Shown piece after piece: positions 1-64,000 of a stretch of 64,000 nt of DNA. The DNA lies in the NCBI RefSeq assembly GCF_018394335.1, contig NZ_CP074572.1, forward strand, positions 2,666,001-2,730,000, given 5' to 3'. The notes below the pieces were generated by a model that was not told the origin of the DNA, made no database searches, and saw nothing but the letters and a program-made list of their open reading frames with translations. Origin of the DNA: Shewanella dokdonensis (lineage in GTDB: Bacteria; Pseudomonadota; Gammaproteobacteria; Enterobacterales; Shewanellaceae). A program made the position numbers and the translations under genes. Numbering within the stretch: position 1 is the first letter of the stretch; every line of letters begins with the position of its first letter.

Positions 1-52
1 CCAGAAAGTACTGGTGCAAGCTATCCTCAGCAACAAACTGTGCGAATGTTGA
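1..52 (+). CDS. possible C-terminal end of a gene entering from the left
   Basis: The second forward frame is open from the window edge and gives a short tail, about 16 residues ending in NKLCEC, before a TGA at 50-52. The composition is compatible with a real protein end, but the piece is too short to identify. It could also be a chance open frame. Confidence 0.25.
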   Translation, partial: QKVLVQAILSNKLCEC

Positions 53-376
53 CCTTCTGTTGTTTTCCCTTTGCCAAACAATAGTCTGGTATCCATTTAT
101 TACAATACTTGCGTGATTGTCACAATTTTTCGCGGCGCTAGCTTACGCAACGAAAAAGTGCTTATCAAGAATAAGTTATGTGAATTTACCCGTTGTGAGC
201 ATGTCTCACGTAGCCAGTTTTTTCTTTTCAATTGTTGTAAGTTGTTAATTGCCAATAGCAGGTAACATCAAGCCACATGTAACAGTACAGAGAAAAGTCA
301 TGTCAAAGTCGGTTGTCTATCGTGTTGTCTTTGCAAAATTTGTGATAACTCAACGTATAACGGCTGTTTTTTTCCG
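53..376. other. intergenic region, no gene recognised
   Basis: About 320 bases, AT-rich in the first half. Short open frames exist (for example 71-265), but they have no ribosome binding site or recognisable product. The promoter of the methyltransferase gene should lie here. I see no clear operator or terminator. Confidence 0.5.
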
Positions 377-1069
377 ATGATTAACAGCAGAAAGGTGCAC
401 AAATATCTGAGGTGGCAGTTGGACACTATTCTAAATGCGCAGCGACAGCATTGGGACAACAGCTTTTGTAATAACGGCGATATGTTCGGTGCTGCTGCCA
501 GCGCGCCTGCACAATGGGCGGCGGTACGCTTGCAACAAGAAGGCAAATCGCAGTTATTGGAACTGGGCGCAGGTCAAGGGCGCGACACCTTATTTTTTGC
601 GGCTAATGGCTTCGTTGTCAATGTGTTGGATTACTCTTCGAGTGGGTTAGCGGCTATCCAAGCCAAAGCGGAGCACAGTGGGTTGGCATCGCGGATTAAC
701 CTGACATGTCATGATGTGCGCCAGCCATTGCCGTTAGCCGATAATAGTGTCGATGCATGTTTTTCGCATATGTTGTTTTGTATGGCGCTGACGACGGCGG
801 AGCTGCAACAGTTATCCCGCGAAGTACTGCGGGTGCTGCGTCCTGGCGGTTTGCACATTTATACCGTGCGCCACACCGGCGATGCGGATTATGGAAAAGG
901 CATCCATCGCGGTGATGATATGTATGAAAACAATGGTTTTATTGTGCACTTTTTCAGCCGCGATAAAGTCGCGCTGCTGGCGCAGGGATACCAGGCTGCG
1001 GCAGTAGAGGAGTTTACCGAAGGACGTTTGCCGCGGCGTTTGTTTCGGGTGACGCAGCGTAAAGCCTGA
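377..1069 (+). CDS. class I SAM-dependent methyltransferase
   Basis: Predicted cytoplasmic methyltransferase of 230 residues. SAM-binding motif I is visible as ELGAGQGRD (residues 62-70), followed by the acidic loop NVLDYS and by the post-motif LRPGGLHIYTVRH around residue 155, which is typical of Methyltransf_11/25 folds. The substrate cannot be told. The start is uncertain: the conserved part begins near QRQHWDNSF (residue 22) and the ATG at 377 has no good ribosome binding site, so a shorter form, or a missing base upstream, is possible. It converges on the ribbon-helix-helix gene with no gap. Confidence 0.8.
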   Translation: MINSRKVHKYLRWQLDTILNAQRQHWDNSFCNNGDMFGAAASAPAQWAAVRLQQEGKSQLLELGAGQGRDTLFFAANGFVVNVLDYSSSGLAAIQAKAEHSGLASRINLTCHDVRQPLPLADNSVDACFSHMLFCMALTTAELQQLSREVLRVLRPGGLHIYTVRHTGDADYGKGIHRGDDMYENNGFIVHFFSRDKVALLAQGYQAAAVEEFTEGRLPRRLFRVTQRKA

Positions 1070-1402
1070 TCATAGCGTTAACCGTTTGCCACCATTGAGA
1101 TAAGTGGTGCAAGCAACACGCAACAGTGAGGTGAAATTCCCTATGTCGCCGCGTTTTAGCAGCACTTCACGGTGGATGCGGGTGAGAAATTCCGCCACCG
1201 AAATGCTGGCATCTTTGGCAATATCTTCAATCACTTTCCAAAAGACCGCTTCGAGGCGAATGCTGGTGACCACGCCATCAATCCGCACCGAGCGGGATTG
1301 CAGTTCAAACAGTTCGGCTTCTGTGCCGGAATAGATTTCACACATATTGCGCCCCCACGCTGGTTGGTAGTCCCAGCCTAATCCGGGGGCGGCAAATGTC
1401 AT
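1070..1402 (-). CDS. ribbon-helix-helix domain protein (RHH_4 type)
   Basis: A small protein of 110 residues. The conserved block runs from MCEIYSGTE to RGDIGNFTSLLRV and includes the pattern SVRIDGVVTSIRLE...FWKVIEDIA, characteristic of the ribbon-helix-helix family PF13467. The family is presumed to be DNA-binding, but targets are generally unknown. An internal ATG at about 1345 starts exactly at the conserved block and may be the true start. The gene is convergent with the methyltransferase and lies 13 bases downstream of the DJ-1 gene on the same strand, so the two may be co-transcribed. Confidence 0.75.
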   Translation of the reverse strand: MTFAAPGLGWDYQPAWGRNMCEIYSGTEAELFELQSRSVRIDGVVTSIRLEAVFWKVIEDIAKDASISVAEFLTRIHREVLLKRGDIGNFTSLLRVACTTYLNGGKRLTL

Positions 1403-1414
1403 TACCTCTTTAGT

Positions 1415-1975
1415 CTAAGCCAGCAGTTTGTTGAACTGCGCTAGCCAGGCGGGATGTGCGGGCCAAGCTGGCGCGGTTACAAATAAACCGTCAGTAACGG
1501 CCTGGTCGACTTCGATATCGGCATATTCGGCGCCAGCCAATGCTACTTCTGGTGCGCAAGCGGGATAGGCGGAGATTTTCTTGTCTTTTATCACCTTGGC
1601 CGCAGCCAGTAACTGTGCCCCGTGGCAGATGGCGGCAATCGGTTTCTGCTGCTGAGCAAATGCCTGTACCAGCGCGATGACTTGGGCATTGAGCCGCAGA
1701 TATTCTGGGGCCCGGCCACCGGGTAGTAATAGTGCATCAAAATCATCGGCGTTGCTGCCAGCAAAATCAGCATTCAGGGTAAACAGATGCCCCGGTTTTT
1801 CGGTGTAGGTCTGGTCGCCTTCGAAATCGTGGATGGCCGTTTTTATTTTGTCTCCGGCTGATTTGTCGGGGCACACCACACTCACCTGGTGTCCCACCAT
1901 GCTAAGCGCCTGAAATGGCACCATAAGTTCATAGTCTTCTACAAAGTCACCGGCAATAATCAATACCTTAGCCAT
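1415..1975 (-). CDS. DJ-1/PfpI family protein
   Basis: A 186-residue protein of the DJ-1/PfpI/class I glutamine amidotransferase-like superfamily. It starts [16 protein letters not shown], carries the conserved acidic residue early, and has the nucleophile elbow [10 protein letters not shown] with its Cys around residue 118. Relatives include Hsp31-type chaperones, glyoxalases and deglycases, so the reaction is not fixed by sequence. I chose the ATG at 1973-1975 because AAGGAG lies eight bases upstream. A longer frame to 2008 lacks such a site. Confidence 0.85.
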
Positions 1976-2314
1976 GTTGTTTTCTCCTTGCGGTTGCAGT
2001 TGCATCAACTTACCAAGTTCTTTGGCTTCCGTGGTAGTAAGAGGTTACTACAGGCAATTCATGGTAGCGAAAAAACCTGTTAATCAGGTTAGACACCTTA
2101 TCTCTCAAGCGTGTTGTTTGCCTGCAATACGACACCACCACCACCGGCTTTACTCTGCACCACAATAGCCCATTTTTGCACCAAAAATAGACAGCAATTG
2201 ATTAAAACGTATTGGAGTCAGATGCCGGTTTCTTACAAAAAATATTGTAAATACAAAGTCATATTCTAGTTTTTTATATGTGGCATATGTTTTGTCTACA
2301 AACATGTATACAAG
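1976..2314. other. divergent promoter region with GntR-like operators
   Basis: Region between the DJ-1 gene (leftward) and the gamma-glutamyltransferase-like gene (rightward). No gene is seen. Immediately before the right-hand gene lie two palindromic elements, described separately. The rest is AT-rich and should hold both promoters. Confidence 0.5.
2291..2312. promoter_or_regulatory. candidate GntR (FCD type) operator pair
   Basis: TTTGTCTACAAA at 2291-2302 is a near-perfect palindrome and TGTATACA at 2305-2312 is a perfect one. They sit side by side just ahead of the ATG at 2315. Sites of the type TTGTnTACAA are common for FCD-subfamily GntR repressors, and the third gene of this cluster encodes such a regulator. 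The assignment is inferred from pattern and neighbourhood. Confidence 0.4.
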
Positions 2315-3946
2315 ATGATGACTGTTGAGGTTTCTGTGCAATCAAAGGTTTTAACCATTCCGAATTACGGTGCCGCAGTCGCACCACACCAAGATGCCGC
2401 TGCCAGTGCTCTGCGCGTATTACAAGATGGCGGTAATGCGGTCGAAGCTATGGTGGCCGCCGCCGCGACCATCGCGGTGGTCTACCCGCATATGAACAGT
2501 ATTGGCGGCGATGGTTTTTGGTTGATTGCCGCCCCCGGACAAGCACCTGTTGCGATAGAAGCTTGTGGTGTTGCGGCGGCATTAGCTGACATTCAATTCT
2601 ATCAGCAACAGGGTTTGAAACAGGTGCCAGTGCGTGGCCCTTTGGCCGCTAATACCGTGGCAGGCACGGTTTCTGGATGGCAATTAGCACTGGATTACTC
2701 TCAGCAGTCGCTATCTGGGCATGGCAATTTATCGCTCGCGCGGTTACTGGACGATGCCATTCGTTTTGCCCAGCAGGGCTCCACAGTGACAACAGGGTTA
2801 GCCCGTTGCTTGCTGGCCAAACAACAGGAACTTGGTCAGTTCTCGGCATTTTCTCAGCTATATATGCCGCAACAACAACCGTTGCCATCGGGGGCGCTGT
2901 TCCAGCAGCCTGCGTTAGCGCGCTCTCTCACTTTATTGGCACAAAATGGTCTGGATGATTTTTATCGAGGCGAGCTGGCGGCGTTAATTGCTACTGAATT
3001 AGCACAGGCCGGCAGTCCGTTAAGATTGGCCGACTTGCAGCAGTTTCATGCCCGCCAGGTGGTGCCGTTAGCTCTTGAACTGCCGAGTGGCACAGTTTAC
3101 AACCTACCGCCGCCATCTCAGGGGTTGGTATCGCTGTTGATCCTAGGGCTGTTGTCGCAACCGCATCTGAGTGGTTGTCGCGATGATGAAACTGCTTTTA
3201 TTCATCAAGTGGTTGAGGCAACCAAACAAGCATTTGACGTGCGTGATCGTTGTATTACTGATCCCGATTATATGTCGGTAGCGCCGCAATCCTTGTTGAG
3301 TCATAGCGCATTAGCCGAGTTAGCCTCTCGTATTTCAATGACATCTGCCAGACCGTGGAATAAAGGTAAAGGCCCGGCAGATACTATCTGGATGGGCGTG
3401 GTTGACCGCCATGGGGTTGCCGTCAGCTTCATTCAAAGTATTTATCATGAATTTGGCAGTGGTTTGATACTGCCGCAAAGCGGTATTACCTGGCAAAACC
3501 GTGGCAGCAGTTTCTCGTTAGATCCTGCGGCATTAAATCCGCTCATGCCGGGGCGTAGACCCTTCCATACGCTTAACCCCGCACTGGCACGACTCAACGA
3601 TGGTAGCGTGATGCCTTACGGCAGTATGGGCGGCGATGGTCAGCCACAAACTCAGGCTATTGTTTTTGAACGCATTATTAATCGCGGCATGTCTCCTCAA
3701 GACGCTATTGCAGCCCCAAGATGGTTATTGGGACGGACTTGGGGACAAACCAGCGACACCCTGAAGCTGGAAAACCGCGTTGCAGCCTCCACGCTAGAAC
3801 ATCTTCGTGCTCTGGGGCACGACCTCGAAATTTACCCTCCCTATGACGACATGATGGGCCACGCCGGTGCGATCAGACGTTTCTCATCGGGAGCCGTCGA
3901 GGCGGGTTATGACCCACGCAGTGACGGTGGTGTGGCACTCGCATGA
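2315..3946 (+). CDS. gamma-glutamyltransferase family protein
   Basis: A 543-residue Ntn-hydrolase-type protein of the gamma-glutamyltransferase superfamily. The large-subunit core GGNAVEAMVAAAATIAVVYPHMNSIGGDGF is clear. The small subunit would start at the Thr of DTIWMGVVD, aligned with the TTHxSVVD processing site of classical enzymes: the nucleophilic Thr is kept but the TH that follows is replaced by IW. No signal peptide is visible, so it is probably cytoplasmic, unlike periplasmic Ggt. The substrate is likely a gamma-glutamyl or related amide compound imported by the next gene product. It lies 116 bases upstream of the MFS gene and probably shares its transcript and GntR control. Confidence 0.8.
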   Translation: MMTVEVSVQSKVLTIPNYGAAVAPHQDAAASALRVLQDGGNAVEAMVAAAATIAVVYPHMNSIGGDGFWLIAAPGQAPVAIEACGVAAALADIQFYQQQGLKQVPVRGPLAANTVAGTVSGWQLALDYSQQSLSGHGNLSLARLLDDAIRFAQQGSTVTTGLARCLLAKQQELGQFSAFSQLYMPQQQPLPSGALFQQPALARSLTLLAQNGLDDFYRGELAALIATELAQAGSPLRLADLQQFHARQVVPLALELPSGTVYNLPPPSQGLVSLLILGLLSQPHLSGCRDDETAFIHQVVEATKQAFDVRDRCITDPDYMSVAPQSLLSHSALAELASRISMTSARPWNKGKGPADTIWMGVVDRHGVAVSFIQSIYHEFGSGLILPQSGITWQNRGSSFSLDPAALNPLMPGRRPFHTLNPALARLNDGSVMPYGSMGGDGQPQTQAIVFERIINRGMSPQDAIAAPRWLLGRTWGQTSDTLKLENRVAASTLEHLRALGHDLEIYPPYDDMMGHAGAIRRFSSGAVEAGYDPRSDGGVALA

Positions 3947-4062
3947 TGTGAACCCGGCCTTGTTGGCCATTAATGCGGCTGCGAGTTAGCCGCAACAACT
4001 AACCAGATTCCTTCCCCGTGCGTAACACGGCAATTGGAACTGCGATTGAAGAGGAGTTAAGC

Positions 4063-5330
4063 ATGACAACAATGAATCTGTCGGTAAGCACTTCAGTGCG
4101 TACCAAGTGGATCCAGCTGTTTCTGGGCTTGGTCTGTATGGCAGCTATCTCCAGCCCACAATATGTCTGGACCCTGCTGACCAAACCCATGGCGGCCAAG
4201 TTAGGTGTCGCCTTGCCCGAATTGCAGGTGACGTTTTCTCTGCTGATTATTTTACAAACATTTTTTCACCCTTTCAGGGACGATTAATTGATTACTTTGG
4301 CCCAAGATTACTGATCTCCATCGGCACACTATTGTCCGGTATGAGCTGGATCCTCACCTCTCAGGTGGATTCTCTCAGCATGTTGTATCTGGTCTACGGC
4401 TGTGTAGGTGGGCTCGGTACCGGGATTGTTTACGTGGGGGTTGTCGGGCTGATGGTACGCTGGTTCCCTCATAGCCGGGGATTTGCCGCAGGTATGGTGG
4501 CGGCGGGTTACGGTATGGGTGCCATTGTTACGACTTTTCCTATCTCTATCAGTCTTAAAGAAAATGGCTTGGAACAAACCTTGTGGATGTTTGGTATTTT
4601 GTTTGCTGTGGTGGGGTTCATTGCCAGCCAGGGCTTGAAGATGCCCAGTGAAAACAGCAATGATGTTGCTGCCGATAACAGCTCCCGCATCTTACAGGGG
4701 AAACGGCATTATCGGCCGACAGAAATGCTGAAACATCCGTTATTCTGGCTGATGTTTCTGATGATGGCGGTGATGTCGACTTCAGGGCTTATGGTGGTAT
4801 CGCAGATGGCGACTTTCGCGGCTGATTTTGGTATCACTCAAGTGACTGTATTGGGCATGGCGGCATTGCCATTAGCAATGACAATTGACCGGTTTACCAA
4901 TGGCTTGACTCGGCCACTGTTTGGTTTTGTCTCTGATAGATTTGGCCGTGAAAACACCATGTTTATTGCGTTTGCCCTCGAAGGTTGTGCCATGACCTTA
5001 TGGTTGGTATGTAAAGACAATGCATTACTGTTCGTGTTACTGTCTGGCGTGGTATTTTTCGGCTGGGGCGAAATCTTTTCACTGTTCCCGTCAACCTTGA
5101 CCGATACCTTTGGTACCCGTTATGCCACCGCCAATTACGGCTGGTTATATACCGCGCAGGGTGTGGGTTCTTTCTTGGGCGGGCCGTTAGCCGCCATGGT
5201 ATATCAGCACACTGGCGGATGGAACTTGGTGTTCTCCATGGCGATTGGCGCAGATTTCCTGACCGCGGCGCTGGCGCTGTGGGTACTGAAACCCTGGCGC
5301 AAACGTTTTATAGAAGCTAATCAGCATTAA
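4063..5330 (+). CDS. MFS transporter, oxalate/formate antiporter (OFA) family, broken by one missing base
   Basis: Twelve-helix inner-membrane carrier of about 422 residues once repaired. It starts MTTMNLSVS with the ribosome site GAGGAG. The reading frame breaks at the T6 run 4261-4266: a seventh T restores TFFSPFQGRLIDYFGPR, which carries the family motif between helices 2 and 3. The remainder is intact, with repeated glycine-rich helices and a typical basic tail. OFA carriers exchange small organic acids, but this one could import the substrate of the preceding gamma-glutamyltransferase-like enzyme. The frameshift is probably a sequencing error, since the downstream frame is fully open and conserved. 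Confidence 0.8.
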
Positions 5331-5358
5331 GATGGTGAGATAAGGGAAGATCGACTCT

Positions 5359-6066
5359 ATGATCACTTTGACCGATAGCGCTCCGCGCAGCTTATCTCAG
5401 GCTGAGCGGGCGTACCGTGAATTACGTGAAGCCGTATTTGCTTTTCGCTTACTGCCTGGCGATCGTTTTACTGAAAGCGATGTTGCCAGACAGCTCGGTT
5501 GTTCCCGCACACCGGTGCGGGAAGCGCTAACTCGGTTACAAAATGAGAACCTGGTGAAATGCTATTTTCGCAGTGGCTGGGAAGTTGTCCCCATTGACTT
5601 TACCGTGTTCACCAATCTGTACGAAACCCGTTCCTTGATAGAAGTACATGCCGTAGAACAGCTATGTTTGGGGGCGGATGCCCGGGTTGATCGTGGTGTC
5701 ATCGATCGACTGGGGTTGTTATGGCGCTTACCTAAAGCGGAGCAAGTGACGGATATTAGCCAAGCTGCTGCGTTAGATGAAGATTTTCATCTGGAGTTAG
5801 TGCGCGCTGCTGGTAACGATGAGTTAGTGGCGATTTTAAGCAATATTACCGCACGCATCCGTATTATGCGGCGGTTAGACTTTGAGTTTGATCGTCGTAT
5901 CTACCAGACCTATGACGAACATGTGGCCTTGCTCGATCTCATCGCCGCAGGACGTACGGTGGCAGCAAAAGCCTATATCAGTGAACATATTGAAGATGGT
6001 CATAGGGAAGTGAGCCGTATTACGGTGCAGCGTTTGCAACAGGCGCGCGTTAAGTCGCTAGGTTGA
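5359..6066 (+). CDS. GntR family transcriptional regulator (FCD subfamily)
   Basis: A 235-residue regulator. The N-terminal winged helix shows the GntR signature, LPGDRFTESDVARQLG followed by SRTPVREALTRLQ, at residues 34-62. The C-terminal all-helical FCD effector domain carries the expected Asp and His residues (DEDFHLELVRAAGN; YDEHVALLDLI), which in this subfamily often bind a metal and a carboxylate ligand. It follows the MFS gene by 28 bases. It most likely represses the gamma-glutamyltransferase/MFS operon through the palindromes at 2291-2312 and responds to the transported compound. That regulatory role is inferred. Confidence 0.85.
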   Translation: MITLTDSAPRSLSQAERAYRELREAVFAFRLLPGDRFTESDVARQLGCSRTPVREALTRLQNENLVKCYFRSGWEVVPIDFTVFTNLYETRSLIEVHAVEQLCLGADARVDRGVIDRLGLLWRLPKAEQVTDISQAAALDEDFHLELVRAAGNDELVAILSNITARIRIMRRLDFEFDRRIYQTYDEHVALLDLIAAGRTVAAKAYISEHIEDGHREVSRITVQRLQQARVKSLG

Positions 6067-6200
6067 GCCAAATCCCGCGAATATTTTCATTACAGTCCTT
6101 GAAAACGCTCAAATAATGCCCAGATTTATAGAGTGACAGCCAGTCTTCGCAATCATTGAAGTTGACTGTGTTTATTCACTTAAAACAGGCTTGGAGCATT

Positions 6201-7130
6201 ATGGCGTTCAAAGATTATTATCAGATCCTGGGCGTCGCCCGTGACGCCACAGATAAAGACATCAAGCGGGCGTACCATCGTCTTGCCCGTAAATTTCACC
6301 CAGATGTCAGCAAGGAAACCGATGCAGAGTCGCGCTTCAAAGAGGTAAAAGAAGCTTACGATGTGTTGCACGATGTCCAGAAACGTGCGGCCTATGATCA
6401 ATATGGTGCCGATTGGCAGAACGCGCAGCAGGCGGAATCGCAAGGCTTTCATCACTACCAATATCAGGGCAATAGCGCCGGTGAGCAGCCGTTCGACTTT
6501 GATGATGTTTTCCAATCAATGTTTGGTGGCCGTGCACACACTCAAGGTGGCCGTCAGCGTTCTCGGGCTCATTTTGATTTTCCTGGCGAGGATCTGCGGG
6601 CGCGGATCCAGATCGATCTGGAAGACAGTTATCGTGGCACAACCCGTAGCATCACTCTCGGCAGTGACAGCGGTGGGCAGGCCCGCACCTTGAACGTGCG
6701 TATTCCTCGCGGTGTGCTGCCGGGGCAACATATCCGTCTGGCAGGCCAGGGCAATCCTGGCATGGGGAGCGGTGCCAACGGTGACCTGTTGCTGGAAGTC
6801 TCTTTCCGACCCCATCCCTTGTATCGAGTCGAAGGTCGCGATGTGTACCTGACCTTGCCGGTAGCACCTTGGGAAGCTGCGTTGGGGGCAACGGTTACTG
6901 TGCCATTACCGGAAGGCAGTATCGACCTAAAAATCCCGGCTAATTCGGCCAATGGTCGGCGCTTGCGCTTAAAAGGCAAAGGGATCCCGGGCAAAGATTC
7001 CGGTGACTTTTATGTGGAACTGAGTGTGGTATTGCCAGCAGCCAACAGCGCTGCTGCTAAACAGGCTTATCACACTTTCCAGGAAACACTGGACTTTGAT
7101 CCTCGGGCCAATTGGGGAGGCAGAGCATGA
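6201..7130 (+). CDS. cbpA: curved DNA-binding protein CbpA (DnaJ-like co-chaperone)
   Basis: A 309-residue DnaJ homologue without a zinc finger. The J domain spans residues 1-70 with the HPD triad in KFHPDVSK. A short Gly/Gln-rich linker follows, then two beta-rich substrate-binding domains typical of DnaJ C-terminal regions (LRARIQIDLEDSYRG; ILPRGVLPGQ-like stretch). CbpA assists DnaK and binds curved DNA in stationary phase. The ATG at 6201 has GGAG upstream and gives the canonical start MAFKDYYQILGV. The stop overlaps the ATG of cbpM, its known modulator, so the pair is translationally coupled. Confidence 0.92.
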   Translation: MAFKDYYQILGVARDATDKDIKRAYHRLARKFHPDVSKETDAESRFKEVKEAYDVLHDVQKRAAYDQYGADWQNAQQAESQGFHHYQYQGNSAGEQPFDFDDVFQSMFGGRAHTQGGRQRSRAHFDFPGEDLRARIQIDLEDSYRGTTRSITLGSDSGGQARTLNVRIPRGVLPGQHIRLAGQGNPGMGSGANGDLLLEVSFRPHPLYRVEGRDVYLTLPVAPWEAALGATVTVPLPEGSIDLKIPANSANGRRLRLKGKGIPGKDSGDFYVELSVVLPAANSAAAKQAYHTFQETLDFDPRANWGGRA

Positions 7131-7450
7131 GTAAGGAATTACTGACACTATATGCGGCAGAAGTGCTAGATGAGCATTGTAAATTAACCTTGGCGCAACT
7201 TTGCCGCGCCAGCCATCTGGCCCCAGAACAGATTTTCGAGCTGGTGGAATACGGCGTTGTTGAACCTCGTGGCAAGCGACCAACGCACTGGCGTTTCAGT
7301 GGCGTAGCATTGACCCGCATCCATCGGGCACGCCGTCTTGAACAGGATTTAGGCTTAAATACTGCTGGGGCGGCGTTGGCGCTGGATCTGCTAGATGAGT
7401 TACAACAGCTGCGAGCGCGGATCCGGCGGCTGGAGGGCCAAGATGATTGA
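7127..7450 (+). CDS. cbpM: chaperone modulator CbpM
   Basis: A 107-residue protein with a MerR-like helix-turn-helix fold (LAQLCRASHLAPEQIFELVEYGVVEPRG) followed by a helical tail rich in Leu and Arg. CbpM binds the J domain of CbpA and blocks both its co-chaperone and DNA-binding activities. The start overlaps the cbpA stop (ATGA-type arrangement). The stop at 7448-7450 overlaps the start of the M48 protease gene at 7443, so three genes are chained. Confidence 0.9.
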   Translation: MSKELLTLYAAEVLDEHCKLTLAQLCRASHLAPEQIFELVEYGVVEPRGKRPTHWRFSGVALTRIHRARRLEQDLGLNTAGAALALDLLDELQQLRARIRRLEGQDD

Positions 7451-8351
7451 CCAAGTGCGCTGGCAGCAACATTCGTGGCGCAATCGCTGGCATTCGGCAC
7501 TCTTGTTGTTGGGAATGGCAGTGTTTATGGCGTTGCTGGGCTGGCTATTTGCGGGCAGTGGTGGCTTGTTGCTATTACTGCTTGGCGGCCTGTTGCTGTG
7601 GGGGCTTCGCCGTTCGATCTCACCTTTGACCGTAATGCGGCTGTACCGGGCGAGCCCGTTAATGCCCGCCCAGTTTCCGGCATTGTGGCAGTTGTTGCAG
7701 CAGTTGTCTCAACGTGCCGGATTAACGCAGTTGCCGCAACTGTTTCTGCTCCCCGGGCCGCTACTGAATGCGTTTAGCATCGGTAGCCAGCAACGGCCAT
7801 TAATTGCCATAACGGAAGGCGCATTGCAGCAGCTTGAGTGGCATGAATTAGCCGGAGTTTTGGCGCATGAGATCAGCCATATTCGCAGCAATGATCTGCA
7901 AGTGATGGCGCTGGCGGATATGTTTAGCCGTGGGACTTCATTACTGTCAACCATGGGACAGCTATTACTGCTGCTCAACTTGCCCCTGATTATGCTGGGT
8001 TTTGCCAGCATTAACTGGTGGGCAATCTTGTTACTGTTGTTGGCTCCGGCACTCAGTGTGCTGGCGCAACTGGCCTTGTCCCGAACCCGTGAGTACGATG
8101 CGGATTTGAATGCGGTGCAGTTGACCGGCGATGCCGATGGCCTTGCCAACGCGCTTGCAAAAATTGAGCGGCAACAGCAGAGCTGGCTGCGGCGCTTACT
8201 TGTGCCTGGGCAGGTGACATCACTGCCAGCTGCATTGCGCACCCATCCGCAGACTCGCGAACGGATCTTACGTTTACAGGCACTCAAACAGCAGCCTTGG
8301 TTTCAGCAGCATGAAGTGCTATCACCTTTGTGGCACCGACCACGTGATTAA
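7443..8351 (+). CDS. M48 family zinc metalloprotease (HtpX-like)
   Basis: A 302-residue membrane protease. Two hydrophobic segments lie near residues 18-55, and two more follow the active site (about residues 160-205). The zinc motif HEISH (LAHEISHIRSND) and the downstream glutamate ligand in REYDADLNAV identify an M48 gluzincin. HtpX-type enzymes degrade misfolded membrane proteins. Position directly after cbpA-cbpM, with an overlapping start at 7443, suggests a joint role in protein quality control. A longer in-frame start at 7395 would lie well inside cbpM and is less likely. Confidence 0.85.
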   Translation: MIDQVRWQQHSWRNRWHSALLLLGMAVFMALLGWLFAGSGGLLLLLLGGLLLWGLRRSISPLTVMRLYRASPLMPAQFPALWQLLQQLSQRAGLTQLPQLFLLPGPLLNAFSIGSQQRPLIAITEGALQQLEWHELAGVLAHEISHIRSNDLQVMALADMFSRGTSLLSTMGQLLLLLNLPLIMLGFASINWWAILLLLLAPALSVLAQLALSRTREYDADLNAVQLTGDADGLANALAKIERQQQSWLRRLLVPGQVTSLPAALRTHPQTRERILRLQALKQQPWFQQHEVLSPLWHRPRD

Positions 8352-8511
8352 CTGTTATCTAAATTGCGGCGGTTAGTGGCGACTCAGTCAATCGTATTTT
8401 TCTAATTAAATATGTAACAAACTTGATACAAATCAGGTAAGCGACATATTTATCGTGCAAGACTCTAGCTTCACATCTGTGTTACGCGAAACTGCCTGTG
8501 GAGGACACAAC

Positions 8512-9501
8512 ATGAGTTATAGGCATTGGCTAACCATGTCAGCATGTGCATTGCTGACAGCTTGTGGCGGCGGTAGCAGCAATGAGCCTGCTCCAGCGCC
8601 ACAACCCACGGAAACCGGTACGTTATCATTAGCGGTCTCTGATGCGCCAATGAGCGGCGTAACCGCCGTTGGGTTACATCTGCACGAATTGGTGATGACT
8701 GACGGCAATGGCGTGGAACACCGTTATTCATTGGGTGATATGACCATGAATTTGCTGGATTATCCAGGCAAACTCAGTCACACAGTCGTTGATAATATGG
8801 ATGTGCCTGTCGGCAGCTACCATAACGTTTACATGACCGTGGTTCAGGGCGATGGCAATAACGGCTGTTATGTGGAAGATGGACAGGGCCGTCATGCCTT
8901 ACAGGTACAAGACGGCCAATTACCACTGATGGATTTTAGTGTGGCTGCCGGTCAGCACTACGGTTACACCATGGAAGTGGATCTGTATCTGGGGCTGCAA
9001 CATGACAACCAGTACGACTACAACCTGAACCACGATGGTATGTGGGCGGTAAACAATATGTCCATGGGGCACCTGTTAGGCGAGATGGATCCGCAATGGG
9101 TGGCGCAATGTGAGGCTGACAATGCGGCATTGGCGCCAGTGGGCAGTGTATTTACCCATCTGGCATATCTTTACCCGGCCACTGTAACTAGCATGAGTCA
9201 GATGGCTGATGTGTCTGCAACCCCGGCGGCTGGCAGTACTGCGCCGATAGCGGTGGCACCGCTACGGCAGGATGACCAGGGCAACTGGTACTTTGGCATG
9301 GGCTTTTTACCCGCTGGAACCTACCGAGTCGGTTATAGCTGTTTAGGCCATCTGGATGATCCACAAGTGGATGATACGACGAACGGCTCCTTTAGCATGT
9401 ATGCCGATGCTGGTAGTGTCACCATAGACGCCGGAACAACTGGCGGCACCGAAACCGTCCATCGTTGCGGTATGGGGAATGGCGGGCATCACGGCGGATA
9501 A
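8512..9501 (+). CDS. DUF4382 domain lipoprotein
   Basis: A 329-residue secreted lipoprotein. The signal peptide ends in the lipobox LLTAC followed by GGGSS and a Pro/Ala linker. Residues 38-190 show the DUF4382 pattern GTLSLAVSDAPMSGVTAVGLHLHELVM and a conserved FSVAAGQHYGYTMEVDL block. The tail is His/Gly-rich (GMGNGGHHGG), which could bind metal. The function of the family is unknown; it is expected to face the periplasm or the cell surface. The start has GGAGG upstream, and a terminator follows at 9519. Confidence 0.85.
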   Translation: MSYRHWLTMSACALLTACGGGSSNEPAPAPQPTETGTLSLAVSDAPMSGVTAVGLHLHELVMTDGNGVEHRYSLGDMTMNLLDYPGKLSHTVVDNMDVPVGSYHNVYMTVVQGDGNNGCYVEDGQGRHALQVQDGQLPLMDFSVAAGQHYGYTMEVDLYLGLQHDNQYDYNLNHDGMWAVNNMSMGHLLGEMDPQWVAQCEADNAALAPVGSVFTHLAYLYPATVTSMSQMADVSATPAAGSTAPIAVAPLRQDDQGNWYFGMGFLPAGTYRVGYSCLGHLDDPQVDDTTNGSFSMYADAGSVTIDAGTTGGTETVHRCGMGNGGHHGG

Positions 9502-9518
9502 CCATAGCGGTAACGATG

Positions 9519-9545
9519 AAAGCACAGCTTTAGCTGTGCTTTTTT
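9519..9545 (+). terminator. rho-independent terminator of the DUF4382 gene
   Basis: Perfect ten-base stem AAAGCACAGC / GCTGTGCTTT with loop TTTA, ending in a run of Ts. It lies 17 bases after the stop codon and separates this gene from the convergent DUF3137 gene. Confidence 0.85.
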
Positions 9546-9558
9546 GTGCGATGTACCG

Positions 9559-10620
9559 TCAGAAGTTATTGTCGTTATACACCAGTAATTGATGGATTGT
9601 GTGCAGTGCCGCATCCAGTTTTACCAGACGGGTCTGCTGTTGCAGTAAGCTGAGAAATGCCTGCGCGTCTTCAAGCCCCAGCGGGCAGGGGACATTGGCA
9701 AAATCGCTGTCGGCCACTGTTAGACATAACTCGGCTTGTGAGTTGAACTCCAGATTGAGCTTGCGCAGTTTTTGCCCCAACTGCTGAAGTTGTTCGACCA
9801 CGGCGGGTTTGAAAAATTTGGCAGCTGTCATTTCTGATCCGGCCAACACTTTGAATTGTTTGCGAAAGTCCAGTGATGCTGGTTCCCATTTTATGCCGCG
9901 TTGGCCACTATTGCTGTAACCGAGGATGTTGAGATCGCGGGTAAAACCAAAGGACATTATGACGCCATATCGGTGGTAATGCGTGTAGGTGGTACGGGTG
10001 TGGCTGCGGCCTTTGCTATCCGTTGTGGTAGTGGTGTGTTTATCCACGTAATGAAAATCGAACAGCTGATAGTCAAACTGATGCTGTTCGCCCTGGTAAT
10101 GCCCTTGGCATAACCAGTCAATGCTGCGCTTATGGTTGCCGCGATTGAACTCACAAAAACGCCGCTCAAATTCACGGGCTTTGGTTTCTGGCTGACAGGA
10201 TAATTCTTGTAACTGATTATCCAACAATAGATTTTTATGCCAGATGGCATCGACCAGTCCCTTGAGCCGTTGATAGCGGGAGAGCAACAACCAGGTGCCA
10301 ATAACCGTTAGCAGTACAAATGGCGACCAAGGGCCAAAGGGGAGCTGATATAGTGGACGAATGAGCCACCACAGGCTATTCAACATTTCAGGCGGCAAGG
10401 CATTGAGCTGACCACTGTCCAGCAGCCATAGCAGCAGAATGAGCAGCAGTCCGCCAAGCGTCATGCTCCAGGGCCAGCGATTGTTGTAACGGATTGGCCC
10501 GTGAAAATTCAACGCGGGTTGCAGCAAGGCATACAGGCCGGTTTCATCATGAACGCCAGCGAGAGATTGCTTCATGTGCCGCAGCAACTGATCGATTTTT
10601 TGGTTATTGGATGTGGTCAT
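9559..10620 (-). CDS. DUF3137 family membrane protein
   Basis: A 353-residue protein with two transmembrane segments (about residues 50-70 and 98-115) followed by a large soluble domain containing FDYQLFDFHYVDKHTTTTTD, a pattern found in DUF3137 proteins that lie beside LemA genes. The function is unknown. It follows lemA by 97 bases on the same strand and is probably co-expressed with it. A strong palindrome lies in the gap. Confidence 0.75.
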   Translation of the reverse strand: MTTSNNQKIDQLLRHMKQSLAGVHDETGLYALLQPALNFHGPIRYNNRWPWSMTLGGLLLILLLWLLDSGQLNALPPEMLNSLWWLIRPLYQLPFGPWSPFVLLTVIGTWLLLSRYQRLKGLVDAIWHKNLLLDNQLQELSCQPETKAREFERRFCEFNRGNHKRSIDWLCQGHYQGEQHQFDYQLFDFHYVDKHTTTTTDSKGRSHTRTTYTHYHRYGVIMSFGFTRDLNILGYSNSGQRGIKWEPASLDFRKQFKVLAGSEMTAAKFFKPAVVEQLQQLGQKLRKLNLEFNSQAELCLTVADSDFANVPCPLGLEDAQAFLSLLQQQTRLVKLDAALHTIHQLLVYNDNNF

Positions 10621-10670
10621 TACGGCTATCTGTCAGGCATGTGGCCCTATCCTGCTGATGAGATAAACAC

Positions 10671-10691
10671 TGGCCAGCACGGTGCTGGCCA
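10671..10691. repeat. 21-base palindrome between lemA and the DUF3137 gene
   Basis: Arms TGGCCAGCAC and GTGCTGGCCA around a single central base form a perfect inverted repeat. There is no T tract, so it is not a classical terminator. It could be an RNA processing or stability hairpin in the lemA-DUF3137 transcript, or a protein site. Confidence 0.7.
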
Positions 10692-10717
10692 TAAGACAGT
10701 GGTTCACGGTTATGCCA

Positions 10718-11287
10718 TTAGAAGTTGGGCTTATATTCGAATCCGGCTGATGCTTCGCTGTCATCGAATGTGTCCAGCCGATGCTTGTGCGTAAACATGT
10801 TGTTTATCATGCTGTTGGGAAACACCTCAATACCGGTGTTGAATAGTTCAACATTACGGTTGAAGATGCGTACTGCCGCGCCGATGTTTTCTTGCTGCTC
10901 GGTGATTTCATGCATCAGTTTGCTGAACAGTTCATTGGCTTTTAACTCCGGGTAGGCCTCAACAGCAATATTCAAGCCCTTAACTACCTCGCTCATATGG
11001 CCTTCAGCCTTAGCCAAGCTTTTAGTGTCGATGGTGTCGCTGGAAAGCGCTGCCAAGGCACTGCGCAGTGCGGTGACTTTTTCTAGCAAGCCTTTTTCAT
11101 ATTCACTGTACTGCGCCGCCACTTGCTCCAGCGATGGCAGGATCTTGTTCTTTTGCCGCTCTTGCGCAATGACATCGCTCCAGGCGCGCTGCGTGGCGTT
11201 ATAACGGCCAATAATACTATTGTGGATCACGATAACTGCCAGCACTGCTGCTGCAAGCAAAATGACTAACACGAGCAGAGAACTCAT
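10718..11287 (-). CDS. lemA: LemA family protein
   Basis: A 189-residue protein with an N-terminal membrane anchor (residues 3-24) and the LemA helical domain (IIGRYNATQRAWSDVIAQERQKNKILPSLEQVAAQYSEYEKG; later FNRNVELFNTGIEVFPNSM). LemA proteins are inner-membrane anchored with an outward-facing helical bundle, and their function is poorly defined. First gene of a leftward pair with DUF3137. The ATG at 11287 is preceded by AAGGAAAG. Confidence 0.9.
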   Translation of the reverse strand: MSSLLVLVILLAAAVLAVIVIHNSIIGRYNATQRAWSDVIAQERQKNKILPSLEQVAAQYSEYEKGLLEKVTALRSALAALSSDTIDTKSLAKAEGHMSEVVKGLNIAVEAYPELKANELFSKLMHEITEQQENIGAAVRIFNRNVELFNTGIEVFPNSMINNMFTHKHRLDTFDDSEASAGFEYKPNF

Positions 11288-11449
11288 TTTCTTTCCTTAA
11301 AAATGTGGATGTCGTAACTGCTGCCTACTGTAGCAGATTGCACGTCAATTATTGAATCGGTATTAACTAACATATTGAATCTCTTCTATTGAAGCGATAG
11401 TTTAAGCAAGAGAAGCTGTTACAGCACAAAATATCAGGGAGTCGATACC

Positions 11450-11962
11450 ATGTTAACTACTGTGCCGTCAAAGACGCTAGGAGCTGAAATCTTACTGGTG
11501 CAGTCGCGTTGGCAAAATATCTGTTATCGCGGTGCATGGCTGCTGGAAAAGTTCTGGCTAATGTTATTCGGGGCAGTGACTGTCGTGTGTTGGCATTATC
11601 CGCTGTCTTTGTTGCTAGCATGGGTGCTTCCAGCAGCCAGCATGCTGGTGTTGTTTGGCGTCATCACGCTCTGGCTGATGCTGTTTAACCGCGGTGATGG
11701 CAAGCTGATAGAGTTTGGCGTGCGTCTGGATAATGCCGGTATCTGTATTATCCACTATGGTGAGTCGCAGTTTATTGCCTGGTCGGAACTGCGAGCGTAC
11801 CGCATCGAGCAGGGGTTGTTCTGGCCGCGAAAGTTTCAACTTAAACTCGGTGATGGCAGTGTGGTGGAATTTGGTTACTTGTGCTTGTCTAAACGCCAAC
11901 GCCAGCAGTTGTGTCACGAGTTGTCTTGCCGCTTGGGGCAGCCACTAGACAGTTTATCCTAG
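11450..11962 (+). CDS. small membrane protein of unknown function
   Basis: A 170-residue protein. Two closely spaced transmembrane helices (about residues 30-50 and 55-78) are followed by a soluble beta-rich tail with ESQFIAWSELRAYRIEQGLFWPRKFQL, which resembles the PH-like C-terminal part of YcxB-type proteins. The family assignment is tentative. It stands alone between lemA (divergent) and the signal peptidase gene. Confidence 0.6.
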   Translation: MLTTVPSKTLGAEILLVQSRWQNICYRGAWLLEKFWLMLFGAVTVVCWHYPLSLLLAWVLPAASMLVLFGVITLWLMLFNRGDGKLIEFGVRLDNAGICIIHYGESQFIAWSELRAYRIEQGLFWPRKFQLKLGDGSVVEFGYLCLSKRQRQQLCHELSCRLGQPLDSLS

Positions 11963-12051
11963 GCCAGATTGAACCCAGCCACGAGCCAATGGTCAGACAC
12001 TTCAACAACCGTTAATGGTACTGCCTGCCAATTGACAGAAGGAACTACACT

Positions 12052-12701
12052 ATGCGCAATTTTGTCGGTAAATTGCTACGCGAGAATCGCTCGTTACTGC
12101 TGTTTATTTTGCTGATGTCGGTGTTCCGTAGCGCGGTGGCTGACTGGAATACCGTGCCTACTGGTTCAATGAAACCCACCATTGTTGAGGGTGATAGGAT
12201 TCTGGTGGACAAAGCGGCTTATGATATCCGTTTACCCTTTACCCATATCTCGCTGGTAAAACTGGCCGACCCGCAGCGTGGCGACATTATTGTGTTTGAC
12301 TCGGCGGCCGCGGGTAAAAAGCTGGTTAAGCGCGTGGTTGCCATTCCGGGGATGTAGTCGCGATGGATCATAACCGCGTGTACCTTAACGGTAAGGCGCT
12401 CAGTTATCAGGCGCTCAATGGTGATAACCACACCACTGATGTGCAAGAAGACTTGGCGGGCATCAAACATCTTATTCGCATTCACAATAATGGCTCGACA
12501 CTTTCTAGCTTTCCGGCGGTGACTGTGCCAGCTGGCTATTATCTGGCACTCGGTGATAACCGCGATAACAGTGCTGATTCTCGGGTCATCGGTTTTGTGC
12601 CGCGACAGGAGATTGTTGGACGTAGCCGCAGTGTGGTGATGTCACTGAACTACGATAACTACTATCTGCCACGACCAGAGCGCTTTTTACATACGCTTTG
12701 A
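12052..12701 (+). CDS. lepB: signal peptidase I (S26A), broken by one missing base
   Basis: Inner-membrane leader peptidase of about 216 residues after repair. One N-terminal transmembrane segment is followed by the catalytic Ser in TGSMKPTI and the catalytic Lys in KLVKRVVAIPG. The C-terminal box GDNRDNSADSRVIGFVP is conserved. The frame is lost at the G4 run 12348-12351; a fifth G gives AIPGDVVAMDHNRVYLNG. It is shorter than the main LepB of gammaproteobacteria (about 320 residues) and is therefore probably an accessory signal peptidase, so the symbol is provisional. No substrate gene adjoins it. Confidence 0.8.
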
Positions 12702-12780
12702 GGTATTTATGGTGGCTCTGATAAACAAGAGCAACCTGTCAAATCTGCTACCGCAGTAACACCAATATCTCGACGTGAAT

Positions 12781-12804
12781 GGTGATTAACCTAACTTAAT
12801 CACC
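12781..12804. repeat. inverted repeat between convergent genes
   Basis: Arms GGTGATTAA and TTAATCACC with a six-base loop. It lies between the signal peptidase and TonB receptor genes, which converge here. No long T tract follows on either strand, so termination is possible but unproven. Confidence 0.5.
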
Positions 12805-12897
12805 ATCACTATCATCACATTGCGGTTCGCTATCTGATGCTTGGACGCACTGGATGGGTTACCCACAGTCAGAAAGCGAGCTGCGCATTATCAACCG

Positions 12898-15096
12898 TTA
12901 AAACTTGTACTTGAGCGACAAGGTCACATTCCTTGGCTCGGCGTAGGCAAGTTGGGTATAGAAGCCTATCTGACTGTAATAGGTTTTATCGAACAGGTTG
13001 TCGATATTTAACTGTGCAGATAGATTCGAATTGATGTCATAGCGCGCCATCAGATTTACCAGTGCATAAGCACCTTGCGTCACGCGCTCGTTCATTCCGT
13101 TTCCTTCATTCGTGACATCGGTATAGCTTTTACCTTCCCAGTTAACACCGCCGCCGACAGTTAAGCCTTGCCAGTGGTAGGTCGTAAATAAACGGAATAG
13201 TTTGTTAGGAAAGCGCGTGTTTACCGCATTGGATTCACCATCGCCATTTTCTGCAGATGCGTCAAACTGGGTATAGTTAGCACTGATTTTCCAGTTGTCG
13301 GTGATATCGCCCACCATCTCCAGCTCGAAGCCTTTACTGGTAACACCTTTGGCGGCTCGGTAGGCAATGAGTTGTTCGTTTGTGGGGGTAAAGTCAGTGT
13401 CTTCGACAGCGTAATTTTCCTGCTCGGTGCGAAACAGCGTGACAGTAAAATGTAAGGCATCATCAAAAAACTGACTTTTAACGCCGGCCTCGTAGTTAAT
13501 GCCCGTGAGTGGATCAAGATAACGGCCTTGGGCATCCTTGGCATTTTGCGGTTGAAATATCTCGGTGTAACTGGCGTACAGCGTATAGTTTTCCGTCAAA
13601 TCGTAGAGCGCGCCAAAATAAGGCACCACCACCCCATTGTTGCCGTAACTGTCATCTGCCAGATGATCAACGCGTTCCCAGTCGGCGATACGACTTCCCG
13701 CAATGACCTTGAAATCATCTGTGAGCCACAGCCTGGTTGCTAAATAATATCCGGTTTGCTTGGTCGATTCCGCTTGATAAGGCGCACGATTATCCCAACT
13801 CGGTTCCGCGTAATTACCATCCCATTCAAAAAAGTTGCCCACATCGGCCGCGTTGCTGTAAGTGTAATTGTAGTAATCAAAATCCTGCTTACTGTGGGTG
13901 CTCCCCAACACCAGCTCGTGCTCGCGCCCCAAGAGTGCATATTGCCCGGTTAAACGGACACCAAAGTCATCCTGTACGCGTTTATTATCATAGCGGGCAG
14001 GCATTGCGCCCATCCCCATGCCGGTTTCACGGTCTGGTAAGCCATACAGGTACAGCAGCTTCATATCTGAGCTACTTTGCGTGCGATTGTAATTGAAGCG
14101 GGCGGCCCAATGGTCATTGAATTGATGTTTAAGATTTACAAAGTAGGTTTTATGCTTGGTTGCCCATGAGGTCCAGTTGGCCCCCACGGTTTTAGAGCGA
14201 TCCCAATCGGTACGACTGCCATCACTAAAGAAAATCGGCAGGCCGCCCCATTGTGATGCAGTCGGATCGTTATCTTGATAACTGGCCCCGATGCTCAGCA
14301 GCGTTTGCTCGGTTATATCCGCATCCACCACCCCATAAAGCACCGATTTTTTATTTCCGGCGTAATCCACGTAAGAATCGCCGTCTTCATAGACCATAAC
14401 GGTACGGCCGCGAATGGAGCCGGATTCATTCAGTGCATTACTTAAATCTACTTCCGCGTGATAGGTATTCCAACGGCTGGCACTGACCGAGGCGTAACCA
14501 TCAAACACTGCGCTATCGGCATGTTTGCGGACAAGGTTGATTGATGCCGACGGCTGCCCAGCACCGGTTAACAAGCCGGTGGCGCCACGCACAATTTCTA
14601 CTCGCTCATAAAGTGCGGTATCGGTTTGGGTTTCACCTGCACTTGAACCTCCTGACCAGTTCACCGGAATACCATCAATTTGATAGTTATCAATGTCAAA
14701 ACCGCGTGAGGAAAAGGAGTTGCGGGAACTGTCAAAGGCTCGCGATGAAACACCGGCAGCACTATTAATAACATCGGTGAGTGAACCCAGTCCTAAATCA
14801 ATAATCTGTTGATCTGTGATAATACTGACGGACTGTGGGGTTTCCTGTAGCGTCAGTCCTAACCCGGTAGCGGTATCCAGTTTATCATTAACAATGTATT
14901 TCCCTTCCACCAGAACCACTTCAATATCTTTCTTTTTGTCCTCCCGTTGCTCCTTATCTGGCTCTTGTCCAACCGCCAGATTACTGCTGAGCAATAGCGA
15001 AATGGCAAACGAAACAAGAGAAAGCTTATGGGGGCATTTGCATGTAATAGAATGATGACTCATAGCATCTGGTGTTTTAGTACAAGTTTTATCCAT
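12898..15096 (-). CDS. TonB-dependent siderophore receptor
   Basis: Outer-membrane receptor of about 732 residues. After the signal sequence (core near LSLVSFAISLLLSSNLAVG) comes the plug domain with TLQETPQSVSIITDQQI and the conserved RGFDIDNYQIDGIPV and ERVEIVRGATGLLTGAGQPSASINL motifs, then a 22-strand barrel ending in the terminal Phe (LSLKYKF). It resembles FhuE/FpvA-type ferric siderophore receptors. The ATG at 15096 has AAAGGAAAG upstream; a longer frame to 15150 lacks a site. A perfect Fur box lies 130 bases upstream, so iron repression is expected. Confidence 0.9.
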   Translation of the reverse strand: MDKTCTKTPDAMSHHSITCKCPHKLSLVSFAISLLLSSNLAVGQEPDKEQREDKKKDIEVVLVEGKYIVNDKLDTATGLGLTLQETPQSVSIITDQQIIDLGLGSLTDVINSAAGVSSRAFDSSRNSFSSRGFDIDNYQIDGIPVNWSGGSSAGETQTDTALYERVEIVRGATGLLTGAGQPSASINLVRKHADSAVFDGYASVSASRWNTYHAEVDLSNALNESGSIRGRTVMVYEDGDSYVDYAGNKKSVLYGVVDADITEQTLLSIGASYQDNDPTASQWGGLPIFFSDGSRTDWDRSKTVGANWTSWATKHKTYFVNLKHQFNDHWAARFNYNRTQSSSDMKLLYLYGLPDRETGMGMGAMPARYDNKRVQDDFGVRLTGQYALLGREHELVLGSTHSKQDFDYYNYTYSNAADVGNFFEWDGNYAEPSWDNRAPYQAESTKQTGYYLATRLWLTDDFKVIAGSRIADWERVDHLADDSYGNNGVVVPYFGALYDLTENYTLYASYTEIFQPQNAKDAQGRYLDPLTGINYEAGVKSQFFDDALHFTVTLFRTEQENYAVEDTDFTPTNEQLIAYRAAKGVTSKGFELEMVGDITDNWKISANYTQFDASAENGDGESNAVNTRFPNKLFRLFTTYHWQGLTVGGGVNWEGKSYTDVTNEGNGMNERVTQGAYALVNLMARYDINSNLSAQLNIDNLFDKTYYSQIGFYTQLAYAEPRNVTLSLKYKF

Positions 15097-15538
15097 CGGA
15101 ACTTTCCTTTCATTACCTGTTTCGTCTGGGGTCATATCCAAATCAATCAAAGAGCAAAATGTGCATTCAGCTCATTCACTTGAATTATCAAGGAGCAAAT
15201 CATACACAATATTAAATAAATATTAATGATAATTATTATCATTTGTGATCATTGTCCGGGTTATCGCATCTGAGGTATCAAAAGTGTGTTGGTTAGGTCT
15301 TATGGCGGTAGTGATTCATGACTGGCGGACGAGCAAAACAGTCTGGCAAGGATGGGCGCATCAATACGCTATAAAGATCCGCCGTGGCTCTTGCCGTTTG
15401 GCGCTGAGTTACGAATCAAGGGATGGCGGTTTTGCCCGATGGTGAAACAACAATGAGCGCTGTCATGTTGGCCGCGGCGTCAATAACCGCCGCCGACTGA
15501 TGATGCGGCGGCTTTGCTATTGTCTGTGAACGGGGGTT
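15097..15538. other. intergenic region with Fur box and GC-rich hairpin
   Basis: Holds the promoter of the TonB receptor at 12898-15096, including the Fur box at 15225-15243. Near 15490-15520 a GC-rich hairpin (arms of the type GCCGCCG/CGGCGGC) follows the end of the next receptor gene and may terminate that operon. The short open frame 15245-15445 has no support. Confidence 0.5.
15225..15243. promoter_or_regulatory. Fur box
   Basis: Perfect 9-1-9 palindrome AATGATAAT-T-ATTATCATT, very close to the classical Fur consensus. It lies upstream of the leftward TonB receptor gene that starts at 15096. Confidence 0.85.
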
Positions 15539-17721
15539 TTAAAAGTTATATTTGATGCTAATGGTGGCCGTTCTTGGCTCGCCAGGTTGTGTCCATAGCG
15601 CGGCATACGAACTGACAAAGTAGCGCTTATCCAATAAGTTGTTGATTGACGCATTCACTTGCCAGTTTTGCCCGAGGTGCTGAGTGGCAAAAATACGCAC
15701 TAAGGTGTATTGCGGCAGTTCGTAAGCGGGTGACACTGAGTCGCCTAGGCGTTGGTCCACATAGGTGGTGTTAATGCCAGCTCTGGCACTGTGGCCAAAT
15801 AATGCAAAGTCCTGCGTCAGGGTCAGATTCAGTTTATGTTTGGGAATATTCACGAGCGGGCTGCCTTTGGGGATATTCACTCCCCAATCGGCATTGATAA
15901 TGGCATTGGCGGTGACCGCATCGGTGTAGGCGTAGGCAATCGCTAGTTGTGTGTTGTCGGTGAGCCAGGCATTAAGATCCAGCTCTATGCCCTTGCTGGT
16001 GGCTTTGCCTAAGGCGGCGGTGTAACCGGTATTGACGGGATCTGCTGCCAGAATATTAGATTTTTCGGCACGAAACAGCGCCAGTGTGCCGCTGACGTTG
16101 TTGTCAAATAGCGCAAATTTAGTACCGATTTCCCAAGACTTACTGTTTTCTGGATCGAACGCAATGCCGTTCACATCCGTTCCTGTATTAGGACGGAAAC
16201 CTTCGGCATAACTGACATATAAGCTCACGTTAGCATCGGCTTGAATACCAGCCCCGCGCGCGGATTAAGGGTATTTTGCGTCTGATGGGTACTGAGGTCT
16301 GTGAGGCTACTGTTAATCCGCTGCTCAAAGTGATCAAAGCGCATACCTAATAGCGCTTTCCAGCGTGCGGACAGGTCAAGTTGATCTTGTAGATAAATAC
16401 CTGTTGCCCGCTGTTTTTCATGATCATCATTGGTGATTGACAGTGCGGGGGCCGTTTGGCCGTAGCGGGGATGCTCGATGTTTATGCTATAGCGATTGTC
16501 TCCAGGTGTCACTCGCCAGCGTTTTAACAGCGAGTCCAATTGGTAGTGATAGCCGTCAACGCCCAATAAGATGTGGTGGGTTACCAGCGCCTGCAAGGCA
16601 CCGCTGACTTCCAGTTTGGCGGACAGATCCTGGGCATCGTAATCGCGCCAACGCCGTTGTCTGGACAGCGTGGTGCCATCCAGATACAGCAGTTGTCTGG
16701 CGCTGGAAAGTTCAGCTTCTGAAGAATAGCCTTCCAGTGACGAATCTCGAAACCCTAGGCCTGCAAGCAGTTGCCAGCTATAGCCTAGCTCATGGGTCAA
16801 GGTGAGTTGGTGCCCCGAAGCCTGCACGTGCATCGGCCCATCCGCAGGTTCACCATAGAAACGCTGGATATTGGCCCGCTTGAAGTGGTTGTCTTGGATC
16901 ACAACGCCACGGTCGAAGGGGATCTTTTGATCCAGCAGTTCCAACTCATAACTGAGTTTACTGCGGTCGTTGATAAGGTAATCCACTGACGGCGAGAAAA
17001 ACCATTTCTTGGAATGAATCGTGTCGCGAAAACTACCGTTATCTTCATAGGCGCCATTCACCCGGAATGCCAGTTGCTCATTTATAGCATTGGTATAGTC
17101 GGCTTCGGCTCGATAGTGGTCATAACTCGCCGCCGAGAGCTGCACATAACCTGCGGGTGAAAACTGCGGTTTTTTGGTGATGATGTTGATAGTGCCACCC
17201 GGTTCACTGCGACCATATAAGGCTGAACCTGGGCCTTTTAGCACCTCGATGCTCTGGATATTCACAGTATCTCGTTTGCCACTGTAGCCACGCCCGGCGC
17301 TATAGCCGTTGATGAGATAGCCGCCAGGAAGGTTTTCATCCCCGGCAAAACCACGGATGGCAAAACTGTCCCATAATCCGCCTAAGGTATTTTGTCTGGA
17401 GATACCACTGGCTAAATCAATGGTGTTCTGAAAATCGCTGAGCCCTTGGTCATTGAGCGTGTCGCTAGTAATGACATTAATGGCTTGTGGCAGCGCGCTG
17501 AGCGGCACATCACCGCGAAAAGGCATGCGTTGTGACACCACGCTAATCCTTTCAATCTCGCGGCTTTGGCTAGTGTCCGCAGTTGCGGCATTCTTGTCTT
17601 CGGTAGTATTTGCTGCGCTGCATCCGGGCCAGCAACATAGCAATAAAGCGCTACTGAGTGCGGTAAATTGGCCATATAAAGTGTGGTCACGCCAACTGGC
17701 GATTAACGTTTTCACGGGCAT
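15539..17721 (-). CDS. TonB-dependent siderophore/metallophore receptor, broken by one missing base
   Basis: Outer-membrane receptor of about 727 residues after repair. It has a signal peptide (LSSALLLCCWPGCSAA), a plug with SALPQAINVITSDTL and IEVLKGPGSALYGRSEPGGTINI, and a barrel ending ATISIKYNF. The frame breaks near 16237: one extra C on the plus strand restores FKPDANVSLYVSYAEGFRPN. The start MPVKTL at 17721 lies inside the end of the ATPase gene (35-base overlap), so the receptor is the last gene of the ABC importer operon. This links the receptor directly with the peptide-type importer. Confidence 0.85.
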
Positions 17722-19099
17722 AATCCTGAAGGTAGATAATGTGGTCGCAGACTTTGCTAAGTTGCATTTCATCGTGACTTATCAGCAGCAGTGCACACTG
17801 CTGCTGGCGGGCAGTGTGCACTAACAGCTGAATGATCTGTTTGGCGGTGATGGGATCGAGTCTTGATGTTGGTTCATCGGCAACTAACAATTTGGGTGCC
17901 AGTAACAGCGCCCGCAGTAACGCAATCCGTTGTAGTTCTCCGCCACTGACATTGTGGCTGCTACGCCTTAGCAGCGAAGGATCAAGCGCTAGCTGTGATA
18001 GTAATTGCGGTATTGGTGCCGAGGTCAGATGGTGCCGCTGCCGCACGTCATCGAGCAGGGTTTGCAGCGATACCGAGGCACTAAAACTGCTGGGCGGATC
18101 CTGATAGAGTTTCAGTTTCTGATGCCTTGGCACTTGCGTGTGCCAGATAATGCTGCCAGCACTGGGGGCAGCAACCCCAGCAGCGTATCGCCAAGGGTGC
18201 TTTTACCACAGCCACTGTCACCAAATAGCCCGACGATTTCGCCGCGATGCAGTGAAAATGACAGCTCACGAAACAGCGTTTTCCCTTGACGTTGCTGCGC
18301 CAACTGCTGAACGGTTAGCAGGGGTTCGCCGCGGTTGTTGGATGTCAGTGGCGGCCAGTGACTTGGCTCGGCGGCAATTAGCGCTTTGGTATAAGGATGC
18401 GTCGGCTGTGTCAGCACCGCTGCTGCGGCACCTTGCTCCAACACCTGACCTTGACGCATCACCATAATGCGGCCACCCAGTTGTTGCGCCACCGCCACAT
18501 CGTGGGTAATGGTCAGTAGTCCGCCTGTGCGGGTTTGTGTTTGCAACAACTGCACTATGCTGTCCCGCTGCCGGGTATCTAAGCCTTTTGTGGGCTCATC
18601 GGCGATGACGATACTGGCTCCGGCGGCGGTTGCCGCAGCAAAGGCGAGGCGTTGTGCCATGCCGCCGGATAACTGTGACGGTAACTGCTGCTGGCAGTTG
18701 CTCAGTCCCAGTGCTGTCAGTTGGGCTTTGGCGGTTTTCAGCGCCTGAGCTGCCGGGAGCGCTAATACTTCATGATAGACCTCGGCCACCTGTTGCAGAC
18801 TCGGCATGACCGGATCCAGTGACTGCCAGGGTTCCTGTGGCAACATGGTTAGCTGACGCCCCCAGAAGCTGCGCCGTTGCGTTGCCGTAAGCGGCTGGCC
18901 ATTGATGGCAATGCTGCCATGACTCGTCAGCTCGGGGGGAGGGTGCCCATAATGGCCTGTGCGAGCAGACTTTTACCGGAACCGGTTTCCCCAGAATCGT
19001 CAGTGGTTCGCCTTGATGGAGGCTCAGCGACAATGGATGTAGCAAGGTCGTGGTGCTGGCACAAATCGTTAATTCGTTAATGGTAATGAGTGGCTTCAT
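17687..19099 (-). CDS. fused double ATP-binding protein of a peptide/metallophore-type ABC importer, three missing bases
   Basis: Repaired length about 471 residues with two ATPase domains in tandem. Domain 1 has Walker A GETGSGKS, signature LSGGMAQRL and Walker B IVIADEPTKGLD. Domain 2 has Walker A GDSGCGKST, signature VSGGELQRI and Walker B LLVADEPTSRLD. Dpp/Opp/Cnt systems usually use two separate ATPases (DppD and DppF); here they are one chain. The frame is broken at the C4 run 18989-18992, the G6 run 18934-18939 and the G5 run 18164-18168 (plus strand); one extra base at each gives a continuous protein. Both ends overlap the neighbouring genes. Confidence 0.85.
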
Positions 19100-19893
19100 G
19101 CTTTTTGTCCTGCCAGCAGATTAAACCCCAGTACCATCAACAGCAGTACACATAGCGGCTGCAATAACACCCAACTTGCTTCAGAAAAATAGGGGAATAG
19201 TTCGACGATCATCAGCCCAAGTTCCGCTGTAGGTGGCTTAAGCCCGGCATAAACAAAGCCGGTGGAAGCCATCATCAGTACCGATGTGGCGGCACCAAAT
19301 GCCGCCAGTGTTAGCACATTGCTGGCAATGGCCGGCCAGATATGGCGCCGAAACAGATACCAGCGACTAAACCCCAGCATCAAAGAGGACTGCAACTCAG
19401 GCCCCTGGAGCAGCGGTTGCACACTGGCTCTGACCACGCGGAAGTATTCCACCCACAGTGTCAGTGAAATGCCTAGATACAGCATGGCAAAGGAGCCTGG
19501 CGCAATCCCGGCGATCAGCAACACCAGCACTAGTCCGGGCAACGCCATTACGGTATTGGCAATAAAATTGATCAAAGCATCGAGTCGTCGACCGCCCCAA
19601 GCGGCGATAACGCCAGCGGCTACGCCAATCAGCGCCGAAGAGGTGACACACAACAGGCTCAGTCCAAATGACAACCTGACGGCAGCCGCCAACCGCGCCA
19701 GCATATCGCGACCAAACTGATCGGAACCCAGCGGCAGTGCGGTGCTGATAGGGGCAAAACTGTGTTGTAAATGCTGCACGTTCGGTTGATGGTGGCCTAA
19801 CAATGGCACTAGCCAGGCCGACAGCAGTAGCAGTGATAGAATTGCCGCCCCCAGCCATTGGCCATAACTGAGCTTAGGTAAAGGTGTTAGCAT
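19096..19893 (-). CDS. ABC importer permease (DppC/NikC type)
   Basis: A 265-residue inner-membrane permease with five or six helices. The N-terminal motif HSFAPISTALPLGSDQFGRDMLARLAAAVR is typical of DppC/OppC/NikC proteins, and the EAA loop is seen as ELQSSLMLGFSRWYLFRRHIWP. It pairs with the preceding permease to form the channel. Its start overlaps the end of the upstream permease gene and its stop overlaps the ATPase start. Confidence 0.9.
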   Translation of the reverse strand: MLTPLPKLSYGQWLGAAILSLLLLSAWLVPLLGHHQPNVQHLQHSFAPISTALPLGSDQFGRDMLARLAAAVRLSFGLSLLCVTSSALIGVAAGVIAAWGGRRLDALINFIANTVMALPGLVLVLLIAGIAPGSFAMLYLGISLTLWVEYFRVVRASVQPLLQGPELQSSLMLGFSRWYLFRRHIWPAIASNVLTLAAFGAATSVLMMASTGFVYAGLKPPTAELGLMIVELFPYFSEASWVLLQPLCVLLLMVLGFNLLAGQKA

Positions 19894-20825
19894 GTGCGGT
19901 TGCTCCTGGGATCCAACAGATAACAGCAGCCGTCTACTAGCGTATTGATGCTCACGAACAGCACCCCACAGGTGAGTGCTGTTCCCTGCAACATCGGGAT
20001 ATCGCGGGAGAATACGGCGTGTGACAAGGCGTGGCCGATCCCCGGCCAGGCAAACAGGCTTTCGACCATGATCACCCCTTCAATGAGTCCAACGAGTTGG
20101 ATCCCCATGAAGGCAACCACAGGCAGGGCAATATTGCGGATGCCATGACGTTTAAAGGTCTGCCAGTCACTTAAGCCTTTGATTTTGGCAAACAGGTAGT
20201 AATCGCTACGGCTCACCCGCAACGTGCTGTTGCGAATGACGCGATTGGAGAGCGCCGCCAAACTGAGCCCCAGCGTTAATGCCGGTAAGAATAGGTGCGC
20301 TAAGGCGTTAAAACCTGCTACTGGAAACCAGGAAAGTTTTAATGCAAACAGCAAGATCAGTAGTAGTCCCAAGCAGAATACCGGCTGCGAGCGCAGCAAG
20401 GTTGATAGCAGTAAACCGCCGCGATCGAGCCAGCTGTTGGCCCGAAAACCACAAATCAACCCTAACGGTATGGCAATGACGGCCGACAAAAACATGGCGG
20501 CAGCGGCCAGCAGCAAGGTGTAACCCAACTGATGCTGTAACTCGGCCGTGATTGGATTGCCACTCACCAGACTGGTGCCTAGATTGCATTGCAGTAATTC
20601 ACCGAGCCAATGCAGATATTGCAGCCACACGGGATCATTCAGCCCTAACTCTTGCCGCACGGCATTGGCCGCCGCCGCGCTTACTGCATCATCGCCATAG
20701 CGCCCGGCGGCGATGCGGTATGCCATATCGCCTGGCAACATGCGGCTCAGTACAAAGGTGATACTGCCGACACTCCACACCATCATCAACAGTTGCAGCA
20801 GGCGTTTTATCAGGATGTTTTTCAT
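19887..20825 (-). CDS. ABC importer permease (DppB/NikB type)
   Basis: A 312-residue permease. The first helix IKRLLQLLMMVWSVGSITFVLSRMLPGD and the EAA-like loop AKIKGLSDWQTFKRHGIRNIALP are characteristic of DppB/NikB. Six transmembrane segments are visible. It forms the heterodimeric channel with the next permease. The start ATGA overlaps the stop of the substrate-binding protein gene. Confidence 0.9.
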   Translation of the reverse strand: MKNILIKRLLQLLMMVWSVGSITFVLSRMLPGDMAYRIAAGRYGDDAVSAAAANAVRQELGLNDPVWLQYLHWLGELLQCNLGTSLVSGNPITAELQHQLGYTLLLAAAAMFLSAVIAIPLGLICGFRANSWLDRGGLLLSTLLRSQPVFCLGLLLILLFALKLSWFPVAGFNALAHLFLPALTLGLSLAALSNRVIRNSTLRVSRSDYYLFAKIKGLSDWQTFKRHGIRNIALPVVAFMGIQLVGLIEGVIMVESLFAWPGIGHALSHAVFSRDIPMLQGTALTCGVLFVSINTLVDGCCYLLDPRSNRTC

Positions 20826-22350
20826 GGCTGCAACACCATATCCGTGATGCGGAACGAGCGTTCGTAGGGATCGAAACTGAAACCGTGCACTCGATCAGCC
20901 ACCGCTGACTGTTGTACGTAATACAGCACCGGGATCATGGGTAAGCTTTGGGCCAGATGGCGACTGAGTTGCTGTACATCTTGCTGATAGGCAGCACCAG
21001 TGGCTTGTGTGGTTTGCTTAAGCTGGGCGAAAAATGCTGGGTCTTGCCAGTGCATTGGCCCCCAATCCCCTCCAGCCGGAGAGCTGAAATCAGCCAGCAG
21101 TACCGTTAGCGGATCGGGAATATTGGCAAAATTACGCGCCATCAGCGCAGTTTGTAGTGAACCTTCAACGTGGCCTAACGGGATGGCACTGGCATTTTCC
21201 ATCTGCACATCCAAGGCGACCCCAAGCCGAGCCCACTGGGCTTGGATAGCGGTGGCAATCACAATCAGTTCTGGCCGATTGGCATATGTCACCATACTCA
21301 GGGTAAAGCGCTTGCCCTGTTTTTGCAGTATGCCGGTGCTATCGGGCTGCCAACCAGCTTCAGCCATCAGGGCGCGTGCACGGTCGAGATTGAGCCTTGG
21401 TGGCGGCAGGGAATTGACGTGCCAAATGCCCATCGCTGGCCCGAATAGTTGGTTAGCTTCTACTCCCGGTTGATGCATGATGCCTTCGGCAATGCCTTGG
21501 CGATCAAGCGCCAGACTCAATGCCTGGCGTACTTTGACCGAGTCTAATAGCGGATCGGCCAAGTTGAGTTTGATAAGAATAGTGCGGGGAATGGGCGTGG
21601 TGTTGACCTTGACGTTGGCTGTCTGTTGTAACAGCTGCACGCTGGCGGGATCGAGATTGTAAACAATATCAGCACTGCCACCTTGTACCATCAGCGCCCG
21701 GCTTTCAGAACGATGTCCAGTAATGTAGTCAACGTAAGGAATATAGGCTTTAGCACCATAATAGCCATCAAAGCGGCTGACGCTGACCATGTGGGGCGGG
21801 TCAAACTCTGTCAGTTGGTAAGGCCCAGTGCCAATTAAACTGACAATCCTGTCGTTGCTGCCAAATGATGCTGGAGCCAGAATGGCCGTGGTGTAGTTGG
21901 TCAGGATCGCAGCAAATGGGCGATAACTGCTGTGTAGCTGGAACTCGACCGTATGGGCGTCAACAGCCTTAACATTGGCGATGATTTGCTGATCAAAAGG
22001 TGCGGGTTTGTTGAGGGCAATCCGCAAGCTTGTTACCACGGCGTTGGCGTCCAGCGGTGAACCATTGTGGAAGCTGACATCGGTTCTCAAGTGAAAACGC
22101 CAGACGCTGGCATCCGGATTACTGTCCCAGGCAGTTGCCAACCCTGCTTGTAACTGACCTTGGTTATCGATATCTACCAGCGTTTCAACAATCTGTAAGC
22201 GACTGAAGATGTAGCCAGCTTTGGCGAGATCGAGACTGATGGGTTCAAATGGCCCGCTAATCGTTAGGCGATCGGCGGCGGGTGGTTGGGTACAACCATA
22301 AGTAACCAAAAGCAGTATGAGAGAAAAATGTACGTTATTAATTTAGCCAT
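20822..22350 (-). CDS. ABC importer substrate-binding lipoprotein (SBP_bac_5 family), one missing base near the start
   Basis: Peptide/nickel-type solute-binding protein of about 509 residues after repair. The core shows WRFHLRTDVSFHNGSPLDANAVV and other family 5 landmarks. The open frame begins only at a TTG at 22309, inside the lipobox region. An ATG at 22350 joined to it by one extra A (run at 22335-22336) gives a proper lipoprotein signal, MAKLINVHFSLILLLVTYGC. Family 5 proteins bind peptides, nickel complexes or opine metallophores. The terminal TonB receptor gene of the operon favours a metallophore or siderophore. This is the first gene of the operon. Confidence 0.8.
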
Positions 22351-22470
22351 GGTCTCTGGTTAAATGGCTTAAAATCTTGGGTGTTATTTTTCTCTAAAAA
22401 GTCATACCGCTGCTAGCGGATGGATCACATTATTATTATGAAAGTATTATTTGTTTTAATTTTAAATCTA

Positions 22471-22490
22471 TATGTATCGTTATCATATTG
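22471..22490. promoter_or_regulatory. possible degenerate Fur box
   Basis: Read on the minus strand the site contains GATAACGATA, about ten matches to two adjacent GATAAT hexamers. It lies 120-140 bases upstream of the binding-protein gene, in an AT-rich promoter region (22351-22596). It is much weaker than the boxes at 15225 and 24737. Confidence 0.3.
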
Positions 22491-22596
22491 AATATACATA
22501 GATATAATTTACATGTTATTACCTGAGTTGATTTTGATCATACTTGATGGTTATCACCCGGTAGCCAAAATACTTGCCGGGTGATAACTGTTCATT

Positions 22597-24684
22597 TTAG
22601 AAACGGTAATCAAAGCTCAGTTTATATTCGCGTGGCGCACCGTAGTAACCGATTTCCCATAAGCTGCTGATGTATTTCTTGTCCGTCAGGTTATCAACGT
22701 TGAAACGCAGCGTAGCGTTATCAGACACTTCCCAGGCGGCAAATAGGTTGAGTTTGGCATAGCTGTCTTGGGTCACAGTGTAACCGGTGTAGCTTTCTAC
22801 TTTGGAGGTTTTACTCTGCCACTTACCTGCCAGGCCAAATGTCAATTGTGGTAGTGCGTCTAAGGTGTGACGCAGTGAAAAATTCACCACGGTATGCGGT
22901 ACCCAAGCGTGGCTTCTGGCACCCGCTTCATCTTCAATATCGGTGTAAGTCAGACCAAGATTGACAACGGTTTGCTCATCAAGCTTGCCTGTGATTTCCA
23001 GCTCGGCACCTTCGGAGTAAGTATCGGCTCCCACATAGTAGTACTGGCCAGTTTCCATATTCAGACCCGCGTAAATCCCTAAGCCTATCTGTTTGGCTTT
23101 AAACACCGCAAAATTGGCCGCTAAGCGTTTGTCTAACCAACTGGTTTTAATCCCAGCTTCGTAGTTCTCGCCTTTCGTTGGTGCTAGAAAATCACCATGC
23201 TCATCGTAGTAATCTTGTGGTTCGTAGATATCGGAATAGCTGGTATACAGCATAATGTCGGGGGTCACATGGTAGGCGATACCGGCGTAAGGACTGAGCT
23301 CTGATTCATCCAACGCGGTTGCCAACGAGGTTGAATGGCGCTCATATTCAATGGCGTTTGCCCCCAAGGTAAAGCCCCAGTCACCGAAGTTCAGCTGTGT
23401 TGCCACAAAATAACGGGTAAGTGTGTCTTCGGTGGTTGTATCAAGCGCCTTGGCGCCCCACTGAGGTTCGGGGATTGAATCAAAGTCGTAAGGAAATGCG
23501 GGTAATGTGCCAAAGGCGGGTTCGGCGGCATCTACCTCGTAGTAATACTCATCATTGGTATTTTTGGCGCGGGAGGCACCCGCCAGCAGTTGGTGTTCAA
23601 AACCAAACAGATCAAAATATCCGGTGACTTTGGCTTCAAAGATATTGGCATTGCCTTTACTTGGATAACGCCCCGGCCAGCCCACTAAACCTTCCCCCGT
23701 TTCTGTATCTAGTCCGGTGTAGCTATAGGCAAACAGCAGTTTGCTATCGGTGTTAGCTTCACGATAGTTGTAGCTTAATTGCAGCTGCCAATCGGCGGAT
23801 AGTTGATAGTTATACTCAATGAATCCATTGAGATTTTCAGTGTCCCAGTACGTCCAGTCCTGGGCGGTTGAGGCGCTGACATCAAACTCTGCCATAGTGC
23901 CGTCAGCGTTGACTAATGTCAGGCCGCCCCACATGGCGCCGTCGGTATTATCACGCTGGTAAGAGAACCCGAAAGCAATATCGCTGTTTTCCGTTAATTG
24001 ACCATCTACAGTGCCGTATGCGTAGCGGCGATCAGACGAATAGCCGCGTAGATAAGAGTTTGCGCTTTCTGCGGCAACTACCGCACGGCCAGCCCAGGAT
24101 TTGTCTTCTGTGAGTGGTGTGGAGTAGTCTGCCTGGATGCGATAATTTGCATAAGAACCTATACTGACGCCAATCTGCCCCTGGCGTTCGTTGGTGGGAC
24201 GTTTCCGAATATAGTTGATAGTGCCGGAACTGTTACCTACGCCGGTTAACAGGCCATTAGCGCCACGGATCACTTCAATTTGTTCATAGCCATAGGTGTC
24301 GACCTGACCTTGCACTATGCCCCAGCTATTGGGCAGTCCTACGCCATCAATCTGGGTGCTTTTAATTTCAAATCCACGTGACAGGTAATTGGTACGGTTG
24401 GTTTCCCAACGCTCAACACTCACCCCGGTAACTAAATCCAAGGCATCATTGATATTATCGGCACCAAACAGTGACATAGTATCGTTATCAATCAAGCTGA
24501 TGGACTGAGGTGTATCTTGTATCCCCAACATCAGACCTGTGGCTCCGGCGCTAACGCGATTGTCACGGGTGCCCGTAATACTGATGCGTTCAATGTCTGT
24601 ATCTGCACTATCGGCGTTAGCAAAGGTACTCACTATGGCGGTTGAAAGCAGAAGGGTTGCGGTAATGGTATTGAGTTTGAACAT
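22597..24684 (-). CDS. TonB-dependent siderophore receptor
   Basis: A 695-residue outer-membrane receptor. The signal peptide is MFKLNTITATLLLSTAIVST, followed by the plug with GIQDTPQSISLIDNDTM, RGFEIKSTQIDGVGL and EQIEVIRGANGLLTGVGNSSGTINY, and a barrel ending KLSFDYRF. It is related to the receptor at 12898 (same FhuE/FpvA-like class) but clearly diverged, so a different ferric siderophore is likely. The gene stands alone behind its own Fur box. Confidence 0.92.
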   Translation of the reverse strand: MFKLNTITATLLLSTAIVSTFANADSADTDIERISITGTRDNRVSAGATGLMLGIQDTPQSISLIDNDTMSLFGADNINDALDLVTGVSVERWETNRTNYLSRGFEIKSTQIDGVGLPNSWGIVQGQVDTYGYEQIEVIRGANGLLTGVGNSSGTINYIRKRPTNERQGQIGVSIGSYANYRIQADYSTPLTEDKSWAGRAVVAAESANSYLRGYSSDRRYAYGTVDGQLTENSDIAFGFSYQRDNTDGAMWGGLTLVNADGTMAEFDVSASTAQDWTYWDTENLNGFIEYNYQLSADWQLQLSYNYREANTDSKLLFAYSYTGLDTETGEGLVGWPGRYPSKGNANIFEAKVTGYFDLFGFEHQLLAGASRAKNTNDEYYYEVDAAEPAFGTLPAFPYDFDSIPEPQWGAKALDTTTEDTLTRYFVATQLNFGDWGFTLGANAIEYERHSTSLATALDESELSPYAGIAYHVTPDIMLYTSYSDIYEPQDYYDEHGDFLAPTKGENYEAGIKTSWLDKRLAANFAVFKAKQIGLGIYAGLNMETGQYYYVGADTYSEGAELEITGKLDEQTVVNLGLTYTDIEDEAGARSHAWVPHTVVNFSLRHTLDALPQLTFGLAGKWQSKTSKVESYTGYTVTQDSYAKLNLFAAWEVSDNATLRFNVDNLTDKKYISSLWEIGYYGAPREYKLSFDYRF

Positions 24685-25159
24685 AAGCCTTAATGCCTCA
24701 TGGCGTAGTTAAACATGAATTTTGCGCAAATATAAATGATATTGATTATCAATTACAAACAAACTGTGAAAATTATGTGATGTTCGGTGAAAAATTGTGC
24801 CATTGAGCCAACTGCTGTGGTTATCGCTGGTGTATTCGCGCAGGTTAAGCGGCTTAATGTTGCTGGCTGTCGATAGCGGTCAATTCTGCTGGCATGTGGT
24901 GCGGCCAACCCTGCCGCCGTTACCAAGGTGCGGATGGACGTTGCGGTAGTAAAGACAAGTACCATTGGTGGCTGACTTACCGCCGGTTGTTGGCTATGAT
25001 CGGCCCTCCAACTCGCTGCACCTGAGTCGCAAGTCGGGCCGGCTTGGCACAATATTACCGCCGCATAAATAAGCCGACTGCTCTCCGTTTGTTATCAGTC
25101 ACAGACATGATGGCTGTTCAAACATTTAATCCATTTAAAATCAATTTGTTATATTTAAA
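24685..25159. other. intergenic region, no gene recognised
   Basis: The first 70 bases hold the promoter and Fur box of the leftward TonB receptor. The central part (24780-25060) is more GC-rich than typical spacers here and has open frames, for example 24753-25052 on the minus strand, but none gives a recognisable product or has a ribosome site. The end carries the promoter of the amidotransferase gene. Confidence 0.5.
24737..24751. promoter_or_regulatory. Fur box
   Basis: Fifteen-base core TGATATTGATTATCA (7-1-7 inverted repeat with one mismatch), flanked by AA and ATT. It lies about 55 bases upstream of the receptor start at 24684 and fits iron-dependent repression by Fur. Confidence 0.8.
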
Positions 25160-25752
25160 ATGTTACTGGTTATCGATAATTACGATTCATTCACGTACAA
25201 CTTGGTGCAGTATTTTCAGCAGTTAGGGGCCGCCCCGTGGTGTATCGCAATGATGCACTCACTGTGGCTGAGGCATTAGCATTGCAACCAACGCGGCTGG
25301 TGATCTCTCCTGGCCCTTGCACGCCTGACGATGCGGGCATTTCTCTGGCATTAATTGAACAACTGGCGGGGAAAATTCCGTTGCTGGGGGTTTGTCTTGG
25401 TCATCAAGCCATTGCGCAGGTGTTTGGCGCAAAGGTTGTGCGAGCCAAACGGGTGATGCATGGTAAAACATCCACTATTCAGCACAATGGGCAACGCTTG
25501 TTTCAGGGGCTAGCGCAACCGCTCACGGTAACCCGTTATCACTCGTTGCTGGTGGAGTCATTGCCTGCAGGTTTTGCCCTGGATGCTTGGTGTGATGACC
25601 CGCAGTGGGGGCAGGAAATCATGGCGATCAGTCATCCACAGCAGGCGCTGTTTGGTGTGCAATTTCATCCAGAATCGATTATGACCCAGCAGGGGCACGA
25701 GTTGCTGGCAAATTTTTTAGCCGTGGCGGCTCGGGATGATGCGGCTCGCTAA
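25160..25752 (+). CDS. pabA: aminodeoxychorismate/anthranilate synthase component II (glutamine amidotransferase), one missing base
   Basis: Class I glutamine amidotransferase of about 197 residues after repair. The start [20 protein letters not shown] at 25160 is canonical for PabA/TrpG. The frame breaks at the C4 run 25233-25236; a fifth C gives [16 protein letters not shown]. The catalytic triad is present: Cys in [15 protein letters not shown], then His and Glu in GVQFHPESI. It supplies ammonia for 4-amino-4-deoxychorismate (folate) or anthranilate. The isolated position, away from trp genes, favours PabA. Confidence 0.88.
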
Positions 25753-25878
25753 CAAGCCTTTACAAGTTTCCCCGCGCACGGCGCTCACTCACCGTCTTCG
25801 ATATGGTATAACAGGCCTGGTTAACAAGTCCTGCTCCGGTTGCCTATGCCGGAAAATCTCACAATAAAAGGAATGCGA

Positions 25879-28361
25879 ATGAAAACCCTCGTGCGTCATT
25901 TAGGGCTCAGTGCCTTGACCTTGGCAGTACTCAGTGGCTGCGCGGCCACTCAGACGGCTGCGCCAGTGCCGGTGGTTAATACGGTTGTCAGCCAACCGCT
26001 GTTGGCGCCTCCTAGCGCCGATAGCGCGCTGACACTGGAACAGATCATGGCTGATCCAGATTGGATGGGGGTCAGTGCTGCCGGTGCTTACTGGAGCGAT
26101 GATGGTAAATCGGCGCTGTTTTATCGGCAGCCAAGTGCCTCACCTCTACGTAACTATTATCGTCTTGGAATTGCGGATGGGGTGACAAAAGAGCTGAAAC
26201 TCAGTGAATTGCATCTGGCATCGCAGCGCGATGGCGTACTCAGTGAGGATAAAAGCCGTAAGGCCTATATTTACCAGCACAACCTGTTTGTGAAGCAGCT
26301 TGATAGCGGCAAGATTACGCAGTTGACTCGCCAAAGCAATAGCATAGACGGCGTACGTTTTCTCACTAACGGTGACTTAGTGTACTGGCAGGGCGCCCAA
26401 GTATTTCGTATTCACCAAGATTCCGGGATGGTGGAACAACTGGCAAATATCCAGTTTGCTAAGGCTCCCGAAGGCGTGAAAGACCCAGATACTTTCTTGG
26501 CAAAACAGAATCAGCGTTTGATCAAATTCGTCGCCAAACAGCATGATAATGCTAAGGCGCTGGAACAATACCAAGAGCAACTGCAACAGCAAGATCCTAC
26601 ATTGGTGACCAAGCCGTTTTATCTGGGCGAAAAAGATACCTTGGCAGAGTTGAGTGTGTCACCCGATGGCCGCTATCTGTTTTTAGTGCTGCAGGATAAA
26701 AGTTATCAAGGGCGTACTGATGCTGATGTAATGCCTAATTATCTTGATCCTCAAGGCCATATCGGTATGGTGCCGGTGCGCGCGCGGGTGGCAGAAGATA
26801 AACTGCCGGGACAGCGATTTGTCGTGCTGGATCTTAAGTCACACAGCCAGAAAGATGTGACGCTTGAAGGCCTAAACGGCTATAACGAGGATGTGTTGGC
26901 AGCGGTGAAGGCAGAAAATGCCAAAGCCCAGGGTAAGGATTATAAGAGCGAGAAAAAGTACGTGATATCCGCGTGCTGGAAGATTGGGGCTGGAACCAAA
27001 GCGCCATTCAATGGCATACCGATAAAAATACCCTGGCGGTGATGCTGGAAGCCACCGACAACAAGGATCGCTGGCTGGCTACCGTCGATCTCAATAAAGG
27101 GCAGTTTCACACCCAAGATCGTCTGCACGATGATGCCTGGATCAACTATGACCACAATCAATATGGCTGGTTGCCAGGCACCGATACCTTGTATTATTTA
27201 TCTGAAAAATCAGGGTATTCTCAGCTTTACCTGAAACCTCTAGGCGGCAAGGAACAGGCACTTACCCAAGGTAAATTTGTGGTGAGCGACATCACCTTGA
27301 GCCCTGACAGCCAGTACATATATTACAAAGCCAATAAGGCACATCCCGGCAAGTACAATATTTACCGGGTAAATCTGCACAGCGGTAAAGATGAGCAGCT
27401 GACACACTGGACGGGCACGTTGGATTACCAATTGAGTCCCAAGGGCGATGCCTTACTGCTGACGGCCTCAGCGCTGACACACCCAGAAGAGTTGTATCTG
27501 CAACCCATAGGCGGTGAGCTAAAACAGCTGACACATTACACCAGTAAAGCGTTTACCGACTATCCGTGGCAAGCGCCACAGATTATTGAAGTTCCTTCCA
27601 GTCATGGCGCTGGTAAAGTCTATGCAAGATTGTATCTGCCACAAGGCTTTGATGCTAAACGGGCAGATAAATACCCGGCGGTGATTTTCAACCACGGCGC
27701 CGGTTATCTGCAAGAAGTGCATTATGGTTTCTCCGACTACTTCCGTGAGTTCATGTTCAACAATTTGTTGGCGCAGCGCGGTTATGTGGTGCTGGACATG
27801 GACTACCGAGGCTCTAAAGGCTATGGGCGTGACTGGCGTACTGCCATTTATCGCAATATGGGGCACCCAGAAGTTGACGATCTTAAAGATGGTGTCGCCT
27901 GGATGGCACAACATGCCAATATTGATACCAAACGGGTCGGCACTTACGGTGGTTCCTACGGCGGCTTCCTGACCTTTATGTCGCTGTTTACTACACCGGA
28001 TCTATTTCAATGTGGTGCGGCATTAAGACCCGTGGCCGACTGGGCACATTACAACGCGCCTTACACCTCCAATATCCTCAACACTCCCGATGATGATCCG
28101 CTAGCTTATAGCCGCAGTTCGCCGATTGAACACGCGCAAGGGCTGAAAAATCATCTGCTCATATTGGGCGGGATTGAAGACGATAATGTGTTCTTCCAGG
28201 ACAGCGTGCGCATGGTGCAGCATCTGATTGAGTTAGAGAACCCGCACTTCGATATGGCTTACTATCCGGTCGAGCATCATGGTTTCCGTCAGCCATCCAG
28301 TTGGCTGGATGAATACCGCCGTATCCTGCGGTTGTTCGAAACGGATCTTAAGCACCAATAA
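25879..28361 (+). CDS. S9 family prolyl oligopeptidase/dipeptidyl peptidase, lipoprotein, one missing base
   Basis: Serine peptidase of about 827 residues after repair. The signal peptide ends in the lipobox LSGC (AVLSGCAATQ). An N-terminal beta-propeller (DPP IV type) is followed by the alpha/beta-hydrolase domain with nucleophile GGSYGGF, the acidic residue in GIEDDNVF and the His in EHHGF. The frame breaks at the A5 run 26953-26957; a sixth A restores EKKVRDIRVLEDWGW. It probably acts in the periplasm or on the outer membrane, releasing dipeptides from peptides. The ATG at 25879 has AAAGGA at good spacing. A terminator follows. Confidence 0.88.
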
Positions 28362-28381
28362 AATAAACGTGTACTCGTGAT

Positions 28382-28410
28382 AACAGGCTCCTTATGGAGC
28401 CTGTTTTTTA
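28382..28410 (+). terminator. rho-independent terminator of the S9 peptidase gene
   Basis: Ten-base stem AACAGGCTCC / GGAGCCTGTT with loop TTAT and a T tract. It lies 20 bases after the stop. Confidence 0.88.
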
Positions 28411-28421
28411 GTTAATGTCAG

Positions 28422-29666
28422 GTGTTAGCGCAATATCACTGGCGTTTCTTGGCAGGAGTACATATAAAATATATTAATGATGCAGATTTTCATTGGCTGC
28501 AAGCCAAGAGGGCAATTACACAGGTGGTAGCGTCGGTTTCCGGCGGGCTTAAACCCGCACCAGTGGCAGCACTGGAACAGCAGTTCCTGCAACAGTTGAT
28601 TATGGGAACGCCAACTAATACCCCGGTGTGGGACGACCCGGAACCGGAGCTGGAAGCCGTTGCCTTCAAATTAGAGGTTGAACGGGAAGCCGCACTGCTG
28701 CGGATTGCTAAAAAGCAGCAGAACAAGCAGTTAGCACAGCAGATTAACAGCCAACTGCATATGAGCCTGAAAACCGAGCTGGCAAACCAGTTGGCCTCTG
28801 CCGCAGTCATCCAACGCCAAAGTCCAGTGTCAGATAAACACCTATTACTGTTGGAGTTACTTAATTCCCCAAAACTCGATCTCGGTAGTTTACGGCTAGC
28901 TGTCGCGAGCCAAACTTGGTTAGTTCAGGATTTAACCAATATGGTCAATAGTCCGGTATTTGGTGCCAGAAGGCCACAAAACAGTGACTTACAGGTGACT
29001 GACTTAAAACTGGTGCTCGGTTATATCGGCTTGGATAATCTGCGGTTGCTGATCCCGTTTTATATTTGCCGTCACTGGTTACCGCTCGGACATGCTAGCC
29101 TGTTATGGATTAACCGCAAGTTGTGGCGTTATGCACAGATCCAAGGCGTAGCGGCCAGGGCTCTCGCTGTGCTGCATGAACAGGATGGCGCCTTGCTGTA
29201 TAGCTTGGCACTGATGCGGCAAATGGGAACCTCGGTGATCTTGGGGATTGGCGCGACTATTTTTGAACAGCTGCGTGGTAACTGGTTGAGAGAAGCCAGT
29301 AAAGCGCGGGATAAAGAGCTGTATGATGCGGTGGCGGTTAGCGACTTCCCGGCCGCTGAGATCTGTCAACTGGTGTCAGAGCACTGTATGCAACTGAATT
29401 GGCAATTGCCACAGTGGTTAGGTTTTGCTGACAGTGAACTGGTCTCACAGTTACAGGTGTTACAGGATCGTGACGGCTTTGCACAGATGCCACTAACGGC
29501 ACAACTAGCCGCTAAAGCCAGTTGTTATGCACAGAGCCTGCTGCTTGAAGAGGCAAACCAATTAAGTTTTCGCGATAAACAACTACTGTATAGTTATTAT
29601 GCAATGAGCGAACAGGAGCTTATCCGGCTGCAAGGGCTGAACTACCGGAAACTAACGCTGTTTTGA
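28422..29666 (+). CDS. HDOD domain protein
   Basis: Up to 414 residues. The region from about residue 140 (LLLLELLNSPKLDLGSLRLAVASQTWLVQDLTNMVNSPVF) to the end has the all-helical HDOD pattern, and residues 190-215 match the core (LVLGYIGLDNLRLLIPFYI). HDOD proteins act in signalling or chemotaxis-type regulation and lack the HD catalytic pair. The start is uncertain: the GTG at 28422 lies only a dozen bases after a terminator, while AGGAG at about 28455 is followed by no good start in frame, so the true start may be further in, or a base may be missing. Confidence 0.7.
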   Translation: MLAQYHWRFLAGVHIKYINDADFHWLQAKRAITQVVASVSGGLKPAPVAALEQQFLQQLIMGTPTNTPVWDDPEPELEAVAFKLEVEREAALLRIAKKQQNKQLAQQINSQLHMSLKTELANQLASAAVIQRQSPVSDKHLLLLELLNSPKLDLGSLRLAVASQTWLVQDLTNMVNSPVFGARRPQNSDLQVTDLKLVLGYIGLDNLRLLIPFYICRHWLPLGHASLLWINRKLWRYAQIQGVAARALAVLHEQDGALLYSLALMRQMGTSVILGIGATIFEQLRGNWLREASKARDKELYDAVAVSDFPAAEICQLVSEHCMQLNWQLPQWLGFADSELVSQLQVLQDRDGFAQMPLTAQLAAKASCYAQSLLLEEANQLSFRDKQLLYSYYAMSEQELIRLQGLNYRKLTLF

Positions 29667-31300
<1,634 letters not shown>

Positions 31301-31395
31301 AGCGTTCAGGAAGCTGTGGTACCTGACCTTTACGCTTTTCCCCGTATCCGGCGCTACGGCGTCGGATACTCAGTGGGGACACAGGAGAGTTAACC

Positions 31396-33884
<2,489 letters not shown>

Positions 33885-33892
33885 ATTTGCCA

Positions 33893-33919
33893 GGGAAGCC
33901 ATTTGCTGCTTCCCTTTTT
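33893..33919 (+). terminator. terminator after astD
   Basis: Seven-base stem GGGAAGC / GCTTCCC with an eight-base loop and a T5 tract, eight bases after the corrected astD stop. It may be leaky, since DUF1338 follows 55 bases later. Confidence 0.7.
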
Positions 33920-33973
33920 ATAGCCGTTGCGGGGGCGCGATGTAGCGGCAATTGGTCAACATCAGGAGGATAT

Positions 33974-34774
33974 ATGCATCAGGACATCGACAATCTATTT
34001 GCCGCCATGTGGCAGGATTACATCTCCATGACACCCTCGGCAGCCAAGGTGCATCAGTTGCTAGGCCATGGCAAGGCGATCATCAACGATCATATTGCGC
34101 TACGCACGTTCAATTTGCCCAAAGTGGCGTTGCAGGTACTGGCGGCGCATTTTGAAGCGTTGGGATATCAGGCCTGTGGCGACTATGTGTTTGAACAGAA
34201 AAAGCTGCGGGCTAAACACTTCGAACATCCCGATGATACTCAACCCAAAGTGTTTATCTCCGAACTGCTGGTGGACGAGTTTTCACCCTGGTTGCAGCAG
34301 ACAGTGGCGCAGCTGGTGGCGCAGATCCCCGAGGATGTCACGACTGCCGATGATTTTCTCTATTCTGGTCGCCATTGGGCGATGGATTACGCTACCTATT
34401 CACGGTTGCTGGAAGAGAGCGAATATGCCGCTTGGGTGGCCGCTTTTGGCTATCGCGCCAACCATTTTACGGTGTCGGTGAATCATTTGGCTGGCTTCTC
34501 AACGCTGCAAGCGGTGAATGAGGCGCTAAAGACCGCCGGTTTTGTGTTGAATAGCGCTGGCGGCGAGATTAAAGGCTCGGCAGCGGTACTACTGGAGCAA
34601 TCGTCTACCATGGCTGACCGTATTCCGGTGTCCTTTGGTGATCGTACGATGGAAATCCCCAGCTGCTTTTATGAATTTGCGCTGCGTTATCCGAAAGCCG
34701 ATGGCAAGTTGTATACCGGGTTTGTGGCGGCGTCAGCAGATAAGATTTTTGAAAGCACCAATGCGAAAAGCTAA
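33974..34774 (+). CDS. DUF1338 family protein (HglS/YdcJ-like iron dioxygenase family)
   Basis: A 266-residue protein starting MHQDIDNLFAAMW behind AGGAGGA. It belongs to DUF1338, whose characterised member HglS is an iron-dependent 2-oxoadipate dioxygenase/decarboxylase of lysine catabolism. Candidate metal ligands are present: His in NDHIALRTF, His in NHFTVSVNHL and Glu in CFYEFALRYP. It is shorter than HglS (about 460 residues), so the substrate may differ. Placement beside the arginine catabolic genes suggests an amino-acid-derived keto acid, which is an inference. Confidence 0.75.
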   Translation: MHQDIDNLFAAMWQDYISMTPSAAKVHQLLGHGKAIINDHIALRTFNLPKVALQVLAAHFEALGYQACGDYVFEQKKLRAKHFEHPDDTQPKVFISELLVDEFSPWLQQTVAQLVAQIPEDVTTADDFLYSGRHWAMDYATYSRLLEESEYAAWVAAFGYRANHFTVSVNHLAGFSTLQAVNEALKTAGFVLNSAGGEIKGSAAVLLEQSSTMADRIPVSFGDRTMEIPSCFYEFALRYPKADGKLYTGFVAASADKIFESTNAKS

Positions 34775-34955
34775 GCAGCGTATAGGCGAGAGCTTTCTAT
34801 TGAGAAGGCTTTGGGGCTGACCGGTGAGAGCTTTTTGACTCGCTAGCGCCTGAGCCTTGTTTGGGGCGCTCCTTGCTCTGTTAATCACGCTTGGCCGTGT
34901 TAATCAAAAAATGGTGGTAGTGCTGGCGGGTCAATAACTGTGGAAACCACGATTT

Positions 34956-36290
34956 TTAGTGCTTGGGCACCTGTAATAAAACCTTTAATCCGCCCAATGA
35001 TGGGCTAGCTTCAAAGCTGATTTGCAGCTGGTACTGGTCGCAAATATCTTTAACGATAGAGAGTCCCAGACCATGCCCGGCAACTTCTTCATCTAGGCGT
35101 TTACCGCGCCGCATGAGTTTATGCAGTTCTACTTGCGGTACCCCTGGGCCATCATCTTCAATGGTTATCTGAATCTCGCCCTGTTGTAGCCAGATGCGGA
35201 TTAGCACTGTTTCGTTGGCCCATTTGGAGGCGTTATCTAAAAGGTTGCCAAAGAGTTCCATACCATCTTCACGGTGGATTGGCAGCCGAGAGACTTGTTC
35301 ACTGATATCAAATTTATATTTGACCTGTTTATGGTGGTGCACCTTGCCCATGGTGACACATAAACTGTCTAAATCGCGCGGGATCACCATCTGTGCCGCG
35401 GGCAGCATATCTCCAGTAATGCGAGCGGCAGCCAGTTTACGCTCGATCATTTTATGGATTTGATCCAGTTGCTGCTCCAATGCCGCCGCCGTTTCCGGGT
35501 CTTTCAGCCCGAGGACTTCTACCTGTTGGCGCATCACAGCTAACGGTGTTTTTAATCCATGACTCAGATTGCCAAGGTTATTACGGCTACGCTGAATTTG
35601 ATTGCTGGTATATTCCAGCAGTTCGTTGTAAGTCTCAGCTAAGGGCTTGATCTCGGCAGGAACACTTTCCAGCGATAACGATGAACTCTGGCCTTCCCGT
35701 AGTTTTGCTAAGGCGTGTTTCATTTTGGTCACCGGCTTAAAGGACTGGCGCAGGATCAAAAAGATGCCGAGGATCATCACCAGCAGCGTTGTCATATTAA
35801 CGGTCAGCTTGGCTCCATAGACTTCGGTGAAGACCTTGCGACCAATACTGAGATCCTGCGCTACGGTTATCGTCGGATTGCCATGACCCGCGATGGGCGT
35901 TAATCCTTTAGATAACAGCTGAATGTCGTGATGTTGTGGCCCTTTGGTCTGCCATACTCGGCTTTCTCCCGGTGCCAGTGGCGTGATATTCAGATGTTTA
36001 TCCCATAGGGAGCGGGAGCGAACTTCAATATCCCCTATGTTGATCTGGTAATAACGGCCGGAGTAGGCGGGATTATAGAAGCCGGAGAGTTGGCTCTTGT
36101 CGACCAAGACATCGTCATTACTGATATTGCTGGCGAGAATTACCTGCTCTAAATCTTCGTGCAGACGGTCAATGATGGAGTCGTGGAATGCCTGGCGTAG
36201 CATTGATTCAATAAAACCAAGCCCAATAAGTGAACTGAGCAGCACTAAGGCTGTTAGCCACAAGGTCAGCTTGGTTTTTATCGACATCAT
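34956..36290 (-). CDS. sensor histidine kinase (PhoQ-like)
   Basis: A 444-residue membrane kinase. The first transmembrane helix is at residues 9-28, followed by a periplasmic sensor of about 130 residues and a second helix at about 165-185. The phosphoacceptor His is in NLSHGLKTPLAVMRQQ, and the ATP-binding domain has N (LFGNLLDNASKW), G1 (EDDGPGV) and G2 (GHGLGLSIVKDI) boxes. The start overlaps the stop of the response regulator gene (ATGATG), so the pair is coupled. The signal is unknown; PepSY-linked systems often sense cations or antimicrobial peptides. Confidence 0.9.
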   Translation of the reverse strand: MMSIKTKLTLWLTALVLLSSLIGLGFIESMLRQAFHDSIIDRLHEDLEQVILASNISNDDVLVDKSQLSGFYNPAYSGRYYQINIGDIEVRSRSLWDKHLNITPLAPGESRVWQTKGPQHHDIQLLSKGLTPIAGHGNPTITVAQDLSIGRKVFTEVYGAKLTVNMTTLLVMILGIFLILRQSFKPVTKMKHALAKLREGQSSSLSLESVPAEIKPLAETYNELLEYTSNQIQRSRNNLGNLSHGLKTPLAVMRQQVEVLGLKDPETAAALEQQLDQIHKMIERKLAAARITGDMLPAAQMVIPRDLDSLCVTMGKVHHHKQVKYKFDISEQVSRLPIHREDGMELFGNLLDNASKWANETVLIRIWLQQGEIQITIEDDGPGVPQVELHKLMRRGKRLDEEVAGHGLGLSIVKDICDQYQLQISFEASPSLGGLKVLLQVPKH

Positions 36291-36964
36291 GACAATTGCG
36301 TACCGTGGAAGATATAGCCCTGGCCGCGGCGAGTTTCTATGGCGCTTTTGCCCAATTTTTTACGCAGGTGCGTTACATAGACTTCAACGACGTTACTCTC
36401 TTTTTCATCGTCAAACTGATACAGCTTGTCACTCAGTTGTGCCTTGGATAACAGTTTCTTAGGCGACATCAGAAATATCCGCAGCAGCCGAAATTCCATG
36501 GCGGTCAGTTCAAAACACTGCTCATTCACCGTCACTGTCTGTTCGGTTTCATCCAAAACCACGCCGCCAAAGCTCAACTGTTTGCTGGGGGTGGTTGCCC
36601 GACCGTGGGTGCGGTGGATTACGGCCTGTAAACGCGCCAGCAGTTCCTGGGTATGGAATGGTTTACCGAGATAATCGTCGGCACCCGCATTAAAGCCTTC
36701 CACCTTTTCGTGCCATTGGCTGCGAGCCGTTAGCATAATCACGGGGGTGTTAATATCGCGCTGACGCCAGCTCTGCAAAAGTTCCAAACCATTGCCATCA
36801 GGCAGACCGATATCCAGGATCACACAATCATACTGGGTTTCTTTGATCAGATAGTCAGCATCGACTGCTTTGGCCGCAACATCAGTCACATAGCCAGCAA
36901 CTTTCAACTGCTTAACCAATTCAGTCACCAGCAGATCATTGTCTTCAACGAGGAGCAGTTTCAT
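36287..36964 (-). CDS. OmpR/PhoP family response regulator
   Basis: A 225-residue response regulator beginning MKLLLVEDNDLLVTELV. The phosphorylated Asp is in DCVILDIGLPDGNG, with the conserved Thr (IMLTARS) and Lys (YLGKPF). The C-terminal winged helix ends in VVEVYVTHLRKKLG. The start at 36964 matches the family; the longer frame to 37018 would cover the PepSY gene. It is translationally coupled with the kinase and overlaps the preceding PepSY gene by about 20 bases. Confidence 0.93.
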   Translation of the reverse strand: MKLLLVEDNDLLVTELVKQLKVAGYVTDVAAKAVDADYLIKETQYDCVILDIGLPDGNGLELLQSWRQRDINTPVIMLTARSQWHEKVEGFNAGADDYLGKPFHTQELLARLQAVIHRTHGRATTPSKQLSFGGVVLDETEQTVTVNEQCFELTAMEFRLLRIFLMSPKKLLSKAQLSDKLYQFDDEKESNVVEVYVTHLRKKLGKSAIETRRGQGYIFHGTQLS

Positions 36965-37289
36965 AAGGATGGCACTCTTCAGGTAACGGTTGACCATCAT
37001 GTTCACCAGTGCTGGCATTCAGATCCAGTCGCACTAGGGTGTCTTGGTCAATTCTAATCAGTAAATCATAACGCCATTTGTTGTCTTGCTGGTAGAGATG
37101 CGCGTCAACCAATTGGCCGTAACAGAAATGTTGTAGCTTAGATAAGGTGGTATCGAGGGAGAGAATTTCGCCGTTGCGCACGAGTTCCTTGGCAATATTG
37201 TGATCCGCTTGTAAGTGTAAACTGGCTACATTGGCGTGGGCGATAACAGGTAACAGACCTGCCCAGCACAGTTGATTTAGCCGGTTCAT
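36945..37289 (-). CDS. PepSY-like periplasmic protein
   Basis: A small exported protein of about 114 residues. The signal peptide (MNRLNQLCWAGLLPVIAHA) is followed by a PepSY-like stretch, with IAKELVRNGEILSLDTTL and YDLLIRIDQDTLVRLDLNASTGE. Such proteins commonly accompany PhoPQ/CpxAR-like systems and may modulate the sensor. First gene of the three-gene leftward unit. The assignment to PepSY rests on pattern and context. Confidence 0.75.
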   Translation of the reverse strand: MNRLNQLCWAGLLPVIAHANVASLHLQADHNIAKELVRNGEILSLDTTLSKLQHFCYGQLVDAHLYQQDNKWRYDLLIRIDQDTLVRLDLNASTGEHDGQPLPEECHPYETAPR

Positions 37290-37299
37290 CAACACTCCT

Positions 37300-37340
37300 G
37301 AAAAACGAAAAAGTGACCAAGATTTACATCTCGGCCACTT
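37300..37340 (-). terminator. terminator of crp
   Basis: Read leftward: AAGTGGCCGAG, an eight-base loop, then CTTGGTCACTT (paired with two G-U pairs), followed by T-rich sequence. It lies 36 bases after the crp stop and ahead of the PepSY gene. Confidence 0.75.
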
Positions 37341-37375
37341 TAATAAATCAGGATTAAATCAATCTGAATCAGCGA

Positions 37376-38011
37376 TTAACGGGTTCCGTATACCACTATG
37401 GTCTTACCGTGTGCTTGAATAAGATTTTGCTCTTCCAGCATCTTGAGAATACGGCCAACGGTTTCGCGGGAACAGCCCACAATCTGCCCAATTTCCTGAC
37501 GGGTGATCTTGATCTGCATGCCGTCTGGATGAGTCATCGCATCGGGCTGTTTAGCCAAATGCAGCAATGTTTGGGCGATACGGCCTGCCACATCCAGAAA
37601 CGCCAGATTACCGACTTTCTGACTGGTGTTTTGCAGACGATGCGCCATCTGCGCTGCCAGCTTCATCAGAATTTCTGGGTTTACCTGGATCAATTGCTTG
37701 AATTTCTTATAGGAAATTTCGGCAATCTCACACGCTTGTTTCGCTCGAACCCAGGCAGTACGCTCCGCTTGTTCCTCGAACAAGCCTAATTCACCAATAA
37801 AGTCACCTTGGTTCAGATAAGACAGGATCATCTCCTTGCCTTCGTCGTCTTTAATCAGAACTGCGACGGAACCCTTCACAATATAATAGAGGGTATCAGA
37901 ACCTTCACCGGCGTGGATCAATGTGCTCTTGGCTGGATATTTATGAATGTGACAGTGAGATAAAAACCATTCCAAAGTCGGATCCGGTTTTGGCTTACCA
38001 ATCAGAGCCAT
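37376..38011 (-). CDS. crp: cyclic AMP receptor protein
   Basis: Global transcription factor of 211 residues, very close to CRP of enteric bacteria. The N-terminal cyclic nucleotide-binding barrel contains [37 protein letters not shown] and the arginine/serine cAMP contacts (ERTAWVRAK). The C-terminal helix-turn-helix is [23 protein letters not shown]. The ATG at 38011 has GAGGAA upstream. In Shewanella, CRP controls anaerobic respiration, so it may also influence the respiratory module at 57-62 kb. Confidence 0.97.
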
Positions 38012-38382
38012 GCCTTTGTTCCTCAATTGTTTAGTGTAAAGTTAGAGTATGCTAAATAATGATCTTGAGTCAATCGGCCCAAATCTATCCTGTGACCAAC
38101 TTCGTGCTGCAATCCTTGCGCACCTTAAAAATTAATAACTGCTTAATAATTACAACATTCTGATACTTTAGTGACATAAGTCAATAATTACCTCTGCTTA
38201 GCAGCGCACCAGATGCCAGTCTTGCAGGGCAAATCACAACTTGCAGCTTGGATTTGCATGGGGACGAATCTCTGTATGCTGTACCGTTTATCTTTTATAC
38301 AGCTACCGTAGCTTAATGCTCGACTTTGCTAGTTAATTCTGGCTAACTTTGAAGTCGGTTTGATATACGCAGGGATACTGTT
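38012..38382. other. divergent promoter region of crp and the Sel1 gene
   Basis: About 370 bases, AT-rich, with no gene seen. It should contain the crp promoter (leftward) and that of the Sel1 protein (rightward). I could not single out an operator. Confidence 0.5.
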
Positions 38383-39165
38383 GTGAGATATCCGCATTTA
38401 TTACTTGGGCTTGTTTCGGGGCTGACGCTGACATTAGCGACAGACGCCGAGGCATTTTCTATTCCGCAGCCACAGCAAGAGCTGATCGACAGCAAAGTGG
38501 CTTATGTGCAGCTCAATGCCGAAGACGGTGAGGTAAATGCACAATATTTGCTGGGATTGATGTATGTCTCTGGGCGGTTTGTGAAGACTGACAAGACTCT
38601 GGGGATCTCCTGGCTCAAGAAAGCCGCCGATGGTGGCGAGCTTAATGCACAGAAAACGCTGGCGGATCTCGCTTTTGAGGGCAAACTGATCAAACGCGAT
38701 CTGTCGCTGGCAGAACATTGGTATCTGCGACTGGCTGACAATGATGACCGCTGGGCGCGTTTCCGTCTCGGTTTTATTTATGCGGCGGGCGGGGATGGCG
38801 TCAACCGCCATTGTGGTAAGGCGGTGAAATATTTCACGGCTGCCGGCGATAAGGTATCTATGGGCAATGCCGCGTGGATCCTCGCAACTTGCCCAGAAAA
38901 ACAGTATCGCAATGGCGAAAAAGCGCTACAACTGGCAACGGATCTGTTGAAAACTGACCAACAGGATCCAACCAACCTGGATAATCTGGCCGCGGCTTAT
39001 GCTGAGATAGGAAATTTCTCGGCCGCAGTTAAAACCCAGCGGCAGGCGATTGCTGCGTTGCAGGCCGATAAAGGGAAAATCCAGGGTAAGGAAAGCGAGT
39101 TCCAATTGCGTTTGCAGGATTACCTGCAACACAAACCCTACCGTGAAATATTACCCTTGGATTAA
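38383..39165 (+). CDS. Sel1/tetratricopeptide repeat periplasmic protein
   Basis: A 260-residue exported protein starting with GTG; the signal peptide is MRYPHLLLGLVSGLTLTLATDAEA. Sel1-like repeats are seen at DGEVNAQYLLGLMYVSGRFVKTDKTLGISWLKKAADGG and GELNAQKTLADLAFEGK...AEHWYLRLA, then a TPR-like segment (NLDNLAAAYAEIGNFSAAVKTQRQAI). It is likely a scaffold for protein contacts in the periplasm; partners are unknown. Confidence 0.85.
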   Translation: MRYPHLLLGLVSGLTLTLATDAEAFSIPQPQQELIDSKVAYVQLNAEDGEVNAQYLLGLMYVSGRFVKTDKTLGISWLKKAADGGELNAQKTLADLAFEGKLIKRDLSLAEHWYLRLADNDDRWARFRLGFIYAAGGDGVNRHCGKAVKYFTAAGDKVSMGNAAWILATCPEKQYRNGEKALQLATDLLKTDQQDPTNLDNLAAAYAEIGNFSAAVKTQRQAIAALQADKGKIQGKESEFQLRLQDYLQHKPYREILPLD

Positions 39166-39167
39166 AC

Positions 39168-39192
39168 CTAAAAAAAATGCCCAAAATGGGCA
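39168..39192 (-). terminator. terminator of prkB
   Basis: On the minus strand the stem TGCCCA/TGGGCA with loop TTT is followed by a long T tract. It lies about 190 bases beyond the prkB stop and just after the convergent Sel1 gene. Confidence 0.65.
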
Positions 39193-39384
39193 AAAATATG
39201 AGAGAAAAAGTCATCCACACATATGAATCGGGCTACCGACTTAGCCGGGTAGAAACAAACAGATCTTGAGGGGGAATCACTCCCACCTGGCGGTCAGCAC
39301 TCAGATTTGCTCTGAAAGCCCGATAGCTGACAATATAGCGGTAAGGGCTTAAAGCAAACTTAATCTATTTAACTGGCAAAGCGA

Positions 39385-40271
39385 TTATTCCAGTTCCTGT
39401 TCTAAGGTGCCAATTCGCCTATCCATCAAGGCTTTAATCAATGGGGTGAGGATCAATTCCATCGCCAATGACATCTTGCCGCCAGGCACCACTAGCGTGT
39501 TTACCCGAGACATGAATGCACCTTGGATCATCTGCAGATAGAAGGGAAAGTCGACGTTATCTACGCCGCGAAAACGGATTACCACAAAGCTTTCATCCAG
39601 ACTGGGAATGTCTTTGGCGCTGAAAGGGTTCGATGTGTCTACCGTGGGAACGCGCTGAAAGTTGATATGGGTGCGCGAAAACTGGGGCGTCATATGGTTG
39701 ATGTAATCTTCCATCGAACGCACGATAGAACCCATCACTTTCTCTTTGGTATGACCGCGTTCGCTGGTGTCTCGGATAATTTTCTGGATCCACTCCAGGT
39801 TGACGATAGGCACCATGCCAATCAGCAAATCTACGTGTTGTGCCACGTTGTTTTCGGGGTCACCACCGCGCCATGCAGGCCTTCGTAATAAAGCATGTCG
39901 GTGTTATCGGGTAACGGTTGCCATTGGGTAAACGTCCCCGGCATCTGATTGTAAGGCACCGCTTCGTCAAAGGTATGCAGGTAGGAGCGGGTTTCGCCTT
40001 GACCGCTAGCTGAGTAATCGGCAAAACATTTTTCCAGACGGTCAAAGTCGTTAGCTTCTGGCCCGAAATAACTGATGTTACGGTTTTCCGCTTTGGCCTT
40101 GCGGATCATCACTTCCATCTCGGCACGGGTATAGTGATGAAAACTATCGCCCTCTACCATAGCCGCATTAATCCCTAACTGCCGGAAGATATGACTAAAG
40201 GCGGTGGTGGTGGTGGTTGTGCCGGCGCCGGACGAGCCGGTAACGGCGATAATGGGATGTTTTGCTGACAT
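39385..40271 (-). CDS. prkB: phosphoribulokinase-like kinase PrkB, one missing base
   Basis: P-loop kinase of about 295 residues after repair. The Walker A motif is GSSGAGTTTTT near the start, followed by EGDSFHHYTR. It is the heterotroph version of phosphoribulokinase found beside crp and yhe genes in enteric bacteria; its physiological substrate is not settled. The frame breaks near 39855 (plus strand); one extra C there gives GAVVTPENNVAQHVDLLIGMVP. Upstream of the break the protein ends prematurely at 39831. Confidence 0.9.
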
Positions 40272-40375
40272 GATTGCTACCTGTGTCTGAAGCGGTCACT
40301 TGCCGGAACTGGGTGGCCAAATGTTATGATACTGTAACGGCAGGCAGTTACTTATACGGCACTGAGCCGGTCCGG

Positions 40376-40633
40376 TCAATCTTCGCTGGTACTGGTTCGC
40401 TGAATAATCTGTTCCCGGGAGCGGATAGCTACAGATTCATCTTCTTCGCTATATTCCACCACCAATTCGCCGGTTTGCAACGCGTGGCGGCATCGCTCGC
40501 TTGCCCGCTGAACCGCGGTTTCATCCAAGTCACTGAAACTGCCATCTTCTATCTGTGATAGCAAATATTCACGGATTAAATTGTCTAAAGTAGCGGCGGA
40601 CAGTTGCAAGAGCGCCTCATAGGGAACCAGCAT
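40376..40633 (-). CDS. yheU: YheU family protein (UPF0270)
   Basis: An 85-residue acidic protein of unknown function in UPF0270. The second ATG (40633) is preferred: GGAGG is correctly spaced, and MLVPYEALLQLSAATLDNLIREYL matches the family start. The gene overlaps the end of yheT by 17 bases, as in the usual yheT-yheU-prkB order. Confidence 0.85.
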   Translation of the reverse strand: MLVPYEALLQLSAATLDNLIREYLLSQIEDGSFSDLDETAVQRASERCRHALQTGELVVEYSEEDESVAIRSREQIIQRTSTSED

Positions 40634-41591
40634 GCTCATCCTCCAGCAGGTATTGCAACAGACGTTGCTCTAGAAAATATTTGGGCTGCCATGGCGTGCC
40701 ACCATTGATAAAACCTACATGACCACCGTGGTGATATAACTCATATTGTACACAGCTAGGCAAGCTGTCGATATCCGGGATCACTGAGCGGCTCATAAAC
40801 GGATCGTCTGCGGCATGAATAAACAAGGTTGGCCGTTGGATATTACCAAGCAATGGTAGCGCGCTAGCCTGCTGATAATAATCGTCGGCGCCTGAGAAAC
40901 CGTGCATCGGGCCGGTAAGCTGGTCATCAAATTTATAAAAAGTGTTCAGTTGCCGAATCGCGTTGTTATCTGGCAGCGTTGTGGGTGTCTGAGTTCTCTT
41001 ATGCTGCATCTTTTGTTGTAACTGTCGTAACAAATAGCGCTGGTATAACCGGGAAAATCCCTGTTCCAGTTTGCGGGAACAGCCGGCCAGCTCAAGTGGC
41101 GCAGAAACGACTGCTGCACGGCTGAGCAAGCTGGCATCTCCTTGTTCCCCTTGATATTTTGCCAGAACATTACCCCCAAGGCTGTAGCCTACCGCCAGTA
41201 ATGGTGATTGTGGGTAACGTTGCCGCAGCAACTGTAATGTGTGGCTGATATCCGCAGTATCACCACTGTGGTAACTGCGTGCTAGCCGATTGGGTTCCCC
41301 AGAACAACCGCGATGGTGGTGCACCACTGCGGCCAGTTGTTGCTGAGCACAGGCTGTTAGCATTCGCCTGGCATAATGCGAATTGGCACTGCCTTCCAAA
41401 CCGTGCAGCAGTACCAGCAAGGGTTGACCATCATGGGGCGGTGATAACCAGTCGAGATCGATAAAATCGCCATCAGCCAGTTCCAGCCGCTCGCGCTGTA
41501 AGGCCACTTTGGCGACTTTTGTCAGTACTGGCAGAATGGTCTGGAGATGTGGGTTGCTGCCCCACCAGGGCGGTGCAAATAACGGCTGCAT
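40617..41591 (-). CDS. yheT: alpha/beta hydrolase YheT
   Basis: A 324-residue hydrolase of the AB_hydrolase_4 (YheT/EMB8) family. It starts MQPLFAPPWWGSNPHLQTI, a hallmark of the family. The oxyanion region is LLVLLHGLEGS, the nucleophile elbow GYSLGGNVLAKY, the acidic residue lies in HAADDPFMS and the His in YHHGGHVGF. The substrate is unknown but is probably a lipid-like ester. It lies 14 bases after the TIGR02444 gene. Confidence 0.92.
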   Translation of the reverse strand: MQPLFAPPWWGSNPHLQTILPVLTKVAKVALQRERLELADGDFIDLDWLSPPHDGQPLLVLLHGLEGSANSHYARRMLTACAQQQLAAVVHHHRGCSGEPNRLARSYHSGDTADISHTLQLLRQRYPQSPLLAVGYSLGGNVLAKYQGEQGDASLLSRAAVVSAPLELAGCSRKLEQGFSRLYQRYLLRQLQQKMQHKRTQTPTTLPDNNAIRQLNTFYKFDDQLTGPMHGFSGADDYYQQASALPLLGNIQRPTLFIHAADDPFMSRSVIPDIDSLPSCVQYELYHHGGHVGFINGGTPWQPKYFLEQRLLQYLLEDEHAGSL

Positions 41592-41604
41592 AACGACTCT
41601 TGAA

Positions 41605-42087
41605 TTACAAACTCATCGCGAGTTTATCACAGCAATTATCTTGCTGTATGAGTTCCGGAAAATCCCGCAGATCCAGTTGTAATAACGTCAGATAATCTTG
41701 CAAGTTAGATTGATCCGCCATTTGTGGCTCCGGCGTTACATGTCTCAACTGCTGTAAAATAACCAGTTGGCTTTTACGCTCCAACTGCAACTCTAACTGC
41801 AACATCTGCTGGTAGTCATCGTTATCAATATGGGTTTTGGCCAGTCGCCTGAGTTGCCGATAGGGCACCAGGATACGTTGCTGCCATTGGTCGATAAATT
41901 CGTGTAATTGCTGCCAGCGCTGGCTGGGTAAGTGCAATTGTTGATGATCCAGCTCCAGTGCCAGTAACAGCAGATTGATGATAACACCATGCTGATCTTG
42001 TAACTGCTGTGCGGTGACTTCTATCGCGGGATAATACTGTTCACATGTCTGCCACAATGACGGCGTAAAAATACTTTGTGATGACAC
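41605..42087 (-). CDS. TIGR02444 family protein
   Basis: A 160-residue helical protein rich in Gln and Leu (VIINLLLLALELDHQQLHLPSQRWQQL) belonging to the TIGR02444/DUF2390 family, of unknown function. I chose the GTG at 42087 because AAGGAG lies six bases upstream and the frame then starts VSSQSIFTPSLW. An ATG at 42120 in the same frame lies just after the ABC-F stop and has no site. It sits between yheS and yheT in the usual order. Confidence 0.8.
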   Translation of the reverse strand: MSSQSIFTPSLWQTCEQYYPAIEVTAQQLQDQHGVIINLLLLALELDHQQLHLPSQRWQQLHEFIDQWQQRILVPYRQLRRLAKTHIDNDDYQQMLQLELQLERKSQLVILQQLRHVTPEPQMADQSNLQDYLTLLQLDLRDFPELIQQDNCCDKLAMSL

Positions 42088-42125
42088 GTTGTGCTCCTTG
42101 CTTTGACTATGCTCATCCATCAGGG

Positions 42126-44027
42126 TTAGGCTGAGGCGGCTTGTTCTATACCATCAATCTGTTCCTGTAATTCGAGCCAACCCAATTCACTCTGTTCCAG
42201 TTGTTGGTTGAGTTTGGCGCGTTCGGCTAAGACGTCGGTCAGTTTGGCCTTATGTTGCTCTTCATACAGTTCGGTATCGGCTAGCAGGTTTTCTAGCTCG
42301 GCCAGGCGTTCGGTCACCTGTTGTTGTTCATCTTCCAGCTTACTCTGTTGTTTTTTCAGTGGCGACAGTTTTTGCCGCAGTTCCGCGGCCTGACGTTTCT
42401 GTAACTTTTTGTCTTGCTGGGGTTTGTTGTCTGTTGACGATTGTGGCTTGGCGGCTTTGGCCGCGTCCAGTAACCACTGATGGTAATCCTCCAGATCGCC
42501 AGCAAAGTGCTCGACTTTGCCACTATCGACCAGATAATAATCATCGCAAGTCAGGCGTAACAGATGGCGGTCGTGAGACACAATTACCATTGCGCCTTCA
42601 AAATCCTGTAAGGCCACGGTCAGCGCGTGACGCATCTCCAGATCCAAGTGGTTGGTGGGTTCGTCCAACAGCAACAGATTTGGGCGCTGCCACACCAGTA
42701 ACGCCAATACCAACCGGGCTTTTTCGCCACCAGAGAATGGCCGCACCGGTGACAGTGCCATATCGCCCTGAAAACCGAAACCGCCGAGAAAGTCTCGCAG
42801 CTCCTGTTCCCGTTGCTCTGGTGCCAGCCGTTGTAGGTGTTGTAATGGGGTATCGTCCAGGCGCAGATATTCCACCTGATGCTGCGCAAAGTAACCGATA
42901 TTGAGGCCGGGATTAGGCTGATATTTACCGCGTTGCGGTTCAAGTTGTCCGGCAAGCAGTTTAATGAAGGTTGATTTACCGGCACCGTTACGCCCCAATA
43001 AACCGATACGGGCTCCCGGAACCAGATTGAGATGTACCGAGTTGAGGATAGTGGTATCGCCATAACCAACGGCCACGTTTTCCATCATCACTAACGGATT
43101 GGGCAGTGCCGAAGGTGGACGAAACTCCATCTGGAACGGATTATCCACTGCGGCTGGCAACAACTCCGTCATTTTTTCCAGTGCTTTAAGGCGGCTTTGC
43201 GCTTGTCGGGCCTTACTGGCCTTGTAACGGAAACGGTCGACGTAAGACTGCATATGTGAGCGTTCGCGCTGCTGTTTTTCATAAGCGACTTGCTGCTGCG
43301 CCATGCGTTCGGCACGGATGGCTTCAAAGGCGGTGTAATTGCCGCGATAGAAATTCAGCTTCTGGTTTTCGACATGGATGATCTCTTCCACGATGGCATC
43401 GACGAAATCACGGTCGTGGCTGATCAGCACCAGCGTGCCCTGATAGCTCTTGAGCCAACCTTCCAACCAGAACATGGTATCCAGATCTAAGTGGTTGGTG
43501 GGTTCATCCAGCAGCAACAGTTCTGAGCGGCACAACAATGCTTGGGCGAGGTTGAGGCGCATACGCCAACCACCGGAAAAACTCTTTACCGGCTGGCTTT
43601 GCTGGGGCTCGCTAAATCCCAGACCTGCCAGCAGACTGCCAGCTCTGGCGCGGATGCTATAAGCACCAATGGCATCAAGCTTACCGTGCAGTTCTGCAAT
43701 GCTATTTCCGTTGTTGCGCTGTTCTGCCAGTTTTAACTGGCTCTCTAAATCACGAAATTCGCGGTCGCCATCCAGCACATATTCCAGTGCCGCCATGTCT
43801 AGCGCCGGAGTCTCTTGGGCTACAGTGGCAATACGCCACTGCGCGGGTACGCTGATATCGCCTTTATCCAGGTGCAGTTTGCCCATGATCAGTGCCAGCA
43901 GTGACGATTTGCCAGTGCCGTTGGCGCCGACCAGCCCCACTTTGTGACCGGGGTAAAGGGTGACGGAAGCATCATCCAACAGTACTTTACTGCCGCGGAT
44001 GAGTTGCGCGTGGGATATGGTGATCAT
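42126..44027 (-). CDS. yheS: ABC-F family ATPase YheS
   Basis: A 633-residue soluble ATPase with two ABC domains: Walker A GANGTGKS and GRNGAGKS, signatures FSGGWRMRL and FSGGEKARL, and Walker B LLLLDEPTNHLD twice. An ABC-F linker (RAERMAQQQVAYEKQQRERSHMQSYVDRF) and a coiled-coil C-terminal extension follow. ABC-F proteins bind the ribosome E site to relieve stalled translation or assist assembly. YheS helps ribosomes that are slowed by certain nascent chains. First gene of the leftward yhe cluster. Confidence 0.95.
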   Translation of the reverse strand: MITISHAQLIRGSKVLLDDASVTLYPGHKVGLVGANGTGKSSLLALIMGKLHLDKGDISVPAQWRIATVAQETPALDMAALEYVLDGDREFRDLESQLKLAEQRNNGNSIAELHGKLDAIGAYSIRARAGSLLAGLGFSEPQQSQPVKSFSGGWRMRLNLAQALLCRSELLLLDEPTNHLDLDTMFWLEGWLKSYQGTLVLISHDRDFVDAIVEEIIHVENQKLNFYRGNYTAFEAIRAERMAQQQVAYEKQQRERSHMQSYVDRFRYKASKARQAQSRLKALEKMTELLPAAVDNPFQMEFRPPSALPNPLVMMENVAVGYGDTTILNSVHLNLVPGARIGLLGRNGAGKSTFIKLLAGQLEPQRGKYQPNPGLNIGYFAQHQVEYLRLDDTPLQHLQRLAPEQREQELRDFLGGFGFQGDMALSPVRPFSGGEKARLVLALLVWQRPNLLLLDEPTNHLDLEMRHALTVALQDFEGAMVIVSHDRHLLRLTCDDYYLVDSGKVEHFAGDLEDYHQWLLDAAKAAKPQSSTDNKPQQDKKLQKRQAAELRQKLSPLKKQQSKLEDEQQQVTERLAELENLLADTELYEEQHKAKLTDVLAERAKLNQQLEQSELGWLELQEQIDGIEQAASA

Positions 44028-44172
44028 GGGCTAACGCAATAGTGATACAAATGAAAACGCCGATCATAGCCCACAAGCTGCGGCTTCCGCTATAGTGCAG
44101 ATGCGGCAAACTTACGTTAACGCCGCAGAATGTGGCAAAATAGCCGTTATGTTATCTGTGGTTGAGTAAAAA

Positions 44173-44370
44173 ATGAGCAAATCCAGAAAGCGTTTTGTTG
44201 CCGGAGCCCGTTGTCCCCAATGTCAGGCGCTCGATAGCATCGTCCTATATAAGGATAATGGCGTAGAAACGGTCGAATGTACTGAATGTGGTTACCATGA
44301 ACAACAGACGGAAGCCAAAGTCGCCGATAAGGCACAGGGGCAAGTGATCGGCCTGTTTAAGCCAGAATAA
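44173..44370 (+). CDS. yheV: YheV family zinc-ribbon protein
   Basis: A 65-residue protein of the TIGR02443/DUF2387 family. Two CxxC pairs, CPQC and CTEC, form a likely zinc ribbon, preceded by a basic start MSKSRKRFVAGAR. The function is unknown. It is divergent from yheS, with a 145-base promoter region between them. Confidence 0.88.
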   Translation: MSKSRKRFVAGARCPQCQALDSIVLYKDNGVETVECTECGYHEQQTEAKVADKAQGQVIGLFKPE

Positions 44371-44513
44371 TCTCGGTCACGCCGCTACCGCCCTGACATT
44401 GCCAACATCAGGGCTTTCCTTTACTTTAACCAGCTAAGATAAAGCGGCCAGAAGCCGCCTGCGTGAACGGTATTGCCGTGAGCCGCCGTTCTCTCTGTAT
44501 AACAAGGACAAAT

Positions 44514-47500
44514 ATGCCAAGCTTGATCCGAATTCTGTTGATCGACACCCACTTGCCGGGCGTAGTGGAACTGCGCCTCGACGGCCATACCAATATTTGT
44601 GGGACTAACGCCTCCGGTAAAACCACCTTGCAGCGCTTGGTGCCAGTATTTTACGGCGAATACCCCAGCCGGGTGGTGCCATCGACCCGTGACAGCTTCG
44701 AGCGCTGGTATCTGCCACGCGAGTCCAGCTACATCATTTACGAATACCAGAAAGCCGATGGCTTGCTGTATCAGGCGGTGCTGGCTTCGGCGGGGGATGG
44801 CAAAGGGGTTAACTACCGCTTTATTGGCAAAGGTTTTGAATTAGCTGACTACATCAAGTCACAGAATGGTGACACTATTATCTGCCACACCATGGGCAAA
44901 TTGAGGGATGTTTTTAGTAAGCTGAACGTACCGTACACCAATCTGCTCAACACCCGCGAATATCGCGCCATTATACAGAATGATCGCAGTTTGCTGAATA
45001 CCGGCAGCAACCGCAGTGAACTGCGCAATTACGCGCGGCAGTTTTCGCTGTGCGAGACCGACCATTCATTACGGCACATAGAAAAACTGGCCAAGGCGGT
45101 GCACTCGAAAGAGGGCAAGATGGAAACCGTCAAGTCGATGATTGCCGCCATTCTGGAAGAAGACGGGGTCAATCCGCCAACCTCCAGCATCAATCCGCAA
45201 CGGGTCGAATCCTGGATCCGCGAAAGTCAGTTGATTGCCGGTTTTGAAAAAATTCGCCCAGAATTCGACAAACTGGATCAGGAATTCAATGAACTGCAAG
45301 CCGCCGAGCTGCGTTTAGCCAGCCTGTCACAGGGCTATCGGCATGACGAAGTGCTGGAAAGTCAGCGGCAAGAGCAACAACAAACCTTGTCGCAAGAGTG
45401 TAATTTCCGCCTGAAAACCCTGGACGAACAGTGGAAAGAACAGCGCGATGAGATCAACCAGGAACTGTCGGCCGCTAAAGGCGATGCCAACAAACTGGAA
45501 GATGAACTCGACACAATTGAAAACCAGCAGAATGCCTATCTGGATGCCGATATCGAGCAGGCAAAAGCGCATCTGGAACAACTGCCACTGTGGCGCGCCG
45601 ATCTGGAAAGCCTGAGTGAGCGTCATAAACTGCTGACCGAAAAACATCAGGACGTTGAAGCCGCTTATAACGCCCGGCGCAGCAAAATCGGTGAGCAGCT
45701 CAACCGCGAACTGGAAAAACTGCATCAACAACAGGATGAACAGCGGGAACAGCTAGATAAGCAAAAACAACTTGCCAGTGAAGACACCGCCAAGCTTGAT
45801 AATGAATGGCGTGAGCGCATTGATGCGGGCAAAGCCAAGTTTCAGGAACAACAATACCAACTGAAGTTAGCGGCAGCTGAGCAGCAACTGTTGGTGAACA
45901 ACGTCAGCTATACCGAAGAGGAAAAGCTGGCGCTGGCGGTGTTTGATGAACGTATTGAACGCGCCGATACCGAACAGGAAGCGGCTAACGTTAAGGTGGA
46001 ACGCCTCGGTAGTGAAGAGCGCAAACTCAAAGCGCAGCGCGAGCAGGTGACCGAAGCGTTGCGACTGGCCTCACTGAGGGTCAATGAGCGCCAAGGTGAA
46101 CTGGATGATATCCGGCAAATGCTGTTTCCGCAGTCACATACCTTGCTGGAATTTTTGCGGCGTGAACTGCCGGGCTGGGAACAACATCTGGGCAAGGTGG
46201 TGAATCCGGAACTGCTGCATCGCAGCGATCTGCACCCCGGCTATCTGGGCGAAAGCGACAACTTTTATGGGTTAACGCTGGATTTGCCAGCACTGGATAT
46301 TCCGGCTTACGCCGCCAGTGAGCCGGAACTGCGGGCGCGCTTGGCGCAGGCCGAAGATGCACTGCAACATGCCGAGGCACTGAAACAAGCCGCCGAAGAG
46401 CAACTGGTCGACGCCAATAGCGCGCTGGATAGTCTCGGGCGTGAGCTGACCATGGCGCGCACCAGCTACAAGAATCTGCGCGAAGATTTGCGGCGTTTGA
46501 TGGAAGAGCGGCGTAATGCCCAAACCGCCATCAATCAGGCGCTGGCAGCGCGTAAAGCCGAAGCTGGCAAACGGTTAACACAGCTCGACTATGAGATGAA
46601 ACAGCTGCACAACCAGCATCTCGAATGGGTTGAGGAACAAAAATCGCTGGCGCTAGAAGCGCGCATGGAAAATCAGGTGTACTGGCAGGATGTCATTGGT
46701 GCTATCGAGCAGCAGTTACAGACGATTCGCGACAGTATTTTACAGCGCCGCGAGCGCGCCAAAGAGGAACAAAAAGCTTGCGATAGCTGGTATCGCAATG
46801 AACTTAAGTCTCGCGGTATCAACGAAGATGAAATCGTGGCGCTGAAACGGCAGATGCGCGAACTGGACAGCCAGATTGCCAGCGCCGAACAACGTCGCAG
46901 TGAAGTGCTGCGTTACGAAGACTGGTATCAGCACACCTGGCTACAGCGCAAACCTAAGCTGGTGAGTGAACTGGCGAAGGTCAAACAAGCGCTATCTGCG
47001 TTGGAGCAACAGCTAAAAAACCGTGCCAGTGAAGTAAAACAGCAACGGCAGCAGTTGGAAACAAGCTTGCGTCAGTCCCATGCAGCGCAGGTGGAAGCCT
47101 CCGAAAACCTCAGTAAATTGCGCGGCTTGTTGCGTAAACTGAGCGAATTGAAACTGCCAAAAAATAACGAAGAAACCCCGGGCAGCATCAGCGAACGACT
47201 GCGACAGGGCGAAGAGTTATTACTGAAACGCGATTACCTGTTGGGCTCAGTCAAACAGTATGTGGATCATTTCGATCAAGTCATTGCTGCCAAATCGGGT
47301 TCCAGCCTGGCCGAAACTTGGGAACGGGCCCGTGAAGATTCCAGCTATGTTACCGATAAGGGCATTCGCTTATTGGATTATCGCAAGCTGGTGCCGGCAC
47401 TGGAGCAACTGTTAAACGTGATGGTGCCGCAGTCGGTCACCGCCTTACGGGAACAGGGGCGTATTTTCGGTGTGGATCTCACCGCGTTTTACGATGTGCT

Positions 47501-48185
47501 GGCGGATATCGACCGCCGCATTGCCTCGCAAAGTGCGCGCATTACCCGTGAAGTGGGCGAAGAGCTGTTCCTCGAAGGGGTTTCCGATTCGGCGGTGAAG
47601 ATCCGCTCCCGTATCAGCGAACTGGAATTCTGGCCGGAACTGGAAACCTTCGTCAAAGCGTTCCGCGCCTGGAAAGCCGATGGTTTCAGCAAGTTACCGG
47701 ATGAACACTACACCGACAGTATGCGCCGGGCGCTGGATATTATCGGTCGCTCTGCACTGACCGGTGGCATTGCCAAGTTGCTGGAGATTGAACTGCGCCT
47801 GAAAGAAGGTAACTCTGACCTGATTATCCGTACCGATCGTCAACTCAATGAATCTTCCAGTCACGGCATGGCTTATCTAATTCTGTGTAAATTCCTGCTG
47901 GCCTTTACCCGGCTGCTGCGTGGCAAGGCTGATGTAACCATTCACTGGCCGATTGATGAACTGGGCACCTTGCATCACAGCAACGTGAAGAAGATTTTTG
48001 ATGCCTGTGAAAACAACAATATCTGCGTGCTCGGGGCGTTCCCGAATCCGGAATCGGAAGTGCTCAACCTGTTCGTTAACCGTTACATCATCAATAAACA
48101 GACTAAGCGCTTACAGCTGGTGAAACCGAAACTGGACCCGATTGCCAAAAAACTCAGTGAACGTCTGGCGAAGGAGGCGGTGTAA
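44514..48185 (+). CDS. SMC-like ATPase (MksB/JetC-like, DUF3584 type)
   Basis: A 1,223-residue protein with SMC architecture. Walker A GTNASGKT is at residues 30-37, with the nearby RWYLPRESSY motif typical of DUF3584/MksB-like heads. Long coiled coils cover about 240-520 and 640-930, separated by a globular hinge (HTLLEFLRRELPGWEQHL...). The C-terminal half-head has the signature NESSSHGMAYLIL (about 1112-1124) and Walker B IHWPIDELG (DE at 1148-1149). It probably forms an ATP-driven condensin-like complex with the next two gene products. The ATG at 44514 has AAGGA. It is shorter than MukB (about 1,480). Confidence 0.82.
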   Translation: MPSLIRILLIDTHLPGVVELRLDGHTNICGTNASGKTTLQRLVPVFYGEYPSRVVPSTRDSFERWYLPRESSYIIYEYQKADGLLYQAVLASAGDGKGVNYRFIGKGFELADYIKSQNGDTIICHTMGKLRDVFSKLNVPYTNLLNTREYRAIIQNDRSLLNTGSNRSELRNYARQFSLCETDHSLRHIEKLAKAVHSKEGKMETVKSMIAAILEEDGVNPPTSSINPQRVESWIRESQLIAGFEKIRPEFDKLDQEFNELQAAELRLASLSQGYRHDEVLESQRQEQQQTLSQECNFRLKTLDEQWKEQRDEINQELSAAKGDANKLEDELDTIENQQNAYLDADIEQAKAHLEQLPLWRADLESLSERHKLLTEKHQDVEAAYNARRSKIGEQLNRELEKLHQQQDEQREQLDKQKQLASEDTAKLDNEWRERIDAGKAKFQEQQYQLKLAAAEQQLLVNNVSYTEEEKLALAVFDERIERADTEQEAANVKVERLGSEERKLKAQREQVTEALRLASLRVNERQGELDDIRQMLFPQSHTLLEFLRRELPGWEQHLGKVVNPELLHRSDLHPGYLGESDNFYGLTLDLPALDIPAYAASEPELRARLAQAEDALQHAEALKQAAEEQLVDANSALDSLGRELTMARTSYKNLREDLRRLMEERRNAQTAINQALAARKAEAGKRLTQLDYEMKQLHNQHLEWVEEQKSLALEARMENQVYWQDVIGAIEQQLQTIRDSILQRRERAKEEQKACDSWYRNELKSRGINEDEIVALKRQMRELDSQIASAEQRRSEVLRYEDWYQHTWLQRKPKLVSELAKVKQALSALEQQLKNRASEVKQQRQQLETSLRQSHAAQVEASENLSKLRGLLRKLSELKLPKNNEETPGSISERLRQGEELLLKRDYLLGSVKQYVDHFDQVIAAKSGSSLAETWERAREDSSYVTDKGIRLLDYRKLVPALEQLLNVMVPQSVTALREQGRIFGVDLTAFYDVLADIDRRIASQSARITREVGEELFLEGVSDSAVKIRSRISELEFWPELETFVKAFRAWKADGFSKLPDEHYTDSMRRALDIIGRSALTGGIAKLLEIELRLKEGNSDLIIRTDRQLNESSSHGMAYLILCKFLLAFTRLLRGKADVTIHWPIDELGTLHHSNVKKIFDACENNNICVLGAFPNPESEVLNLFVNRYIINKQTKRLQLVKPKLDPIAKKLSERLAKEAV

Positions 48186-48824
48186 ATGAGCGAAATCATA
48201 GCCAACGGTGAACTGATTGAGCGCCTGTTGCGGGGCGAATTTATCTGCCGTACCAGCTTTGAAGACGGCTGGCGTGCCTTAAAAAATCCGGCCACCCGCG
48301 ACCGAGTCGAAGCCTATCTAAACCAGATTAACCGCACGGTGGCCCAGGCTGCTGAAGGCGAGGTGTTCTTTTGTGGCTACGTTAATCTTGGCGACAATGA
48401 ACGCAAAATCATTTCGGCACAGTTCCGTGAGATCTGCCAGTCGTTGATCCCGCTAGTGGAATGGCTGGTGCTGGTGCAGGAAGCCAGCGGTCAGGACGCG
48501 CCACTGACAGAAGGTGCACCGGTGCGTTTAACCGAGTTGCAGACCCGCATTGAAGATACGCCGGCGTTTCGGGAACAACTGGCTAAACTGAGCCAATATC
48601 GCTTGTTTGGTTCCAGCTCTAGCAGCGTTGACGGACAGATAAAACTGGTGTTCAAACGGCTGGTGGAACTGGGTTATCTATTACGACCAAACCCGGAAAA
48701 GCAGATTTATCTCGCCACTGGCAAGTTGGATTATTTGTATGAAGTGATCCGTTTTATTGACGAAACCGAGAGCCTGAGCCTGGAGGCGCAGGCAGAAACC
48801 GCCAGCCAGAGGGAACTGCTATGA
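48186..48824 (+). CDS. MksE-like condensin accessory subunit
   Basis: A 212-residue protein starting directly after the SMC stop. It is mixed helical with a winged-helix-like C-terminal part (GQIKLVFKRLVELGYLLRPNPEKQIYLATGKLDYLYEVIRFI). Size, position between an SMC and a kleisin-like gene, and predicted fold fit MukE/MksE/JetB-type subunits. Sequence similarity cannot be judged by eye, so the role is an inference. The end overlaps the next start (ATGA). Confidence 0.65.
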   Translation: MSEIIANGELIERLLRGEFICRTSFEDGWRALKNPATRDRVEAYLNQINRTVAQAAEGEVFFCGYVNLGDNERKIISAQFREICQSLIPLVEWLVLVQEASGQDAPLTEGAPVRLTELQTRIEDTPAFREQLAKLSQYRLFGSSSSSVDGQIKLVFKRLVELGYLLRPNPEKQIYLATGKLDYLYEVIRFIDETESLSLEAQAETASQRELL

Positions 48825-50041
48825 GCAGCAATCTGCATCAGGCTGGCGTCAAGTTACTGCGCTTGCTTGGCCGCCATGCCGAACTGGTGATGGACACCTA
48901 TCTGGGTGGCAGCATCGACGAAGAGAAGCTGGAACCGGCAGCTGTTAAAAAACTCACCGAAAGCGGCATCTTGTGGCGTCCAGAACCCGGCGAACAGCTG
49001 CGTTTGTCGCGCAATGTGCGGGCACTGTTGGAAGACGGCCTGAAAGATGAACGTAATCGCCAGATCAACGCTAACGTTGGTTCGGCGCTGGCAACGATTA
49101 AAACGCTGGCGAGTCATTATCGCGAAGCGCGCGCCAGTGTCGATTACAGCGCTGCTGAAGCTTATCTGGGGGATTTGTCTGAGCAGGTGTACAGCTTTAC
49201 CGAAAGTCTGCGTTACTCCATCCGTGTCTTGTGGGGCCGTATCAATAACGAGTTTGGCTATGTCGGTTCGATCAGTGCCAAAATCCGTGAGAACGAGCTG
49301 GCACAGAGCCAAGTCACCGAGCTGTTGAACGGGTTGGAAATGTTTGAGTTCAGCGAACTGGGCGAATTGGCGGGGGATATCCGAGAACTGCGGCGTTTGC
49401 TGGTCACCAGTTTGCAAGAAACCCTTAGCTCCTGCGCCCAGGAACTCAGCGTGGTACAGGGGCGATTGCTGGAACTGTTGGGACGTTTTCGTAAAATTCA
49501 GGGGCGCACCCGTTTGCTCAAGGGCTGGTTGCTATATACCGATCTGCACCCGGATTACGAAGTGGCCGACCATGTGGCTCATAAGCAGATCCCACAGTTG
49601 TTTAATCAAGCGCAATCCTTACTGGCACCGGCAGCGGTGGATGTGCATAACCCGCAGCATGAACCCCAACTGCTGGAACTGGTTGCCAGTGTGAAAGCTA
49701 TCAGCCGTGAAAGCTCGTCAACGCATACGCTACAACAGGCGCAACCTGTGGCTGTAGTTGCCGCTGAAGCCTTTGATATTCCAGATAATCCGTTGAAACA
49801 GGCGGTAGAAGAGTATTTCTGTGCGGTTATCGATTCCGGTCGTAACCAGTCGGCATTGCAGTATCTTGAGTCGCAACAGTTGCCATGGGATGCCGAAAGC
49901 TGGTTGTTCCAGGTCATCGGTGGTTTTGAGGGGCTTAGCGACGAACACAAACAATTTTTTGACCTAGAACCTTTGGGCGAAGCTCACCCCATTTACTCCG
50001 GTAATTTTATTATCCGTGACGTCGAAGTGGGGCTGCGCTGA
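48821..50041 (+). CDS. MksF/kleisin-like condensin subunit
   Basis: A 406-residue protein. The N-terminal winged-helix-like region (VKKLTESGILWRPEPGEQLRLSRNVRALLED) is followed by a long helical middle (LYSLTESLRYSIRVLWGRINNEFG type) and a small C-terminal domain (LKQAVEEYFCAVIDSGRNQSALQYLES). This is the layout expected of MukF/MksF/JetA kleisins that close the SMC ring. It is translationally coupled with the preceding gene. No TOPRIM-type JetD nuclease follows, so a Wadjet defence system is unlikely. Confidence 0.65.
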   Translation: MSSNLHQAGVKLLRLLGRHAELVMDTYLGGSIDEEKLEPAAVKKLTESGILWRPEPGEQLRLSRNVRALLEDGLKDERNRQINANVGSALATIKTLASHYREARASVDYSAAEAYLGDLSEQVYSFTESLRYSIRVLWGRINNEFGYVGSISAKIRENELAQSQVTELLNGLEMFEFSELGELAGDIRELRRLLVTSLQETLSSCAQELSVVQGRLLELLGRFRKIQGRTRLLKGWLLYTDLHPDYEVADHVAHKQIPQLFNQAQSLLAPAAVDVHNPQHEPQLLELVASVKAISRESSSTHTLQQAQPVAVVAAEAFDIPDNPLKQAVEEYFCAVIDSGRNQSALQYLESQQLPWDAESWLFQVIGGFEGLSDEHKQFFDLEPLGEAHPIYSGNFIIRDVEVGLR

Positions 50042-50339
50042 TAGCGGCAAACATTTACTGCGGATAAAATGCCTGTTGTCATCATGATGACGGCGGGTAT
50101 TGCACTTGCGTTGAGGTTTTGTGAGCGAACGCTAATATTCTTTTCTCCTCGGGACATAATGACTGTTTTCATTTTCAGTGGGCTGTGTATTGTAATGCTC
50201 AGCCACTGAGAGTTGTCTCAACTAATCCATTTAATGTCGGAAAGCACTTGTTTGCTTGGTTGCGCCATGATGAAAGGCTCTGTAGCCGGCGCACGGCTTA
50301 GGTTGCTTCTTGACGTAGGAACCATAAAGGAATTCAACG
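50042..50339. other. intergenic region with a 14-base palindrome
   Basis: Nearly 300 bases without a gene between the kleisin-like gene and the transglutaminase gene. It contains the perfect palindrome GTCATCATGATGAC at 50078-50091. I see no T-run terminator. AAAGG-type ribosome site sequence precedes the ATG at 50340. Confidence 0.5.
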
Positions 50340-51478
50340 ATGCAAAGACGTGATTTTTTAAAGAATGCTGCGCTGTTATCTACCGCGGGGGTGATCAGCC
50401 CCTTGCTGGCAACCTCGGTACAGGCTAAACCGGCTGCCACCGCAACAGAAGGCCGCCGTCGTTTTACTGTCACTCAACACTATGATGTAAAAGCGCCGGA
50501 AGGTTCCGCTGGTGTAGTGAAACTGTGGATCCCATTGCCTGTTGATATGACGTTTCAACATGTAGACAGTTTGCAATACCAAGGCAACTATCAAGATGCT
50601 TATATCACAACTGGTAATGCTTATGGTGCCAAAACGCTGTTTGCCACCTGGCCAGATGCTAAAAATAAACTGGCCCTAACCTTGGAATTTGTGATTGAAA
50701 CCCAGGATTGGGAACCGCGTAAAAACGGTGAGCTGGATAACTATAAAGTGCCTGAGGTGATTCAGTATCCAGCCGAAGTTAAACCTTATCTGCTGCCAAC
50801 ATCCCATATTCCGGTCGATGGTTTAGTAAAACAGACCGCTGATAAAATCGTCGGCGCTGAAACTAACCCGCTGAAAAAAGCCCATAAACTCTACCTGTGG
50901 GTGACGGATAACATGTTCCGCGACAACGATGTTATCGGCTGTGGTACTGGCGATGTGGCAACCATTCTGAAAACCGGCAACATGGGCGGCAAGTGTACCG
51001 ATATCAGCTCCGTCTTTGTGGCGTTGGCACGGGCGGCAGGGATCCCGGCGAAAGAAGTGTTCGGTATCCGCGTTGGACAAGCCATTAAGATGGGGAAATA
51101 TTCCCATAAAGCGTTTGGTAGTGCCGATGATAACGGCGTTGCCAAAATCAGTGGTGGGCAGCATTGCCGGGCGATGTTCTATCTGGCGGGTTACGGTTGG
51201 TTGCCAGCTGATCCGGGGATGTGACGAAAATGCGCCTGGTTGAGAAAAAGGATAAACAGGATCCCGCCTCTCAGGCCGTCAACGACTATCTGTTTGGTAA
51301 CTGGGAAATGAACTGGATAGCCTTTAACTATGGCCGTGATTTCGACTTGTATCCGAGTGCGGAACAGACGCCAATCAATGATTTTGCCTATCCGTATGCC
51401 GAAGTTGATGGCGATCCGGTGAATTTCTACGATCCAAAAGTGTTTGCTTATGACTACCAGTCAACCGAGCAGCGCTAA
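50340..51478 (+). CDS. Tat-exported transglutaminase-like protein, one missing base
   Basis: Periplasmic protein of about 379 residues after repair. It has a twin-arginine signal (QRRDFLKNAALLSTAGV, residues 2-18). The papain-like transglutaminase core has the Cys in GGKCTDISSVFVALARAAGIPA, the His in SGGQHCRAMFY and the Asp in WLPADPGD, so the triad is complete. The frame breaks at the G4 run 51215-51218; a fifth G gives ADPGDVTKMRLVEKK. It may act as a protease or amide-forming enzyme on envelope proteins. Its end overlaps the MerT-like gene by 29 bases. Confidence 0.82.
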
Positions 51479-51830
51479 CGTCCAGCCAAGCACGCGCGGC
51501 TTTGTGGCTACTGTGGCAACTGCGGTCATTGCCGCCGTTGCTTCTAGCCTGTGTTGTATTGGGCCCTTGTTATATCTGGTATTTGGGATCTCGGCGGCCA
51601 GCCTGTCTGGCGTGGAACAACTGACTTGGCTGCATTACCCGATGCTGCTGTTATCGGTGGGGTTAATTGCACTGGGATTCTGGCGCCTGTATTTTTCACG
51701 TCGGCCCTTGTGCAGCGGCACTTTTAGTCGCACCAAGATGTTAATTCTGTACTGGCTGGCGGTACCATTGGTGCTGGCTTTTCAGCTTTATCCTTATGTA
51801 TTGCCTTGGATTCTGGAGCAGTTTGAATGA
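51450..51830 (+). CDS. MerT-like membrane metal transport protein
   Basis: A 126-residue protein with three transmembrane helices. The vicinal cysteine pair SSLCCIGPLLYLVFGIS in helix 1 is the hallmark of MerT-type mercuric ion carriers. A loop with LCSGTFSR follows helix 2, and a Cys pair there is not complete. Start ATG at 51450 lies inside the transglutaminase gene; the end overlaps the MerP-like gene (ATGA). No merR or merA is nearby, so the metal may not be mercury. Confidence 0.75.
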   Translation: MTTSQPSSANVQPSTRGFVATVATAVIAAVASSLCCIGPLLYLVFGISAASLSGVEQLTWLHYPMLLLSVGLIALGFWRLYFSRRPLCSGTFSRTKMLILYWLAVPLVLAFQLYPYVLPWILEQFE

Positions 51831-52111
51831 AACGTTTAATGCTGATGTTACTGTTGCTATGCAGCCCGGCGGTTTGGGCCGCCAACGAAACAGTGATTAT
51901 TGACGTGGAAGCCATGACTTGTCCGTTGTGTGTTACTGTGGTCAATAAAGTGTTGCGGCAAACCGATGGGGTGATCAAAGCCAAGTCGTCACTGAAAACC
52001 CGTCAGGCAGTAGTGATAGTGCCAGCGGGCTTCGATACCGATAAATTGCTACAGGCGATTGCGAAGACTGGCTATACGGGCGTGATCCATCAGCCCGAAA
52101 AAGCGTCATAA
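51827..52111 (+). CDS. MerP-like periplasmic metal-binding protein
   Basis: A 94-residue exported heavy-metal-associated (HMA) domain protein. The signal peptide is MKRLMLMLLLLCSPAVWA, followed by the metal motif MTCPLC (GMTCxxC type, with the first Gly replaced by Ala) and the ferredoxin-like pattern VNKVLRQTDGVIKAKSSLKTRQAVV. It would bind a soft metal in the periplasm and pass it to the MerT-like protein. Coupled to merT by an overlapping start. A shared terminator follows. Confidence 0.82.
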   Translation: MKRLMLMLLLLCSPAVWAANETVIIDVEAMTCPLCVTVVNKVLRQTDGVIKAKSSLKTRQAVVIVPAGFDTDKLLQAIAKTGYTGVIHQPEKAS

Positions 52112-52123
52112 CAAGACGAATTC

Positions 52124-52156
52124 AAAAAAGCGATGCTGTTTCGGCATCGCTTTTTT
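52124..52156. terminator. bidirectional terminator
   Basis: Thirteen-base stem AAAAAAGCGATGC / GCATCGCTTTTTT with a seven-base loop. It has T tracts on both strands and lies between the MerP-like gene (rightward) and the CBS gene (leftward). Confidence 0.9.
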
Positions 52157-52181
52157 GTTTCTGGTCGAGGAATCGTTGCTA

Positions 52182-52601
52182 CTAGCCTTTAAGCAACTTA
52201 CTGCACAATTTAACAAAGTCAGACGAGGTCACAATTCCCAGCACCTTGCGTTCACTATCGACGACCGGCAAGCAGCCATGTTTATTGCTGATAAAGTAGT
52301 CCACTACATCGGTCAGCGCGGTGTCGGTGGTCAACGGCGTGAAATCGGTTTCCATCAGTTCTGCCAGCGGGGTATAGCGCTCGTGTCGATCCAGCGCTCC
52401 CGTGCCGTAACGATTGAGTAATCCTATGACGGTTGTGACCATTTTTTTGTGAGTCAACAAGCCGACTAAAGTGCCATTGGCTTCTGAAATCACTGGCAGG
52501 TGGCGTACCCCGCGGCTTTGCATCAACAGGTGCGCATCCTTGATAGTGGCGCCGTCGCTGATACACACCACATTAGCTGTCATTATGTCCTGTACTTTCA
52601 T
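52182..52601 (-). CDS. CBS domain protein
   Basis: A 139-residue protein made of two CBS motifs: MKVQDIMTANVVCISDGATIKDAHLLMQSRGVRHLPV and the second with METDFTPLTTDTALTDVVDYFISNKHGCLPVVD. Together they form one Bateman module, which binds adenine nucleotides. No catalytic domain is attached, so it probably acts as an energy-state sensor. A single-gene unit. Confidence 0.88.
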   Translation of the reverse strand: MKVQDIMTANVVCISDGATIKDAHLLMQSRGVRHLPVISEANGTLVGLLTHKKMVTTVIGLLNRYGTGALDRHERYTPLAELMETDFTPLTTDTALTDVVDYFISNKHGCLPVVDSERKVLGIVTSSDFVKLCSKLLKG

Positions 52602-52783
52602 GGTGTTTCCCTTGTCTCAGTGTCGGCCTGGGTCTTGGTTGGCCGTTGTCCTATCATACGCTAGCACTGGAGATAAATGAATAATCAGCGGTTTCTTATA
52701 AACTTAATGATAAATTCACACATCAGTAACCGCCGCTGCTGACAATTCGGGTCATTCAAGGATAGCTAAATAAGGAATGATTC

Positions 52784-54556
52784 ATGACCCGTTCGTTTTC
52801 CCGCCGCCGTTTTCTGGCACTTTCAGCTAAAGGCATAGGTGCTGCCGTTGTCTCTTATGGGCTGATGGGCTGTAACAGCAATGATGATGACTCTGATACC
52901 GTAGCAGCCACTTTCAAACATGGTGTTGCCAGCGGCGATCCGCTGAGCGATGCCGTGATCCTGTGGACTCGAGTCACTCCGGTGGCTGACGCTAAGGTGA
53001 AAGTTTCTTGGCAGGTGGCGACAGATGCCGCCTTCTCACAACTGGTGACCAATGGTGAAACGCTGACCGATAGCGCACGGGATTACACGGTGAAAATCGA
53101 TGCGGTAGGGCTTAAGCCTGGCACTCGTTACTACTATCGTTTTGCCGTAGGTGAGCAACAGTCGCCAACCGGTATCACTAAAACCCTGCCAGAAGGGAGT
53201 GTCGCGTCAGTGAAGTTGGCGGTGATGTCTTGCTCCAATTATCCGGCCGGATACTTCAATGTGTATGAGCTGGCGGCGCAGCGAGATGATCTGGACGCTT
53301 TACTGCATCTTGGGGATTACATCTATGAATATGGCCGAGGTCAGTACGCCAGTGAACATGCGGCAGAACTGGGGCGCGAGGTGTTACCAGCTAATGAACT
53401 GCTGACGCTCAGCGACTATCGTACTCGCTACGCGCAATACCGCAGTGATGCCAGCCTACAGAAAATACATGCCAAGGTGCCCTTTATCACCATCTGGGAC
53501 GATCATGAAGTGGCCAATGATGCCTGGAAAGAGGGCGCCGAAAACCATAACGATGGTGAAGGTGACTTTGAACTGCGAAAAGAAGCAGCAATGCAGGCAT
53601 ATTTTGAATGGTTGCCAATTCGGCCGTGGCAGGCAGGCGATAACCAGGATATCTACCGCAGTTTCAGTTTCGGTGATTTATTAGATCTGCACATGCTGGA
53701 TACTCGTTTACTGGCTCGCGACAAACAGTTGGACTACGCCGATTATCTGGATGCAAATGGTAACTTTGATCAAACCGGGTTGATGGCGGCACTCACGGAC
53801 AGCAGCCGTACCATGCTGGGGCAAACGCAACTGGCATGGTTACAGCAACAGTTGCAAACCTCTACCGCCACTTGGCAAGTTATCGGACAACAGGTACTGA
53901 TGGGGCGGATGCTGTTACCTGCCGCCGTGGCCACCCAACAGATGTCCATCAGCGATTATGCTGAGTTGGGGCAACTGGCACAATTGGCGGCAAGAGCCCA
54001 GGCCGGAGATCCAACACTGACGCAGGCTGAATTGGATTATCTGCTGGCGAATCAGGCCAAACTCACCCCTGAGGTGTTAGCGTTACTGCAATTGCCCAAT
54101 ATTCCTTACAACCTGGATGCTTGGGACGGTTACGGTTATGAGCGTGAAGTATTACTTCAGACAATACGGGCGCTGGGTAAGAATACTGTGGTGCTAGCAG
54201 GCGACACCCATAATGCATGGGCCAACAATCTGCGGGATCAGGATGGTAATGCGGTAGCGGTAGAATTTGCCACCAGTTCGGTGACATCGCCGGGGATGGA
54301 AGATTATTTGGCATTGGATCCCAGCCAAATCGACAGTTATGAACAAGCGGTGGTTGGCATGGTGGCTGATTTGCAATACACCAATTTGCTGCAACGCGGT
54401 TACTTGCTATTGGATCTCAGTGCTGAACGTGCAGCCGCAACTTGGTACTTTGTGGATACTATCCTGTCGAGTAACTTTACCGAAGTGTCAGCCAGACAAC
54501 GCCAGGGTTATGTGCTCGCCGGCACACCAACAGTGGTGATGGCAGCTCAGAGTTAA
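52784..54556 (+). CDS. phoD: alkaline phosphatase D family protein (PhoD)
   Basis: A 590-residue Tat-exported phosphatase/phosphodiesterase. The signal SFSRRRFLALSAKGIG is followed by YGLMGC, which could be a lipobox. Metal and substrate motifs of PhoD are present: VMSCSNYPAGYFNVYE, LHLGDYIYEYG, WDDHEVANDAWKEG and VLAGDTHNAW. PhoD enzymes use Fe/Ca to hydrolyse phosphate mono- and diesters and are often induced by phosphate starvation. The next gene may also act on phosphodiesters. Confidence 0.9.
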   Translation: MTRSFSRRRFLALSAKGIGAAVVSYGLMGCNSNDDDSDTVAATFKHGVASGDPLSDAVILWTRVTPVADAKVKVSWQVATDAAFSQLVTNGETLTDSARDYTVKIDAVGLKPGTRYYYRFAVGEQQSPTGITKTLPEGSVASVKLAVMSCSNYPAGYFNVYELAAQRDDLDALLHLGDYIYEYGRGQYASEHAAELGREVLPANELLTLSDYRTRYAQYRSDASLQKIHAKVPFITIWDDHEVANDAWKEGAENHNDGEGDFELRKEAAMQAYFEWLPIRPWQAGDNQDIYRSFSFGDLLDLHMLDTRLLARDKQLDYADYLDANGNFDQTGLMAALTDSSRTMLGQTQLAWLQQQLQTSTATWQVIGQQVLMGRMLLPAAVATQQMSISDYAELGQLAQLAARAQAGDPTLTQAELDYLLANQAKLTPEVLALLQLPNIPYNLDAWDGYGYEREVLLQTIRALGKNTVVLAGDTHNAWANNLRDQDGNAVAVEFATSSVTSPGMEDYLALDPSQIDSYEQAVVGMVADLQYTNLLQRGYLLLDLSAERAAATWYFVDTILSSNFTEVSARQRQGYVLAGTPTVVMAAQS

Positions 54557-54637
54557 CCGTTAGTCATCCGCATAACTGGACAAATGTGGCTGACAGCATA
54601 AGATGCCAATAAAGCCTTTTTTGCTGACAGCCGCATT

Positions 54638-55675
54638 ATGTTTGACGATTTTACGCTTGCGACCCTCAATCTCTATAATTTTGCCGCGCCACCATTGGCC
54701 TACCACCAGTTTGATAACATCTATAGTCAGCAGCAATGGCGGCAAAAATGTGATTGGATCAGCCGTTGGGTACGCGCGGCGAAACCGCAACTACTCGCAA
54801 TGCAGGAAGTGTTTAGCCCAGAGGCGTTGCAAACCCTATGTGACCAATGTGGGTTACCTTATTTTGTTACGATAGCCCAGCCGCAAATCGAAGGATTTGT
54901 GGCGCATCAGAGTGTGGTGGCACTTGCCAGCAGTTATCCGTTAACCGACGTCAGCGAAGTTGAAATTGACCGGCAACTGATTGCAGCTATGGGGTTGACC
55001 GACGATTTTGCGCCCAGTCGCAGTTTCCTGCGGGCAACAGCCGTGCTCCCCGGAATTGGTAGTACCGATATTTACGTGGTGCATTTTAAATCGCCACGTT
55101 CGCTGTTAACGGCTGAAGATAGTCATCTCGAAGGAGTGCCAGCATTGCTGGCGGGTAGCGCCCTTGGTCGCTGGGCTTCCATTGTAAAACGCGGGACTGA
55201 AGCGGCACTGTTATATCAGGCCATGCTGCAACGCCGCAGCCGTAGCGGCCACGCCATGGTGCTGATGGGCGACTTTAATGCCACCATCGACAGCAGTGAG
55301 ATGCGGGCGTTAATGACCGATAGTAGTCGCCTGTTTGCGGCAGACTTACGGGCCGCAGGCTTGGCTGCATTAGACGAGCTACAACTGCAACAGCGTATTG
55401 GCCGCTATCGGCTGTACGATGCCTGGGCATTATGGCAACAGCAGCAGCAACTTACCGATACACGGCCGGTGAGCCATTTTCATGGTGCCAGTGGCAGCGC
55501 CGTTGATCATATTCTGCTGAGTCAGGAATTCAACGGCGCCAGTCAGCACAGTTTGGGACAGGTGCAGGCGTACCGGGTTTATGACGATCATCTGCTGCGG
55601 CCAAATTATCAATTGGATGTCATGGCCAGCGATCATACACCTGTGACCGCCACCATCAGTTTGCGACACCCTTAA
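54638..55675 (+). CDS. endonuclease/exonuclease/phosphatase family protein
   Basis: A 345-residue protein of the EEP superfamily. Motifs: FTLATLNLYNFAAPP (Asn), LLAMQEVFSPEAL (catalytic Glu), VVHFKSPRS, MGDFNATIDSSEM (Asp/Asn) and SDHTPVTATI (His). No signal peptide is visible. It could be a nuclease or a phosphodiesterase; the sequence alone does not tell. It lies 81 bases after phoD. Confidence 0.85.
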   Translation: MFDDFTLATLNLYNFAAPPLAYHQFDNIYSQQQWRQKCDWISRWVRAAKPQLLAMQEVFSPEALQTLCDQCGLPYFVTIAQPQIEGFVAHQSVVALASSYPLTDVSEVEIDRQLIAAMGLTDDFAPSRSFLRATAVLPGIGSTDIYVVHFKSPRSLLTAEDSHLEGVPALLAGSALGRWASIVKRGTEAALLYQAMLQRRSRSGHAMVLMGDFNATIDSSEMRALMTDSSRLFAADLRAAGLAALDELQLQQRIGRYRLYDAWALWQQQQQLTDTRPVSHFHGASGSAVDHILLSQEFNGASQHSLGQVQAYRVYDDHLLRPNYQLDVMASDHTPVTATISLRHP

Positions 55676-55792
55676 GAAGCGCTGCCGGACAAGACAGAAT
55701 TAAGGTATGATGCGCGCCATTGAACAGCTGTGGTGATAACGCATTATTACTCGCTGTATCAGCTCATTTTCATAGCCAAAGGGCATCGCATA

Positions 55793-56979
55793 GTGGACAG
55801 GATCAAACTTAAACCAGGGCGCGAAAAATCGCTCGATCGCCATCATCCTTGGATATTCTCCAGCGGTATTCACAACATTAAGGGGCAACCAGTTGCGGGA
55901 GCCACTGTCGACGTGGTGGCGCATGATGGGCGTTGGCTGGGCCGTGGTGCCTGGTCGCCAGAATCGCAGATCCAGGTGCGTATCTGGACTTTTGATCGTG
56001 AACAAGAGATAGACCGGACGTTTTTTCTGCAACGCATCCAACGCGCGCAGTTGGGACGGGAGGCATTGATTGCCCGCCAAGGTCTGACCGGGTATCGCTT
56101 GATTGCTGCCGAGTCCGATGGACTGCCGGGGATCACCATAGATCGCTATGCTAACGTGCTTGTCTGTCAGTTGTTATCTGCTGGCGCCGATTATTGGCGA
56201 GAAACCTTAGTGTCAGTGTTAGCGGAGCTTTATCCAGACTGTGCCATTTATGAACGCTCGGACGTGGACTCCCGGAAAAAGAAGGGCTAGCACTGACGAC
56301 TGGTTTGTTGCATGGCGAGTTGCCGCCGATGCCGGTGGTGATTGAAGAAAATGGCGTCAAGATTGCGGTGGATGTGACCACCGGGCACAAGACCGGATTT
56401 TATCTGGATCAACGTGACAACCGAGCGGTTGCGGCGCGCTCCGTCGCTGGCAAATCTGTGCTTAACTGCTTCTGTTATACCGGCACCTTTGGCGTTTATG
56501 CGGCCAAAGGTGGTGCCGCCAGTATTGAAAACGTCGATGTTTCTTCATTGGCGCTGACAATGGCTAAAGCCAATATGACGCTTAATGGCATCGATGATAG
56601 CCAGGTGCAATATACGGAAGCCGATGTCTTCAAACTATTGCGGCAGTACCGCGACGAAGGGCGAACATTTGATGTTGTGGTACTGGACCCGCCCAAATTT
56701 GCCGACAACAAAGCGCAATTACCGGGCGCTTGCCGTGGCTATAAGGATATCAATATGTTAGCGATGCAATTGCTGGTGCCTGGTGGCACTTTGCTGACAT
56801 TTTCCTGCTCTGGTTTGATGCCTGCCGATCTATTCCAGAAAATCGTGGCAGATGCTGCTTTGGATGCCAAACGCGAAGCGCAGTTTACCGAGCGTTTGAG
56901 TCAAGCGTCCGATCATCCTATAGCCGCGGCTTTCCCAGAAGGCTTTTATCTGAAAGGGCTGGTAGCCACTGTGTGGTAA
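55793..56979 (+). CDS. rlmI: 23S rRNA (cytosine 1962-C5) methyltransferase RlmI, one missing base
   Basis: SAM-dependent rRNA methyltransferase of about 395 residues after repair. The N-terminal PUA domain has [21 protein letters not shown]. The catalytic domain has the SAM motif [20 protein letters not shown], the [11 protein letters not shown] motif and the catalytic Cys in TFSCSGLM. The frame breaks at the A5 run 56276-56280; a sixth A gives [21 protein letters not shown]. The GTG at 55793 is chosen because it opens just before the PUA core; an ATG-like start at 55730 adds an unconserved leader. Confidence 0.92.
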
Positions 56980-57000
56980 ACGCCAAACGTGATTATCAAA

Positions 57001-57033
57001 AATAAAGGGTGAGATTTCACCCTTTATTTTTTT
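57001..57033 (+). terminator. terminator of rlmI
   Basis: Perfect 12-base stem AATAAAGGGTGA / TCACCCTTTATT with loop GATT and a T tract. Starts 21 bases after the stop. It insulates the respiratory operon promoter region from rlmI. Confidence 0.92.
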
Positions 57034-57060
57034 GTATTGATACCATTATCAATACTGATA
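57034..57060. promoter_or_regulatory. candidate upstream activator sites for the sigma-54 regulator
   Basis: GTATTGATA and TATCAATAC form a perfect nine-base inverted repeat around CCAT (57034-57055). The second arm forms another repeat with TGATA (TATCA-ATAC-TGATA, 57047-57060). The distance to the sigma-54 promoter is about 290 bases, within the range for enhancer-like sites. Binding by the regulator at 60749 is inferred. Confidence 0.45.
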
Positions 57061-57344
57061 ATTTATTAGCTTTATTTAACGTAATTAATTAATCATTTCA
57101 TATAATAGTATTTCTTGCTAGATAATATATAACAAAATTAAAAGTGGCTCATAAAATGACTTTTTATGTGATATTTGTCATTCAGCTATTTATTTTAAAT
57201 TAGCAGGATTATATCTAGATCTAACTCACTTTTTTATGTCTTATAATCATTTTTATTTTAATAAAACTTTTCTCAATATTAAAATTTTATTCTGATTAAT
57301 TGAAAATTAAATATTAATTATCAATTAGTTGTGTTTTTTAAATA

Positions 57345-57360
57345 TGGCATGTTTGTTGCC
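57345..57360 (+). promoter_or_regulatory. sigma-54 (RpoN) promoter
   Basis: TGGCATG-TTTG-TTGCC: the -24 GG and -12 GC are exactly ten bases apart and the flanks match the consensus TGGCACG-N4-TTGCW closely. Transcription would start near 57371, about 80 bases ahead of the flavoprotein ATG. The nearby sigma-54 activator gene supports it. Confidence 0.82.
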
Positions 57361-57450
57361 TTTACATAATTGTCTCCAGACTTGGTTGTTCAAAAACAAA
57401 TTAAATTGAATAACTAATTAATTAATAAAAGATGAAATAATGAGGCGAGT

Positions 57451-58979
57451 ATGAAAATTATTAAAAACACAACAGATTTATCCAGACGTAAATTTCTTAA
57501 GTTTTCTGGCGCGGCTACTGCGACGTCCGGTTTACTCTTAGCTGGACTGAGTACTGAAACTGTTGCACAGAATGTCGGTGTACCAAAACACTGGGATGAA
57601 ACCTGTGATGTGGTGGTTATTGGCAGTGGTTTTGCTGGCCTATCAGCAGCCATTGAGGCCAGAAAGGCTGGCGTTAGCGTTATCGTGCTGGAGAAAATGC
57701 CCGTGCCAGGTGGTAACTCCACCATCAATGGTGGTGGCATGGCAGTCGTTGGCAGTGATGTGCAAAAGGCTCATGGTGTTAAAGATTCCGTAGATCTGAT
57801 GCTGGCCGATATGTACAAAGCTGGTCTGGGACTTAATTACCCACAACAGGCACGGATGGTGGCTGAGAGAAGTAATGAAGCATTTGAGTGGTGTCGTGAC
57901 TATTTGGGCGTGAAATTCAAAGATACGCTGGCACATTTTGGTGGCCATGCGGTTCCTCGTACACATACCACCACGATCCAATCCGGTTCTGGCATCGTGC
58001 AACCAATGCTACAAAAATGCGATCAACTGGGCGTGCAGTTGCAGAAAAAGTCTATGTAAAACGGTTGATTGTCGATGGTGAACGGGTTGTAGGACTGGAA
58101 GTGATCCCTAACTATCGTCAGGGGAAAGAAGACGCTAGCAATGTTAAGTTCATCAAAGCTAACAAAGGGGTGGTGATGGCCGCCGGTGGCTTTGCTGCGG
58201 ATGTGCTCTATCGTACCACTCAGGATCCACGTTTGAGTGCTGAACTAGATACAACCAACCATAAAGGGGCTACCGCCGAATGCCTCAAGGAGTTGATCCG
58301 TGTAGGTGGTAATCCTGTTCAGCTTTCTTGGATCCAATTAGGCCCATGGGCATCTCCAGATGAAAAGGGTTTTGGCTTAGCACCTATTTTTGCCGGCTAC
58401 GCAGCCTACCCTAACGGCATCATGGTGGATCCGACAACAGGTAAGCGCTTTGTGAACGAACTTGCAGATCGTAAAATTCGTGCTGATGCCATCATCAAAA
58501 CGGGGCATCCAGCAGTCGGTATTTGCGATGAAGTAGGGATGCAACCAGCCAAGCATGTGATGGGCAAATTGCTGGAACGAGAGGTAGTACATAAATTTAA
58601 TACTCTTCAGGAACTGGCCGCATTCTACAAGATCCCCGAAGCAGAACTGTTAGCTCAGGCTGAGCGCTACAACAGTTTTGTAGCACAGGGCAAAGACGGT
58701 GAATTCTCCAAACCATTCGATATGGGACAGAAATTGCTGGGACAAGCACCTTTCTACGGTGTGCGTTTCTGGCCTAAAGCTCACCACACCATGGGCGGTA
58801 TTGAAATCGATACCCTGGCTCGTGTGGTCAATATCGAAACCCGCAAACCTATTCCTGGCCTTTACGCCGCAGGTGAGATCACCGGTGGCACTCATGGTGC
58901 CTGTCGTTTAGGTACGGTTGCGATACCTGATTGCATTGTTTTTGGTCGTATCGCCGGGCAGCAAGTTGTCAAGGCGTAA
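57451..58979 (+). CDS. Tat-exported FAD-dependent reductase of the fumarate reductase/flavocytochrome c family, one missing base
   Basis: Periplasmic flavoprotein of about 509 residues after repair. Twin-arginine signal SRRKFLKFSG (residues 11-20). FAD motif VVIGSGFAGLSAAIEA near 55-70. Superfamily active-site features are kept: RFVNELADR with Arg near 341, KAHHTMGG with HH at 445-446 and GACRLGT with Arg near 486. In fumarate reductases an IQAHPT motif supplies a substrate His; here it reads IQLGPW (near 295-300). No haem domain is fused; the haem partner is encoded downstream. The frame breaks at the A5 run 58045-58049; a sixth A gives LQKKVYVKRL. It likely reduces an unsaturated acid other than fumarate. 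Confidence 0.88.
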
Positions 58980-58986
58980 GGCATTT

Positions 58987-59008
58987 TGCCCGGGATTAAC
59001 TCCGGGCA
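58987..59008 (+). repeat. intra-operon hairpin after the flavoprotein gene
   Basis: Seven-base stem TGCCCGG / CCGGGCA with an eight-base loop and no T tract. It lies between the flavoprotein and porin genes and may stabilise the upstream message or set relative expression. Confidence 0.6.
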
Positions 59009-59034
59009 TTCTTCTGGATTTGGGGAATTTACAA

Positions 59035-60240
59035 ATGAAAACAACTATCTGTAATTTACGTATGAAGACTGTTGCCTTCGCCATTAGTGCCACTATGTTA
59101 CTTGCCAGCAGCGGTGCCAGTGCTTTGGATTTTGATGTCAATGGCACTAAGCTCACCTTTGGTGGTTATGCCAAAATGATGGTGATTTATGATACCGACG
59201 GTACGGTAACTGCACCTTATAACGGTGACCTTTACAGCGTTTACTCAACGCCAATTGATGGCTCCGCTAATGCGGATAAAACCGATCTGGACATGACTGC
59301 TAGAGAAAGCCGACTGTTTGTGAAAACGGCGACAGAAACTGAATATGGTACTCTGACTTCTCACATCGAGGGCGACTTCTTTGCAGATATTGATGCCGAT
59401 GGTCCTACCTGGTCTAACAGCAACGGTTTCCGTATTCGTCACGCCTATATGAAACTACAAAACGGCAAACAGTCCATTTTAGCTGGCCAGACTTGGTCCA
59501 ACTTTATGGATTTTGCCGGCATTATGCCATCGATGGACTTTTCATCAGATGCAGGTAATCCCTTTGTTCGCCAGTCTCAAGTGCGTTACCAATACGATTT
59601 TGCGCCAGGAAACTACGCGTCCGTCAGTTTGGAAAACCCATCATTAGGTTTCTGTAACGCTGGACCCGCAGTGTTTGTTAATAGTGGTTCGTCTGAAGAT
59701 AAACTGCCAGACATGGTTGTTAAGTACTTTTACGGTAATAAGACCTTTACCGTGTCTCCTCGGGCAGTGTTAAGACGGTTTGAGATAGATGGTCAATCTG
59801 CATTTGGCTATGGTCTGGCTCTGAACACCAGTGTGAAATTCGGTGCTGGTCATAAAGCGGTGCTCGGCATGATGTATGGTGATGGTATCGGTCGTTATGC
59901 CGGACTGGGTTTTAATGCCGGGGTTGGGTTAACAACAGCGAATGAGATTGAAACCTTGAAATTCAAAAGCATCATGGGCGGGGTGATTCTGGCGTTGAGT
60001 GATGATGTCAGTTGGACCGTAGGCGCCGGTTATTCAAAACAGGATGAAGAGGGATATGACATCGGCGCGTTGACCGCTATTGCCAATAAAACAGCTTTTT
60101 CCTGGCACAGCAATCTTTACTGGGATATTACCAAACAGCTGCAATATGCCGTTGGGGTGATGTCCGGCAAAGTTGAAAATATGGCGGGAGATGAGGGCGA
60201 TATGACACGCTTTCAGACCTATATTAAGTATTCATTTTAG
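59035..60240 (+). CDS. DcaP-like outer-membrane porin
   Basis: About 401 residues. The signal peptide ends ...SSGASA, then a barrel begins LDFDVNGTKLTFGGYAKMMVIYDTDG. Landmarks such as RESRLFVKTATETEYGTLTSHIEGDFF, FRIRHAYMKLQNGKQSILAGQTWSNFMD and the terminal Phe in YIKYSF match DcaP-like (trimeric, acid-permeable) porins. DcaP channels favour negatively charged organic acids, which suits an operon for reduction of an organic acid. The ATG at 59035 follows GGGGAA. Second gene of the operon. Confidence 0.85.
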   Translation: MKTTICNLRMKTVAFAISATMLLASSGASALDFDVNGTKLTFGGYAKMMVIYDTDGTVTAPYNGDLYSVYSTPIDGSANADKTDLDMTARESRLFVKTATETEYGTLTSHIEGDFFADIDADGPTWSNSNGFRIRHAYMKLQNGKQSILAGQTWSNFMDFAGIMPSMDFSSDAGNPFVRQSQVRYQYDFAPGNYASVSLENPSLGFCNAGPAVFVNSGSSEDKLPDMVVKYFYGNKTFTVSPRAVLRRFEIDGQSAFGYGLALNTSVKFGAGHKAVLGMMYGDGIGRYAGLGFNAGVGLTTANEIETLKFKSIMGGVILALSDDVSWTVGAGYSKQDEEGYDIGALTAIANKTAFSWHSNLYWDITKQLQYAVGVMSGKVENMAGDEGDMTRFQTYIKYSF

Positions 60241-60271
60241 TATCATCGCTGCTTTAGACGGGTAAGTAACC

Positions 60272-60604
60272 ATGTTTAAATTGATCTTGAAAGCGGCATT
60301 GGTCATGACTGCAGTTCTGGGAACTCCGGCATTTGCAGGTAATACCATGAAACCGCATCATCAAACCGCCGGGTTAAAATGCAATAGTTGCCATGTGACA
60401 ACGCCATTTCAAGCGGTATCGACGGAGCAGTGTGTGAAATGCCATCAGCTACCCCAGAAGAAGACCGATTATCGTGGGGCTCCTGATAAACATGATTCGC
60501 CACACTATGGACCAACGTTGGATTGTGATAACTGCCACCACGAACACGAGGTGTCAGAAAATTATTGCAACAACTGTCATGAGTTTGATTTTAAAGTGCC
60601 TTAA
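60272..60604 (+). CDS. periplasmic small tetraheme cytochrome c
   Basis: A 110-residue protein with a signal peptide (cleaved near PAFA-GN) and four CxxCH haem sites: CNSCH (37-41), CVKCH (54-58), CDNCH (85-89) and CNNCH (99-103). Additional His residues (for example HKHD, HHEH types) can serve as distal ligands. It resembles the haem domain of flavocytochrome c fumarate reductases and small tetraheme cytochromes of Shewanella. It probably delivers electrons from the quinol oxidase CymA-type network to the flavoprotein two genes upstream. Last gene before a strong terminator. Confidence 0.92.
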   Translation: MFKLILKAALVMTAVLGTPAFAGNTMKPHHQTAGLKCNSCHVTTPFQAVSTEQCVKCHQLPQKKTDYRGAPDKHDSPHYGPTLDCDNCHHEHEVSENYCNNCHEFDFKVP

Positions 60605-60624
60605 CCCCTGAACAGGGTGTCGTC

Positions 60625-60663
60625 AATATCCCCGCCGGTTGCTCCCAGGCGGGGATATTTTTA
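60625..60663 (+). terminator. terminator of the respiratory operon
   Basis: Perfect 12-base stem AATATCCCCGCC / GGCGGGGATATT with an 11-base loop and a T tract. It separates the flavoprotein-porin-cytochrome operon from the regulator gene. Confidence 0.93.
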
Positions 60664-60748
60664 ACACATTATTAATTGAAGACAGTCACGGCGTTTTTTT
60701 TGTGGCTGACATATATTGTCAATACACCATCCGGACGTGGAAATAAGC

Positions 60749-62434
60749 ATGAATACCTCAGAACTTGATTTAAGGGAATTGTTGTCTTTTAAGCCCCGGG
60801 GTGGTGCCATTAGTTTCCTTGGCCAGCGCATGTATCTGACCGATCTGTTTTCGCATGGTTTGCAGCAGATGGAGCTATGTCGCACGCTGGGGCCGGAAAT
60901 CACCCAATCAATCATCGTTCGTGCTGGTTTTTCTAAAGGATGGTTGGTAGCCGAACGCATAAAACGGCAGATGCCCGACGCATGGGCGGAAGCCCGTAAA
61001 GGTAAACTCGGACCATTGCTCTGCTCTATGTATGGCTTCGGTGAAGTGTTGAGCAGCCAGCGCCAGGATGGTATTCAAACTACCCCCTTGGTGGAAACCT
61101 ATTTTATTAGCCTGTACGAAGCGGAACAGCATTTACGGATGCATGGTTTGAGCAAGGTTCCCGTATGTTGGGAGCAGATAGGTTTTGCCAGCGGTTATGT
61201 TTCTAATCTTGAAGGTCGGACTGTGTACTTTATTGAGGATGAGTGTCAGGCCAAAGGCGACAGTTATTGTCATTTGCGCGGAAATTTTCTGGAACAGTGG
61301 AGTGACGAAATTACCCCTTATCTGTCAGTTTACAATGGCATTTGTAACGAAACCGTGGCATCTCAATTAGCCGATGTACTGCGCTCGGATGAGGCGTTGC
61401 CGCGCAACATGCAGGACAAGATTAACTTGTCATTAAAGCTGACCGCTATTGAGGACGGTTATCCTGTTTCCAACAGCTACGCAATGCGCAGCTTACTGGA
61501 GATGGCGATGAACGTTGCCAAAGTGCCCACCTCGGTGCTTATCACTGGTGAGAGTGGTGTGGGTAAAGAGAAGCTAGTGCAATATATTCATACAAATTCA
61601 CCACGAAGTAATAAGCCACTCGTGGCGATAAACTGCGGAGCTCTCAATGAAACGCTGCTTGAAAATGAGCTGTTTGGTCATGTGCGCGGAGCATTTACTG
61701 GGGCTGATTGCAGTAAGAGCGGTCTGATTGAGGCCGCTGATGGTGGTACCTTATTTTTGGATGAAGTGGCTGAACTGTCTCCTGCCACTCAAGTGAAATT
61801 ACTGCGGGTACTGCAAGAAAAAGAGGTACGCAGGCTCGGTGATACCGAGACTATCAATGTTGATGTACGGATCATCTCTGCTACCAATAAAAGCTTGGAA
61901 GCGGCAGTAGACGCTGGCGAGTTTCGACAGGATCTGTACTATCGTCTTAAGGTGATTGAACTTAATATTCCCCCGTTACGTGAGCGAACGGAAGATATTT
62001 TACCTCTAAGCCGTTACTTCCTGATGAAATTCAATCAGGAGCTAGATAAGTCTCATACAGGATTTCATTATAAGACCGCTGACTTATTGCTGAGCCATAA
62101 TTGGCCGGGAAATGTTCGGGAACTGGTGAATGCTATCGAACATGCCGTAGTTCTCAGTGCTGGGCCGCAGATTATGCCGGAAGATCTACCCCACGAAATT
62201 CGAGATACTTTGTGCTTGCCGTCAGCAGCAGGTGATATTCGAGCGTTACATGAAGTGGAGAAAGACTACATCTTAGCGGTGTTGGAAAAACTGGATAACA
62301 ACAAGACTCAGACCGCAGAAAAATTAGGGATGAGTTTGGCAACCTTGTATCGCAAACTTAAGGAGTATGGGGCTCTACAACTCGCGATCTGTTCTTGGCT
62401 TTACTCCTTTAGCGTAACTTTATCTGGATTTTAA
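60749..62434 (+). CDS. sigma-54-dependent activator of the XylR/DmpR family (XylR_N-V4R-AAA-Fis)
   Basis: A 561-residue enhancer-binding protein. The N-terminal XylR_N and V4R sensory domain covers about residues 10-195. Zinc ligands C140, E163, C166 and C174 show the same spacing as in MopR/DmpR. The AAA domain has Walker A GESGVGKE (267-274), GAFTGA (314-319) for sigma-54 contact and Walker B GGTLFLDEV. The C-terminal Fis-type helix-turn-helix is KTQTAEKLGMSLATLYRKLKEY. By alignment from memory, the phenol-contacting His and Trp of MopR are Cys92 and Phe119 here, so the ligand should differ. It most likely activates the sigma-54 promoter at 57345. Confidence 0.9.
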   Translation: MNTSELDLRELLSFKPRGGAISFLGQRMYLTDLFSHGLQQMELCRTLGPEITQSIIVRAGFSKGWLVAERIKRQMPDAWAEARKGKLGPLLCSMYGFGEVLSSQRQDGIQTTPLVETYFISLYEAEQHLRMHGLSKVPVCWEQIGFASGYVSNLEGRTVYFIEDECQAKGDSYCHLRGNFLEQWSDEITPYLSVYNGICNETVASQLADVLRSDEALPRNMQDKINLSLKLTAIEDGYPVSNSYAMRSLLEMAMNVAKVPTSVLITGESGVGKEKLVQYIHTNSPRSNKPLVAINCGALNETLLENELFGHVRGAFTGADCSKSGLIEAADGGTLFLDEVAELSPATQVKLLRVLQEKEVRRLGDTETINVDVRIISATNKSLEAAVDAGEFRQDLYYRLKVIELNIPPLRERTEDILPLSRYFLMKFNQELDKSHTGFHYKTADLLLSHNWPGNVRELVNAIEHAVVLSAGPQIMPEDLPHEIRDTLCLPSAAGDIRALHEVEKDYILAVLEKLDNNKTQTAEKLGMSLATLYRKLKEYGALQLAICSWLYSFSVTLSGF

Positions 62435-62800
62435 TAACTGGCAGCCGTCGTGGTCACATTCATGATATTGATAGGCTGTTTTAATGCCACTGCTCGATAG
62501 CTGCTACATACCGGAAAGTGATATCTAATGTGCTTCGAAATCTTTAGGAAATTATTAACATATATGGAATGCTGCCTACAATTCAAAAGCGTGATACACG
62601 TCTGTCTATTAGATGAAAACACGTCTCAATGCTGACTCTGTCCAAAGCGGGATCTGCGTTATTGGGGGAAAGGTGAGCGAATCAATTTAGCTGTGAGTGG
62701 GCAGTAGCTTTATGGCTCAAATAAAGTGGAGAAGATATACAACTATCATCGGCATACCCGAGATTCAGCGGGTGATATACCAGCTAAAGCAGCTACAAGG

Positions 62801-62858
62801 ACCTTGAGTACGAAACGTTATAAACGTCCAGATGGGCGACATACACCGTACTCAAGGT
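62801..62858. repeat. 12-base inverted repeat with 34-base loop
   Basis: ACCTTGAGTACG (62801-62812) and CGTACTCAAGGT (62847-62858) match perfectly. The pairing can extend outward to CAGCT (62790-62794) and AGCTG (62866-62870) with bulges. No T tract follows. It could be an element end pair, an attachment-like site or a structured RNA. Confidence 0.7.
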
Positions 62859-62930
62859 GTTAGCAAGCTGATGGGGTTCGGTACGCTGGTAATCCATAAA
62901 ATAGTTTAATATTTAAGCCATTATGTAAGG

Positions 62931-62964
62931 GCGTTGTTCACTAATGTGATTTAGGGAGCAACGC
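62931..62964. repeat. imperfect inverted repeat before a tiny open frame
   Basis: GCGTTGTTC (62931-62939) and GAGCAACGC (62956-62964) pair with one mismatch. The second arm lies just ahead of an ATG opening a 17-codon frame. It may be a relic of an insertion sequence end, but the evidence is weak. Confidence 0.4.
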
Positions 62965-63020
62965 TATGCAATATCACCGAGCCTATGACAATCACTTACC
63001 AACGACTGAATTGTACTAAC

Positions 63021-63812
63021 TCAGAACTGCCTGAATACGTTCGGTTCTTTGTGGAGTAGTTTCCCATCCAGATAGGCATCTACAATGCGATCTTGGTAAA
63101 CGTCATAAATCATTGGCAGATGATGTGGTTGCCATTGGCTGGAGCGCCAAAGCATGCCAGAACTAGACTGCGGTGCGAAAGCAATGCTTTCTTGTGCGAT
63201 AGCCAGTTCAGCCAAACGCGGTAAATCATCCCCTAATGCCATCACCGCTCTTGCCGCCAACATGTGCAGCGTGTCACCTCTGACGAGCGGCGCTAAACAT
63301 TGATGGATAATGTTTCCGGCATCAAGTTGCTCCGACAATTGGTGTACTGTCATGCCTGTCATTTGCGGTTCTAACAGATAACTCGGCCAAAAATGTGTGA
63401 TTGCGCCTTTGTACCACGGAGACAAACCTCCATGACAGTTCCATTTATGTTTGGGCGCTGCATTCAGTAATTGGGAACTGAGCTTATGACAACCGTAAGA
63501 TATCAGTAAAGCTGTGGCATGTTTGCTAACGATATCAATCACTGCTTGGCTGTTGAGTTCGCTAGCCTGGATCTTGAGTGTTGCCACTTCGGGCCATTCT
63601 GCCGTACCAAAAAACTGTGATTCAATCCGTTCTCGCTCACTAAAATGGAACGTGAATAAAGCGGCTAAATGCTCGTCCAGATTCGCCGGTGGTTGCGGGG
63701 TAAACTGTTCGCGCTCTTCGATTATCAAAAAAGACAGCTTGCCGGTTTTAGCCAGACAACGTGCAATGAAAGCGTGACGGGGATGGTTGCCGCAGATAAA
63801 CACTATGCTCAT
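63021..63812 (-). CDS. formyltransferase family protein
   Basis: A 263-residue protein with the formyl_transferase fold. The catalytic triad is visible: Asn and His in KWNCHGGLSPWYKGA and Asp in QLSEQLDAGNIIHQ. It is smaller than methionyl-tRNA formyltransferase (about 315 residues) and lacks its C-terminal domain, so it is more likely a sugar-amine or other small-molecule N-formyltransferase, as found in polysaccharide loci. Its ATG overlaps the stop of the upstream gene (ATGA), so the two are co-translated. Confidence 0.82.
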   Translation of the reverse strand: MSIVFICGNHPRHAFIARCLAKTGKLSFLIIEEREQFTPQPPANLDEHLAALFTFHFSERERIESQFFGTAEWPEVATLKIQASELNSQAVIDIVSKHATALLISYGCHKLSSQLLNAAPKHKWNCHGGLSPWYKGAITHFWPSYLLEPQMTGMTVHQLSEQLDAGNIIHQCLAPLVRGDTLHMLAARAVMALGDDLPRLAELAIAQESIAFAPQSSSGMLWRSSQWQPHHLPMIYDVYQDRIVDAYLDGKLLHKEPNVFRQF

Positions 63813-64000
63813 AACGTTCTTCCTGAATTAAAACTAACCAATTGATGAACCTCTAATTTCTCAATTACTTCTTGTAGCGCACTTAATGGTAAATTGAGTT
63901 TGTCGGCTATCTCTATCATAGTGGTCTTGCCATCTGAATCGCTCAGAATCGTAAGGATGGCGTTGAGTTCTTGGCGCCCATCTAACAGACTGTCACTCGA
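63809..64000 (-). CDS. partial gene, C-terminal winged-helix segment (possible DUF4910-type protein)
   Basis: The minus-strand frame is open from the right window edge to a TGA at 63809-63811. Its 63 residues include ILTILSDSDGKTTMIEIADKLNLPLSALQEVIEKLE, a winged helix-turn-helix. Such a domain ends DUF4910/aminopeptidase-like proteins that occur beside formyltransferases in surface-polysaccharide clusters. The identification is tentative because most of the gene lies outside the window. It overlaps the formyltransferase start by four bases. Confidence 0.5.
   Translation of the reverse strand, partial: SSDSLLDGRQELNAILTILSDSDGKTTMIEIADKLNLPLSALQEVIEKLEVHQLVSFNSGRTL

Follow-up and report, generated by a model that had tools for sequence, protein, structure and literature searches.

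A gene module of Shewanella dokdonensis, lying within an analysed stretch of 64,000 nucleotides (contig NZ_CP074572.1, positions 2,666,001 to 2,730,000; the window), is best read as a substrate-inducible anaerobic respiratory cassette whose periplasmic reductase would act on arylacrylate-type acids; we consider this reading somewhat probable. Computation showed the genes, the conservation of genes, promoter and enhancer, which active-site residues are retained or lost, and how regulators of this type occur together with flavoprotein modules across Shewanella. The features of the unit are as follows.

56998..57031, + strand, terminator-like hairpin 3′ of rlmI at the upstream border of the unit (15 pairs, T tail)
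57259..57275, + strand, candidate enhancer site (UAS) recognised from relatives, degenerate TGAGAA-N5-TTCTCA, 10 of 12 positions
57345..57360, + strand, sigma-54 type -24/-12 promoter element TGGCATgtttgTTGCC (pattern scan and conservation)
57451..58059, + strand, flavoprotein, first frame, with the Tat signal and the N-terminal portion of its FAD domain (ORF and domain search)
58017..58979, + strand, flavoprotein, second frame: remainder with catalytic Arg, substrate His and carboxylate-binding Arg (ORF, domain search and alignment)
59035..60240, + strand, DcaP-type outer-membrane porin, 401 aa (PF19577)
60272..60604, + strand, periplasmic tetraheme cytochrome, 110 aa (PF14537, four CXXCH motifs)
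60625..60659, + strand, terminator closing the flavoprotein-porin-cytochrome operon (hairpin with T tract)
60749..62434, + strand, XylR/DmpR-type sigma-54 activator, 561 aa (XylR_N, weak V4R, AAA+, Fis-type HTH)

The identities that the initial annotation had assigned to the genes downstream of the flavoprotein were borne out by domain searches. The porin matched PF19577 with 54.3 bits (cut-off 27), and 6eus was the sole PDB match of its profile at E 0.01. DcaP porins in Acinetobacter are tied to dicarboxylates. The cytochrome resembles the haem domain of the flavocytochrome c fumarate reductase FccA, and its gene shares one operon with that of the Tat flavoprotein, the porin gene lying between them. 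The strong terminator claimed for this operon was likewise found between cytochrome and regulator, as a hairpin of -29.1 kcal/mol (z -3.85) equalled in 0 of 200 shuffles. In the scan that gave the hairpin 3′ of rlmI, terminator-like sites across the whole region numbered 8, as against 7.6 in shuffles. The activator carries XylR_N, sigma54 and HTH_8 domains, with a V4R match of 30.5 bits, slightly below the cut-off of 31; its most likely start codon is ATG 60749, in preference to TTG 60716. The genome also contains rpoN and encodes one CymA/NapC-family gene. In DmpR, His100 and Trp128 contact phenol (accessible text of PMC7264223). These residues are replaced by Cys92 and Phe119 in the window regulator, invariantly in all nine regulators aligned, so that it would not sense phenol in the way DmpR does.

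The sigma-54 type promoter and the conserved enhancer-like palindrome upstream of it are new elements; both sites, at 57345-57360 and 57259-57275, had been missed in the initial annotation. A first promoter pattern requiring a pyrimidine before TGC missed five of nine loci and a looser GG/GC rule matched all nine; a sigma-54 type element was present at all 12 module loci. All shuffle controls were simple base shuffles. When the 300 bp upstream were shuffled 500 times, an element as good as TGGCATgtttgTTGCC turned up in 4 of the shuffles, and with one mismatch allowed the pattern matched 8 times in the window against 9.5 expected. The pattern alone is thus not rare, and the weight is carried by the place and the conservation of the element. 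The palindrome TGAGAA-N5-TTCTCA was derived from seven of nine regions (L055, which all but duplicates L056, does not count as held out) and was found with at least 10 of 12 positions matching in 11 of 12 loci. In eight loci its centre and the -24 element are 78-82 bp apart; in three the distance is 91-93 bp, about one helical turn more. Among the regions held out from the derivation, L070, L071, L103, L111, L112 and L113 had the site at the expected distance, L070 and L071 being close relatives, as are L112 and L113; the held-out region L104 showed no recognisable enhancer. L111-L113 are modules with regulators 52-77% identical, preceded by the same palindrome. The enhancer score was reached by 14, 26, 20 and 16 of 500 shuffles for the window, L051, L103 and L111, respectively, a modest result for the window, where the case rests on the relatives. 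The composite site occurred once in the strain's own genome (control, 0). The DmpR/XylR consensus TTGATCAATTGATCAA was rejected as the enhancer, its best matches covering 10-12 of 16 positions in nine regions at no common place. The palindrome is presumably bound by the module's regulator.

Of 12 loci from 11 Shewanella and Ferrimonas genomes, 10 have all four genes together. As an architecture, the self-contained unit proposed in the initial annotation, one that would take up, sense and respire an unsaturated organic acid, has good support. The porin proposed as the unit's own is present in the window module and missing from the L104 copy. The combination had also been called unusual, which the Shewanella sample does not support: of the 24 XylR_N genes in its 117 genomes, 20 had genes for a flavoprotein, a tetraheme cytochrome and an outer-membrane channel as neighbours, so that in this sample the regulator family is usually found in such company. 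Flavoproteins of the other XylR_N modules matched the vinylphenol reductase VprA (NF053717) best, albeit below the cut-off, in all five cases scanned, and Arg402, His504 and Arg544 (flavocytochrome numbering, see below) were absent from all eight aligned. In L112 and L113, regulators 76-77% identical to that of the window, with the same enhancer, stand beside an enzyme of a different family. It is possible, though somewhat less likely than not, that in Shewanella an aromatic-sensor family known from aerobic pollutant degradation controls a whole class of interchangeable cassettes for anaerobic respiration, each made up of an outer-membrane channel, a tetraheme cytochrome and a flavoprotein that can be swapped. 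They would be adapted to aryl-alkenes from plants: to cinnamate-type acids where the enzyme retains the carboxylate residues, as in the window, and to vinylphenol-type compounds where it is VprA-like. Co-occurrence of phenolic acid decarboxylase was discarded as a hint of vinylphenol; out of 117 genomes, S. fodinae (G037) and G072 alone had the gene, and none of the VprA-like modules seen lay in either of them.

The nearest solved relatives of the flavoprotein are fumarate and urocanate reductases of moderate similarity, and its type forms a separate clade in the tree (95/98); tight clustering with a characterised reductase of known substrate was not observed. In Fcc3, Arg402 is catalytic, His504 is the substrate histidine, Arg544 binds a carboxylate and His365 serves the second carboxylate of fumarate (accessible text of PMC7921117). 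Alignment showed that Arg402, His504 and Arg544 are all retained in the window type, while Gly takes the place of His365, and of the UrdA Tyr373 that replaces this fumarate-type His, in both alignments made. Glu378 and Arg381 of the proton pathway were retained in neither, but both fall in the loop of Fcc3 residues 373-381, which the two alignments place differently and which thus prevents a residue-by-residue reading of the pocket; the AlphaFold model (mean pLDDT 63) fell below 50 in the active-site segments and was too poor there for use.

We infer from these features the induction by substrate, the direction of electron flow and the substrate itself. The cytoplasmic XylR/DmpR-type sensor would recognise the compound or a derivative and bind the palindromic enhancer about 80 bp above the sigma-54 promoter, by which flavoprotein, porin and cytochrome would be switched on together. 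Entry of the anionic substrate across the outer membrane would fall to the DcaP-type porin. From menaquinol, and probably by way of a CymA-type quinol oxidase whose gene lies elsewhere in the genome, electrons would reach the tetraheme cytochrome and then the flavoprotein's FAD. The flavoprotein is predicted to reduce the C=C bond of an alpha,beta-unsaturated carboxylic acid with a beta-substituent other than carboxylate. An arylacrylate, e.g. cinnamate or a hydroxycinnamate, is the most likely candidate.

A second group of flavoproteins, 45-50% identical to that of the window over the C-terminal piece, shares the stretch GPWASPDEKGFG with it. Next to these sister flavoproteins lies a secreted lyase; among PDB entries it matches ergothionase best (E 3.4e-83, L080), and its product would be an arylacrylate-like acid. 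They were rejected as orthologues of the window flavoprotein because of their other partner set, the ergothionase-like lyase and another type of activator. The MIO-region motif of the lyase was read from four sequences, a regular expression having matched none of seven. As a candidate for ergothioneine respiration in the periplasm, the sister system can be put to a direct test.

The lyase of the sister clade and the VprA-like enzymes of other modules speak for an arylacrylate. The initial annotation's "possibly aromatic" acid gains indirect support, its identity being inferred. Against it speak the missing DmpR phenol residues, the tie of DcaP to dicarboxylates, homology to Mrd, the gaps of L104, the broken flavoprotein gene and the rarity of phenolic acid decarboxylase. 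The Geobacter Mrd/Mcc system reduces methacrylate and acrylate, not fumarate. A system of the same architecture for a small aliphatic enoate, e.g. acrylate from DMSP, would equally combine a separate Tat flavoprotein with a tetraheme cytochrome, and the accessible text of PMC4427408 lists an S. frigidimarina Tat protein of 510 aa, free of haem, as an Mrd homologue with 38% identity; its length and RRHFLK motif match those of the window flavoprotein's orthologue in that species, with which it is probably identical. We nevertheless regard such an acceptor as unlikely, since Mcc is given there as 30 kDa against 110 aa for the window cytochrome, acrylate would be a strange ligand for a XylR-type sensor, and the window flavoprotein shares GPWASPDEKGFG with a clade tied to a lyase of the aromatic type. 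An imidazole-acrylate (urocanate or thiourocanate) fed through the porin from outside, which the sister clade would make in the periplasm with its ergothionase, could account for the shared GPWASPDEKGFG motif and the lyase beside the sister genes. This is quite unlikely: the urocanate-specific Tyr373 of UrdA is lost, the carboxylate-side motifs HHTMGG and RLGTVAI differ from HYCMGG and RLGACAV of the sister clade, no lyase gene adjoins the window flavoprotein, and the regulator types differ.

A Tat signal, FAD_binding_2 and no haem or FMN-binding domain were found in the pieces of the window flavoprotein, and CXXCH was absent from the listed orthologous ORFs, in agreement with the haem-free Tat flavoprotein of the initial annotation. 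What had been overlooked is that the frame is broken, the protein being encoded in two overlapping ORFs of 202 and 320 aa in different frames. The S. fodinae orthologue scored 468.5 bits with TIGR01813 (flavocytochrome c subfamily; cut-off 285.45) and the two window pieces separately 159.6 and 285.9 bits. Compared with S. fodinae, a short run of A near 58049, where the frame is lost, differs in length by one base; the neighbouring rlmI likewise shows a one-base difference near 56281. Substitutions relative to S. fodinae fall on third codon positions in 62 of 81 and 94 of 113 cases on the two sides of the break. The similar loss in rlmI, together with this bias to either side of the break, points to an assembly error or a very recent mutation. 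That the module is dead in this strain, its flavoprotein truly broken in the single assembly analysed and the rest decaying, is quite unlikely given the intact porin, cytochrome and regulator genes, the third-position bias and the splitting of rlmI and of two of the three other flavocytochrome-c family matches above cut-off, as base-calling errors predict. Orthologues with an intact frame exist; in the S. dokdonensis strain itself, function is putative.

If the arylacrylate reading is true, aromatic sensing is linked to anaerobic respiration, new electron acceptors are predicted for a model electroactive genus, and enhancer, sigma-54 promoter and kept or lost carboxylate residues tell enoate reductases from vinyl-arene reductases. 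Among the titles and abstract beginnings listed, no description of the cassette was found, which speaks weakly for novelty as subscription papers lay mostly outside this scope.

The families of the flavoprotein, porin and regulator are already known, as is the two-component layout, and the window module is a variant of them. Among the closest systems is Mrd/Mcc of Geobacter sulfurreducens AM-1, where a haem-free Tat flavoprotein and a separate tetraheme cytochrome are likewise encoded in one operon and the reduction of enoates in the periplasm is described, as is predicted for the window module; the accessible text of PMC4427408 describes neither a porin nor a sigma-54 activator, both of which the window module has. 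The FAD domain and Arg402, His504 and Arg544 are common to FccA/IfcA, the Shewanella flavocytochrome c3 fumarate reductases, in which, however, the haem domain is part of the same chain, whereas the window haem protein has its own gene; these enzymes also have the His365 that is Gly in the window flavoprotein, and the Glu378 and Arg381 that neither of the differing loop alignments retains. UrdA (6t85; accessible text of PMC7921117) similarly retains the one-carboxylate residues and drops the dicarboxylate-specific histidine, but carries a covalent-FMN domain and Tyr373, and differs from the window flavoprotein in that the latter adjoins a partner cytochrome gene. VprA-type flavoproteins occupy the enzyme slot in the sister XylR_N modules and have lost the three residues that the window flavoprotein retains. 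With DmpR/MopR/XylR (6iy8; accessible text of PMC7264223) the window regulator shares the XylR_N sensor, AAA+ domain, Fis-type HTH and sigma-54 type promoter, and the Cys-Glu-Cys-Cys zinc-ligand pattern is kept in nine of nine window-type regulators. The phenol-contacting His and Trp of those proteins are Cys and Phe here, and whereas they adjoin an aromatic degradation operon, the window regulator adjoins a respiratory-type reductase.

The respiratory cassette of S. dokdonensis is real, conserved and under separate regulation, and its architecture can be described with high confidence. The window spans 2666001-2730000 of a genome that forms one contig of 4127406 bases, and carries it in the following layout:

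57451 to 62434, + strand: Tat flavoprotein, DcaP-type porin, four-haem cytochrome, then XylR/DmpR-type sigma-54 activator
60625-60659, + strand: strong terminator between cytochrome and activator (-29.1 kcal/mol, 0/200 shuffles as good)

Sequence comparison with S. fodinae showed counterparts with 88-97% identity for the module proteins and 87-91% for the module DNA. Orthologous flavoproteins were found at 12 loci in 11 genomes, namely S. dokdonensis, S. fodinae, S. profunda, Ferrimonas sediminicola, S. carassii, S. sp. SG41-4, S. frigidimarina, S. metallivivens and the comparison genomes G013, G051 and G457, the last with two loci. The order flavoprotein, porin, cytochrome, regulator was kept in 10 of the 12. 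The second copy in G457 (L104:5547-9438) has neither the porin nor a recognisable enhancer, the SG41-4 contig stops within the porin gene, and the S. profunda regulator frame stops at 451 aa, ahead of the HTH and near the contig end. Among the 117 genomes of the genus sample, nine had a flavoprotein match of at least 68% identity, and a XylR_N gene adjoined it in eight of these, the ninth being the SG41-4 type contig. Across the order, with three candidates per genome scored at first look, the E 1e-110 threshold was passed by 20 of 394 sampled genomes, which belong to 2 of 114 genera; orthologues were present in only 5 of these 20 genomes, the others representing more distant clades.

All nine upstream regions and three further loci (9/9 and 3/3) showed a -24/-12 type element (GG-N10-GC) 70-128 bp ahead of the start codon, matching 8 to 10 of 11 consensus positions, and rpoN is present in the S. 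dokdonensis genome. In the seven regions tested, 0-11 of 500 shuffles were as good, and the pattern by itself is not rare within the window. Upstream of this element the candidate enhancer palindrome TGAGAA-N5-TTCTCA matched at 10-12 of 12 positions in all nine regions and in the module loci L071 and L103, and at only 8 of 12 in L104. The distance between its centre and the TGG was 78-82 bp in eight loci; in L054, L070 and L071 it was 91-93 bp. Across the nine regions, 0 to 26 of 500 shuffles scored as well (14 for the window). The composite of enhancer and promoter matched once in the S. dokdonensis genome, and the reversed control gave no match.

A XylR_N domain was encoded by 24 genes in 16 of the 117 Shewanella genomes, eight of them window-type regulators. 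Inspection of the neighbourhoods of the other 16 revealed a flavoprotein, a tetraheme cytochrome and an outer-membrane channel in 12 cases (L111-L115, L117-L119, L121-L123, L125). The enhancer was also carried by L111, L112 and L113, 82-84 bp from the promoter (matched in score by 16, 3 and 1 of 500 shuffles, respectively). These three modules have DcaP-like channels, 58-69% identical to the window porin, and regulators sharing 52, 76 and 77% identity, respectively, with that of the window. Seven other modules were tested and lacked the enhancer (8-9 of 12 positions); their regulators share 42-45% identity with the window's. Module channels elsewhere are 30-50% identical to the channel protein of L065:5252-9915 (genome positions 1363252-1367915), where the second XylR_N activator of S. 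dokdonensis adjoins a split Tat flavoprotein and a channel assigned to Phenol_MetA_deg by Pfam; no cytochrome was seen at this locus. The XylR_N genes of L116 and L124 lie at contig ends, and that of L120, on a 4.5-kb contig, adjoins a gene which, judged from its sequence, we take to be aldehyde dehydrogenase-like. Two more pairs of tetraheme cytochrome and split flavoprotein were observed in the S. dokdonensis genome (L063:7632-9737 and L064:6170-8981), the latter also with a Phenol_MetA_deg channel.

The flavoprotein gene itself is broken into two overlapping ORFs in different frames in the S. dokdonensis assembly. Over 12.9 kb aligned to S. fodinae, two one-base length differences broke frames within genes, one in the flavoprotein gene and one in the housekeeping gene rlmI, and both sit in short A runs. 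Other length differences in coding sequence occur at the ends of genes (51218, 55672, 55739-55765), offset one another (53072/53076) or comprise three bases each (53155 and 53168). Two of the three other flavocytochrome-c family matches above cut-off in this genome are likewise split, and the frame is open in the orthologous genes read from the other 10 genomes. Since mismatches to S. fodinae concentrate on third codon positions both before (62/81) and after the break (94/113), the substitution pattern indicates that selection acted on the gene until very recent times. An assembly error seems a likelier explanation than a dead gene. The rlmI gene (55730-56979) is also in two frames, split at a short A run as in the flavoprotein, a hint that homopolymers may have been miscalled systematically in this assembly.

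In a tree of 28 flavoproteins, several with long end branches, the window clade formed a single branch (95/98), separate from FccA, IfcA and UrdA (99/97). Alignment of the clade to solved structures showed that it retains the catalytic arginine and the histidine and arginine holding the substrate carboxylate, in common with Arg402, His504 and Arg544 of the fumarate reductase Fcc3 and Arg411, His520 and Arg560 of the urocanate reductase UrdA. The Fcc3 numbering of His504 and Arg544 agrees with counting along 1e39. Roles of these Fcc3 and UrdA residues are described in PMC7921117. Unlike fumarate reductase, in which a histidine holds the second carboxylate, the window clade has a glycine there, as part of the motif IQLGPWASPDEKGFG. 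The stretch around this motif exceeds that of fumarate or urocanate reductase by 5-6 residues, and the loop next to it is of ambiguous alignment and has pLDDT under 50 in the structure model. The replacement of this histidine by glycine in a longer stretch points to a monocarboxylate substrate whose beta carbon carries another group, probably a larger one. Vinylphenol reductase was the best family for all five scanned flavoproteins of the other modules, with scores below its cut-off, and all three of the catalytic and carboxylate-holding residues were lost in 8 of 8 aligned flavoproteins of these modules, which are distant from the window's. Mainly because the residues are kept in the window enzyme and lost in the VprA-like modules, the enzyme may belong with aryl-carboxylates rather than vinyl arenes; confidence in the substrate class of the cassette is moderate to low.

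Beside the window clade in the tree stood an ergothionase-linked clade, which includes a S. dokdonensis paralogue and the lyase-less flavoprotein of L106. Eight related loci (L077-L080, L107-L110; e.g. L080:7437-12782) combine a Tat flavoprotein with an ergothionase-like lyase, a tetraheme cytochrome and a sigma-54 activator differing in type from the window regulator, assigned by Pfam in L077, by similarity to that of L080 in L107-L110 and by the N-terminus only in L078 and L079. Four CXXCH motifs were counted in the cytochromes of six of the eight loci and two in L078, L109 being outside the count. The L077 lyase was identified as Lyase_aromatic by Pfam, and the L080 lyase matched ergothionase 6s7j at E 3.4e-83 (next entry 1e-43). 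The L107-L110 lyases share 66-80% identity with the L080 lyase. The lyases begin with a signal-like hydrophobic stretch, which in L079 and L109 follows a longer mechanical start, and that of L078 is spread over two ORFs. The four sequences examined (L077-L080) have Glu-Ala-Asp at the position where MIO enzymes carry Ala-Ser-Gly. The product of ergothionase is thiourocanate, an arylacrylate-like acid, and the sister module is a candidate for periplasmic ergothioneine respiration with an MIO-less lyase.

The window regulator and its orthologues retain the zinc-ligand pattern of DmpR, and two phenol-contacting DmpR residues are replaced by Cys and Phe in all nine regulators; roles of the phenol contacts in the DmpR family are given in PMC7264223. 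With the zinc pattern kept and the phenol contacts replaced, the sensor belongs to the aromatic family without being a phenol sensor in the manner of DmpR. The flavoprotein family, the two-component layout, the porin family and the regulator family are already known. What is new, as far as literature searching could show, is the combination of the genes, together with its enhancer and the way it recurs.
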